A DNA stretch of 64,000 bases. Origin: Watersipora subatra. Taxonomy: Eukaryota > Bryozoa > Gymnolaemata > Cheilostomatida > Watersiporidae. Positions within the stretch are counted from its first letter, which is position 1. Each line of letters begins with the position of its first letter. Where the stretch lies: contig NC_088717.1 in NCBI RefSeq assembly GCF_963576615.1, positions 37,018,802 through 37,082,801 on the forward strand, in the 5' to 3' direction. Shown here in pieces: positions 1-64,000 of this stretch. The position numbers and the translations under genes are program-made. Under the pieces are notes generated by a model that worked only from the letters and a program-made list of their open reading frames with translations, had not been told where the DNA came from and made no database searches.

Positions 1-76
1 TTGGTCTGTTGGTCTGTTGGTCTGTTGGTCTGTTGGTCTGTAGTTTGTTCAGTTGGTCTGTAGTTTGTTCAGTTAT
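1..76. repeat. TTGGTCTG octamer simple repeat
   Basis: The window opens with about five perfect copies of an 8-bp unit (ttggtctg) followed by degenerate copies with a short inserted segment. It may continue beyond the window. The remainder up to 697 shows nothing I can assign. Confidence 0.85.
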
Positions 77-699
77 AACAATTAAAATCTAGGAATGAAA
101 AGTCTGCAATGGTCTGGATTTGAACTCCAAATTTCGCAGTCTACAGACAGGCATTTCTGACCATTACGCTAAGCTATCTTTATCAATTTTCCTTGTCTTA
201 CCTATCATTATGGCTATTGCAGGTTACAAGCTAACTTTGTACTTTTTATTAATTAATATTGCCTTTTGCGTTTTTTTAAAGTTTTTTAAAAGCATTATAA
301 CCAGAACCTGTTTTTTTCGATTTGTCGTTTTTAAATGTGCTGTTTCAATGTCAAATGTGCCATTACATTCCGTCAATTTTTGGTTCTTTTTGAGGGCAAT
401 CGCTAAAGGTTGTGAACACTAATAATTGATATCTCATTTTCACATTTGTACCAACATCATAATTTTGATGGATAACTTCTGCTGCAACAGTAACTTTTTT
501 ATACGCAAACTCCTAAGTACTAATTGTTCATTTTTATGATTTTTATTTTGGTTTCTCAGTTCGTAATAATTGTATAAGTGTCAAATCATTTTTTTTGTAG
601 TAGTATTGACTATCTAGCAATTACTTGCTAATTATTTCACATTTAAACATCTTTACAGATGTTTTACTTTTTTCTCTATATTTATTTGAACTGCGCAAA

Positions 700-805
700 A
701 CACTTGTCCCATTATATAAAGTTTAATGATTAGAATGGTATATGTTGTTTCAAGTTAAAATAAATTTTCTGTGCAAAAACTTTAAATTACCTGGGCAACG
801 CCGAA
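700..805 (-). repeat. End of a dispersed repeat family (cggcgttgcccaggtaa terminus)
   Basis: The reverse complement of this stretch carries the terminus ggcgttgcccaggtaa followed by ctttgcacag and aattttattt-like sequence. The same end occurs at about 37140, 40505 and 53690-53760. It lies just upstream of the first visible exon of the Lys-rich gene. Confidence 0.55.
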
Positions 806-897
806 CATGTACCAGTATTTATTGTATATTAGTAAGTTTGTGTGTTGAGTTAATCAGTGAATCCATGCATGTTCTTATTCATGTCACGTTTTCATAG

Positions 898-3800
898 ATG
901 CAAGCACTCTGTACTCTTCTCTTCCTGCCTGTCACATCAATGCCATTGGGGATGCAGCTAAGTCAAGTCCACTGGCAGAAGAATCTGTGGATAAATTAAA
1001 ATCTTCAGCATTACTGGATTCTGCCAGTACTTTAGGTCTGCAGAACAGCAATCCGGCAGCGGTTAGCACTGCTGTGACTAGTCATGGGTCAGCAATGGTG
1101 AGGCCTAGGCAGTCCTCCAGGCTTCAGCAAATGGCCAAAGATTCTGTGGAAGATGATAGCGGTGAGACATCACAAACGGACACTCAGTCACTTATTAGGA
1201 GCGTACAGAAGGTGGGAGTGGTGTCACCTGTTGATAATGGTCAAGTCTTAACACATGATACAAACAAAGGTACATCTCTTGAATACCTTTCCAAATTGCC
1301 AGAATCTTCACCAGAGCAAATCATTCGAGCTCCTCTCAATACGACAGAAAGTAGGGAGAGCGCAGAGGATGCACAGAGCAAACACATTATCCAAAACAAA
1401 GATAATGCCCATAATGAAAAGTGTTCCCACAGCAAAGACAATGATCTGAGCAAAGAGGGTGCCCAGAGGGAACAAGGTTCCCTGAGCAAAGAGGGTGCCC
1501 AGAGTGAACAAGATTTCCTGAGCAAAGAGGGTTCCCAGAGTGAACAAGGTTCCCTGAGCAAAGAGGGTTTCCAGAGTGAACAAGGTTCCCTGAGGAAAGA
1601 GGGTGCCCAGAGTGAACAAGATTCCCTGAGCAAAGAGGGTGCCCAGTTTGACGAAGATTCCTTGAGTAAAAAGGTTACCCTTAGTAAAAAGGGTGCCCAG
1701 TCTAAAGAGGGTGCTTTGGATAAAGAAGGTGCCTTCAGTAAAGATGGTTCTCTGAGTAAAGAGGGTGCCCTCAGTAAAGAGGGTGCCCTCAGTAAAGAGG
1801 GTGCCTTCAGTAAAGGGTATGCCCTCAGTGAAAAGGGTGCCCTAAGTGACGACGATGCGCAGAGCGGAAAGGGCAAAGTCTTTAGCAGTTCAGCAAAAGA
1901 TAAAACAAACAGCATTCCTGAGTAAGTAATCTCATTTTTTACCATCGTGTAAGTTGCTGCAAGGGTTGGTTTAATGTTCTCCACCCAAAATAGTTGGCAA
2001 AGCCAAAGATCGATAATTTATAGATATTTAGTTTGACATTGACCTTGAAACTGTTTTTCAAAAAAACAAAGAGTAAGAGTATGGAACATGTTTGACATAT
2101 TTGCCTTTGATTTCAGAATAGTAGCCCTAGTATGATGTTTTTGTATCATTACACACCACCTCTTCTTCATTGGACTGCATTCACTCTCTTAGTTCATATG
2201 AAACTCTATTTTGCATTTACTGGGTTCAATTACCTGCCATGACAATCAGTGCACAGTGGGACTTGTTGACGCAGACGTTCTAGCGCCGGACTTTTGGTGT
2301 AACGATTTCTAGTACAGGCTCCAAGTTCAGAATTTATCCAACTTTCGTCGTGGCTCATGGCTCAATAAGTTTCAAGTAAAAGTGGAAGGGAAAAATGTGC
2401 CCATAATGGCTACATTTACACATTTGACAGATACAATTCTCAAGATCCTTCAATGGATTTTTGGCGATGTGAACAAAAAACAATAGATGCGGCTTACGAG
2501 CAGTTTTTTATGTACTTTAAAGAAAAAAGTATTCTGTGTGAAGTTTTATGAAAGAAAACCTTTGTTTTTTACAAAAGCAAATGATGATAATAACAAAATA
2601 CATTGTTATTATCATCGTTTTATTTGTTTACTGTATATAAGCATAAATAATTTATTCAGTGCGAAAATAGCAGCACAAAACAGTCTAGGGACAAAAGGTC
2701 TGGCGCCAAAAGGTTTTGCATTAGAAAGTTTTGGTCAGAACGTCCTAGACCACAATCAGTGATAGGTGAGGCAGACAGCAAATGCATACAGCTTACATGC
2801 TATAATTTATAGGGACACAGAAATATAATGTATAGTAACACAGAAGTATAATGTATAGTGAAAGAGAAGTATAATGTATAGTGACACAGAAGTATAATGT
2901 ATAGTAACACAGAAGTACAATGTATAGTGACACAGAAATATAATGTATAGTGACACAGAAGTATAATGTATAGTGACACAGAAGTATAATGTATAGTGAC
3001 ACAGAGGTATAATGTATAGTGACACAGAAATATAATGTATAGTGACACAGAAGTATAATGTATAGTGACACAGAAGTATAATGTATAGTGACACAGAGGT
3101 ATAATGTATAGTGACACAGAAGTATAATGTATAGTGACACAGAAGTATAATGTATAGTGACACAGAAGTATAATGTATAGTGACACAGAGGTATAATGTA
3201 TAGTGACACAGAGGTATAATGTATAGTGACACAGAAGTACGTATAATGTATAGTGACACAGAAGTATAATGTATAGTAACACAGAAGTATAATGTATAGG
3301 GACACAGAAGTATAATGTATAGTGACACAGAAGTATAATGTATAATGACACAGAAGTATAATGTATAGAGACACAGAAGTATAATGTATAGTGACACAGA
3401 AGTATAATGTATAGTGACACAGAAGTATAATGTATAGTAACACAGAAGTATAATGTATAGTGACACAGAAGTATAATGTATAGAGACACAGAAGTATAAT
3501 GTATAGTGACACAGAAGTATAATGTATAGTGACACAGAAGTATAATGTATAGTGACACAGAAGTATAATGTATAGTGACACAGAGGTATAATGTATAGTG
3601 ACACGGAAGTATAATGTATAGTGACACAGAAGTATAATGTATAGTGACACAGAAGTATAATGTTTAGTGACACAGAAGTATAATGTATAGAGACACAGAA
3701 GTATAATGTATAGTGACACAGAAGTATAATGTATAGTGACACAGAAGTATAATGTATAGTGACACAGAAGTATAATGTATAGTGACACAGAAGTATAATG

Positions 3801-6800
3801 TATAGAGACACAGAAGTATAAGGTATAGTTTCACAGAAGTATAATGTATAGTGACACAGAAGTATAATGTATAGTGACACAGAAGTATAATGTTTAGTGA
3901 CACAGAAGTATAATGTATAGAGACACAGAAGTATAATGTATAGTGACACAGAAGTATAATGTATAGTGACACAGAAGTATAATGTATAGTGACACAGAAG
4001 TATAATGTATAGTGACACAGAAGTATAATGTATAGTGACACAGAAGTATAATGTATAGTGACACAGAAGTATAATGTATAGTGACACAGAAGTATAATGT
4101 TTAGTGACACAGAAGTATAATGTATAGAGACACAGAAGTATAATGTATAGTGACACAGAAGTATAATGTATAGTGACACAGAAGTATAATGTATAATGAC
4201 ACAGAAGTATAATGTATAGTGACACAGAAGTATAATGTATAGAGACACAGAAGTATAAGGTATAGTGACACAGAAGTATAATGTATAGTGACACAGAATT
4301 ATAATGTATAGTAACACAGAAGTATAATGTATAGTGACACAGAGGTATAATGTATAGTGACGCAGAAGTATAAGGTATAGTGACACAGAAGTATAATGTA
4401 TAAAGACACAGAAGTATAATGTATAGTGACACAGAAGTATAGGCCTAATGTATAGAGACACAGAATTATAATGTATAGTAACACAGAAGTATAATGTATA
4501 GTGACACAGAAGTATAATGTATAGTGACACAGAAGTATAATGTATAGAGACACAGAAGTATAATGTATAGAGACACAGAAGTAACTATTAATAGTAGAAC
4601 ATGAGATGATGCAGTAACTGCAGCTTTGCTATATATTACTGCTGGTATATTTAGGCAAATCGCTTCTAATTATATTTATTTATAGAATTATTTCCAATTT
4701 GTCTTTTTTATTTAGAAACTTATGATATTTGTTTGTAGAAATTCACTTACATGGATGTGTAATCGTCTGGGATTACCTGATATATTCACTCTGTATACGA
4801 ATGATTTTAAGGACTGCCCACTCCTTGACAATAAGGTAAGATTCCAAGACAATCACAAATGTAATAGCCTGTTTTGTACAAAAAAAAGCATATTGTTTTA
4901 CCTTAATTAATGTCAGATATGAGAGAAAGTTTACCGTTTCGGAGATGTGTACCCTTGGCTGTGGACTTCCTTATCTTGCCAGCTATTTGAGTTTAGAAAC
5001 TCAGACAGACCTGTGGCTTGTTAGAACTGAACCTGTTCTTGTTGTGACATATTAGGTTGGATTGGCTACTGGTGTGGGTGTGGATGTGGTTATCGATAAG
5101 AAACCAGAAAATATTTCATCTATGCCTCTGGACACTATAGTGCTTACATCCCCTCCAAAGCTGCCCCCGGTACCAGCAGCTGCCAAGGTAACATCTTGTA
5201 ACGACCTTTTTAATCCAGTTAATTGTATTCACCTATATTCATTCATTTGCAGCATTTATGTCAGCTTGTTGCATTCTGACATATAGTCATCCCTCTGCAC
5301 AAGAAGTTGATTCGCTTCTATGTCTGCTGCAATTGCTTACAGTTGTATGTTGGAGCAAAAATTATAAAAATAATATTATTTGCTATAATAAAAGCTGTAG
5401 CCGTTCATCTGAAGCCAGCATTGGAGGTTGGGTAATAACATTGCACCTTACGAGAATCATTTTAATCATTCTAGAACCAGAACCACTAAGAACTATCAGA
5501 CTCATTAATCATTCTAGGCGTCCCTATAATAGAATCCTTGAAAGTAATCCTTCACTTTCATGGATTCTACTATAATAGGGAGTTATTGTACATATACTTA
5601 CTCCCTGTGCTTTATTGATACTCCAGATGATTTCTGGCGGCACTCTAAACTGTCAGGGTACTAGTATGTATAATTTATAATATTGTAATTCATTTTACAG
5701 CCAGGAAGATGACCTTGTACAATATTTTAGTTGATTTTATTAGAAAGTATCGGTATTATTTTATCATTTGTGATTGTCTTTGATGTTTGAGGTGATCTGA
5801 CTGCCAAGATGTTTTAGGATTAGAATACATAGTTTACCTAACTTTATGGCAAGTACATAGTCTACCTTACTCTATGGCAAGTACATAGTCTGCCTAACTC
5901 TATGGCAAGTACATAGTCTACCTAACTCTATGACAAGTACATAGTCTACCTTACTCTATGGCAAGTACATAGTCTACCTAACTCTATGACAAGTACATAG
6001 TCTACCTTACTCTATGGCAAGTACATAGTCTGCCTAACTCTATGGCAAGTACATAGTCTACCTAACTCTATGACAAGTACATAGTTTACCTAACTCTATG
6101 GCAAGTACATATTCTACCTAACTCTATGACAAGTACATAGTCTACCTAACTATATGGAAAGTACATAGTCTACCTAACTCTATGGAAAGTACATAGTCTT
6201 CCTAACTCTATGGAAAGTACATAGTCTGCCTAACTCTATGACAAGTACATAGTCTACCTAACTCTATGGCAAGTACATACTCTATATCACTCTATGGAAA
6301 GTACATAGTCTACCTAACCCAATAGCCAGTACATAGCCTCAATCCTTAAATGTTATATTTTATTGTAGCAAGAGTGCTCAGGTGGTCTCATCTCAAAACT
6401 AGAGCTACATCCAAATGATATATTCACTCAGGCTTGGTAACCTGGAAGAATGATTAATACAGACTGACTTGTTTGCAAATGAAAACTGGATTTTTCATGA
6501 CCTTTTATGTGCATAAAAGGAACATCCTTAATATTCGAGTAACAGCAATGTTTATATTTAGGCGTTTCCATAAATAATAACTTGACATTTAGAGTTATTT
6601 GATGCCAACTACACATGCACATTATAAAATTCTTTGAATTGATGCAGTACTTTCTTGACTTTCAGATGAATGATGGGACATCACAAAATGTCCCATCATT
6701 TATGCATGTTGCACTTCATAGCTCCGGAGCTACCTTTTTGAAAGCAGTAAATTTTATATTATCTGAAAGTCAAGAAAGTACTGCATCAATTAATTTAAAG

Positions 6801-9546
6801 AATTTTATAATGGGAGCAAATGTGCATGTGTAGTTGGCATCAAATAACTCTAATTGTCAAATTATTATTTATGGGCATGCCCATTTACAGTAGATGTGAA
6901 TATATGTATCTGAAAATCACCAATTTTTATATTCAAGTAAGATGTACATGTTTGAATAACATCAACCTTTATGTTCATATAAGATGTGCATTTTACTTAA
7001 TGTTTTTCGTTGGTCTTCTTTTTAGGCCTCAGCAGTGGTTGCTAAGGAACTGGCATTTTATTTGTCTTTTTTTTAGGCCTCAGCAGTGGTTGCTAAGGAA
7101 CTGGCATTTTATTTGTCTTCTTTTTAGGTCTCAGTAGTGGTTGCTAAGGAACTGGCATTTTATTTGTTTTCTTTTTAGGCCTCAGCAGTGGTTGCTAAGG
7201 AACTGGCATTTTATTTGTCTTCTTTTTAGGCCTCAGCAGTGGTTGCTAAGGAACTGGCATTTTATTTGTCTTTTTTTTAGGCCTCAGCAGTGGTTGCTAA
7301 GGAACTGGCATTTTATTTGTCTTCTTTTTAGGTCTCAGTAGTGGTTGCTAAGGAACTGGCAATTTATTTGTTTTCTTTTAGGCCTCAGCAGTGGTTGCTA
7401 AGGAACTGGCAACACGAACTCTCTACGCAAACAATTCTTCAGCACGCCAACCTTCGAAAAAATCTAATAAAAATAAAAAAAAGAATTGGCGCAAGAATGG
7501 TAAAAGAATGAAGGTTTGTCATCTCTATTCTTGGCTTACCGAAAACTTCAAATTTGCTTACATTTCTTTTGTTCAAGTTAGTTTAAAGGATAAATTCTAA
7601 CTCGCTGTTTTTAGTATCTGGCATTTGTGTCTTGACGGATCCTATTTTCTTTGTTAAATGTTTTTAGTATGTGGACAGGAAGAGACTAATGGATCCTGAT
7701 GCACTTGCAGCTGGTCTACAGACCTCTGCCCGACCGGTATGTTTGCACTAACCTCGCTCTAAAGAAATATGTCCGACCCTGTTGATACAGAATCTTTTTG
7801 TTTCTTTTGATAGAAATAATTTCTGTCAAAACATTTTGCGACAGATGATCGATGTCTATAATTTCAAAATTGAAGTTTTGTCATAGTTTCAAACTAAAGT
7901 TTTATGAAATCACAACAAGGTTTTGTACTATTAGGCCCATTTTTTTCCAGCTTAGCTGTTATCAGGGACTCATTAATGTTAGGTTTGTCATTGCCCTAAC
8001 AAGTACTTTTACCAGAATAAGAGTAAGCTTGCAGTGACAAGTAAAAGAGAGACAGCACATATACCAGACGTTTCAGAATAAATCTGTAGAGAAACACCAA
8101 TATTTTAGCCTTGTGCTTGCATTTTATCATATACTATAACATAACTAACTATGCAAACAGTTCAATCTGAAGTACTTCATATAAAGGAGTGTTTTTGATG
8201 AGTCATTGCAACTCCCAACACCTGAAAAAATTCTGTTTTCAAGTATAGAGCTGAGTGCATAGAATAATTCTTAACCGTTGTCGGTTTCGCTAGAAACCGT
8301 TTCCACCATCTTAGCAATATAAGTGTGAGTTGTTTGACAAAAAAGTCGTTAATTTCAAAAAATGTTGACTCTGAAAAGAGCCTTTTGTAGCCTTGGAAAC
8401 TGAATTCATGCTAAGTCCGAGTATTCTTAAGAAGGACTTTGTAGGTAGTTTGATGGTGGGAAACACAGATACAAAATTTAGCATGAGCCAAGTAGGAGTT
8501 GTGTCTCCATTGAGCCAAGCTAATAGTTGAAGCAAACAGTTGATTGGTGGCATTTTGCTAACTTGTAGTAACATTTGCAAGAAGCTGCTATGGGAATCGC
8601 TGAACTTCATGAGTGTGTTTTTTAAATTAAAAGGGGATGATGAATCATCTGAGGATTGGTTAGAATGATTATAATCGATGTCACTATCTATGGTTTTATT
8701 ATGAGGAATATGTGAGGTCCATTTCACTACTTTGTGCTACAGATTTAGGTTTAAGTCATAGCAAACAGTTTTTCTTTCATCCGTCAGAACTGAATATGAA
8801 AAAAGATAACACCTAAAATCCTTTGTGGTTAAATTTTTGGGAACCAATTTACTCCGTTACTCGTAATGATTGTTTTCAAAATGTTTCTGCCACGAGCCTT
8901 TATAGCGACTTTCTACCAGAATATACTCTATAAATGAGCCACTATAGTGGTTTTCCTTAGCAAAATAATTTCCGAGATTTTTTCATAGTAACCTTCACCT
9001 GACCTTGAAAACATTTTAAGTTGTGAATGGGGCTACTATAGTTTGACCAAACGTGAAACAAGAGCTAAGGTGCTTGGTAGTGTTGTTGTTGCGTTCACAA
9101 TGGTCACTGATCTCTAAATCAGTTAAAGCAGTTTCTTTAGTTTTGTGAATTTGTAGTTTAAACTGGTATCAGAAGAATCATCATACCCAGTGACTACCAT
9201 ATTTAGGCTTTCTTTTATCATTATGGCAAATACTCCATTTGAACATCACCGTTCTTTTTGTTTGTTTGATCATTTATGTGTCCCGATTTGTATCTATGAA
9301 TCCTAACTTCTAGAAGTAAGTTACTCAGTCATAGAGTTTTTAGTTGTGAGTTTGAGAGGCACAGTGTCACTTTAACATCATTGATTATCATTATGCACTT
9401 GACAACAAAGGGCAGGTTGTTATTAGTGTCATTGCTGACTGTAGGCTTCTACTGATGAACCCCCTACTCAGTCTTCTCGCACCCTCCTCTCCTACAGTGA
9501 TGACGTCCTATTTGATGAAGCCCCAGTAAAGAAAAAAAAGAAATGA
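898..9546 (+). CDS. Unrecognised gene, copy A, 5'-partial (internal repeats, Lys-rich C-terminus)
   Basis: Six exons join in phase with GT-AG borders: 898-1921, 4739-4835, 5056-5187, 7382-7513, 7668-7736 and 9445-9546 (stop TGA 9544-9546). The first visible exon starts mid-codon after a TAG acceptor, so the true start lies outside the window. It encodes a Ser/Glu-rich region followed by a degenerate repeat around LSKEGA and SEQGS (protein of about 1440-1890), which looks low-complexity and disordered. Later exons give LGLPDIFTLYTND, then PPKLPPVPAAAK, then a basic stretch (NKKKNWRKNGKRMK), MDPDALAAGLQ, and a C-terminus ending in KKKKK. I do not recognise the family. Basic tracts suggest a nuclear protein, which is inference. 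Intron 1 holds a 23-bp satellite; the intron before exon 4 ends in an array of duplicated 3' splice sites. A diverged, broken copy lies at 32570-34303. An exon between 5187 and 7382 could have been missed. Confidence 0.72.
1922..2810. other. Intron 1 of the Lys-rich gene: left duplication boundary and A-specific DNA
   Basis: From about 1935 to 2003 the sequence matches about 31404-31465 in block B (shared cacccaaaat and caaagcc), which places the left edge of the duplicated block only a few bases past the exon end. About 2005-2690 has no counterpart in B. Homology resumes near 2730 (gtcctagaccacaatcagtg) just before the satellite. No gene is visible. Confidence 0.6.
2811..4584. repeat. 23-bp satellite array, block A (about 77 units)
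   Basis: Tandem copies of a 23-bp unit around gtgacacagaagtataatgt, nearly uniform, with occasional 1-4-bp insertions such as one near 3238 and one near 4441. Because 23 is not a multiple of 3 and the unit has no stop on the minus strand, all three minus frames stay open for hundreds of codons (up to 541) and read SLYIILLCHYTLYFCVTIHY. These are artefacts of the satellite, not genes. Confidence 0.97.
4600..4738. other. Intron segment downstream of the satellite
   Basis: Shared with block B at about 32440-32570 (both contain gctatatattactgctggta or close variants), so it belongs to the ancestral block. It ends in the acceptor of the second exon. No other feature is seen. Confidence 0.5.
5575..5695. 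repeat. Fragment of the dispersed 'TAATAAGAGC' repeat family
   Basis: Contains gagttattgtacatatact, ctgtgctttattgatactcc and cagggtactagta in the same order as other copies near 31260, 50480, 50960 and 56760. Confidence 0.55.
5826..6338. repeat. 28-bp minisatellite
   Basis: About 18 tandem copies of a 28-bp unit (aagtacatagtctacctaac plus tctatggc), with a few substitutions per unit. It lies in the intron between exons 5056-5187 and 7382-7513 and is absent from block B, which lacks this whole interval. Confidence 0.93.
6568..6876. repeat. Long palindrome / foldback MITE-like element
   Basis: Two ~95-110-bp arms at about 6570-6664 and 6757-6876 are near-perfect inverted copies. Each contains gatgcagtactttcttgac or its complement and ttgatgccaactacacatgc or its complement. 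A nested 9-bp inverted pair (atgggacat/atgtcccat) sits in the spacer. Arms of this length suggest a foldback-type non-autonomous DNA transposon. No clear target duplication was identified. Confidence 0.8.
7005..7381 (+). repeat. 51-bp tandem array of duplicated 3' splice sites
   Basis: Each unit is a pyrimidine tract ending in TTTTTAG followed by the first ~28 nt of the downstream exon (gcctcagcagtggttgctaa). Acceptor AGs end at 7025, 7076, 7127, 7178, 7229, 7280, 7331 and 7381, spaced 51 bp except for a final 50. Units 1-3 match units 5-7 in their private variants (for example gtctcagtag in units 3 and 7), so four-unit blocks were themselves duplicated. Read from any of the first seven acceptors in the exon's frame, the next unit's TAG is an in-frame stop. 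Only the last acceptor leads into an open exon. Confidence 0.92.
8030..8745. mobile_element. A-specific dispersed repeat, copy 1
   Basis: In block B the flanks meet near 33455-33535, so about 700 bp is inserted in A. A diverged copy lies at about 12140-12745 (shared tgttgactctgaaaagagc, gagctgagtgcatagaata-like and agcaggagttgtgtc-like segments). The minus strand has a 138-codon open frame rich in Ser and Leu with no recognised domain. The two copies are probably ends of one transposon family of unknown class. Confidence 0.6.
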
Positions 9547-9657
9547 TCGTATGAAGTGCTTCCGTGATATAAATTAGCTCTTACAATTTTTCTACCTCTG
9601 AATTTTTGTAAATATATACTTAACATTTTTGAGCTAGTGAAGGATTATGTATTGCTC

Positions 9658-9663
9658 AATAAA
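9658..9663 (+). promoter_or_regulatory. Polyadenylation signal of the Lys-rich gene, copy A
   Basis: AATAAA about 110 nt after the stop codon at 9544-9546. The same context (gctcaataaaacag) is kept in block B at 34429-34434. Confidence 0.6.
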
Positions 9664-9751
9664 ACAGAAAATTATTAATCTTATAAAACTCAAAATATTT
9701 AAGATATATTGCTGATGCAAATAATATATAGTGTATCAGTCTTGTTAAATT

Positions 9752-11105
9752 CATAACTAAATGTGTTTATGACACACTCTTGTTCAGCTCATATCAACTC
9801 ATTTTGAGCTTATGACTCACTTTTGTTAAAGGTTGACTTGCAACACAATTCTCATTAAAGTTATTTATTATCAAAAGATTCGCCATGTCTTACTCTGCTG
9901 TGTTGTAGGTACAAAGTATGTGGAAACTTGATTACAAGGTCTTGAAAGCTCAAAAAACGAACAGTTAATCGCAGTCATCACGAAAACGCTGAGGTTGGAA
10001 TCCTTCTCGAAACAGCTCAAATTTGATATAGTTGAATACAATGCGCTTCTGTTTACACTTTCATGCAACCTCATTCGTCGAAATATTTTCACAAATAAAC
10101 TTCACGCATTTAATAAAACCGTGTCTATAATTGTCTTTACGCGTCTGTTTCTTTATAACTGTAATGCTGTAACTTTGAGCACTGATATCTCAAAACCTAG
10201 CCTAAAGATTTGTTAAATCATTTAACCTTAGCTCGAGGAGGTGCATATCATCCTCTGATGAACATGAGGTGCCTGTTGGTCACCTGTGATGGTGGAGATG
10301 TCCTGCAGAAGCTATTCGCACTATTTGGGCATTCGTACATATTTTCGCAGAAAATATTGGTCACATGATCGGATTATGATTAGATGGTTAAACTAAGCTG
10401 AAACGAAACTAAAGTAGCGAGCATCTATATTTAATAAGGGCTTTTCGGTAGAACCCGAAGTGTTTGTCATAAACTAGTGCTACGAGAAGTGTTATATTGA
10501 GCATTTTATTGGCCTTTCATTTCACACGATAACATGTCGTGCTAAAACAATAACCATGTTGAGTTGAGTACGTCATCAAATTAAAGGGATTCCACCTACG
10601 ACTGTTTTTTAACTTCGTTTTTGAGCTTTTAAGAGCTTGTAATCACATTTTTCCATATTTTGAACCCATAACACAGCAGAGTAAGACATGGTGAACATTT
10701 TGATACCAAATAACTGTAATGCGAATTTTGTTGCAAGTCAACCTTTAAACTCATATCAGCACATTGAGTTTATGACTCATTCTTGTTAGACTCTCATCAA
10801 CTCTTTGAGTTTATTACTCACTCTTGTTAAACTCTCATCAACTCATTGAGTTAACGACTCACTCTTGTTAAACTCATATCAACTCAATTAGTTCATGACT
10901 CACTCTTGTTTAACTCATGTCAACTAAATGAGTTTATGGCTCACTCTCGTTAAACTCATTTCAACTCAATTAGTTTATTATTCACTCTCGTTAAACTCAT
11001 GTCAACTCAATGAGTTTATTACTCACTCTTGTTAAACTCATATCAACTCAATTAGTTTATGACTCATTCTTGTTAAACTTCCATCAACTCATTGAGCTTA
11101 CTACC
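9752..11105. repeat. ~41-bp minisatellite, block A, split by a transposon
   Basis: Units around aactcatatcaactcattg plus gagtttatgactcactcttg occur at about 9752-9830 and 10745-11105, separated by the 914-bp TTAA-target element. A shorter uninterrupted version is at about 34515-34770 in block B. Confidence 0.85.
9831..10744. mobile_element. Non-autonomous DNA transposon with TTAA target duplication
   Basis: The 914-bp element begins aggttgacttgcaacaca and ends in its inverse. Terminal inverted repeats extend about 75 bp and include the shared segment agcagagtaagacatgg in opposite orientation. It is flanked by TTAA at 9827-9830 and 10745-10748, inside a minisatellite unit whose uninterrupted form reads cttgTTAAactcat. 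TTAA duplication is typical of piggyBac and Kolobok superfamilies; a purine-rich AGG terminus fits Kolobok better than the CCC end of piggyBac. No transposase reading frame is present. Confidence 0.88.
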
Positions 11106-11222
11106 TATGGCACTTGGTGTAGAAGCTGCTACACAGAAAAAGCAAATGTAGTCTCATGTATGAAAGGCTACATACAATATGAGATAGTCATAGTGGTTCA
11201 TGCACATGTAATTTTGTAAAAT

Positions 11223-14200
11223 TCATAAGTCTTGGAATTTAAAAGTTGCATAGAGAGGGAGGTGGTCTGAAGGAAATACATCACTTGGAAATGTATTAAT
11301 GTGCTGCGGCCCTGGGATATCCAGAACTGCGGATGGAGAAAGACTTTCTGGGCTGTATAATATGTAGTCCAAGCAGCTTCTTTCTATCTCCTGGTTGTTA
11401 GTTTCACAGCAGCTGGTGAATTCAGGCTCCCGACACTAGACACCACAGACATTGTACACGTCGATGAAGACTTAAAACAGATGAGGAGATAGCTCCAGGT
11501 AGCATGTTCTAGATTAAACTATTTGTGAAATAGAATCAAAAATATTTTCGAGAAATTGCTAATTTGGTTTTGTCATAGACACGTAAGAAAATTTTTTCGG
11601 TTCAAAAACTCATTGGTGAGATGTGACACCGTCAGAGGTGTCACGTTTGGTAGACACTGTAGGCGTGTAACATTAGTCATGCTAACTATATAAGACGACA
11701 CCCAGTCATGATGAACAATTCACCCTATTTGTACATTTTAGTGTGTGTGTAGTTTATCACAAGCGAGCTGATACAACCGGGACAACACTCAATTGTTTCT
11801 GAATATCACAGCAGCATTTCATGCTGAATACAATTACTGACCGGCTGTTGAACCTTCTTCATACACAGATTGCTGTTTGTCTGCAGTGGTGATGGAACCA
11901 TTAGCCCAACAGGTATTGCAAACAAAAATGTTTTTTTTGGTTAAATTTCCCATTCTGAATGTTACGTCTAGGAGGCATCAAATGTTTTTTTCTGTGAGCA
12001 GAATTCATTACACTTGCCAAGTTGAAAAAAAAATCAAACTGCTAATGTTTGAAATGATATTTACCATTATTTGTCCTGTTTACCTTTTTCTGTATTTTTT
12101 CAGTTCAACTGCCAAAAATATAAAACAGCTTAAAGGCTGACTATGTAAGCAGCAAAAGAGAGAAAAGAATGATTTCAACAAATGAATTCAGGCAAGCAAT
12201 ATCTAAAATAGTTTCTTCATCTCAGCGACACATTCAGCCTACAAATTTGAATCAGTTTTAAACATACCAGGTATTATAGAATAATTCTAGAGAAACACCA
12301 ATATGTTAACATAACTATATGCTAACTGTAACATAACTGACTATGCAAGCAGTTCAATGCAAAATACTTTTTTCTAAAGGTGAGCATCTGACACGCAGTA
12401 GACGTGGAGCATCCCGCAAACACAGCTAAAAATGGTCTGTTTCTAAAACAGAGCTAAGTGCATAGAGTAACACTTAGCAGCTGCTGGTTTATCTAGAAAA
12501 ATCACATCCACCATTTTTGCAATATAATTGGGAGTTATGGTTGGAAAAAATGTTTTAATGATAAAAGAATTTGTTGACTCTGAAAAGAGCTTTTTTCTAG
12601 ACAGAACCACAGAATCTAAATTACTGCTAAGAATAAGTACAGTACTTTTAATAAAAACCTTGTATGTACTAGATGAATGGCGGGATACGCAGAAAGCAAT
12701 CTGACTTGAGTCAAGCAGGAGTTGTGTCCCCATTGTACTGAACTAATTAGTCCACTGAAGGCATAGATTAAAATATAAGCAGTTCTACTGAATTAGTTTT
12801 AAAATTATTGATAGAATAAATAGTTATAGAATTGATAGATATATATAAACTTCTTTATACCTGGTCAATGTCATTATTAAACAAATTAAACAATGATACA
12901 AAAACATAATAAATAATAGTAAAGTAAATTATGCATATTAGAAGAGAAAGCTCTTTTCGCATTACGATGTTCAATAATGTAAATTGGCAACGTGTTGGTA
13001 TCTGATATAAGACATCAGATGCTGAGTTGATGTAAATACTAGCATTGCACTAGAAAAAATCAAATAATCAAATAAATTTCAATGAGGCACAGTATTTGGG
13101 TGTCTTGGCTGGCTGGCTCTGCATCTCTTACACTCTTCTGAGTTTACTAGCACTGCCAGGGAACACAACTCCAACTTGGTAAATCAGCCTGACTTTAGTT
13201 GCTTTTTATAAGTATTAAAATACAAGTACTTTCCCTGGTTTCTATCTGATTCAAAAAACCAATGATTTACTCTATATTTGACATGAACTAAGCTTTTACT
13301 GTGGATGGCTCTTTTAACGAACACACTCTGACAGCTCCTTAAATAAATTCACTGCTCTTGCAGGTTTACTGAAGATTTTTTGCTGCGACTCAGCTTGGGT
13401 GCCGCAGGCTATATCAACTGTAAATATGACTGAAGAACATTTATAAGCAATGTTAATTCATGCTGAATTCAAGGCTTAAAAAGATGAAACCTTTAGGATA
13501 ACATTTCAAAGAATAACTGGCAATACCATAGTACTCACTATCCAATTCTGATAAATTCACTATGTTAGCATCGTATAATTACATTATATATCTGCCTCCA
13601 ATAGCCAAGCTTTGATGTTATCCTTTGATATAACACAGCTAAAGCTGTTGCTAGGATAGCATAATAACACTGACTCATCTCCCATTAACACTAACTTAAC
13701 TCTAAATGATTGCATTGGATGGCTATATGTGAACATTTAAACATACCTAATATAGATAACCAAAATTGTCAAAGTGACTGGATGTTAAGGTTGGGCGCAG
13801 CTTCTGCACATTTTGATAAACGTTATTAAAATGAAAAATTTCCAAGGTTACATGAATTGATTACTTGTTGGCGGTACATTACAGACTCACAAAAAATGTA
13901 ACCTTAAGTGATGAGTGAAAATAATTAATCTCAGCACTAGAAGTTGGAAGATTTATCTCCACCACTCACCATGACGGATTTATAGGCGCTCAAGTATTTC
14001 TTCGGTAGACTCAGTGAATACACTATATCGCCTAGTCTCTAAAACAAATGTAGAATTATTCTTAAAAATAATAAAACATTTCTCACAATATTACTCAAAC
14101 ACGCGGCTTAGCAAGGTTTTGTTAGAGATGTGCCATGAATCAGTCAACATGTAGACAGCAGCAACATCACCTCATCAACCCAATTTTTAATATAACAAGA

Positions 14201-17200
14201 GCCGTCTCCATTTATCCGTCTGTCTGTATGGTGGCTATGGACAGACGGAAAACAAAATTGCTTCACACAGGAATTGAACCCAGACCAAGCAAGCACACGC
14301 ATGCTACCACTATCCCACTTAACCTTTTTGCTGCTCCTCAAAATAACAATGGTTAATGGATTATTGTGATCACGCGTGATGATCCCTCTCGGCACACGGG
14401 ACTTCCAACGTACTAGTACTGTTGAATTGAGGAAAGTTTGAGGCTGGACGGGCTGAGTGTGAATTTAGTATGAAATCAGAGAGGAAGTGGCAGTTGAGCT
14501 TTGTGAACTACCGGTGTGTATGATATGTGGTGCTAACTATTGTGTCTCACAGTTCTTCTCTCATCGGGCAATAGCATTTATGGCGTTTCCTTGCTCATTA
14601 TTTTTGATTAAGCACATCAAAAAATCTAAAATGATGAAGTATTTCTACACCAGATATTTTACAAACAAGAGTGGTATTAGTTAAAACAAAATCAAGTTAA
14701 GGCAACCTTTAAATTATTGTGGTTTCTCATACATACTACTTATGATACATTAACTCTGCAATATAAAGGACACTTCCTGTTTATAGCAGCAATATTAGAC
14801 ATACTAATGTGGTGACAGCCATCTTTATGGGTAACTAGTAACTTTTTATCTAAAATCCTTTTACCAAACTTTATCCTTTTAGACAAACTTTTGGCTTTCT
14901 AAGGTTTTGTAATGATTTCATCAGTCTATTTACAATGCAGTCTAAAGATTGACTCATCATTTGATGTTGGATGTTCTGATAAGCTTGCATAAAAGCTATG
15001 ATATACATGATAGTCTGTAATAATGTTTAAACAGAGCACATCTGAGCCCGAAAACTCTGGTGCAACTCATACATGTATATTCCAAATTTTGAACTTTTGA
15101 AAAAGTTATACTTCCCATCCACCTTTTGCAAATTTTGTATACCATTTTGAGACATAGCATTTCACAACCCATGCACAGAATCATGGACATGGATTGTGGA
15201 CATGTGCATTGAATCGGTCATGAAAAATTACTAAAACAATTATTATTATTACAACTTTATGAATGAAAGAGGATTTAGGGCAGACCTAGACTGAGATACA
15301 AATATGTATGTAATAAAGTGTAATATGAAGTCGAGGCAACTAGACACAAACAGATGACTAGAGAAGGTGGAAAACGAAGTTACAAGTAGGTCAGTAATAA
15401 AGCCTAAACAAGAAGTCATCATCGAAACGACCGTCTGCAAGAGAAAAACAAGACATAGCATGCTAGAATACAAATGTTTTATTTACGTAAGTTGCAGGCA
15501 TCTTTTGTTAGAATTTTGTTAATTTTTTATAAAAATATTTTTTTCTTAGTATTGTATAATTTCAGGAGCTTCTGGTTACCATAGAAACCAACCTGATGTT
15601 GCACTCGTTCTTGACCATCAAAGTCTGCACTTAGAAGTTTTTGTAAAGCTTCTTCAGAGAGTGCGCCATTCTCTATGTAGCTGTAGAAGACACCATCTGG
15701 TTGTGAGTTAAAGTCAGCACTGAATATTGCTGGAATTCCTTTTCCAAATATCTCAAAGTGCCTCTCTACACAATACATCTAGAAACAGGGATCCGATAGT
15801 TAAGTTGCTATTAATTCAACTTGACCAGTTTGGGCTTTCAATATAAAATGTTCTATATAAAAATATTCTTTACTCCAACACGTTAGCATTACGTTTGCAA
15901 AATGCTAGCATTTTACACAATGTCAGACACACATATAGTGTTCGCAACGTCTATGGTACTTGCCGCATTTCTACTATGCTTACTAAAATCGATATTCGAG
16001 CTTCACAGACAATAATCAGGAGATTCTAGTATAGAGTTATTTGGTAAAATGAACAAATAACTTCATGGTAGAATTTATATTAATTAGATTCACTACACAT
16101 CAAAAATATCATTAAAAGCAGATAATATAGGTCAACAGAGAGGTTAATATTACTCCCTTAATGGAGTACCTGTAGAATTTGCAAAGCTGGGTACTTGTAT
16201 TCTTTCCAAGTGATGTGCGTGCTGCACACACCCAGCTTCTGCCCTTCTTGACTTTGAAGCTGCGCCATGACACAGCCTGGAGGGTAGACAATTCCTGGGT
16301 ACGTTGATTTCTCCTTCATGTACTCCACCAAGGAGGAGATAACCCCAGGCTCTAGCTGCTCTCTCAGCACCTCTTCAATTTTCTCATGTATGAGAAACTC
16401 ACAAACGGATATTAGCGAAAACCTGTTCTTTTTGAAGCATATAACTACACCGAGGTAGTCATATGAACTGAAACAGCAATAAAAACAGCTACAGACCCGC
16501 GTGGGTAAAATTAATTAATTTAGAGAAGTTGGTATGTTGAAGCACAGATATTCATAAAATTACTCTGTAATTCAGTTAATTCGTTCTTTCACACCTCAAA
16601 CATATATGGCCATACTTGTCACTTTGAAGCAAATATTGCAAATGCACCAAATGTCAAACTACAACCAGAAAACACAAAACTCAAATCTAAAATTCCAAAC
16701 AGAAAAAGCTAACTAAATAAGTGCTAATAAAGTAATCATGTTTAAAAGGAGACTTTGATATTTGTGTTACCAGGTAATAGTGCAGTCTAGGGGATGCTTA
16801 AGGTCAAAGGTGAAACCAGTGATAGAGACAGCATGCCCCTTTTTCATTTAAAACAAGTGAAGTTTGAGCCACATTAACTTATGTCTGTATGTTTGTGTTT
16901 TTCTTATACTTTTATTTTTTGTTTCAATTTTGTTTTTCACTAGTCTCTCTGCATTTAACAATAGAACTGCAATATTTTGAGAAGTTTAGGTGTTGTATTT
17001 TGCATATTACTTTAGGTTCAAAGTCAGACACTGACTAAAATTTCTGAGTTTGAGTTAAAAGAATTTTGTATGTCAAGGCAATTACAAGTTAAAGTTGACT
17101 GTATATGACCAAAATATTTTGCCATATACAGATGTTAGCAATGTTAAGTAGACATCAGAAATTTAAGCCAGAGCACTATAAATGCAGTTATTGTTCTTTT

Positions 17201-19927
17201 AATAATTATAGTCAATTTATGTTTGTTATATCATATTACCACAACAAAATTGTTTAACATTGCTTTCCTTATGCTGGCAATGTTAGTAAGTTTGTCATTG
17301 GCTAAATTCTTCAAACGATTCGAATTAGTGTTTTGCGAATTATTCGTACAGAAAATAAAAGATTCCTCCTTCTGATGAACTGGGCACCAATAGAAATCAA
17401 TTATGACTTAAAAACAGTCTTACGGTATGAATGCATTAGCAAGCGACGGAGCGTTTTTAAACTCGCTGTTGTACGGGTAGATCTCACTCAACTTAACATG
17501 ATCTACTTCTATCCAACAAATGTCGACAGAAAACTTGTTATCATAGACTGCAGCAATCATAGACAGCCATCATAGACTTGAAACATGATCATCTAGACAG
17601 CAAACCGACTTGAAACATTTAAATATAGCTGTAGGTTAAGTGGTTATGTAAACAAATTGTCAAGTTATAATTAAATTAATTGCAAAAAAGTAACTTTTAA
17701 TAACTGCTAAGCACTTCTCAACTAAAAAATAAGTTTCTGTCTGCACAATCATCCGCTTCTTCCAAAAGCGATCTTCAGATGGTATACTGTATCGGTATTG
17801 TATATATATTATGTATTATATACATATATATTGTATATGGTATATTTATTTAGGAAAAAAACATGCTCCTCGTTTTGTGTTACACTAACCAAAAACTATC
17901 CACACAAAGCTAAACTTATTCTACCGCAGGTGCGTCACACTGTCGTATCCCATTGAATCCATGTCTGGCCCTAACGATTCATGGAAATACTGAGAATCAA
18001 CCTCTTGGAAGGTCACTATATCAGGTGCTAGCTGCTGTATTTCTCCCATAATCCTCGGATGACGACCTGAAGTCAAATAAGTTTATACAAACTAAACGCA
18101 GCGAACAGACCTACTCACAGCCTGCTTACCGTTAAACCTCTATTTGAACGCCATGGCGCTCTATTTTTCAACCTTTTCTCTACACTGGAGCTTTATTAGA
18201 GGTGGCGTTCAAATAGAGGGTGGCATTGTGTTTTTTAAAAAGCTCATCAGAATTTTTGGTTGAAAGAAATCTGCTAGAACTTACTTCCAACTTGTAGATC
18301 TTTAGATAAATATACATTGGGAAGATGAGAAATATCTCTACCAGTTAATATCTATTCTTGCAATTAACCTATGATGATATTATAGTCCGTGCCCTGTGTT
18401 GCAATTTATCGCATTCAACTTTTTAGTTCATTTTAAATTTGAAGGCATTTTTTACTCTATAACTATATTCAGCAATGTTGCATAAAAGCTCATTGCACTC
18501 ATTGATATGTTTGCTACAGGTTTCAGTCACAAACTGAATTTTATGTGCAATAGAAGAGAAGTTATGAGCGTCAATCCATTGTAAGACCAGTTTAGATGAC
18601 CACAATGATGCTATCAAATAATATGCTATAGATCTGCACATGTATATGGTACATTTATATAATAATCTATCAAATACTATAAATATATATTCAAGAACAA
18701 GTCACATAAACAAACCATATTTATGATACTTCTCTCAAAAAATGGACACATTTAAAACAAAAATATTAACATCTTTTGCTCGGCTAACTGTGTTCTGGTT
18801 GTTGTTTTTATTTAGAAGCATTTCCTATTCATCTGGCTGTTCAGTACTTTCTACAGCGTCGTTTGACCTCGATTCTTCTTGTGCTGAACTAGCTGATATT
18901 AGCATACAAACTATTTTTAGCAGAGCAGAGCTCACGCGTTGCCAAGTTTCGCAAATTAAGAGAAACCTTTTAGCCATATGTAAGCTTACACGTGTGCAAA
19001 CAGAAGTTCTGTTTCAGAGTTTAGTAATTACTAAATCATTTTTCACATTCATTGAAGTATCGAGACCATGTTGAGCAAGAAACCACTATTAGCCTGATAC
19101 AGTTTTTATCTATTTCTATAGTGCTACATTTAAAGTTTTAACAAAAAAACTGTCAAGCCGTGTAGTTAGAAAACGGACTTCAATACGAATAGAAAAATGA
19201 AAGGATTAATTGTTATTGATGTAACCAAGTCATTATTTGTACAATTTTTTGGACACTTTTTTATTGATGACGATCACTTTCTATTATTGGTTCGTAAAAG
19301 CTGAAGAATGTCATAATGGGAGTCAAATGGAGGCAGTGTTCAAATAAAGGTGGCACTCAAATAGAGGTTTTACAGTATTTTGTATTTAACTAAGTTGTTA
19401 TTGACTTCTTAGTACCTACACACAAATTTTAGTTATCAGTCAATCTTTGATTTGTTCTTCGATCCTTTGCTTACTTCCTGTAAGTTGTGGAATCACTGAC
19501 ATTCACTGACTCTCTACTTAGTCTCTAGAAACAGTGAACGTACTACTACCCACTAGATGTACTAGTACTCACTGCACTGAACATCAAAGTCTACTGATTC
19601 CAAAGTCTCACCTCTAGAGTAAGTTGGCTATCAGTACTCTGACCTATACTCACTATCCATGTGCTTGAACTGATCCTCGCAGTAGGAATATGCTCCAGTA
19701 ATAAGAAAGCCTTTTCCTCCCTTGGGAACGGCTGCATCACCTAGTATGTTGTACTGCATCACAGAGAAGCTATCGCTTGCAAATGGGGAGCTCTCTGCAC
19801 TTGAGTACTTCAAATGGCGTTGTTGAAGACTGTCTATCATATTGACTTCCTGCGCATGCAAGTCATTTGTTACTATCGATAATACAATAGATACCTTCAC
19901 AAACTGATAGACCTCTTTAGGCAGCAT
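11223..19927 (-). CDS. CCR4/angel/nocturnin-type EEP nuclease, copy A
   Basis: Seven exons in transcription order: 19927-19895, 19849-19654, 18066-17925, 16467-16170, 15778-15593, 14038-13970, 11435-11223. All have GT-AG borders and consistent phases, giving 378 aa. Exo-endo-phosphatase signatures appear in order: QYNILGDA (Asn), TFQEVDSQYF (metal-binding Glu), VVICFKKNRFSLI, STHITWKEYKYP (His), FSADFNSQPDG (Asp/Asn), PEFTSCC, LDYILYSPESL and FPSDHLPLYATF (Asp/His). This is the family of Mg-dependent deadenylases and 2',5'-phosphodiesterases (CCR4/CNOT6, nocturnin, PDE12, angel), so 3'-5' RNA nuclease activity is likely. Which member it is cannot be settled by eye; there is no leucine-rich repeat N-terminus. 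The ATG at 19927 is chosen because the frame upstream is not conserved in copy B. An ATG at 19987 is also in frame in this copy. Introns hold several A-specific insertions. Confidence 0.88.
11825..13955. mobile_element. A-specific ~2.1-kb insertion in the nuclease gene
   Basis: Flanking sequence (gtttctgaatatcaca on the left, caccatgac plus nuclease exon on the right) is contiguous in block B at about 35445-35490, so roughly 2.1 kb was gained in A or lost in B. It contains at 12140-12745 the second copy of the 8030-8745 repeat. The rest shows no recognised gene or clear terminal repeats. Confidence 0.5.
14130..14400. repeat. Diverged dispersed repeat with tRNA-like B-box
   Basis: Contains ataacaagagccgtctcc, two facing copies of the tccgtctgtctgt motif, and caggaattgaacccagacc (B-box-like). 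The layout matches the 'TAATAAGAGC' family at 26550, 43255, 56525 and 62435. It lies in an intron of the nuclease gene. The rest of that intron (14400-15592) shows nothing I can assign. Confidence 0.5.
16468..17924. other. Intron of nuclease copy A with a ~160-bp segment repeated at 20125-20290
   Basis: About 17385-17545 and 20125-20290 share atgacttaaaaacagtct, gaatgcattagcaa and gtacgggtagatctcactca. The second lies upstream of the gene and has a counterpart in block B near 40395; the first looks like an extra copy. An AT-rich palindromic stretch lies near 17805-17845. No exon was seen. Confidence 0.5.
18129..19375. mobile_element. Tc1/mariner-like non-autonomous element (TA target)
   Basis: Terminal inverted repeats start ccgttaaacctctatttga at the left and end in tcaaatagaggttttacag at the right, flanked by TA at 18127-18128 and 19376-19377. 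Extra internal copies of the end motif lie near 18203-18235 and 19320-19355. Block B reads straight through (cagcctgtttattatg, about 39521), giving the empty TA site. Internal open frames of 110 codons (+) and 72 codons (-) do not resemble a transposase to me. Confidence 0.85.
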
Positions 19928-19987
19928 GGAACCAAACCCACCACCCGGCTGGTAATAGGGACTGTCACCTATCTTATTTCTTGTCAT

Positions 19988-21547
19988 AGAATGACAAAAA
20001 AAAGTCTCTGGCTGAAAAAGCCTGAAATATCACCAGACCAATTTTCAGATCGTATGTTATAACTGCAAGCTGGGGGATGGACCTATCAGCTCGCTACAAG
20101 TATTTAAGCAACCAAACAAATTTATTTGTAGAAATCATTGATGACTTAAAAACAGTCTCACGATATGAATGCATTAGCAACTGGTTGAACCGTTTTTAAA
20201 CACGCTGCTGTACGGGTAGATCTCACTCAACCTAACACGATCTACTTCTATCCAACGAATGTCGACATAAAACTTGCCAAGTGTCTAGCCAGTTGATTGG
20301 TTGATCTATAAAAAAATTTGCAGCTAACTGCTACCAATCCTCAAAGCATTTTATGTTAAAAGATTTTTGTATGAACCAACTTCGTCTTACTGCAAAAATA
20401 CTTTGTAAATTTAACAACTGAACAATATTTGTTGAAACATTTATGACAGACACTTTGTTTTGATATACATGTACTTCATTGCCAAAAATTAATGGAGATT
20501 GACCAAAGTAAACACAACTTATTTTATTCATTATACCAATTTGTAACTTTTTGCTGCTTAATTAATGTATTTTATTTTGTTTTGTATTTTGTAATTGGCA
20601 ATTGGCAATTGGCAAGCACCTTTTTAAGCATGTTTAAAAATAATGAGCAAAGAGCATCCTTGTTTCTTTGCGAGGCAGAATGTTGAAACATACTGACAAC
20701 TCGATGATTGGTTACTGATGGATATAGATCAAGTTGCTACAAATGCCTTTAAATGATAATTTTCTTACCATGCTGAGAGCATTCCTTTCACACAAAATGA
20801 TAGCAAAAACTCGTTAGAATGTCTATTATATACTTACTATAAGACCTTATCGTAAGGTGAAAACAATTCTGTATGATTTTTACTTGGTAGAATCATACCA
20901 CCGCTTTTGGTTTTTCTTAAGCAGTCCTTAAATTAGTGCCTTAACAAAATACTCAAAAGAAATTTATTCAGCAAATTATAACTTACATTTGCAATATCTT
21001 TGTTGTAAGCAAATAGAATAACACCGATCTTAAATCATTTCTTGGTTTAAGTTGTACATTTATATTTAGTTTATATTTATAAATGTGGTTCTACGATTGT
21101 TGCCATGCAAGGTTTTTGAGTTGTCATGCAAGATGTGTTATACGACATTTTACTGCTGATACTAGAAAACTGACAGATAATAGCAAATATCATAAGATGC
21201 AAAACTGATTCTACGATGACAAACCGCAGAAAGTTCAAATTAGATATGTAAGCACACTGTCACCAGTTATCTAACAACTTATTCAGAAACAATGCCTTGT
21301 GTAATGGAATAGAGTGGCTTTCATAATGTGACAATAGAAGAACAAAGGACCTATTCCAAATACTTTAATAATATCAACTAACAACTACACTATAACAACT
21401 GAAGCTACAGCAAGTCAGTTTTGTAGTTAACCACATGTTAGGGCAATAAATAATTCTGAAAAAAACATGATTTGGAGTTCAAATAGTCATAGTATGACCA
21501 ACAACTGAGTCAAGTCATGATAAAATCTCCAGTAACTCAAATGACCA
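19988..21547. other. Non-coding stretch upstream of nuclease copy A
   Basis: AT-rich sequence with no supported gene. About 20125-20290 is the second copy of the repeat noted in the nuclease intron. It presumably includes the nuclease promoter, but I see no diagnostic element. Confidence 0.4.
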
Positions 21548-21925
21548 CAGTTGATAGTAGACTATGAGTATATCAGGGTGTAACCTCTTAGAGAGATGAT
21601 AATATAAACTCAACCTACTACAATTGATAGTAGACTATGAGTATATCAGTGTAACTCCTTAGAGAGATGATAATATAAACTCAACCTACTACAGTTGATA
21701 GTAGACTATGAGTATATCAGTGTAACTCCTTAGAGAGATGATAATATAAAATCAACCTACTACAGTTGATAGTAGACTATGAGTATATCAGGGTAACTCC
21801 TTAGAGAAATGATAATATAAACTCAACCTACTACTGTAACAGTTGATAGTAGACTATGAGTATATCAGTGTAACTCCTTAGAGATAGGATAATATAAACT
21901 CAACCTACCACAGTTGATAGCAGAG
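21548..21925. repeat. ~74-bp tandem repeat, five to six units
   Basis: Units carry gttgatagtagactatgagt, ctccttagagagatgataat and ataaactcaacctacta. The copies are very similar, indicating recent amplification. It is absent from block B. The stretch 21926-22770 shows no gene. Confidence 0.9.
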
Positions 21926-22770
21926 TATGAATACAACAGCCTAGCCTAACTCGATACCTTTGAAACTGACACAATGCACCAAATAAAGTAGAATGAATGA
22001 ATTTAATTAGAAAATAATAGTACTGTTTCTTCTCATGTTATAATAAAGGCAGGCCAACAGTGTCTATCTACAAAAAGCTTTGTTTAAAATAGGCTTTTTC
22101 TATTATAGAACGAGTTCTCTATTAGCAGCAATCAGAGAGCGGAAAGTAAAGACTCGATGTGAAAACCAAGTAGACAGTTTTGTCGCATAAATTTGCCCAA
22201 ATGAAACAATTGAAACTGTTAACTGTTAAAAGCTGTCACATTGTACTTGCATTTTTAGTCATTCAGTTAAATACCTTGACAGTTATTACCAAACTTTCTA
22301 AACTGTAATAACTGTAAGTAATACAATGAATAGAAATTACCGTATCTATGGTACAAATCTCCAGTCAAATGCTACCTATAAGGTTTTACGTCAGTATAAG
22401 ATTCAGCGTTACTTCTAACAAAAGGACAATGTTGTTCTGGAAATCTGAGATTGGGAGAAAATATTAAATTTCACATTATTTAGTATGGTATGTTTATTCA
22501 AAGAAAACATTTAGCCAGTGTTTTGTTTAGTGAGTTGCAGTAGGCTAATGATTAGTGTGTGAGCTGTAGACAGCAATGTTTGGTTAACTCCTATAAAAGT
22601 GCATTAGTAGGGGCAGTAATGACACCCATTCAAAAATGACGAAAGGTGTTAAGGTACAACTCAGTGCCATAAAAACATGTTTCTCACAAGTCTGGAAGAT
22701 GTGAGACTATTTACAAAACATGTTTCAAAGGTATTGTCCACTTGATTGCTATGCTCATACATACATGTAT

Positions 22771-22938
22771 GTGTATATATATATATGTATATATATATAT
22801 ACAAAATTGTTTCCTCACCCCGGATACCCCGGATACCCCGTATGGGTGGTAAATTCTGCTCTAACTCGGGTCTCCTACCAGAGACCTGAGAGTTTGAGAT
22901 ATTATATATATATATATGATTATATATATATATATATA

Positions 22939-22970
<32 letters not shown>
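22771..22970. repeat. TA microsatellites flanking a short CCGGATAC-repeat segment
   Basis: Two alternating TA tracts (about 22771-22802 and 22903-22970) bracket about 100 bp that includes ccccggataccccggatacc. The second tract directly abuts the first hammerhead monomer. Confidence 0.85.
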
Positions 22971-22972
<2 letters not shown>

Positions 22973-23092
22973 TTGAGCACTCTGGTGCCAGCACATTGAT
23001 TTTCTTAAAGTCTGTGAGGCAACCTAGTTGTTTCATGGCAGGAAATCAACTCTCATTGGTAATGGGATTTGTGTCCCTTGCCTAAGCTCTGA

Positions 23093-23138
23093 GCTGCACT
23101 GATGAGGCTTCAATAGCCGAAACAGTACTGTCTGTAGC
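23093..23138 (+). ncRNA. Hammerhead ribozyme 1 (type I)
   Basis: Core CTGATGA (23099-23105), stem II GGC/GCC around TTCAATA, GAAAC (23119-23123), a minimal stem III (ACA/TGT with loop GTAC) and cleavage triplet GTC ending at 23132. Stem I pairs GCTGCA (23093-23098) with TGTAGC (23133-23138), one G-U pair. Beyond an internal loop CTC/GAG can extend it. Confidence 0.88.
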
Positions 23139-23348
23139 ATGAGTATATGCTCCTTTACTTCGGTTTGGTTGAGCACTCTGTGAGAGGTGCTGCACTATTA
23201 GCCTTTGTGCAAAGCTCATCACTTTTGTGATTTGAGCACTCTGGTGCCAGCACATTGATTTTCTTAAAGTCTGTGAGGCAACCTAGTTGTTTCATGGCAT
23301 GAAATCAACTCTCATTGGTAATGGGATTTGTGTCCCTTGCCTAAGCTC

Positions 23349-23645
23349 CTGCAGTGGAATGTCACCACTTTGCGTAGAATTATCTCCTCCCGATCAGTTT
23401 CACCAGCTTGTCTCAACTTTAAATACTCAGTTCCTTTTCGTTTGACTTAACTCGTTGTCATTATTAGTTTGATTTCATAATCTTGTGGCTCCCAAGACAA
23501 AGTGAAGAGGGTGATTGGGGTTCGACTCCCTACTTTGGGCGGGTTACGGTAACATCATCTTGCATTAATCTAATTCAATTACTTTAATGCGAAGGGTTAG
23601 ACCATAACACAAGTTGTTTTTTGTTGTGCTTTAACTTAAAAAAAG
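23349..23645 (+). mobile_element. SINE-like retroposon inside the hammerhead array
   Basis: The 297-bp insertion ends in an A-rich tail (ttaaaaaaag) and is flanked by a perfect 15-bp duplication, cccttgcctaagctc, at 23334-23348 and 23646-23660. It carries ggggttcgactccc, a B-box-like promoter motif. A target duplication of this length with an A tail is the hallmark of LINE-mobilised retroposition. Confidence 0.85.
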
Positions 23646-23663
23646 CCCTTGCCTAAGCTCTGA

Positions 23664-23709
23664 GCTGCACTGATGAGGCTTCAATAGCCGAAACAGTACT
23701 GTCTGTAGC
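23664..23709 (+). ncRNA. Hammerhead ribozyme 2 (type I)
   Basis: Same core as the first copy with no substitutions, stem I arms at 23664-23669 and 23704-23709. It lies just after the SINE-like insertion, which splits the monomer but leaves the ribozyme intact. Confidence 0.88.
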
Positions 23710-23928
23710 ATGAGTATATGCTCCCTTACTTCGGTTTGGTTGAGCACTCTGTGAGAGGTGCGGCACTATTAGCCTTTGTGCAAAACTCATCACTTTTGTG
23801 ATTTGAGCACTCTGGTGCCAGCACATTGATTTTCTTAAAGTCTGTGAGGCAACCTACATGTAGTTGTTTCATGGCAGGAAATCAACTCTCATTGGTAATG
23901 GGATTTGTGTCCCTTGCCTAAGCTCTGA

Positions 23929-23974
23929 GCTGCACTGATGAGGCTTCAATAGCCGAAACAGTACTGTCTGTAGC
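23929..23974 (+). ncRNA. Hammerhead ribozyme 3 (type I)
   Basis: Identical core and stem arms (23929-23934 with 23969-23974). The monomer breaks off 3 bp later into a TA microsatellite, so this is the last unit of the array. Confidence 0.88.
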
Positions 23975-23976
23975 AT

Positions 23977-24009
23977 GAGTATATATATATATATATATAA
24001 TATATATAT

Positions 24010-24055
<46 letters not shown>

Positions 24056-24058
24056 AAT
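23977..24058. repeat. TA microsatellite between hammerhead array and LINE
   Basis: Alternating TA tract with a few TG and AC interruptions, joining the last hammerhead monomer to the 3' end of the LINE fragment. Confidence 0.9.
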
Positions 24059-24069
24059 ATAGAATTGAA

Positions 24070-24760
24070 ATAGTATCTTTGGACAAGTAGAAAATTGGAC
24101 AGTAGAAACTTGGGCAGTAGAAACTTCAAGATCTTAGCTGTTTCCAATAGCTCACTTTTCTGCAACTCACTTGATTTGATTGCTGCCGGTATCTGGGCAA
24201 GCCACAGTTTATGCGCAGGTGTTATGGTGCCCAGTGCCCCAATGACTACTGGAATTACAGTTGTTCTTACATCCCAGTATTCTTCAATCTCTTCTCTAAG
24301 AGGGAGATACTTCTCCACTTTTTCTTTCCTGGCTATATAATTCTAGTCATTGGGTACTGCTATATCTATTATAGTACCCTCTTGTTCTCTTTATCCACCC
24401 CGACTATATCTGGTTGGTTTGTTAGGATATGCTTGTCAGTCCGGATGTAGAAGTTCCAGAGGATCTTAGCATGGTCATTTTCATTAACCTTATTAGGAGC
24501 TTCCCATCAGTGTTGTGGTTTATTAAAGCCATACTCATCGCATAGACTTCTGCACACAAAATCTGCAAATTATGCCGCTCAGTGTATGCATATCCTGCTA
24601 GCTGCTTGCATCCACTGGTGATGTGTTGCATGGTCTCAGGTGCATCTTTGCACAGTCTGTATCTAGGATCGTTTCTAGTGTGATAGTGGTACCCTGCTTT
24701 CGTTACCCTGCTAATTATTAGCAGCTGGCATCTTGTTAATGATATTGTCCATAAGTTTTT
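24070..24760 (-). mobile_element. 3' fragment of an R2-superclade LINE (restriction-like endonuclease)
   Basis: Reading the minus strand from about 24700 to 24100 in shifting frames gives RLCKDAPETMQHITSGC (CX2C...HX4C knuckle), then a Trp-containing KILWNFYIRTDKHI, NQPDIVGVDKE with a downstream IIDIAVPND (PD...D endonuclease core), then WDVRTTVIPVVIGALGTI. This order is diagnostic of the C-terminus of non-LTR elements with a restriction-like endonuclease (R2, R4/Dong, NeSL types). The reverse transcriptase is missing and frames are broken, so it is a dead 5'-truncated copy. Its 3' end abuts a TA microsatellite. Confidence 0.8.
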
Positions 24761-24834
24761 TCACCCTTGGGTCAAGGTCAAAGTGCATGTCTTCTTCAAT
24801 TCATTAGTCAACACAAGATGGTGTATGTGCTAGT

Positions 24835-25330
24835 TCCGTGTGTGTCTTCTATGTGGCTTCAGTGTGTGCTAGCTCCTTGTGTGCTAGCTCCTTGTGTGCT
24901 AGCTCCTTGTGTGCTAGCTCCTTGTGTGCTAGCTCCGCGTGTGCTAGCTCCGCGTGTGCTAGCTCCGCGTGTGCTAGCTCCGCGTGTGCTAGCTCCGCGT
25001 GTGCTAGCTCCGCGTGTGCTAGCTTCGCGTGTGCTAGCTCCGCGTGTGCTAGCTCCGCGTGTACTAGCTCCGCGTGTACTAGCTCCGCGTGCTAGCTCCG
25101 TGTGTGCTAGCTCCGCGTGTGCTAGCTCCGCGTGTGCTAGCTCCGTGTGTGTGTGCTAGCTCCGTGTGTGCTAGCTCCGTGTGTGCTAGCTCCGTGTGTG
25201 CTAGCTTCGTGTGTGCTAGCTTCGTGTGTGTGTGCTAGCTCCGTGTGAGTGCTAGCTCCGTGTGTGTGCGTGTGTGTGCGTGTGCGTGTGTGCATGCGCG
25301 CGTGCGTGTATGCGCGTGTGCGTGTGTACT
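24835..25330. repeat. 15-bp minisatellite passing into GT/GC-rich repeat
   Basis: About 28 units of gtgctagctccgcgt, with private variants clustered in runs, then a (gt)n/(gc)n tract from about 25265. Because 15 is divisible by 3, frames stay open and read ASSACASSAC; I regard these as artefacts. It is notably GC-richer than the surroundings. Confidence 0.95.
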
Positions 25331-25689
25331 ACACTCCTCGTTGGTCGAGGTTACTTGTGTGAACTGTTGACTAATTTCATCTACCTCAAGTTACTCATCT
25401 GAGCTACATGTTGTTTAGCGGTAAGAGGCAATTCAGAGCGCATGTTTATTTCCAGTTGACGCATTCTTCCTATATAGCCCCACCTTTGAGGCTCACTCAT
25501 AAAGTAGCACAGCATGAGGTCGTGTTATTAGTCCGATTTCATTTCATTCGCATGGCTTTGGTTACGGGCTACTGGTTTCTTCGTTTTGTTTTCCAGTAGC
25601 CCAATTTTCACTGCCTTGTTCTGGTTCAGCTACGGGCAGCGAAGACCTTGTTTGATCGGGCGACATCAGAGCCGGTATGGCTTTGGTTA

Positions 25690-25829
25690 TTGTACCAATC
25701 ATGGAGGTTTTAGACATTCTATATTACCAAGGGTTTTGTCTAAGGAGCAGCAGAAGGGTGCTGTTGCTGGAGTTTGAACCTAGGACCTGATGGTCACCAT
25801 CCAGATACTTCACCAACTGCGCCATCTGT

Positions 25830-25831
<2 letters not shown>
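25690..25831 (-). mobile_element. tRNA-derived SINE head
   Basis: The minus strand from 25831 begins ggacagatggcgcagttggt (A-box-like tggcgcagttgg) and continues to ggttcaaactcc (B-box), with spacing typical of a tRNA. The body probably continues to about 25400, without a clear end. It lies beside a TA microsatellite (25832-25910). Confidence 0.6.
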
Positions 25832-25883
<52 letters not shown>

Positions 25884-25910
25884 TATGTATATTTATATAT
25901 ATATGTAGCG
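25832..25910. repeat. TA microsatellite
   Basis: Alternating TA tract interrupted by TG and one TTTA, at the right edge of the A-specific repeat cluster. From about 26190 the sequence again matches block B (near 42895). Confidence 0.9.
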
Positions 25911-26549
25911 GTATAGATATCTTGCTATATATTATTTACTATATATTTATTTACTTCATCAGCAATAATTTCATTTCAAATAAAAATTTTATTCAAATTA
26001 TGTCATGCAACAAAATAAAACAAAAAAAGAAAAAAGAGCAACAGCAAGGAGCATATAGTGTTTAAAATACTTTTTTCTGCTGAAAGAACATACATGTATT
26101 AGGTGGAAGATTGTTAAAGTAGCTTGCAATGATATTTTAAGCAATGAAATTCTAACTATAATTATAACTAATTTATAAAAAAAGTTCTACCATGTTGAAC
26201 AAGATTTTTACTTCAGACTTGGCTGGCTTTACATTAATAAAATAGTTTTACAACTACAGAAAAAGAGATTTAATTATGTGATGAATAACAATCAAGCTTA
26301 AGCATAGAGAAAACACATTCGTTCTGATTTTCTCCTATATAATGGACAATACTAACAGAAGAGGCTCATAAAGTGATGTCATGTTAAATGTATAGCTAGA
26401 TGGCATGCTCTGCAGGTAGCAATATTACTCACTAGTTGTCTACACCTGTGAGTCTTCAATAAGAAGGCCTCTATTTTTTTGGTTCTGTTTGGTTCCACTT
26501 ACGTGTGCAGGTCTCAGTTTTGGAACAGAGTCAACTACTTCAATAATTA

Positions 26550-26715
26550 ATAAATCTTTATATACTAAGAGCTGCGTCTGTCCTTCCGTCTGTTTGTCCG
26601 AAGCAACGACCGGAGATTGGGGAAAAGGTTGTATCATACAAGATTTGAACTCGCGACTTACAGCGCAGCATCCTGGCATGCTACCATCTGACCAGTCACT
26701 TACTTGACATCACTG
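26550..26715. repeat. Dispersed 'TAATAAGAGC' repeat, block A copy
   Basis: Contains actaagagctgcgtctgtcc, ccgtctgtttgtcc and agatttgaactcgcgac. The copy at the equivalent place in block B (43255-43440) shows that this insertion predates the duplication. The following 26716-27900 is the 3' region and intron of the membrane-protein gene; it matches B at about 43440-44530 and shows no extra exon. Confidence 0.65.
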
Positions 26716-29459
26716 AAGGTTAGTTGTATGCATAGTTATTACACCTGGCAATCTCTTACAGCAAACCAGGCTGCCAGGGTGCTAGCAATTATTACAAGTG
26801 AAAATGATTAAACACTCAATTGCTATTTTATTATAATATATATGTATAATAATTATTTAAAGAACATAATGTACTGATGTAACAATCATTGGCTATGTAC
26901 AAATCAATAAATTATTTATGCAAATGAAAGTGTTTATTATTCCGACACAATAAAGTAATATGCCACACTGTATAGAACTTTAATATTATGCCTGTGACAT
27001 CTGCACATTTATGTGCATTTCTCACAAAGAAAAAACTGTACACACTATTACATAACTCACACAGCATCAAGTCTGTGGTATTTTTAAGTGTGTAAGTATA
27101 AATAGGTTCAACAAGTCATGCACACAACAAAAACAATATAGAACTCAGGCAAACTATTGTAGCCTGAAGAGGCAGAAGATGGAAACCAAAAAATGTTGAA
27201 AAACACTAGAGGAGACAACTTCACCATTTATCTTCTCAAGTCCCATCAGAAAACCACAATCCATGGTGTATACAATGTACATGTATTTATATACATCTAT
27301 ATACACCTAAATAATGCACAAATCTTTGCAGCCTAATTGACTTCATGATGTAAATTTGAGGGCAAGATATTCAATGAAGATATTTAATGTCCTGTCCTTC
27401 ATATCTCCATGTCAGCAGGATAATTTATGCAAATATTGAATGTTATATGCAAACATATGACACTCTTCCTTTATTGCGTAGGTTATATCTCCTCGATCTA
27501 CAGTAAATAAAAACATAGTATTAACTATACATATAACCATGGTAACCTAATACATTTGTATGTGAAACCATGTTGTGCCATTACATCTTGCTCTCAAGTA
27601 TTCACTCTCTTTGTCAATTTCATAGTAATTTCTGGAAGATTCTGCGGCAGTTGTTGTTAATCCTATGTTGAGTGTCTGTGCCAGCAGACTTGGAATTATC
27701 TCAACGTGTTTTCTCATCTACATTGCTTTCACAAAATCACTTTTTGCAAGCTAATAACGATTTTCTAAAAATTAATCGTTTGTCTTTTTCTAAAACAAAG
27801 CTGTTAAGCTAGCTATGTTTTTCAAGCATTCATGAAAAACTGTTTTTGTCTTTTGTGCAGAAGAAATGAAACATGACTCTCTAGAAGATAAAACAATAAA
27901 ATCACACCTCTTTTCTTTGGCTTCAGGCACACGGCTGTTGGAATTTACCATATTAGGCCTTTCCGCACCATCTCCACAACCTAATAGGATGTTACAAGAC
28001 GTATCATAGTTTTTATCGACTTCTTCCATCACGCTTGAAATCATCTTTTCTCCATCTGAATTGCCATAAACATAAGCTTTGAGCTATATATAGTGAAGTT
28101 TTAACTTCCTATAGCAAAAACCATTTGGCAAATAAAACACAAACTAACGGTAATTAATTATATATAATGTTGAAACACTTAGTAAAAGTAACACAAATAA
28201 ACTTATTAGACATTCCTTTTCATCATAGTATCACTACCTGATCTGCTAACGCAAAGTTGGGATTCAATTGCCATAGAAGGCCACTGTTGCCAAAAAACTG
28301 ATATACAACCTTAATTTGTTCTTGGCAACTGGGCATTATTATTATCTCTGTCAGTTTGGGTTAAAATCACAAAACCGTTGTTTGTGCAACAATGTTTTTA
28401 AAAAAAACACGATCAGCTTCTGCTTGCAGTAAGCTAAACAGACATAATAGTCAATTTTTGAAGGATTGTTCCTACTACGGTACTTCTGAATAAAAATAAC
28501 ATTGCAGACTAGTAAGGCATGCAACAATCGGAATAGCTTCAAGTGCTTAACAACATGCTGGTTGTGATGATAGAAAATCTTTAAACAGACCCATCATGTG
28601 TCTGAACATACTTTGGAACCAGACACATCAATTTTAATAAACATCTGTGATGAGTTCTTTAGCAATGGTATGTATTCTTGCAAAGCCAAGGTGTCCAATG
28701 TCTAACTAAGAGTTGTGAGAAGGTAAAAAGATAACCAACATACAAGCATCAGCAGAAGTAGTGTTGTCAGGAACAGGTTTTTTCCATTTCATCTTCTGGC
28801 ACTTCATCGCAAATAAACATAGGATCATAAGGAGAGTGATGAGAAGAAGCTGCAGGCAATTCATTCTTACCAGAGCAAAGACACTATAAAAGTATTTTAT
28901 GTAAAATACATCTCAATAATAGACAAATGTGATCGGTGCTTTAGCAATCATTAGAAATATTTGAGGAGTTGTGAGCCTACATCAGAGAGAAGACAATTAG
29001 CAATATATAGAGTAACTCTGTCATGGCTGATGCTTATAACTAAATCTGAAATGCCAGAGAATGTGTAACACAGAGCAATGCTTTTGAGTAGTTATTTCAC
29101 CAACTGACATCAATCAAGCTTACAGACAGCAAATAGACTAACTGTAGAAGATGACCAACTGTATGTATCTAAGCATGAAAAAACTTAACTATAAGCCTGG
29201 AAAATTAAACTTATATTTAATTTCATTCTATTACGACAATTATAGTCATGAAAAGAAAAGTACTGCTACTACTGTCTACTTCATCCAAACACGCTTTAGT
29301 AATGACATGTTAGTCGCTTTGACAATCATTATGATAATTGAGCAGACTCACTTTGAATAGAAACAGTTGACTACTTGATCATAATAAGACAGCCTCAGTT
29401 CTGGAGGAGATCTAATTCTCAAGTAAATTAACATGCCATTCCACAAATCTAAAACATAA

Positions 29460-29520
29460 ATGTGGCTATATGGACTTTGTATGGATTTTGTATGGATTTT
29501 GTATGGATTTTTTATTAATT
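29460..29520. repeat. Short 12-bp repeat
   Basis: Four copies of tttgtatggatt in an intron of the membrane-protein copy A. Block B has only one degenerate copy at about 48545. Confidence 0.7.
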
Positions 29521-30594
29521 TATAGACAACATTGACAGCAACTATTTTAGTTATACGACACTGAATAAAAAATATCATTTGTTTAGAGACATTTTAGAAG
29601 AAAAAAAGGAGAAGTGAAAAAGCTACTCTTGCATTTTTGTCATAATTGAAAATATCAAGAAATAAAATTTTGCTAGACAGTTTTGAAATTAAGCCAGTAT
29701 TGTAATTTTGCCAGTGCAATACCGTGCATTCATTAAACTGGCCGGTAGATTTCTTTTTAGTTATCAATTTTAATTTTGACCACTAGATGTCACTTCACAT
29801 AGCAAGCTTCACATTTTCGCATTGGCCATAATCTTTCTCTTTGCTTAGCTCTTGATTTAGGATTTTCCAAATATTGGGCTCATCAATTAAAGGATGAAAA
29901 ATGTAACGTTACCTGGGACCTCAACTGGGATGCCATCTACTCCATATCTGTAAATGAGTTAATGAAAGTAATTTGTAAATTTCATACCTCAAACTGTCAT
30001 CTTCAACTAATGAATCAAAAAAAGTATTTTATGTGGAATTATGGCAGTAGGAAACTTAATAGTCTGCTAAACTTGCCACTAACTCTGTCATCAGAACTCA
30101 AAGGAGCTGCGAAAATTTGCAATATATTGTGGAAACTAAAATAACTGTATGATACAATTTGGAAAAATTTTCGGTTTGAAATGAAGTTAAAGCTAATGAA
30201 GTGTTAAAAAATTAAGGTTATTTTCCTTTTTTGGATGATAAATAAGTTGACAAAGTTTTATTATTATTAAATGATGAAAAAACTTACATATAGTTGATAG
30301 CTCTTTCTGTGAAACTCTTGGGCTTTGGAAAGCACACATCTACAAGTATTGGTATTAGATGATCTTGTCTACTAGTTGATATAAATAATGAATGTCTGTA
30401 TGCTGGTTGTAAGTTTTCTAACTTTTTTTATAAAGGAAAAGCTATATGAAGCTACTTTTCTTCAAGTTGTAGCTTTAGCAAACAAAAAGGAAAAAACTTC
30501 CATATGAAGAAGTTGGAGTCTAGGTAGCACCGCAGATAATTTTTTACAAAAACTCAGTACTAAATTTTTATCTTTTCTACCAGCAATACATGCA

Positions 30595-30850
30595 CAACTC
30601 ATACAAGCTCTATAGTACTAGTACAACTAACAACATACGTAGTATATATATTGTACCTACCGATGTAAGTTAGAGTAGCGATTTATCCACCACTCATACA
30701 GGTTCTATAATACTAGTACAACTAACCACATAATATATATTGTACTTACCGATGTTAGTTAAAGTAGAAATACATCCACCACTCATACAGGCTCTATAGT
30801 ACTAGTACAACTAACAACATAGTATATATATTGCACCTACCGATGTTGGT
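30595..30850 (-). repeat. ~90-bp tandem array of duplicated 5' splice sites, copy A
   Basis: Three units each hold, on the minus strand, the last bases of exon 1 (ctctaaccaacatcg) followed by a GTAGGT- or GTAAGT-type donor and about 70 bp of intron. Corresponding positions are 30840, 30749 and 30660. The outermost unit belongs to the real exon; the other two lie inside the intron as decoy or alternative donors. Confidence 0.85.
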
Positions 30851-31254
30851 TAGAGTAACGATTCTAGCAACAATACACAGGAACTCATTCCATCCAATCG
30901 TAGCTAAAAACTCCATCATTATGATTCTACTCAATTCTGTTGAAGTATGAATAAAGGACAAGATAACTTCCTTCAGCAAACATATGTCAGAAATAATAAT
31001 TTGCTTCACTAGTAACGTAACGTTCAGTCCATTGTTAAGTTTGAGTATAAGATCTGTGGCTGGGGAATCAGCAGTGAAATAGTTGGCTACTACAAATCAT
31101 TGTTGTGACGACTCCAATTATTAGTGAATGCATTAAATACAACAGCCCATCAGTTTTGTAGAGTCGGGGAAAAAAAGCTGGCACTGTAAGGTATTCGCAT
31201 CCACAAAATTTGGCTTCACTACCCGTCACCCTACTACCTGCGCCTATCATTCTC

Positions 31255-31420
31255 CTTCCAGTGTTTCAGAGTTATTTTACATATATTTATTTTCTGTGCT
31301 TTATTAGCACAAAGTGATGATCTGTCCCAGCACTATGAGAGTGGACTGAAAATAATAGGCTGTATAGGGTTCAAACTCGCAATCGTTTTTCACCATTTTG
31401 GTAAGTCGCTAAAAGTGTTG
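31255..31420. repeat. Dispersed repeat at the A/B junction
   Basis: Carries gttattttacatatatttat, ctgtgctttatt and gggttcaaactcgcaa, matching the 'TAATAAGAGC' family and the sequence at the right end of block B (50470-50640). Its position at the duplication joint makes it a candidate for the recombination site. Confidence 0.6.
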
Positions 31421-31550
31421 GTTCTCTGTTCACCACCCAAAATGGCTGTCAAAGCCAAACAAAAAGTTCTGTGCCAGAAGGTCCTAGACCACAATCAGTG
31501 ATAGGAGGTTGTACTAGTTATGAAATTTAAGGATCAAATGCATACAGCTT

Positions 31551-32438
31551 ACATACTATAATGTATAGTGATACAGAAGTATAATGAATAGTGACACAGA
31601 AGTATAATGTATAGCGACACAAAAGTATAATGTATAGCGACACAGAAGTATAATGTATAGTGACACAGAAGTATAATGTATAGTGACACAGAAGTACTAT
31701 AATGTAAAGTGACACAGAAGTATAATGTATAGTGACACAGAAATATAATGTATAGTAACACAGAAGTATAATGTATAGTGACACAGAAGTATAATGTATA
31801 GAGACACAGAAGTATAATGTATATTGACACAGAAGTATAATGTATAGTGACACAGAAGTACTATAATGTAAAGTGACACAGAAGTATAATTTATAGTGAC
31901 ACAGAAATATAATGTATAGTAACACAGAAGTATAATGTATAGTGACACAGAAGTATAATGTATAGAGACACAGAAGTATAATGTATAGAGACACAGAAGT
32001 ATAATGTATAGAGACACAGAAGTATAATGTATAGAGACACAGAAGTATAATGTATAGAGACACAGAAGTATAATGTATAGTGACACAGAAGGATAATGTA
32101 TAGTGACACAGAAGTATAATGTATAGTGACACAGAAGTATAATGTATAGTGACACAGAAGTATAATGTATAGTGACACAGAAGTATAATGTATAGAGACA
32201 CAGAAGTATAATGTATAGTGACACAGAAAGATAATGTATAGTGACACAGAAGTATAATGTATAGTGACACAGAAGTATAATGTATAGTGACACAGAAGTA
32301 TAATGTATAGAGACACAGAAGTATAATGTATAGTGACACAGAAGTATAATATATAGTGACACAGAAGTATAATGTATAGGGACACAGAAGTATAATGTAT
32401 AGTGGCACAGAAGTATAATGTAGGGTTACAGAAGTAGC
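31551..32438. repeat. 23-bp satellite array, block B (about 38 units)
   Basis: Same unit as the 2811-4584 array, but about half as long. Local doublets of a variant with a tactataatgtaaagtg junction (near 31693 and 31859) show internal duplication of larger blocks. Long minus-strand open frames here are satellite artefacts. Confidence 0.97.
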
Positions 32439-32569
32439 TTTTAATAGTAGAACTAGAGAGGATGCAGTAATTACGGCTTTGCTATATATTAATGCTGGTA
32501 TATTTAGGCAAATCACTTCTAATTGCACTTATTCATTTGTGTTTATAATATTTGTTTGTAGAAAGTTAA

Positions 32570-34303
32570 TTACTTGGATGTGTAATAGCCTGAGAACACT
32601 TGATATATTTACTTGGTATAAGCCATAAGGACTGTTTTAAGACTTGCCTACTCCTTGACAATAAGGTAAGATTTTGAGACAATTACAAATCAAATAGCCT
32701 GTTTGTACACAAAATCGTGTATTGTTTTACTTTAGTTAGTGTCAGATATGAAAAAGTTTACGGTTTTGTAGATGAACATCTTTGGCTGTAGACTCCCTTA
32801 TCTTGCCAGCTATCAGTCTAGAAAACTCAGACAGTCTTGTGGCTTGTCTGAATAGAACCGAATTTGTTCCTGAAATTACTTGTGACATTAAAAGTACATG
32901 AAATCAATGATATACACCCCCTCGTGGGGGGCTGTATATCATTGATGGAATACAGGTACATAGTACAAGTACAACATGTAGTACAGGTACATTCCTTCTT
33001 TTCTCTTGATCAAGTTAGTTTAAAGGAAGAATTCACACTTGCTGTCTTTAGTATCTGACATTTGAGACTTGACCGATCCCATTTTTTGTTAAATGTTTTT
33101 AGTATGTGGACAGGAAGAGACTAATGGATCCTGATGCATTTGCAGCTGGTCCACAGACCTTTGTCCAACCGGTATGTTTGCGCTTTATAACGTATAACCT
33201 AGCTTTAAAGAAGTATGCCCAACTCTTTTGCTATGGAATCTCTTTTCTTCTTTTGACTGAGATAATTTCTGTCAAAGCGTTTTGCTGACAGAGATTCAGT
33301 GTGTACGTGGAAGTTGGAGTTTTGTGAAAGAGCTTCAGACTGAAGCTTTATGAAAACAGTGTGAGATTTTGCATTAATAGCTTCATTTGTAGTTCCCATA
33401 TCTGTTACTAGGCACTTACTTACCAGTGCTAGGTTGATCATTGCTCATGCTGTAATAAGCATTAGTGACAACTTTGTTCTGCAGAATTATGGTTGGGTTG
33501 TATTAAACATTTGGGCTTTTTCATCTATTAGAAATGAGTATGAAAAAAATTGATGACTATTGTGAATTCAAAATCAAAAAGATAATAGCTACAATATTTT
33601 ATAAGGAATTTCTGGTGAACCAAGTTACTCTGTTGCTCATAATGAGTTTTTTTTAAATGTTTCCACCACGAGCCTTTATAGCGACTTTCCACCAGAATAT
33701 GTACTATATAAATGAGCCACTATAGTGGCTTTCCATAGCGAAAGAGTCAATGAGGTTGTTTTTATAGTAACTTTCACCTGACCTTGAAAACATTTAAAGT
33801 TGTGAATGGCGCTACTACAGTTTGACCAAACGTGAAACAGGAGCCGAGGTGCTTGCTAGTGTTGTTGCGTTCGCAATGGCCACTGATCTCTAAATCAGTT
33901 AAAGCGGTTTGGTAAGTTGTGTGAGTTTGTAGTTTAAACTATCAGATGATTCATCATACCTAGTGACTACCATATTTAGGCTTTCTTTTATCATAATGGC
34001 AAATACCCTATTTGAGCATCACCGTTCTTTTTGATCATTTATGTGTCCCGATTTGTATCTATGAATCCTAACTTCTAGAAGTCAGTTACTCAGTCATAGA
34101 GTTTTTAGTAGCGAGTTTGAGAAGCACAGTGTCACTTTAACATCATTGATTATCGTTATGCACTTAACAACAAAGGGCAGGTTGTTATTAGTGTCATTGC
34201 TGACTGTAGGTAGGCTTCTACTGATGAAGCCCCTACTCAGTCTTCTCGCGCCCTCCTCTCCTACAGTGAAGTCCTATTTGATGAAGCTCCAGTAAAGAAA
34301 TAA
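32570..34303 (+). pseudogene. Truncated copy B of the Lys-rich plus-strand gene
   Basis: Only parts of the copy A gene survive. The counterpart of exon 4739-4835 (about 32571-32667) has an in-frame TAA and indels. The exons matching 5056-5187 and 7382-7513 are absent: sequence matching A at about 5050 is joined close to sequence matching A at about 7560. The penultimate exon (33103-33171) is open and encodes YVDRKRLMDPDAFAAG. The last exon (34214-34303) is open but one codon shorter at SDDVLF (SEVLF) and ends after APVKK rather than a five-lysine tail. The first repeat-coding exon was never included in block B. With no upstream exon and a stop in the first remnant, I call it a pseudogene, though the last two exons are well conserved. 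Confidence 0.75.
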
Positions 34304-34428
34304 AGGAAGTGATCATATGAGGTGCTACCGTGATATAAATTAGAGCTAAGCATTTTATTCTTAACCTCTGGCTTTCTCTAAATATCTGCTTGTCATTTTT
34401 GAGCGAGTCGAAGATTATGGAATGCTCA

Positions 34429-34434
34429 ATAAAA
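34429..34434 (+). promoter_or_regulatory. Polyadenylation signal, copy B of the Lys-rich gene
   Basis: AATAAA in the same context as 9658-9663, about 125 nt after the stop at 34301-34303. Confidence 0.5.
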
Positions 34435-34514
34435 CAGAAAATCATCAATCCTATATAACTCAAAAAATTCCAAGATATAATGCTGAAACGAATAATATAA
34501 AAACTATCATTCTT

Positions 34515-34770
34515 GTTCAACTCACAACTACATGACTTTATGACTCACTCTTGTTACACTCATAGCAACTCATTGAGTTGATATGAGTTTTACTCACTCA
34601 TCAACTCATTTTGAGTTTATAACTTACTCCTGTCAAACTCATTGAATTTATGATTCAATCGTGTCAAACTAACATCAACTCATTGAGTTTATGATTTACT
34701 CATGTTAAACTCACAGCTAAATGACTTTATGACTCACCCTTATTGAACTCCCTTCAACTCATTGAGCTTA
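34515..34770. repeat. ~41-bp minisatellite, block B
   Basis: Degenerate units with aactcattgagtttatgact and ctcttgtta. This is the counterpart of the 9752-11105 array but shorter and without the TTAA-target transposon. Confidence 0.8.
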
Positions 34771-34888
34771 CTAGTTATGACACTCGGTGTGAAAGCTGCT
34801 ACACAAGATTAGCAAACATACTCTCAGGTATAAAAGGCTACAAGATGAGGTAGTCACGATAATTTATTCGAATGTAATTCGATGGAGT

Positions 34889-37800
34889 TCATAAGTCCTT
34901 GAATTTAAAGGTTGCATACAGAGGGAGGTGGTCAGAAGGGAATACATCATTTGGAAATGTATTAATGTTCTGCGGCCCTGGGATATCCAGAACTGCGGAT
35001 GGAGAAAGACTTTCTGGGGTGTATAATATGTAGTCCAAGCAGCTTCTTTCTATCTCCTGGTTGTTAGTTTCACAGCAGCTGGTGAATTCAGGCTCCCGAC
35101 CCTAGACATCACAGACATGTTGATGAAGACTTATAATTGATGAAGAAATGATTATCAGAAGCCTTTTTGAAAAATGGCTAAAATGGTTTTGTGTCATAGA
35201 CATGGAAAGAGAATTTTTAGTTTACAATTTTTAACAAATGGTTCTTTGGCTCAAAACCGTAGTCATTGGTGAGATGTTACATCATCAGAGATGTCACGTT
35301 TGGTAGACATTGTAGGTTTGTAGCAATATTAGTCATGCTAACTGTATATGAGATGGCATCCAGGCATGATAAGCAATTTATACATTTGTACAACTTAGCG
35401 TATGTAGTTTATCACAAGCTAGCTGGACAAGCACTCATTTGTTTCTGAATATCACATCAGCAACAATTCATGATGTATCGACTCACCATGACAGATTTAT
35501 AAACGCTCAAGTATTTCCTTGGCAGACTCAGAGGGTACACTACGTCACCTAATCTCTACAACAAAATGCAGAATTGCTTTTATAAATAGTAAATATTTCT
35601 TACAATATGATTCAGACACGCAGCTTAGCAAGGTTTCGTTAGAGATGTGAGGAATCAGTCAACATGAGTATTCAAGAGCTGTTAATAAGTTGGGTTGCAT
35701 CATGTCTGATTAGCAAAACCATTTATATCAGTAGCAACAATTAGTTGAGGTGATCTTCCAGCAGCTGAGGTAATCATATCAGCATCACACTGAAACTAAA
35801 AACAGTTGGGCAACAATATGTAGAAAGCAGCAATATCATCATCAAACTAACAGAGAAAGAAAAGAGAAAAGGAGACAGTGAGAGAGGGAGACAGTGAGAG
35901 AGAGTGAAAGAGTGAGTGAAGGACTTAGCATGCTAGCATGCCTATAAATTTTAGTTATGTAAGTCGAAGGAATCTTTCCCCAAATTTTTGTGAATTCTCT
36001 ACAAAAATAATTCTTCCCCCATATACTTTATATTTTAAAAAAATCTGGTTACTATAGAAACCAACCTGATGTTGCACTCGTTCTTGACCATCAAAGTCTG
36101 CACTTAGGAGGTTTTGTAAAGCTTCTTCAGAGAGTGCGCCATTCTCTATGTAGCTGTAGGAGACACCATCTGGGTGTGAGTTAAAGTCAGCACTAAATAT
36201 TGCTGGAATTCCTTTTCCAAATATCTCAAAGTGCTTCTCTACACAATACATCTAGAAACAGTGATCAAATAGTTAAGTTGCTATTAATTCAACACGACCA
36301 GTTTAGGCTTTTAATATAAAATGTTTTATATAAAAACATTCTTCACTCTAACACTTTGGGATTATGTTTAAAAAATCCTAGCTCTATACATGATGTCAGA
36401 CTGATTCATTGTGTTTAGAGCAGCCATACTATTAGCTGCATTCACACTATGGCTTCTGAAATTGCTATTTGAGTTTCACTACCAATACTCAGATGATTCT
36501 GCTGAGGAGTTATTTACTCTGATGAGGGAATAACTCCTTAATTGGCTTTACACCAAATGAAACTTAGATATTATAACTATTGATGAAAGCAAATAATACA
36601 AATCTGTCCAAGTCGAAGGAGCGATTTTATAGATACTCCATAACTCCTTTTATGGAGTATCTATAAATAGGTTAATATAACTCCTTTTATGGAGTACCTG
36701 TAAAATTTGCAAAGCTGGGTACTTGTATCCTTTGCAAGTGATGTGCGTGCTGCACACACCCAGCTTATGTCCTTCTTTACTTTGAAGTTGCGCCATTACA
36801 CAGCCTGGAGGAAAGGCAATTCCTGGATATGTTGATTTCTCCTTCATGTATTCTACCAAGGAAAAGATAACTCCAGATTCTAATCGTTCTGTCAGCAACT
36901 CTTCAATTTTGTCATGAATAAGGAACTCATTGAAGGATATTAAGGAAAACTTGTTCTTCTTGAAGCAGATCGCTATACCGAGGTAGTCATATGAACTGAA
37001 ACAACAATAAAAACAGAACTACAGACATGAGTGGGTAAATTTAATTAATTTAGAGAAGTTGGTGTGTTGAAGCACAGATATTCATAAGATTACATTGTAA
37101 CTCAGTTAATTCATGCTACACTTTAAATGCATACATGTACTAGATGGCATTGCCCAGGTAATAAAAAAGTCTTTGCACAGAAAATTTATTTTTATTTAGC
37201 ATATATACAGCATTTACCTTTCAAGTTTTGTTCTTTTAAACTTCAAATCATGAGAATGGGGTTTTGTGCAGATGAAATAAATTAAGTAAAAAATAAAACA
37301 ACTGTAAAGGTGTTTAAATGTGAAATAATTAGCAAGTAATGGTAGATACAGTCTTTTTTGCTATAATAATTACAATGGAAAACAATTTGATACTGATACA
37401 ATTAATACAAACTGAGAAAACAAAATAAAATTTGTGAATATGTTGAATTAATAATAACAATAAGTACATAGAAATGTGTGTATGAAAAGGTTATTGTTGT
37501 AGCATAAGCTAACCATACAAACTCTGAATACAACGATGCCGGCACCTCTTAATACTAATACCAACATATAGCAATGAAGCGCATGAGGATACTTTGTCTG
37601 ACCAAATGGAGAGATAATGAGGAGGCAACACCTACTCAAAATAACAAAGCATAAAACTGTCTAAGTGAAAAGTCTTAAGCTTTTAGTAATAAGCCCTCGA
37701 GAAAAGCTGGAAACTGAAAGCGTCGCGTAACATATTTGAAATTGAGACAGATTTAAAAAATAGGTAACGAATCTTGAAATGAAAAAGAAAAAAAACGTTT

Positions 37801-40082
37801 CCAAAGAAAAACAAACGCAATAGGTAACAAGTACTATTTAGATTGTAATCTGCAATCACAATAAGGATGGATAAGATAATTAAGAATGATAAGGATGGTT
37901 TGGCCTAGTGGTTAGACGCGCCTGTTAAAAAATTGGAGGGTTGGATGTTGTGAGTTCAAATACGGTTGGAAGTAGGTTTTGGTTACCCAGATTTTAATTG
38001 CTATAATAGGACACGGGGATGACAAACCAGCAAAAGACAAAGAATCACTAAGATTTGTATACGTAGATTAAAGCCAATTAACAAATATGGCAGACGATTA
38101 TACATAGCATTGAAACAAATATGGCAGACGATTATGCATAGCATTGAAACAAATATGGCAGACGATTATACATAGCATTGAAACAAATATGGCAGACGAT
38201 TATACATAGCATTGAAACAAATATGGCAGACGATTATACATAGCATTGAAACAAATATGGCAGACGATTATACATAGCATTGAAACAAATATGGCAGACG
38301 ATTATACATAGCGTTGAAACAAATGAATTACCGTATATAAAACAATGTCTATGCGCGACAAAGAGAAAATATTAAAATTAGAAGTAAAATGCTAAATTTT
38401 TGGTAAGCAATGGTTAGTAAAGTGATCATGAATAAAAGAGGTTTTGATTATTGTGTTACCAGGTAATTGTGAGGTCACTAGAATGTTTAAGTAAAAGCGA
38501 TGATGGAGGCAGCCATAACCTGTTCTAATTCAGAAGAAGTGAAGTTTGAGCCACATTAGCTTGTTAGCATGTTATTTTATGTTTACATTTTGTTTATATT
38601 TTCTTGTTTGAATCTCATTTCCTACTTATTCCCTTTACATTTACTGATAAAGCTGCAATGTTTTGAAAAGTTTAAATGTTGTATTTTGAATATTACTTCA
38701 GGTGCAGAGCCAAACACTAACTCTATATTTCATTGTACTTAGGAAAAGGTTTATGTCAAAGCGACTGTAAATTGAAGTTTGTCTGTACATATATGATAAA
38801 AATCGGCAACTGTCTTTTTAAGGATAAAGTTGTCTGCAGGTTGTTACAAAGTTAAATAGACATCAGAAATATATGAATGAGCAGATATGAATGTAGGTAT
38901 TCCTCTTTAATAACACTCATTGTACTTTCACAACATCATATTACCACGGCAATAATATTTAACATTGTTTTCATTATTTCAGTAATTTTGTCATTGGGTA
39001 AATCTTTTAAAAGATTTGAATTGATGTTTTGTGAATCATTCCTGCATTCAGTAAAGGAGTCGTCTCTCTTCTGATGAGCTGGAAATAAATAGGTCAATCA
39101 TACATTTGAAGCTGTGAAATTTAGCTGTAAATTAAGTAAATTATAATCAAGCCGCTTAAATAAAAAATAAACTACAATAACTGCTAAGCAACTCTCAATA
39201 AAAAATGTCCCGTCCGCTTTTTAACAGCAATCTCCAGATGGTTTCTTTATTTGGGCAAAAAATATGTTCATTTTTTTATTACTCTGACCACAAACTATCC
39301 ATGAAAAGCTAAATTAATCCTACCGCAGGTGCGTCACACTGTCGTATCCCATGGAATCCATGTCTGGCCCTAACGATGCATAGAAATACTGAGAATCAAC
39401 CTCTTGGAAGGTCACTATATCAGGTGCTAGCTGCTGTATTTCTCCCATAATCCTAGGATGACGACCTGAAGTCAAACGAGTGCATAAAGAAGTAAAAGCA
39501 GTAAAGAGAGCTACTCACAGCCTGTTTATTATGTACTCATCAGAGTTGCTATCAGCTCACTAGCTTTTGCACACAGAATTTTAATTGTCACCTAATCTTC
39601 ACTCAGTCTTCACTTAAAATCTTCCCTTTTCCTGCTCACTTGCTGTGAGTCGTGGGAGTCACGGATACTTACTAGTCACTGACTTTCTACTCACTCTCAA
39701 AAAAGTAGATGTACTAGCACTCACTACACTCACTACACGTCAAAGTCTGCTGACTCTTTACTCTCACCTCTAGAGTAAGTTGACTATCAGTACTCTGACC
39801 TATACTCACTATCCATGTGCTTGAACTGATCTTTGCAGTAAGAATACGCTCCATCAATAAGAAAGCCTTTTCCTCCCTTGGGAACGGCTGCATCACCTAG
39901 TAAGTTGTACTGCATCACAGAGAAACCATTGCTTGTAGCTGGGGAGCTCTCTGCACTTGAGTACTTCAAATGGCGTTGTTGAAGACTGTCTGCCATATTC
40001 ACTATCTGGGCATCAAAATTATGTGTTACAATAGATATGCAAACGATACCTTCATAGACTGGTAGACCTCCTTAGGCAGCAT
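34889..40082 (-). CDS. CCR4/angel/nocturnin-type EEP nuclease, copy B
   Basis: Paralogue of the 11223-19927 gene. Exons 40082-40050, 40005-39810, 39465-39324, 36995-36698, 36251-36066, 35555-35487 and 35101-34889 have exactly the same lengths as copy A (33, 196, 142, 298, 186, 69, 213 nt) and stay open for 378 aa. All catalytic signatures remain (QYNLLGDA, TFQEVDSQYF, STHIT, FSADFNSHPDG, FPSDHLPLYATF). Differences include THITWKEYKYP to THITCKGYKYP, SAYKSVM to SVYKSVM, and several changes in the segment after FSLIS. Equal exon lengths despite heavily rearranged introns argue for selection on both copies. A ~1.25-kb package of repeats (37120-38380) sits in the intron between exons 3 and 4 only in this copy. 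Confidence 0.88.
37120..37860. mobile_element. Dispersed repeat, copy with ttgcccaggtaa end (B-specific)
   Basis: Shares with 40495-41900 the end ttgcccaggtaa, followed by tctttgcacagaaaa, then tttttgtgcagatgaaataa-like and acaacgatgccggcacctc-like segments in the same order. Block A lacks it at the equivalent position (near 16600). Class unknown; no protein is recognised. Confidence 0.55.
37895..38077 (+). mobile_element. tRNA-derived SINE
   Basis: ttggcctagtggttagacgc (A-box) and gtgagttcaaatacggtt (B-box) are spaced as in a tRNA. The tail includes aattgctataataggaca and agaatcactaagatttgtat. A diverged relative lies at 51545-51700. Confidence 0.7.
38078..38330. repeat. 34-bp minisatellite, seven units
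   Basis: Nearly identical copies of aaatatggcagacgattata plus catagcattgaaac, starting at the 3' end of the SINE. Uniformity points to recent amplification. Confidence 0.95.
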
Positions 40083-40494
40083 AGACCAAATGTAGTATTA
40101 GATTGGTAATAGAGATTGTCACTCATCTCACTTCTTGTCACAGTAAGACAGAAAAGGTTTTTTTCTGGCTGAAACAGCCTGAAATATTATCACATTTATT
40201 TTCAAATAACCTGTTATTTTGATGTAACTATAGAGCATAGTGTTACAATCTTATAGCTCGCTGTTGAAAATACAGAATCTTTTGTCAAGAGTCGAGAGCT
40301 TATTGCTGAAAAGCTAGGGTTCATAATTGCAATCTGAAGGATGGACTTATCAGTTAACTCAAAATATTTGAACAGCCCAAACCAATTTATTAGGTGAAAT
40401 CATTCATGACTTCACAAGGCTCTTAAGGTATGAGCACACTTACAAGTTGTTGAGCATTTTCAAGGCCGATACCATCCAAGTAAATTTCACTCAC

Positions 40495-41900
40495 TGCAAC
40501 TCGATTTATTAATGTCCGGCGTTGCTCGGGTAACATAACTCTTTGCAAAGAAAAATTATTTTTATTTAACATATAACAACGGTTACCATTCTAACTTTCA
40601 AATTTAATATCATGAGAAAAGTGTGGTACAGTTTAAATAAATTAGACAAGACAAAAAAATTACACAAAACAAACAAAAACTGTAGTTTTCAAACTTTGTC
40701 AAGCAAGTTTAATTTTCAAACTTCATTTCACGAAAAAAATGTTTTGTGCAGGTCAAATAAATTGAACAAAATAAAACTACTATAAAAGGGTTTGAATGTA
40801 AATAGGCCTATGCAATAAATAGCAAGTAAAAAGAAACTTAAATCTGTTTTGCTACGATTATGATATAAAAACGATTTGGTAGTACTTTGGAAATTCTAAC
40901 TGATGCCCAAAGCAGTGAAAGTAAAGGGAATAACAATATTTTTTTCTAACGATTCTTATGAGATTATTACAATATTTAATTATAAGTTTGGATGACTATT
41001 GACGTTTTATAGTCACACTAACAACATCGATGATGGGCAGTATGTTACTGTTATTATTTTTGCTAAATGGTTTTGTTAAATAGATTTTCTAAAAATCTAT
41101 ATAAATATCACAACTTTTTGATATTGTTAGCTATGACGTTTTGAAATGTAAACAAAATTGTGCATTGGTTTTCTATTATTACTGTATTACTATATTAATA
41201 ATATTGGTTATTCTAATAATATCAGTGCATTTCACTTCTAATATTGCATTTCTCCTATTGCAGGGGAAGAGATATAAACATATAATCTTTTCCTTTCATT
41301 ATTGCTGTTTGTTGTATATAATAACACCCACACCCAGTACATTACAGCTACCATTGCAGTTATCCTATTGCACTGAAGTGCCATTTGACTGCTAATATTG
41401 CATTTCTCAACCATCAATACCCTTTCTTTTTTCCAATATCACTTTGGTCGTGGGCTGTATGATAGGGGAATTTCTAGTAATAACAATTCGTGCATAAAAG
41501 TGCGAATAAAAAAGTCACTGTTCCAGCAGAAGCTATCCATTAAAAATTTGAATACGACGATACTGGTACCTTTCGATACTGGTACAAATGTAAAAATGAA
41601 ATATCGTACTGTTCTTGTCTGACCCAACGGAAACAGAATGTATAAGCGATTCTTAGTGGAGATAATACAATTATCCGCGTGTACAGATTCGGCCCTGACC
41701 GCAATTTAGCTCTTGAACCTTACGAAAAACCGAAAATAGAAGTTCACGAAAATCATAGCGTTTCATAGAGCTAAATGAGCCAATTCAATTACACACGTAA
41801 TCGCGTTTACCCGCAAATGAGGCATTGGAGCGATACTTTTATTTAAAACATGAGAAGATAACTCTCAGTTTATATTGAACTTTTGAATTAAACAACAGGT
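40495..41900. mobile_element. Dispersed repeat, longer copy with cggcgttgctcgggtaa end
   Basis: Begins gtccggcgttgctcgggtaa, with an internal second copy of the tttgtgcaggtcaaataaat segment (about 40740). Homology with 37120-37860 continues to about 41760. Ends uncertain; open frames up to 84 codons look random. Confidence 0.5.
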
Positions 41901-42534
41901 TAGGGGTAAAAGTTTTGGGAAGGGATTAAATGAGAGAGTAGGGAGAATGCGAGTTAATTGTTAAGACTCCTCACAAAAAAGAATGTTTTTATGTTTGTGT
42001 TAATGATACCTTTGGTACTTTTGTGTCGTGTATGGTGTAGGTGGACATTAGAATAAAAACCTGCAGAGCCAGAGATTGCAATCTCTTCAGTAATGATTTT
42101 GTGTTATAGGTTTTGGTCAGAAGTTCTTTGACACTCTGCAAAAGTGGCCAATGACTACTCAGACGTGAGGTAAAAAATCATGTATCATTTTTCATGGCCA
42201 CTATCTCATTTGTAAAGCAATTTCTCACCTAATTCACCTCATATATCTTAAATATGACAAATCCATTTACACTGGCACTTGCTGAGTGATAGTGCTATAC
42301 TAACAAGCTGACAAATGACACTGGTGAAGTCATAGAACATTTAATCTAATTGTGCGATTCAGTTCATATACATTTGATCAGTGTTTATGTTTTCCTACCA
42401 CAACATTTTTATCATTATTAAATTCAAATTAAACATCAAATTAAATTAGTTGTTGCTTTCAAATTAAAAGTTATTAATTAATATGAAGGTTTAATATCAC
42501 ACATCAATACAAATGTCAATTACATTTTTTGGTA

Positions 42535-42665
42535 CTTACCTACATACATACTTACACACTTACATACTTTTATACTTATATAGGTACTTACATACTTACA
42601 CACTTACATACTTTTATACTTATTTACTTACGTACTCACACACTTACATAATTACATATCTACTT
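42535..42665. repeat. Tandem tacttacatac repeat
   Basis: Degenerate tandem copies of tacttacatacttacacact and variants. Confidence 0.8.
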
Positions 42666-43013
42666 GGACCTCTCACTAAACAGCTATAATTTAATAATCT
42701 GCTGCTTATTAAATCAATGTAACCAGTCAGCTACAGTTATATGTATGCATCATGTTATAAAATATGACAGCTTGAAGAGTGTCATTGACATCAGTAGCAA
42801 ATGCTTTTTTTCAAATTTATGAATTCCTTACTGCTAACAAATGTTTAATTATGATAAATATGTACTGTGTATTATAATATTTAATCTATGTTAAACAAGA
42901 TTCTTACTTCAGATTTACCTGGTTTTACATTAATAAAATAGTTTTGCAACTACAGATCGTGAGGTCTAAATATGTGATGAATAACAATCAGACTAAAGCA
43001 TAGAGAAAACACA

Positions 43014-46000
43014 TTATTTCTGATTTTCTCTCATATAATTGACACCACTAACAGAAGGTTCATAGAGTGATGTCATGTTAGGCGGCTGGATGGCATACTC
43101 TGCAGGTAGCAGTTGTCTACTCCTGTGAGTCTTCAATAAGAAGGCCTGTATCCTGAAACCAAGCTTCTGTTTGGTTCCACTTCCTTGTGCAAATCTCAGT
43201 TTTGGAACAGAGTCAACTAATACCATATTTTTTAAATGTGTTAAGAAATTAAATCTTTACTATAATAAGAGCTGCATTCGTCTACCCTTGCGTCTGCAGC
43301 CATGACTACAAGTTGATAAAAACAATCGCATCTTTCTGGATTCAAACACTCAACTATAAGCATAGCAGGACAGCACCTTTCCATCTGTGCCAACCAACCA
43401 CCCATTGCAAATTGCAGGACAAATGTACGCAGAGGTATTAAACCTAACGATGTTTTACTGCAAAGTGATTATTACAAGTAAAAATGGCGGAACCATCAAT
43501 AGCTATTTTATTATAATATATACATAGATGCATGTATATTAAAAGAACATTACACAATACACTAATGCAACAAGCATTTTCTATGTACAAAGGAATCAAT
43601 TATCCATGCAAACAAAGGCATCTACTACGGTATTTTAACACAAAAAAGTAATATGCCACAGAGCAGAGAATTTTTATAATATGCATATGTGTTTTTCACA
43701 AATAATAAAACTGTACACACTATTATATAACGGACACAGCATTAAGTCTGTGCTATGTTCAAGTGTGTAAATGTAAATAGGTTCAACAAGTCATGCACAC
43801 AACAAAAACTATATGGAACTAAGGCAAACTGTTCTAGCCTGAAGAGCCAGAAAATGGAAACCAAAAAATGTTGAAAAACATTAGAGGAAACAACTCCAAG
43901 TCCCATCAGAAAACCACAATCCACAACATACACAATGTGTATATATATACACCTACATAACGCACAAAATCTTGACATCTTAGTTAATTTCATGATGTAA
44001 ATTTTAGGGCAAGATATTCAATGAAGATATTTAATGTCCTGTCATTCATATCTCCATGTGAGCAGGATAATTTATGCAAATGTTGAATGTTATATACAAA
44101 CATATGATTGTCTTCCTTTATCACGTAAGTTATATCTCCTTGATCTACAGTAAACAAAAGACATAGAATAAGCTATGATATACATGGTAAACTAATACAT
44201 TTTAATGTGAAATCATTCTTTTTGATGTTGCATCATGCTCTCAAGTATTCCATTCGTTTGTCAATTTCATAATACTTTCTGGACGATTCTATGGCAGGTG
44301 TTTTGACTTCTATGTTGAGTGTTTATGCCAGCAGACTTTGAATTATCGCAAAATATTTTCTCATCTACATTGTTTTCCCAAGATCATTTTTTAACAAATA
44401 AAACGTCCATTTTTAGAAAATAGAATTGTGAAGTCAGTTATGTTTTTCAACCATTAATGAAATATATTTTTGCCCTTCTCTGCAAAAGTAATAAAAGTAG
44501 AAAGCACCCTTGAGAAATTCAAAATGTAAAATCGCACCTCTTTTCTTTGATTTCAGGCACACGGCTGTTGGAGTTCACAATATCAAACCGTTCCTCACCA
44601 TCTCCACTGCCTGATAGGATGTTACAATACGGATCATAGGTTTTATCTATTTTTTCCGGCATGCTTGGAGTCATCTTTCCTTCACCTGATTTGCCATAAA
44701 CATCCATATATACCAAATATAGTACCATTTTAATTGGTTATAGCAAAAACCAGTTAGCAAATGAAACACAAACAAATGATAATTAATCAGATATAGTGTT
44801 GAAACAGCATTTCAATCTTGAACCTATGTTTGTTCAGGGAACGAATCACTAATGTAGATAGGAATTTATGATACATATAGAAAAAATACATTATTTGTTC
44901 AACAATACTCATAAAACATGCACAGCCTCTGCTTGTAGTAAGCTAAGCAGACATCATACTCAATCTATGAGAGATTGCTCACACTACAGTACGTCTAAAT
45001 GAAAATAGCATGTAGATTTGCAGACTAGTAACAAATTGAGAAACCACAATAGCTTTATCAGGCTCCAACATTAAAGAAAGCCTTTGTTGTCTCAGTAGAA
45101 AACTGGCTCCCACTATGGACCTGAACAATATAATTTGTAAGTATACATGTCAATACTATTGACTATCTGTACTGAGTTCTCTAGCAATGATGTGTTTCAT
45201 ACAAAGCCAAGTTGTCCAATGTCTAACTAAGAGTTGTGAGAAGATGAAAAGATAACCAACATACAAGCATCAGCAGAAGTAGTGCTGTCAGGAACAGATT
45301 TTCTCCATTTCATCTTCTGGCACTTCATTGCAAATAGACATATGATCATAAGGAGAGTGATGAGAAGAAGCTGCAGGCAATTCATTCTTATCAGAGCGAA
45401 GACACTGTAAAAGTATTCTATGTAAAATACATCTTAACAATAGACAAGTGTGATTAGTGCTTTAGCAATCTTTAACCATATTTGAGGAGTTGTGAGCCTA
45501 CATCAGAGAGAAGACAATTAGCATGGTATACTCTGTCATGGCTGATGTTTATAACAAAATCTGAAATACTATTGTGGATTGTACAAGTCATGCTGAGCCA
45601 GACTCGGTCAGAGCCGAGCCAAACCAGCCAAGTCCCACTATATAAGAGCACGCACCCCAATCAGAAGGAAGAGCTGTTCCGCGCTTGTTCATTACATGTT
45701 GCATGCTTCCTATTGTAACCCTTATGAACGAAACAGACAAATATATATGTATAAACTTTTGCACTGAGTCTTGTACTTGTGGAGCAGTAAAGGTAGCGCA
45801 AAAAACCTTTGCAATGGTATCGAGTGGTATTTACAATGGTACAATGGTACCTTTACAATGGTACAAAGCGATCCACAATAAGCTCCACCTAAAGGCTCAT
45901 ACTGAAAGGACTTTTTGCTGCCTTCAAAGTGGCAGTAGAAAGAAACTCAGGAGAGCGGTGTAAGTCCTGTCAGCAAAACGGCAGCACAGAACCCACACGA

Positions 46001-49000
46001 CAACATGGAAGAAGAGGGACAGTAGAAAAACTGCCATACAAGTGGCAGAAACGTACTGGGAACCTCTCACTAACTAAGCTGCTTTCCAAGGCAGCAGTAG
46101 ACCAGCAAGAAAAGACAGTAGAACTGCTATAGAAGTGGCAAAAACCTGCTTGAAGGCTCCTTGCTTAACACATGGCTAACAGACAGGCAAAGAGTGTCGG
46201 CCCAGGCCCCAACCAATTAGCCGAAGCTTTGGAATGGGTAAGCCATTGCTGATGCCGAGGCCCCAAGAGCCGGCACGGCAATTTAAGACTCCCAATACAC
46301 AAGAAAAGGGGATGTGAAATACTTCATTACTTGCTTCATGAAGGTGGTCGATACCTATCACTGGATGGAAGGCGCAACTCTGGTACACCTCCGAAAGGCG
46401 GGGTGCAAGCAGGCCAAGGACTGCGGACAAGCCCAGAGACCAGAGGACGTGTTCAACGCTCTTCGGACAAGGTTTGGGCTATCCACTAAACAGGCATTGA
46501 GCCTGCTCAACACTCAGGCGAGGCAAGAAAATGTCACTCCAGGAGCTTGCCATGGACATGGAGAGGCTGGTACGCATCGCGTTCGGAGACCTCCCGAACC
46601 CTCACAAGATCAACATGATCATACAGGCCTTCTGCAGCTTACGGGGGAGACCCTGCTCTGCAACGACACTTCTTGGCGGTACTAACCTCCACGCTAGCAG
46701 ATATGCTGTGCGGGTCGAGAACGACTACCTACAAATACATGGGGGAGAGTGCAAGCCTGCTGGCTCTTCTGTGAGAGCCATGAAAAGAGAGCCCCTTAAC
46801 CGAGTGAGCTCAGCCGAGACCGAAATTATTGGCCAATTAGCAAAATTGGTCCAATCTCTCACGAATCCGGTGGAGGCTCTAAAAGAACCCCTGCCAATGC
46901 TACAACCTACCGACTGGGAGAAACTGCTCATGGAAGTACGCAAAAAACCGTGACCAGAGGACAACTCTTGCAGAAAGAGTAGCCGGTCTAGGCAAAGAAA
47001 ACAGTCAAGAACCGAGCCTGGCAGAAGATCTGGCCTGATTCAAGGCGGCTCTGGCAGAACCCGTGACATCTCCTACTGAATCCGGGCAAATACCGTCTGA
47101 AGTAGCACCATCAGAACCGGTCCGGCACAACCCTAGGCCGACCCAATCCACTAGGAGGCCAGATCGGTATAGAGGTGAGATATGTTATTCAGTAGAGTCA
47201 TTAGAAAATGGTCCAGAGGTCAGAAGGGAAAGCGGTAAAACGGCTCTCACAGCCGCTACCAATGCCTTCCCATTAAAGCACTCGCTCACCCTGGGCGCTA
47301 TCAGTTTGCTAGAGAACATAGACAGCGCCTGCGAGGCCTCTCTGCAAGAACTATTGACTTCGGTCACACAAAGCTTGGCAGAAGCTGAGGAAGTGCTAAG
47401 TGGACCAAAGCCGGCAAATATCATAGCCTATAAGGAAAATAGAGGAGAAGAGGAGACCGCGAACAAATCTAACATAAGCTACTCTGAGTCAGTCGTTCTA
47501 AAAATAAATGACGAGGGCTCGGAGGCACTATTCGAAAAAATCTTAACAAAGGAGTGGATGAGGTCTGCTAAGTGGCTGCCATGAGCACTGCAAAAAAAAA
47601 AACAAATAGAGCGCCTCCACTGTGGCGCTCGCTAACACGAGGCTCTGGCCCAGTTGACTCTCCCACAGGACATTAATTGGAGACCGTAGTCGCCAATGGG
47701 GGAGTGTGTTGTGGACTGTACAAGTCATACTGAGCCAAACTCGGTTAGAGCCAAGCCAAGCCAGCCAGGTAGAACGAGAGGCAGAGCCTCCCACTATATA
47801 AGAGCATGCGCCGCGATCAGAAGGCAGAGCTGTTCCGCGCCTGTTCATTACATGTTGCATGCTTTCTATTGTAACCCTTTATAAACAAAGCAGACAAATA
47901 TATGTATTAACTTTTGCACCGAGTCTTGCACTTGTGGAGCAGTAAATGTAGCGCACACAACCTTTACAATACTAAAGAATGTGTAACACAGAGTGTGTAA
48001 TACTACTAAGTAGTTATTTCACCAACTGACATCAATCAATCTTAATAATCATAAAGTCAAAAGCAAATAGACTAACTGTAGAAGGTGAGGTATGTACTCA
48101 TGTACTGTAGAAGGTGAGGTATGTACTCGAGCACATAAAAACTCAACTCGAAGCTTGAAATACTAAACTTAATTTTGTATCTTAAACGGATTGCGGAATT
48201 TTCACTCCTCATAAATTTCCAAATGTGAAAGATATAATAAATAACTAAAAATAACATAACAATGTTAAACAGTCGCTGATGTCATATAATATTGTAATCA
48301 ACCTACTCTCGCAGTGAAAAGAGGAGTTATGCTACTACTGTCCACTTCATCCGATCACACCTTAGTAATAACATGTTAGTCGCTCTGACAATCATTATGA
48401 TAATTGACCAGACTCACTTTGAATAAAAACAGTTGACTACTAGATCATAGTGAGACAGCGTCGGTTCTGGAGGAGATCTAATTCCCAGGTGGATTAACAT
48501 GTCATTCCACAAATCTAAAACATAAATGTGCTTTATATGTGGTTTTGTATGAAGTTTTTATTAACTTAAGGGCATTGTTAACGATAGCTATTTTGACTAC
48601 ATGATACTGAGTGAAGATCATGAGGTGTTTGAAAACATTTTAGATAAATTGATTGTACTTCCAGGAGAAAATGAAATGGCTACTCTTGCATTTTTATTAT
48701 AAATGGAAATAACAAGAAATAGAATGTTACTAGTTAGTTTTAAAATTAGGCTGGCATTGTATATTCATCAATGAGTTACAATGCATGTATGATGCTTCAT
48801 TTTTAAACTGACTGTTAGATAGGTTTCACTTCACGTAACTAGTTTCACATTGGCAAAAAATTTTTGCTTCGCTTATTGGCTTTCACTTAGTTCACTAGGT
48901 TTCCCTTTGCAAAGATGCCAGTAAATTCCCATTGGAAAAATGGTTTTGCTTTGTTCATTAGCTTTTCCTTCACTCATAAGTTTTTGTTTCGCATACCAAA

Positions 49001-50353
49001 TTTTACTTTGACTATAATCTTTTTCTTTGCTAAGTAACTTATATATTTTTGATGAAGTACAAATGCTACAAAACTTATCAGCTATACAATCTTTATTTAT
49101 TGATTTCTAAATTTAGAAATTTAAAAATATTGGACTCATCAATTAAAGGATGAAAAATGTAAACTTACCTGAGACTTCAACTGGGATGCTATCTACTCCA
49201 TATCTGTAAAGTAATTAATGAAAGTAATTTGTAACATTCGTACTAAATGAAACTATTGCAGTAGGAAATTTAATAATAGGCTAAACCTACTATTAAATTT
49301 TTCATTAGAATTTAAAAGAGCAGCAAACATTTGCTAAATTTTGGCTACATAAAAAAATTTTCTGTTTGAAATGAAGTTATAATCATTGATATATTAAAGA
49401 AATAAATAAAGGACATATTCCTTTTTTGTATAAGAAAGTTTTAACTGAATGGTAATTAAGTTTACAAAGTTTTATTGATAATAAATTATGAGTAAACTCA
49501 CATATAGTCGATAGCTCTTTCTGTGAAACTCTTGGGCTTTGGAAAGCACACATCTACAAGTATTGGTATTAGACGCTTTTGTCTACTAGTTGATATAAAT
49601 AATAAAAGTCTGTACACTGGTTGTAAGTTTTATAACATTTTTTAATAAGTGGAAACTATAGGAAGCTAATTTCCTTTTACTTGTAGCTCTATTACACAAG
49701 CAAAAAAGAAAACTCTATATAAAGATGTAGGAGTTGAGGTAGCACCACACACAAGTTCTTACCAAAAGTTAGTATTACATTTTATCTTCTCCAACAGCAG
49801 TACATCTACCACTCCTACAAGCTTTATAATACTAGTACAACTAACAACATAGCAGGCTATATATACTGTACATACCGATGTTGGTTAGAGTAGCAGTACA
49901 TCTACCTTTCATACAGGTTCTATAGTACTAGTACAACTAGCAACATAGTATACATATATTGTACCTACCAATGTTGGTTAGAGTAGCAATACATACACCA
50001 CTCATACAGACTCTATAGTACTAGTACAACTAACAACATAGTATACATATATTGCACCTACCGATGTTGGTTAGAGTAACGATCCTAGTAACAATACACA
50101 GGAACTCATTCCATCCAATCTTAGCTAAAAACTCCATCATTATGATTCTACTCAATTCTGTTGAAGTATGAATAAAGGACAAGATAACTTCCTTCAGCAA
50201 ACATATGTCAGAAATAATAATTTGCTTCACTAGTAACGTAACGTTCAGTCCATTGTTAAGTTTGAGTATAAGATCTTTGGCTGGAGAATCAGCAGTGAAA
50301 TAGTTGGCTACTACAATCATTGTTGTGACGACTCCAATTATTAGTGAGTACAT
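43014..50353 (-). CDS. Small type-I membrane protein of unrecognised family, copy B (intact)
   Basis: Seven exons: 50353-50058, 49582-49502, 49203-49169, 48514-48418, 45404-45265, 44685-44538 and 43152-43014 (stop TAA 43014-43016). Phases agree throughout, giving 311 aa. Residues 1-17 (MYSLIIGVVTTMIVVAN) look like a signal peptide. A mostly helical ectodomain follows, with an NVT sequon near residue 40 and IGWNEFLCIV. Residues about 179-196 (CLQLLLITLLMIICLFAM) form one membrane span, followed by the basic stop-transfer KCQKMKWRK. The ~115-residue tail contains YDPYCNIL (a YxN motif of the Grb2-SH2 type) and SLYEPSV. A receptor or signalling role is inference from topology only. Exon 1 uses the AG/GTGCAA donor and exon 2 the second of two tandem acceptors, because only these keep phase. 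An LTR retrotransposon sits in the intron between exons 4 and 5. Confidence 0.75.
43255..43440. repeat. Dispersed 'TAATAAGAGC' repeat, block B copy
   Basis: Contains actataataagagctgcatt, gcgtctgcagcc and ggattcaaacactcaac. It is orthologous to 26550-26715. Confidence 0.6.
45570..45813 (+). repeat. 5' LTR
   Basis: 244 bp with a TATATAAG box at 45639-45646. The canonical TG start has become TA. It lacks a ~20-bp segment present in the 3' LTR. Confidence 0.9.
46300..47584 (+). pseudogene. gag-like coding remnants of the LTR element
   Basis: Frame one (about 46314-46550) gives ATLVHLRKAGCK and EDVFNALRTRFGLSTKQAL. A second frame (46531-46953) continues with SLQELAMDMERLVRIAFGD and ends after LLMEVRKKP. 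The split is a frameshift within a Ty3-type Gag capsid-like domain. A third frame (47063-47584, 173 codons) begins after an upstream stop, contains STRRPDRYRGE, and resembles a polyprotein C-terminal remnant. Expected pol domains are missing between them. Confidence 0.7.
47707..47968 (+). repeat. 3' LTR
   Basis: 262 bp, starting TGTTGTGG and ending CA. It differs from the 5' LTR by scattered substitutions and a ~20-bp indel near 47768-47789, so the insertion is not brand new. Confidence 0.9.
49830..50075 (-). repeat. 93-bp tandem array of duplicated 5' splice sites, copy B
   Basis: Three units at exactly 93-bp spacing (motif positions 49875, 49968, 50061) each repeat the exon-1 end and a GT donor region on the minus strand. 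Presence in both blocks dates the array before the segmental duplication. Read-through into the first intron unit meets a TAG within about 15 codons. Confidence 0.85.
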
Positions 50354-50449
50354 TAAATACAGTAGCTTTTCATTTTAGGTAGAGTCGGGGAAAAAGCTTG
50401 CATTGTTAGGGAATCGCATCCACAAAATTTGGCCTCACCAACCAGCATG

Positions 50450-50700
50450 CTACCACCTGCGCCTATGATTCTCTTTTTAGTATTTTAGAGTTATTGTGCA
50501 TGTATTTATTCTGTACTTTATTGACACTCCTGACAACCTCTCACAATACATTAGACTACCAGGATATTGGTCTGTGCGAAGCAACGATTAGAGGTTCAAT
50601 CAGGGTTCAAACTCGCAACCTGTAGCATTGTACACAAAGACACTAACACCTGAGCCAATCAACTGTGTTACAAAATTTCTTAATAGTTGCTCTTATACTT
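50450..50700. repeat. Dispersed repeats at the right end of block B
   Basis: Two partial copies of the 'TAATAAGAGC' family (gttattgtgcatgtatttat, ctgtactttattgacactcc, gggttcaaactcgcaacc). Similarity to block A (31250-31400) fades inside this stretch, marking the end of the duplication. Confidence 0.6.
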
Positions 50701-50804
50701 GCTCTTTGCTTGATTAGCACACCTGACAATCACACAGGACTTTCATGGCACTCGACTTTACTACAATAGTATAGCTATTTATGATAATTTAATCTAATAT
50801 TATT

Positions 50805-51040
50805 AAATATAAAGAGCTATAATAAGGGCCATGTTCATCGAAGGCCTCGGTTGGAGGTTAGAAGAAAGAATCGCTTCATACGGGATATGAACTCGCAACA
50901 CTCATGACTTTCTAACATCTATGTTAACTGACCAACTTTCAGAATTTTAGAATAATTGCACGCATACTTATTCCCTGTACTCTATCGGTGCACCTGACGA
51001 TCTCTCACATCATACCAGAAAGCCCGAGTACTAATGAACA
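50805..51040. repeat. Most complete copy of the dispersed 'TAATAAGAGC' repeat
   Basis: Runs in order through taataagggccatgttcatc, ggatatgaactcgcaac (B-box-like), gactttctaacatctatgtt, tattccctgtactctatcgg and cctgacgatctctcacatca. This serves as the reference for the fragments elsewhere in the window. Confidence 0.6.
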
Positions 51041-51177
51041 ATAATATTGAATAACTCGAGTTTGAATCAACTTGAGTTATTCAATTATTAACACTCTCCT
51101 TTTTCAATAGAGAATTATAAGACACGTGTAACTATAGACCGGAGGTCTTTTGCACTACCTTGTGGTAGTGCAAAAGA
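51040..51177. repeat. Two adjacent hairpins
   Basis: At 51040-51090 ttgaataactcgag faces cttgagttattcaa with one mismatch. At 51146-51177 tcttttgcactacc and its exact complement form a 14-bp stem with loop TTGT. Confidence 0.85.
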
Positions 51178-51194
51178 TCAGTTTGAAAGTAAAG

Positions 51195-51520
51195 TTTCAG
51201 TTCAGGTTACAGACTTTGTTTTTTATCGAGTCATAGGCCAAATTTAAAATCAGGTCTCATGTAAGGTTGTAGACTAGATCACAAGTAAGATTTGATATCA
51301 GGTCACAGGTAAGGTGTAATACCAAGTTACGAGCAAGGTTTGATACCAGTGATTCATGTGCAAGGTTTAGTGTTAGGTCACAAGTAAGATTTGATATCCG
51401 GCCACAGGTAAGCTTTGATAGCGGAGCGCAGGTAAGGTTCGAAATCAGGTCACAAGGGAGGTTTTATACCAGGGCACAGGAAGGTTTGGTATTAAATCAC
51501 AACTAACCATTGAGACTGAA
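51195..51520. repeat. Degenerate ~25-bp minisatellite
   Basis: Diverged units of ggtcacaagtaaggtttgat and atcag, about 12 copies. Confidence 0.75.
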
Positions 51521-51544
51521 CTTCGACAATGCAGGTCTTTTTAG

Positions 51545-51700
51545 CATCCTGTAGTGTCCCTTAGCCTTGTAGTTAAGTGCACGTGTTTGCAAGTTTGAGG
51601 TTGCAATCTTCGTGAGTTTAAATCCAGTCTGGAGCGTATTGTTCATTCCTAGAATTTAATCGCTATAGCAAGACAGACGAGCGAGAAGCTTTGAGATTTA
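51545..51700 (+). mobile_element. tRNA-derived SINE, diverged
   Basis: tagccttgtagttaagtgca (A-box region), gtgagtttaaatccagtc (B-box) and aatttaatcgctatagcaag match, with many changes, the SINE at 37895-38077. Confidence 0.6.
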
Positions 51701-52375
51701 TATATATATAGATACATGTAAATATAAATGCTCAACACAGTCTTTCATTGTTAATGTAATTATGCCAGACTCGTGTAAATATATTTATCTCAGAACTAAA
51801 TACTATCTAATAACTAGTCCAATATTTTTTTTTCTCTGGCACGCAATGTTGAGTTAGGTATGTAGAAGTGTATAAGTATATTTACAAGTGTTACTTGTGA
51901 ATATTGCCGTTTACACGTCTTATTTTGTGAAAGGATGGTTTACCAGAGGAATGGCCTTTATCTTGTGACTAAAAATGACTCTGTCAAAACCCATAAAACT
52001 TCAAGCGCAATAGAGAGAATGTGAAACAAACATGAAAACAATAGGTATGCTCTGGGCATGAAGTACATAACTAGTAACTGAAATTGGCACAGCTTACTTG
52101 GTTAGCCTTTGAATAAAGTATTATGGACATTGACTTTAACTTCGAAACATTTTGAAAGGAAATTAGTAAAGCAACATCAGACCTTACAGTATAAACAGTG
52201 AGCTATGAGCAGTTAAATACTTGAAGTTTTATGCTATAGGTAGAAGACACTCATAGAAGTAGATAAAAAAGTTGCTTCGCTGCCATGAGCATACATACTT
52301 GCTGTTACATTTCCCAAGAATCCCAAGAATGAAACAATTTTATATAATTCTATTATTTTATTACCTGATTAAAGT

Positions 52376-52480
52376 AATTATCATATTAATATATACATAT
52401 TAATATGATAATTGTTTCTAGTTTGAATACAGGTGTCTGTAACAATATATTCATATTGTTACAGACACCTGAATTCAAAC
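52376..52480. repeat. Tandem pair of long hairpins
   Basis: 52376-52413: aattatcatattaat faces its exact complement. 52421-52480: a 28-bp stem (gtttgaat, then caggtgtctgtaacaatat) with one mismatch and a short attcat loop. The remaining 52481-54110 shows nothing assignable except a dispersed-repeat end at about 53690-53760. Confidence 0.9.
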
Positions 52481-54114
52481 CAAAAGCACAAAATGGTAGA
52501 GCAGATTTAAAGGTACATGCTGTTAAGACTCTTAAATGAAATGCATTCTAGTAGCATTAAACCTATAAAAAGACTAAGGTCTTCCAAGAAGAGTGTTATC
52601 ACTGTTGAATATATTTGTAAAACATAACATATTCTCTTTCTATGAACCTATCAAGCAAGCAATATTTTAGCTAACTTTCCTAAAGATACACATGGGCTAA
52701 AGATAGGAAAGCTCTACAGTCTATGTGTCTGTAGCTTTGTAACTGTGTTTGGGGCTTCCACATTTTTTGCTAAAGTCTCATAGCCTAGCTATTTTCTCTC
52801 TTCTGATTACGACATCTCCAGGTATTTTACTCACGTCCGGTACACCTACAAATGTATATGCTTAGATATCTAGACTCCCAAACAATATATAACTTAGAAT
52901 TATAACAAGGGAGCTAAGAACAAAGAGTGTACAAGTAGACATAGATACGATAAAACAGTAATTTGTCATGAGTTCTCATGCCTAGTGAGAGCTAGGGGAC
53001 AGCCATAGTAAAAATCAGAGGGCCTACGTAACTTAAGGTCTATATACTACAGTTTGGGCCTAACAGAAGGTGTTCGAATTTATTAAGAAAGGTGGCAATA
53101 TGTTATTCAAATGGATATCGTAGTTTAATTTTGCTAAAATAATTTATTCCCCTGCTTGACAAGAAGTTGAATAAGAAGGCAGTTGATACTACTAATTTAA
53201 AGGTTATACAGGGTAATCTCGGGATATGATGGCCCTATAATACGGTTTTGTCAAGTTATGATGTAGAATAAGTTGTTTTTTAATAAAACTAATTTAAAAG
53301 TAATATATAAATTAATTTAGATATGCAGGTAGTTGCCCTCTCAAAATTTTGGTAGACAGCTGACACACTTTAAAAAGTATTGGTTTTAAAGCAACATTTT
53401 ACAGCCTGGAAGAGTCAACCTACTCTCCAGGATAGCTTAGTCTTTAATCCATCATTGAAATAAAAACATGGCTGCCTCACAAACAAGATGTACCTATTAG
53501 CAAATTATTGCTGACTATAATTCTTAGTACACTCATTAGTTCCATGATGTACAAGTCTCAACATTGACGAAAGTCAAAGTAACAATTATAGCAGTCAAGC
53601 CAGAGCCGTGTCAAGGTCGATAGCATGGTTCGCAAAATTCCACAAATATGTGCTTTTATTTGTTTTATTTTAGGCTGTTTTAAATCTTGAATGAAAATGT
53701 TAATTAAAAATAAATTTTCTGTACAAATCCTTTTTTATTAACAGTGCAATGCTGGGCATTAAGTTAGTATTTGGCTATATGAACCTTTTGTTAATTAAAT
53801 TTTTGGCGTGAAGTGTGACTGTTATAGCACCGAGCAGACAACACTTAGTGATAAATATACACGACTGTTAGATTCAGCGTTATATATGTTTCATCTGCTG
53901 CCATTAGTGTATTTAGCAGCTAGTATTTGCCTCAATGAATGTTTTATTATTATTTGAATAGCAGCCAGCACTCAATATTATCTCAACAGAATTCCTATCA
54001 GACAAAGGTAAAAGCCTACATATAATAAAAGCAATTTTCTCCAGATCCCTGTTTGAGATAGCCACAGCAGACTTAGTCCACATTATTGGTTTGTCAGAGA
54101 GATTAATTTATGGT

Positions 54115-54225
54115 AGGTTACCCATCCTGTCACGACCAGAGTTCTTTACTGAAAATTGAACCCCAACCTGTTGTTCACAAGCCAGGTGCTCTGGCTCACT
54201 AGTCCACAGACATTTCCTTGGACTA
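54115..54225 (-). mobile_element. SINE-like repeat
   Basis: On the minus strand it reads agccagagcacctggcttgt, acaacaggttggggttcaat and agaactctggtcgtgac. A homologous copy in the same orientation is at about 59030-59140 (acacctgacatacaaacaac, caggctgagtccaattcc). Both have B-box-like motifs. Confidence 0.55.
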
Positions 54226-54409
54226 TTTCAAGTTTTCAACCTTATTTAGCTTAGCCTTTGCACTAATCAATCGAAAGTGACAAACCATATTGATTCTAAG
54301 GCTTTGCAGATGAGTCAGTGAGAAAGCCTGTTGTAATTGGGTACCATGACATAAGTCTAATGGTAAAAATGGTACACATAGCTTTAATTAGTTTAAGTAT
54401 TTCTAAAGT

Positions 54410-54840
54410 TGATAAATACCTTATAAATACATTGTAAATATATTATAAACACATTATAAATGCATTACAAATGCATTATAAATGCATTACAGATGCATTA
54501 TAAATTTAGCATAAATGCATTATAAATATATTATTAATACATTATAAATACATTGTAAATATACTATAAATGCATTATAAATGTATTGCCGATGCAATAT
54601 AAATGCATTGCAGAAGCATTATAAATGCATTATAAATTTAGCATAAATGCATTAAAAATATATTATTAATACATTGTATATACATGTACATTGTAAATAC
54701 ATTATAAATGTATTGTAAACACATTATGAACACATTTTAAATACATTATAAATACATTATAAACACATCATAAATACATTATGAATGTATCATAAGTACA
54801 TTATAAATACATCATAAACACATTATAAATACATTTCGAC
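54410..54840. repeat. ~12-bp AT-rich minisatellite
   Basis: About 35 degenerate copies of attataaatgc and attataaatac. It lies immediately downstream of the last recognised exon of the oxidase-like gene, where the terminal exon would be expected. Confidence 0.9.
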
Positions 54841-54892
54841 TGTAGAAACTTAGAGGAAGTTCTGCAGACTAGTTAATCTAAATAAGGTTTAC

Positions 54893-57800
54893 CTGCTAAT
54901 GTCATAGTAGAAGACAACTCCTGCTTGTAGATGTCAATTACATCTGATATTCCTTTTTCATCCTACAGTCAAATAGAAAATACTAAATTGAAAGGATTCT
55001 AGAGTAAGGGTTGTATATTGTATATATTTTAGCGATTTTCAGCATCTGAATAACCATATAACATGAACAACAAATAAAAAAAATGATGCCAACCCCACAT
55101 GCATAGCCCCAGAGTATTGGTCTGCCTATAAACACGGCTCTAGCTCCTAGAGCTAAGGCTATAAATAAGTTGGAGCCCGTTCTTATCCCTCCATCCATAT
55201 AGACTTCACATCTGTTACCAACTGCTCGAACCACCTCTGGTAGGACATCAATCTATAAACAGAGGTGATCAAGTCTTTCGTAAGTTTACAATATGAAATG
55301 ATAGTCATACTCGTAGCCGAAATAATGATTATGGGATATGTACATGTATATACGCACATAAATATTTGACCTATATATTTATAGAATCAAATATTTATAT
55401 ACATGTATATGATCGGCAAGTCAGTGCTTTGAGTCACATGGGTACCATTGATGGTGTTAGGAAGGGCATTCAACCGCAATTGCTTCTGCACTAAGTTTGT
55501 CCAAGGTCTGTTGAGTAAGTAATAAACATTGAATCTCTTAAATAGCTACTTTCAGTATGTTGAAAACAATAAAAATCTAGCAACCTTCATTGTTGATAAT
55601 TTGATAAAATATATTTGCAGATTAAAATAAAGAGCACTAATAACATTTGCAGCTTATTTATTTGAAGATTGTTGTTTACATATTTTTGCAGGTAGATTTT
55701 TATATTATACTACATACTACTATTATTTACTACAGTATATATTTTATCCAATATTACATAATATGTATAATAATATATAATAGTACGCTTTAATTTATTA
55801 ATATATAATATTACATATTCTACATTTTTCCACAAATAAATGAAAAAACAAATTAAAAGAAACTCAATTCGAAATTACAAATTAATCATCTGATAAAAAA
55901 TTTAAATAAATTTAAATTAAAAGAAGCCAAGTGTGAAATGTAATGACGTTAATAATTTTTTTTGTCAAGGTCAAGTCTGTGACACTGTTCCGTAGTCTGT
56001 AACTTTTAGGTTATAAATCATCATTACCATGCTACTAGCAGAACTGTATAATTTTCTGTTACCACTACAAACCGGTGCAGGAACACCTTGGAGTTGTCTT
56101 CCACCATGGTTAGAGACCAGGACAGCGTCTACACCGGCATTGACAGCTTGTATGGCATCGCGAGCTGACAGAATCCCTAAAAATTAAACCATCGGTTAAT
56201 TATAGCAAAATAAAACAAAGTGATGATGAAATGGCAAACAGCAAATATTTACAGAGCGAATGTTACCAGACAGAGGAGTATATAGAGATACTTCACCTTT
56301 AGCTATGACAGGCAGGCGAGTGATTGACTTTAACCATTTGATGTCAGCCCAGCTACAGGATGGACTAGTCAGAGGGTAGTTTTTATCTCTAGGCGTTAGT
56401 CCAGAGGGAATCTTGTCTTCCAGGTTGGCATAACGACTCCTGCCGCATGAATGTAACTTTTTCTAAACTTAACTTTACCTTTGTAGTTTAAAGTTACAAT
56501 AAAACTTATTCATACAGATATGGCAACTCAAATGTTTACTATAATAAGAGCCGTTTAGTTTGTTTGTGTCTGAATCCACAGCTAAAGTTTGAAAAAAATG
56601 TTGCATGGTACAGGATTTGAACTCGTGACCTGGCGACACATTGACTTTCGCGTTAGTCAAGCAATCACCAGTTGGTCAAATTGAAGGTCAGAGTTCAACT
56701 TCGCATCATGCAACCACTCTCGTACCCATACCAATCGACCACTTTCTGTCATTTTGGAATAACTGTGCATATAGCTATTACAGCCGAAGATCTCTCAAGT
56801 GGACAGGAATGCAAGGGTACTAGTATATATAAACTGTCACAGAAGTAAAAGAAGCACACCTGACAGCAGTAGCGGTGTAGGCAGCGGGATTTGTTTTAGC
56901 AAACCCAATCAACAACCCATGGAAACCATACTTCTCCGCTTTCCTTGCTAGATGTACTGTCCAAGACTTGTCTCTGAAAAGATTAGAAGTTTAATAATGT
57001 ACCAACAGCTTCCTGTTTAAACGATAGCAACAAAAGCAGTAATAAAAACACTGACTTTTCTGTAAGTTAAGACCAAGTTTGGATTCTCAGAAAAAACTAT
57101 TACAAGTAGTCGTCCTCTCTTAATGATGAGGTTAATTTCTGAAGACTCTGTCGTTAAGTGAATCCATCATTAAACAGGCCTTTCAAGCCTCCATTGCGTA
57201 TGTATAGGCTATTTACACTACTGTATTTATTCATTTTTTTCTATTTCTATTGACTGCTTAATAATAAGCGTAAACTTTTTTAAGAGGTACATCAAATTTT
57301 AACATTTTTTAGCTTTTGTTTGTGCACAAGCATGTAAATATATGTTAGTCTACCGTAAAGTACATTGCAGTAGGTTTTACGTATTTTTAGCTATTCTTTA
57401 TGTTTAATTTCTTGGCATTTTTCTTTTCATTTAACATTTGTATGTATCATAGGTACTTTTTATAATGCTTCAACCACAGCAGATATTAGCCTAACAAACG
57501 ATACCATATGTGCCTAAATGGCAGATATTAGCCAAATATCAAATATCGTACTTACATAAAAACAATATTACAGCTAGCACGCACGTGTAATATCTCTACA
57601 TTCATGGTTGCTTTCATTCATGGTTTTAAGAAATGTATTTTCTCTTTATCTTCATTTGGCATCTTTAAGCATATTCTTTACAATTTTTTACACGCTGCTG
57701 TAACTTCGAGTTGTCATCAAGTGAAGACTGCCTGTGCTAACAATGTCAACAATTTCAGAGTGAAGGCACCATTTTGTAAATTATCATTTCTGGCATTAAC

Positions 57801-60329
57801 AGATTATCAGCAAGATTAACCTACAAAAAAGCCCGCATTTGGTAGAGTGAATATTTACAGTATATTTACAGGCTAAATTATGCTATCTGATAGCATTTCA
57901 TAAAATTAAGCTCAGAGCATATCCTCAATTTAGAGTGCTAGACGTTGAATTAACTCACTCATAAATGTACATATTTAGAAATTTAAGACCAGTATCGGCA
58001 TCAGCTACCAAATCCTCCATTTTTGTTGCTGTCCAACCGCTGAGACTGAATCCTATTCCATTCTTCTTAGCAGCTGAATCAGATAAAAGCATAGAGTTAG
58101 ATATTTCATGAATTACATTAAACACAATTCTTAACATTTGCTCCTCCCTAGAACATAGCAAGTTCTTGCGCTTGCCTTGTATTGGGCTGCAGTTCCTATT
58201 CATCCATCCCTAGTGTACGCGCCACCAGGGGTAAGTAGTACAGCAAAATCAAAATAAGAGGTGCAATTAGTTTAATTTGATGAATATGTTGTGGTATGTA
58301 AACAGAAATACTGATCAAATGTATATGAACTGAATCTCACACTTGTGTTAAATGCTCTATGACTTCACTAGTGTCATTTGTCTGATTGTCAGTATAGCAC
58401 TATCACCCAGCAAGCACCGATGTAAATAGAGTTGCCTTATTTAAGATATGTGAAGTAGACTAGGTGAGAGGTTACTTTACAAATGAGTTAGTGGCCATGG
58501 AAATGACACTGGTATACAACAAGTGGAGAGAACTGATGATTACCAAAAAGAGAGGTAAGTGGTGTAGAAAGGTAAAAAAAGGTGGGAAGATATTCAATGA
58601 TGTCACAGTCTTTTGAACCAGTGAATTGAGTTGGCTATAGTGGGTAGAAGTTCCACCATATCTTCCCGTGAGGGTTAGTGGAAAGGTAACTCATTATTTG
58701 TATCTTTTACAAAATAGTTGTAAGACGAGCTCCATATCAGAGATGATGCTAACACCACTAAGTAGCTCATGTGAGACACTCCAACCCAAGGTCTTGAGAA
58801 CAGTATGGTGTGAGTGCAAACCCTTTTGTTGCTAGTAGGAGAACCATAGTACTACTGTGTGAGTGCGCCTTCGACGATGCTGTTTGCCTGGCTAACTGCA
58901 AGCAGAAGCTGTGTGTTTTTAGGAGCATTTTGTACCAACAAAGTCTCTGCAATCTTGGCTAGACATGTCTTAGTTTAGTGGCGAGGTAACTCCTCAATGA
59001 TTGGAGACATGCTCTGGTGTGGAGAGTAATTTGAGGTTGGATGTCATTCTTGTCTTCACAAACGCTCTTATCAGGAATTGGACTCAGCCTGTTGTTTGTA
59101 TGTCAGGTGTTCTAGACCATTAGGCTATAGCTGTAGGCCATAGACATAGATAGGCTAACATGGCACTAGGCTTGGGATAAGGTAGTAGACACAAGCGTCA
59201 AAATATAAACTCAGGTATACAGGTTTGGAAGTACAAGTGGATGCATTATCAATAGTTTCCCACCTGCAGCAGTAATCCGTTCTGCTTTTGGGTTAATATA
59301 CTGTTGTCTTTCCATGGGAGCTATACAGATGGGTATAGAAAGGGGATGGCCAAGCATGGTGGTAGACATATTGATGTTAGTCGTGTCACACCCTATATAA
59401 GGTCTGATGAGGTAGCTGCAACACATGTTCAGATATGTGTCAGTAGTGCTTCCATGGAAATAACAAACATCTACATACTGTATATTGGAGTTGCTTCCTC
59501 CTAAAATAATCTTCAACTTTCTCAATGTTTTGTGCAATTAAAGTAGAATTTATCTAGTTTTTAGCAGCTTTATACCGCAAATTTTTTGCAAAAACTATGT
59601 TTTTATTCATGAAAGAAAGTATGCTAAAGTCGGAAGAAGATATCAGTTTCTCATCCTATCAAATTTAATACATAAGTTCAGTTGAGTGTTGGATTGAATT
59701 CTACTAATTGTCAGAGTATTACTATTTAAAATGCTGAGTGTGTGTAATGAGTTACCTCTTTAATAAGAGTTACATGAAGATGACCTTTATTAGGATTAAA
59801 TTCTGTACCTAGCTCAACACACCTTTGGAATTTTGTAAAAATTTAGAGGTATTGTAATTTATTCTTAAGAGACAGGCTTTCTTGATAGCAGTATGGAAAC
59901 ATCTTCAAATCTAAATGTTTAGTTTGCTAACAATAACATAGAGCTATATTCAACAATTAAATAACTCTAAATACAAATAAGCAAAAATTATGTTTTTTAT
60001 TTGTTTCCTGACATGAGAGATTTTCCATGAAGCTAAAACTTCTTTTAGAAAATCTTAGTTTTACAAAAAAAGTTGTATAATATGTATGTAATAATATGAC
60101 TCCAAAACACCTTAAAAACTTAATTTCAACCAGCGCTGTTAACAGATTATGCATAATATATATTTTTACAGACAGTCATGCCATGCGGTATAGAAAGTTT
60201 AGAATACTAACTTGTGGAAAGCCTTTACGTTGTCATCAGTCTGAGTATTGTGACTTCCACTTATGTACTTTTTCATAGATGGATCTAATTTCTCCTCGGC
60301 TCTCAGTCTAAATTCCTCTATGCTCTTCA
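54893..60329 (-). CDS. 2-hydroxyacid oxidase-like FMN flavoprotein (partial at both ends)
   Basis: Eight exons with matching phases: 60329-60212, 59415-59264, 58073-57959, 56973-56860, 56439-56297, 56176-56073, 55252-55094, 54962-54893; about 325 codons of a family near 360. In order: [68 protein letters not shown] (catalytic-barrel Lys), VSNHGGRQL (catalytic His and Arg), [23 protein letters not shown] (FMN-phosphate Arg), [10 protein letters not shown]. This is the glycolate/lactate oxidase family, normally peroxisomal and oxidising 2-hydroxyacids with O2 to H2O2. The first few residues and the last exon, including any peroxisomal targeting tripeptide, were not found. Where relatives have TVDTPxxGxR the aligned segment reads [10 protein letters not shown] with no gap, and PTAMQ is PMERQ. 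The fold is surely conserved; activity and substrate are doubtful. Confidence 0.88.
56525..56830. repeat. Dispersed 'TAATAAGAGC' repeat in an oxidase intron
   Basis: actataataagagccgttta, aggatttgaactcgtgacc, gaataactgtgcatatagct and caagggtactagtatat occur in the family order, filling most of the intron between exons 56860-56973 and 56297-56439. Confidence 0.65.
59030..59140 (-). mobile_element. SINE-like repeat, second copy
   Basis: Related to 54115-54225, in the same orientation, inside an oxidase intron. The minus strand includes tatagcctaatggtctag (A-box-like) and gagtccaattcc (B-box-like). Confidence 0.55.
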
Positions 60330-60589
60330 CTGTAATATTTATACAAATTATAATAGAGCTGCAGGTTATGACTGTGATACACTTGTATATTAAAACTAAC
60401 TGAAGTAAATGTTTTTAAAAAAAAATTAGATAACTTTTCAACTCTCACACTATAATACTACCGCAATACCAAGATACAAAAGTATGAAACTCTGATGCTG
60501 TCAAACTGCTAACTGAAGCTGTAAGATTGTAGAATTGTGAAACCATACAACTATGAACCAGCAAAATCTTAAAATCCTGATGCTTTGAA

Positions 60590-60915
60590 CCAACATACTT
60601 TTTAGTCATTATCACTGTCCAGGTATACTCTTTAGACATCATCACCATTTAGGTATACCTTGTAGGCACTGTCACCATCCAGTTATACCTTTTAGACATT
60701 GTCACCATCTATATAGGTATGCCCGTTAAGCATTGCTACTATCAATGTATACTTTTTGGACATTGCCACTATCTATGTATACTTTTTAGACACTGCCACC
60801 ATCTAGATGTACTTTTTAGACATTGCTACCATTTAAGTATACCTTTTAGGCATTATCACCATTTCGGTATGCCTTTTACACATTGCCACCATCTAGGTAT
60901 ACTCTTTAGACTGGT
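60590..60915. repeat. ~30-36-bp minisatellite upstream of the oxidase exons
   Basis: Ten or so diverged units of atactttttagacattgcca and ccatctaggt. Open frames through it (FRHCHHLDVL) are repeat artefacts. Confidence 0.85.
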
Positions 60916-60929
60916 AGTTTGAGAGTCCA

Positions 60930-61985
60930 CCAAGCCATCTTTTCAACATTCATGCGGGTCTCAGGGTTCAAGTTAGAATCAACTGAATAGCAAATGCAAA
61001 AGTTAAAATTAGCCTCAAGCAAGTATTACATAATGAAAAAATATACCGTGTGTGTGTGTGTGCGTGTGTAACTCTGCTACAATAATCTTCAACTGGCACC
61101 AACTCACTATAATCAAACATACTAATAGTCTCTCCCAAATTCACCAAGCAGTGTACTTACTCTTGTTTTGCTATAGTCAGCCACCTTGCAGACTCTAGTC
61201 AGTGAACTCGGCAGCGACAGCGTGAATAACTTGATAGTCGCCGACAGCTTAAAGAATGGAGATGAGATAAACATTCACTGGTTCTGTTTCCAATCACAAG
61301 TCGCACAGTCTTACACTGTGTAAAGGACCTAACCTCACACAACTCTCTAGGAATAATTGTCAGTTGACGCTTTCTAGTGAATGTACATCTTCGATTTCCT
61401 CTATGTTTTAACTGACTAGCTGATTTAATCTTGTTCGCAAACAATCTTTTCAAATACAGATGCATTTAAATACTGACTTTTTCTACTATAACCCTAAACT
61501 GTGTTTACCACAAAGATTATCAGAGACTTTGTTTAGCTCCAACCATACTCTCTTTGCTACTCTGTTTAAGAGTTATCTTCTAAATATCTTAGAATGTATC
61601 ACACTACTTTTATCATTTATCACAGGAAATCCAGCATATGAACCACAAGTTAAACAAAATTTCAATTGTAAGGAGCGTATGATTATATTAATTATATATA
61701 TCAATTATTAGAAATTAATTAATATATATTAACAAATATATATTAATCAATTATACATATTACAATTATTTTATATAACATGAAGACACTGTTTGCCATA
61801 CTTTTAGTTTTAGGGCTTATAACATGCGCTACTATAACTCTTTCTTCAAACTAAATGATGTCCAATAATCTCTGCATGTAGTCTATGAAGCTTTTTATAT
61901 TAGTCAGTTATAGTTATTCTGCTTTATTGGATAAAATATTCAAAAATTACAACATATTCCTAATAAACAGCCTCTATTTGCAGGC
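60930..61985. other. Non-coding: GT tract and AT palindromes
   Basis: A (gt)n tract lies at about 61047-61070 and strongly palindromic attaattaatatatatta sequence at 61680-61760. The first oxidase exon, which should lie here, was not identified. Confidence 0.4.
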
Positions 61986-62019
61986 AAGATAATTTAAACA
62001 ACATGCAAATAGAGTTGAG

Positions 62020-62100
62020 TACCATCTCTTATGGCCCTCAACAGTACCATCTCTTATGGCCCTCAACAGCACCATCTCTTATGGCCCTCAACAGTACCAA
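62020..62100. repeat. 25-bp repeat, three units
   Basis: Three near-identical copies of gtaccatctcttatggccct plus caaca. Confidence 0.85.
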
Positions 62101-62429
62101 AATCAGACAAAACTGCGGAGTGTGCAGCAGAACCAACCAAGCGCAGGGACAGCAGGCAAACCCGAGACATGCCCGCCGAACTGAATATGATTTGATATTA
62201 ATGAGACCAGTTATGACTCTTATTAGTGTGTCTAATAACAATCTGTAAACCAACCAAGAATAATTAAAAATCTTATGCATCTGTTCGCCCCTTCATCCTG
62301 CTGAAAACTAAGATAATATTTACACCATAGCTCGTTGCAACTTATTTGAAAAAATGTAAAAAGTGTCAAATCGTCAAGCTAGAAATGTTCTTAGGTATGT
62401 GGTAGTCACCATCTGGTCTACGACATGAG

Positions 62430-62830
62430 GAAATCTTTACTATAATAAGAGCAGTGTACGTCTGTTGGTTCAAAGCCACGATAAAAGTGTTAAGAAAGAA
62501 GATTGTTTCACACGAAAATCAAACGTTAGGCATCAGAATAAAAGCAAGAACGCTACCAATACCCCACTCGGACACCTTCCAGCATGGTGGGATAACTCTC
62601 AATACACTGACTACTCATGACCACCTCTTACGGTGCACGAGATTGCCTAGCGTACTAGTAACTACAGCATCTGGAAACCTCTTTCTCAATACCAGTACTT
62701 GCCAACAAGTTGCAAAGCAGAAAATAATTGTTTCATTTGAGAATGTCTGGCTGCCATTGTCTCTTGGAATCACTGCAAAATTAACTTCCCATGTTTACAG
62801 CAGCTGCTCTTTAGGGTGAACACGGAGGAG
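62430..62830. repeat. Dispersed 'TAATAAGAGC' repeat, diverged
   Basis: Starts ttactataataagagcagtg and continues with tacgtctgttggttc. The downstream part is too diverged to align by eye. The remainder to 63800 shows no supported gene. Confidence 0.45.
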
Positions 62831-63814
62831 CTCTCGGTGTCTTACACAAACTTGCCCTTCTTTTACAACAGTGATGAGCATTTAGTACTGTAGGTCTCAG
62901 AGAGTACAGAACATTCTAGAAATGATGAGTGTAAACAGTAAGTAAGAAATGTCAAACTGGTCATCTATACAGAAATAATTACACAGATTTTTGCTAACTT
63001 TTGTTAATGCGAGATTTCTCTTCTGTGTTTTTGTAAGAACTGTGAGTTAAGAAATAATTTGTAATGAAAAAGAAATGGATAGGCCTCCCATCTATCTGTT
63101 GTTAGTAATCGTCATGATTTGAAACGGAGTGAAAGCCTTTACTACAAGCATTGTCTTGCCACTGACTAATTGTACATAGTTATTGAGCTGTAGGCAGACA
63201 AAGTTTGAAATGGAGTGCTTGATGTTTTATGCTAATAAGATTCCTAAAGCTGTCACATATCTCATTACACATAACTAAACGCATGAGTGGATAAACTATC
63301 AGAGAGTGTGACTAGTTGATCAGGTTGCTGGAGTAGTACAGGAAGTCATGAGTAAGTACTATACTATGTTAGAACTGCTCTCCACCTGTTGGTAGACATA
63401 CACCATTACTGAAAATGAAACCAGTTACCTGTAGCAGTACTATGTGCTTGTAGCCATTCTTGGTGAAAGAAATGATAACTGAATTTCACAAGATGTTGCT
63501 GCAAACAAACCAAATTCTTTTGCTTTCATCTACGGTACCGTTTGTCAGTTTTGTTTCCATGCATTATTATAAGCTGTTATTCATTCATCTGTTCGCTTGT
63601 TCTGTCAAAATGCAAACTTTATTCTGTGATTGGCACAATTATTGGGAAGCTTTGGAAATGGTTGAGTGCCTGGGTTAGTTAAGAGTGTTAGTCTGATAAG
63701 GTTTGATACCAGCCATATTCTGTCTGTTCATCTATATGTCCATCGGCCTGTCGTTTCTTTCACAAATATAGAGAATAAAGATTGGCGCAGTTAGTCTAGA
63801 GTTCATATTGTGGC

Positions 63815-63960
63815 TGTTTAGCTCAGTTGTTTAGAGCTTTAGCATAATAAGATGACTGTAATGGGCTCAAACACAACATAGGTAAACATTTTAATCATCT
63901 CATTAATTGCATGTAAGGAATTCTGTGATTGCCTGACAGTTGGTCCATTCAAAACAACCT
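63815..63960 (+). mobile_element. tRNA-derived SINE-like head
   Basis: ggctgtttagctcagttgtt (A-box tagctcagttg) followed by aatgggctcaaacacaac (B-box-like) at tRNA spacing. The downstream aacattttaatcatctcatt resembles the SINE tails above. No intact cloverleaf could be drawn, so I do not call a tRNA gene. Confidence 0.5.
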
Positions 63961-64000
63961 CTAATGCTATTCAAAAATTAAAGGCTTTGGCATCCATATT

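Follow-up and report, generated by a model that had tools for sequence, protein, structure and literature searches.

Non-LTR retrozymes of metazoans are tandem repeats of 150-450 bp, arranged as dimers up to multimers, that carry type I hammerhead ribozymes (Cervera and de la Pena, 2020; PMC7229834). They lack an LTR, PBS and PPT, show target site duplications in some cases, and give rise to self-cleaving RNA in linear and circular form. Their RNAs measure ~170-400 nt, and the repeats are low in GC, dispersed, and coexist with Penelope-like elements (PLEs) that bear minimal hammerheads; the authors who studied them name PLEs as a strong candidate partner (PMC7229834). A 2020 review states that retrozyme repeats contain no motif by which the partner element could be told (PMC7761336). 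Animal retrozymes are a source of abundant small RNA circles, and the route of these circles back into the genome had been open.

Another related system is the Poseidon PLE of Anolis, in which cDNA starts internally at two sites in an AC-rich stem loop, at AT-rich DNA (Frangieh 2024; PMC11167929). The binding region of its protein presumably falls within the first 172 nt of the frame; in vitro, uncut RNA is used, the ribozyme is not needed, and the start is not homologous to the cut DNA (PMC11167929). The SMalpha/W-elements of Schistosoma are likewise satellite-like repeats with type I hammerheads, and one family is called SINE-like; neither a fixed end nor a PLE hairpin is reported in the part of that work considered here (PMC8490949).

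The repeat described here comes from Watersipora subatra, a member of the Bryozoa, which are not among the phyla named in the available portion of the metazoan survey (PMC7229834). It resembles the metazoan non-LTR retrozymes of that survey in hammerhead type, tandem repeats, GC content and dispersal. To these it adds an insertion end that is constant, flanks of (TA)n, and a hairpin module that PLEs carry as well. With Anolis Poseidon the Watersipora system has in common a hammerhead upstream of an internal start at a stem-loop, a pair of start sites separated by a tail, and AT-rich targets. However, Poseidon is autonomous and coding, unlike the Watersipora retrozyme; its start is AC-rich and lacks homology to the cut DNA, whereas the Watersipora start is TATAT-like and goes with (TA)n flanks; and the Watersipora hairpin is not described for Poseidon in the part of the report considered (PMC11167929). 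The array studied lies in a window of 64,000 nucleotides, the whole stretch of DNA analyzed. It is probably a W. subatra copy of a non-LTR retrozyme that is mobilized in trans by PLEs, via circles primed on (TA)n.

A familiar parallel is provided by SINEs, non-autonomous RNAs which borrow the 3′ end of LINEs and thereby carry the recognition end of an autonomous partner. Like SINEs, the Watersipora retrozyme RNA appears to carry the recognition element of its partner. Unlike SINEs, it would have a PLE as partner, its start is internal, and its RNA would be a ribozyme product, probably in circular form.

The array in the window and its genomic family

The array spans 22970-23984 on the forward strand, or ~2.7 units of a 259-bp repeat (Table 1). 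A first-pass annotation of the same DNA had described three ~259-bp monomers at 22972..23985. Its three hammerheads are present, but the span has been corrected and the array holds just two complete units plus one partial, unit 2 (259 bp in total) lying in two pieces on either side of a 297-bp insert. Only 4 of 259 positions distinguish unit 1 from unit 2, and unit 3 runs into (TA)n after unit position 178. The GC content of unit 1 is 44.8%, below 50% as for metazoan non-LTR retrozymes. Within 22850-24150 no repeat other than (TA)n flanks the array, and hence there is no LTR; the absence of a PBS and PPT was judged by eye.

Table 1. Features of the retrozyme array, in window positions
Feature	Position	Strand	Remark
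(AT)n microsatellite, 5′ flank of the array	22899..22969	.	
Retrozyme array	22970-23984	+	5′ end ~unit position 258/259; 3′ end unit position 178
Unit 1, 259 bp	22971-23229	+	reference for unit positions
Type I hammerhead 1 (stem I GCTGCA ... TGTAGC)	23093-23138	+	predicted cut after 23132
TGTAGCATGAGTATAT, cut site to presumed reverse-transcription start	23133-23148	+	last base is the usual genomic 3′ end
Hairpin HP1 (GCTC...TTGAGCACTCT), unit 1	23149-23179	+	
Hairpin HP2 (GCTC ATCAC TTTT GTGAT TT GAGC ACTCT), units 1/2	23214-23242	+	
Unit 2, first part	23230-23348	+	unit positions 1-119
SINE-like insert in unit 2, 297 bp	23349-23645	+	B-box-like GGTTCGACTCC at 23519, A-run end
Unit 2, second part	23661-23800	+	unit positions 120-259
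Type I hammerhead 2	23664-23709	+	predicted cut after 23703
Hairpin HP1, unit 2	23720-23750	+	GCTCCC variant
Hairpin HP2, units 2/3	23785-23813	+	first base changed (ACTC)
Unit 3, partial	23801-23984	+	184 bp = 178 + 6-bp insertion; stops at presumed reverse-transcription start position
Type I hammerhead 3	23929-23974	+	predicted cut after 23968
(TA)n microsatellite, 3′ flank of the array	23985..24061	.	presumed target/primer side

The insert in unit 2 is read by eye as a SINE because of its B-box-like motif and A-run; ARAGORN found no tRNA genes in the window. It is bracketed by a 15-bp target duplication, CCCTTGCCTAAGCTC, at 23334-23348 and 23646-23660, and would represent a second, different retroelement for which the retrozyme served as target.

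The array sits in the first of two duplicated blocks, A and B. That it occurs only in block A, as first noted, is true; it is uninformative on timing, since nothing in block B (40433-42888) can be aligned with 20168-26192 of block A. Block B was considered as the empty site for the array and ruled out, because homology around the array is absent. The proposal that the array arrived after the duplication or was lost from B is thus unsupported, while the retrozyme anatomy seen at first pass stands. Elsewhere the two blocks align in patches at roughly 73-90% identity, and both begin with a 23-bp satellite (~93% alike) at 2779-4583 and 31535-32436.

Three 34-nt hammerhead cores, at 23099-23132, 23670-23703 and 23935-23968 (+), match exactly, as had been claimed. 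Each comprises a 6-bp stem I (GCTGCA/TGTAGC), a GGC/GCC stem II, a 3-bp stem III with a GTAC loop, and the GTC triplet, which also agrees with the earlier description. Shuffled sequences give an expectation of 0.05 chance matches to the core, and three or more matches occurred in none of 100 shuffles. An Rfam scan of the window returned no family at gathering score, an outcome that the first-pass annotation had named as speaking against its reading and that is weighed less here than the genome-wide pattern. Below threshold, Hammerhead_HH9 was matched on all three cores with 21.7-23.5 bits (cut-off 52; E 0.004-0.016 in 1.2 kb).

Folding predictions support a dimeric hammerhead over a monomeric one, in keeping with the earlier suggestion that the short stem III favors dimers. 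In a monomer the hammerhead fold is predicted at -8.7 kcal/mol against a minimum of -18.3 kcal/mol, and so is not the minimum. With two copies, the predicted minimum (-45.4 kcal/mol) is a double hammerhead joined by a 10-bp palindromic stem III, ACAGUACUGU. The unit folded as a circle is predicted to be more structured than shuffles (z -3.5). In this whole-circle fold, hammerhead pairs have probabilities of 0.01-0.18, and for unit 1 of the window HP1 has a probability of 0.15 and HP2 of 0.98; the low values for the hammerhead and HP1 count against the route proposed below.

The genome searched comprises 783,720,542 bases in 239 contigs. A loose hammerhead pattern matched 1323+1332 times, against 201+219 for the reversed control. 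The 16-mer TGTAGCATGAGTATAT, which runs from the cut site to the usual 3′ end, has 760+764=1524 exact matches genome-wide (control 0). Among these, 753 continue as ATAT, 559 as GCTC (the next part of the unit) and 212 as neither; since the first group includes local clusters, such as ten in 333 bp on contig C2, the 753 matches do not stand for 753 independent insertions. A search with the unit gave 159 matches from 40 scored of 1423 candidates, located on C1-C11 and C13. This bears out the first-pass description of a small mobile repeat of the retrozyme kind, and speaks against the lone duplication of a non-functional copy that a genome-wide monomer search might have revealed. With an intact-core type I hammerhead, 259-bp tandem units, low GC, no LTR and dispersed multiple copies, the repeat is by its anatomy a metazoan non-LTR retrozyme, and it forms a large dispersed family.

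Among the matches listed, a cluster of ~15 units at C5:3505113-3509004 is 98-99% identical to the unit of the window; it is possible that this is a master locus. Matches beginning CTGATGATTACTGC and CTGATGAGTGTTACAC were considered as further retrozymes and rejected, as they sit in fold-back elements (L007, L069, L070).

Fixed 3′ ends, scattered 5′ ends and (TA)n flanks

The ends of 50 distinct arrays were compared, 34 of them from C1:0.3-38.8 Mb and 16 from elsewhere (top identity hits and the window's own). The C1 arrays come from 30 regions, judged family-like by eye, among the first ~100 hammerhead-pattern places listed; this sample was thus selected for the hammerhead core, except for neighbors brought along in L036. 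The counts leave out 21 locus ids that repeat other arrays, including L058-L063, whose array extends past the fetched stretch. L055, from this same array, was retained; as its 5′ end coincides with the stretch's edge, there are 49 5′ starts against 50 3′ ends.

By BLAST alignment, 44 of the 50 arrays end at unit position 178 (GAGTATAT), namely 28 of 34 on C1 and all 16 others. The remaining six align to 171-176, at most 7 nt earlier. This fixed end lies 16 nt beyond the predicted cut site (after unit position 162), and in intact units hairpin HP1 begins directly after the end base. No array (0/50) ends at HP2, which in the retrozyme is preceded by GTGCAAA and not by TATAT. A TA-like 3′ flank follows 25 of 34 C1 arrays and 16 of 16 others, while a TA-like 5′ flank precedes 13 of 34 and 6 of 15, respectively; the background is 1.5% in both cases.

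The 5′ starts are scattered over the unit. Nine of 49 fall in positions 163-178, where ~3 would be expected from an even spread and where the sequence is itself TA-rich, and a single one lies exactly at the cut site. Array lengths range from 64 bp to at least 1937 bp (L055), the longest measured whole being 1564 bp, and half of the C1 arrays (17 of 34) fall short of a complete unit. A search for target duplications in 36 arrays found AT-rich matches of 8-12 nt in five, none of them convincing; TA-rich flanks hide short duplications. Target-primed reverse transcription is recognized, as established for LINEs, by a fixed 3′ end together with truncated 5′ ends. The fixed 3′ ends, scattered 5′ ends and (TA)n flanks of the retrozyme arrays form such a target-primed insertion pattern. 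The fixed end and flanks, together with the PLE-shared hairpin module described below, had been missed at first pass.

A hairpin module common to the retrozyme and PLE-like families

A frame resembling Penelope-type reverse transcriptase, located beside the fold-back element L070, served as the starting query for PLE-like elements. From 1757 candidates the search yielded 150 scored matches, of which many have open frames of 600-820 aa; it also revealed a tandem array with a period of 2455 on C8. Four PLE-like families have long frames: PLE-1 (728 aa; L080), PLE-3 (723), PLE-4 (719) and PLE-5 (714). PLE-2 is represented by truncated copies with frames of 473 (L077) and 232 aa (L075), and the 709-aa frames from the same search are inferred to belong to it. 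The reverse-transcriptase segments of the other families are 51-55% identical to that of PLE-1. The C8 array, at C8:13505461-13533583, consists of at least 10 PLE-1 matches, for the most part spaced by 2455 bp and arranged as two oppositely oriented blocks; eight of the ten matches listed carry the 728-aa frame.

In all five families an HHR-like motif, recognized by pattern, follows the frame and is succeeded by a hairpin-bearing stretch. In the reverse complement of L080, for example, HHR-like motifs at 411 and 2866 lie around the 728-aa frame. HP1 follows the motif in 5/5 families, and HP2 also in four, before the next frame. Tandem copies with a pseudo-LTR-type HHR-like motif, found by pattern, and two internal start sites with an optional tail, read by eye, are seen in these families, and both are features of PLEs. 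PLEs are further characterized by a single frame that joins a telomerase-like reverse transcriptase to a GIY-YIG endonuclease. The label PLE is based on the tandem arrangement, the HHR-like motifs, AT-rich ends with two end points, and reverse-transcriptase motifs read by eye (GLYRDDG). Searches of Pfam, NCBIfam and PDB with the PLE proteins gave no relevant match, profile searches yielded a single sub-cut-off GIY-YIG match (E 0.0079, in one old fragment), and no relatives of PLE-1 were found in viral contigs.

Read by eye, PLE copies end in (AT)n a few bases before the point at which a hairpin begins in uninterrupted sequence. Copies ending at site 1 are L073, L076, L077 and L093; others end at a later site 2 (L089, L091, L095), and the PLE-2 copy L075 also ends at a second, later point. 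In four further families, C-F (L083-L088), the (AT)n end lies some tens of bases past HP1. No long PLE frame was found in the 1.6-1.75 kb fetched for each of these, and an HHR-like match occurs in L086 and L088 only.

The hairpin GCUC-stem-UU-GAGC-ACUCU stands directly after the end base of the retrozyme, and also just after the end points of the five PLE-like families. Copies of PLE-1 stop at TTTATTAGTATAT, with ATATAT next (108 matches, 3 reversed); inside tandems, TTTATTAGTATAT continues as AGCTGCTCCAATATATTTGTTGAGCACTCT. In retrozyme unit 1, GAGTATAT correspondingly continues as GCTCCTTTACTTCGGTTTGGTTGAGCACTCT. The element TTGAGCACTCT is found 20 nt past the start in PLE-1 and 21 nt past it in the retrozyme. 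Genome-wide, TATATN{10,30}TTGAGCACTCT has 1739 matches against 4 in the control, one TA-run place being able to count several times, and GCTCN{6,26}TTGAGCACTCT has 2949 against 4 reversed, a total that includes the retrozyme's own copies. Much of the latter set, among the matches listed, consists of retrozyme HP1 and HP2; the several families listed have a common frame of GCTC, variable stem and loop, TT, GAGC and ACTCT. Two copies of the hairpin, HP1 and HP2, are present in the retrozyme, PLE-1, PLE-3, PLE-4 and PLE-5. PLE-2 shows one (HP1), in which both sides of the outer pair are altered (ACTC/GAGT), and PLE-5 has an outer-stem mismatch in HP1 and an HP2 without TT. The longest word common to the retrozyme unit and the PLE-1 unit is a 12-mer of the hairpin itself; this length was reached in 3 of 2000 shuffles and the local score in 17 of 2000, which is modest taken alone.

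The inner stem of the hairpin covaries, as judged from sequence comparison among families. In a first set of 17 hairpins, 14 from fetched loci and 3 read from the TATATN{10,30}TTGAGCACTCT matches listed, pairing at the first two inner positions is seen in 31 of 34 cells. When 3′ arms were permuted among families, the mean was 18.3 and the maximum 29 in 20000 permutations. Because this set had been assembled while the idea was forming, the count was repeated on a second one. There, 27 of 30 distinct inserts among the GCTCN{6,26}TTGAGCACTCT matches listed have at least two inner pairs. With one hairpin per family (grouped by eye) and misses kept, 16 of 20 cells are paired, a value reached by 14 of 20000 permutations; two of the ten families lack the inner stem. 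By eye, HP1 of the retrozyme closes on a UUCG loop, and one variant, CCGAACTTCGGTTTGG, pairs throughout.

A proposed route into the genome and its alternatives

The observations suggest the following route. Transcripts of an array would be cut into 259-nt units by the type I hammerheads, probably acting as dimers through the palindromic stem III, and the units would then be closed into circles, as in the known pathway. A PLE protein may recognize the hairpins that are common to the retrozyme and the 5′ regions of PLEs. A cut (TA)n tract would pair with the TATAT just 5′ of HP1 and prime cDNA synthesis, which would leave the hairpin behind, pass over the ligated cut site and go round the circle once or more; the parts of this step seen in the genome are the fixed 3′ end and the (TA)n flanks. 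Synthesis could stop anywhere, leaving the scattered 5′ truncation that is observed. The absence of TATAT before HP2, together with the lack of ends there, fits (TA)n priming at a TATAT beside a bound hairpin.

The nature of the template can be narrowed. Genomic copies end at position 178 and contain the joined cut site (162), so a self-cut linear monomer cannot be the template. Where a minor allele is present in at least 4 arrays, multi-unit arrays have it in every unit in 49 cases and in only some units in 4. Units diverge on average by 0.0077 within arrays (78 pairs) and by 0.0415 between them (2925 pairs). Variants private to one array are found in all its units at 5 sites (4 in the old array L036) and are confined to one unit at 33 (19 in L036), so later mutation is common. 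The simpler reading of these sequences is a putative circular RNA template. The identity within arrays also fits, equally well, homogeneous source arrays transcribed as long RNA, and the one 5′ start at the cut site is compatible both with a circle and with uncut RNA.

Uncut RNA is central to another account, in which PLEs insert the repeat from a linear multimer and the hammerhead is dispensable for insertion. In the portion of the Anolis report considered here, insertion persists in ribozyme mutants and the dominant substrate is said to be unprocessed RNA (PMC11167929), and homogeneous source arrays would likewise yield homogeneous copies. However, a linear dimer with its outer sites cut yields, by our own arithmetic, at most ~275 bp ending at 178. 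Many arrays exceed this length, up to 1564 bp whole and at least 1937 bp in L055, and long uncut RNAs should be scarce if the ribozyme is efficient; the account is a tentative possibility that is not favored here. It is rather unlikely that the retrozyme arose from a PLE by internal deletion, as a pseudo-LTR minus the frame, with hairpins due to common descent and not to mimicry. The order of modules is identical in the two (hammerhead, start site, HP1, HP2), and frame-less elements carrying the hairpin exist, but the longest word that the unit has in common with PLE-1 is the 12-mer of the hairpin itself, and the stem II sequences of the retrozyme and PLE hammerheads differ.

Many LINEs use 3′ hairpins, and the PLE proteins of this genome go unrecognized by profile libraries, which leaves some room for a LINE as the mobilizer and for a merely coincidental likeness of the hairpins. 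This is very unlikely, as the hairpin, the position of TATAT and the (AT)n ends are common to elements with a reverse-transcriptase frame in tandem with HHR-like motifs, and GCTCN{6,26}TTGAGCACTCT is matched 2949 times versus 4 reversed. Ordinary satellite DNA, spread by unequal crossing over and bearing a relic hammerhead, would account for tandem structure and for the one ~15-unit cluster on C5. Short arrays spread over the genome, alike in their 3′ end, variable at the 5′ end and bordered by (TA)n, indicate target-primed insertion, not crossing over, and make this the least credible explanation of all.

Mobilization of retrozyme circles by PLEs is therefore the preferred reading for this array, and with somewhat less assurance we lean towards a general form of it. 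The element GCUC-stem-UU-GAGC-ACUYU, located directly 3′ of a TATAT start and usually present twice, would be the cis signal for PLE reverse transcription; retrozyme circRNAs, with their two copies of it, would parasitize PLEs and be copied around the circle in a target-primed manner on (TA)n microsatellites; and animal non-LTR retrozymes would generally be satellites of PLEs. A retrozyme would then be to a PLE what a SINE is to a LINE. What appears new here is a retrozyme whose partner signal is readable from the genome; among the titles and abstract openings listed by searches on retrozymes and PLE hammerheads with stem loops, microsatellites, target sites or bryozoans, none describes such a shared hairpin. 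Through the fixed end, the (TA)n flanks and the covarying shared hairpin, the PLE hypothesis becomes testable at the bench. The hairpin is also a candidate recognition signal for PLEs themselves, whose mechanism is little known according to the part of the Anolis report considered (PMC11167929).

Some further arrangements were seen around these elements. At locus L093, an antisense retrozyme lies just past the 3′ end of a PLE-4 copy, and both end in (TA)n. The fold-back elements L083, L084, L089, L069 and L070 contain a partial or whole HHR-like motif in inverted form, and three of them carry HP1. Palindromes are reported at inverted junctions of PLEs in the portion of an earlier study considered here (PMC3846280). 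Fold-back repeats occur at the junctions of retrozyme arrays, in 10 of 49 at the 5′ side and 9 of 50 at the 3′ side versus 0-3 of 48-50 in four control stretches, a comparison confounded by TA content. Those in 5′ flanks include L023, L026, L044, L051, L053 and L066, and some of their arms enter the element.
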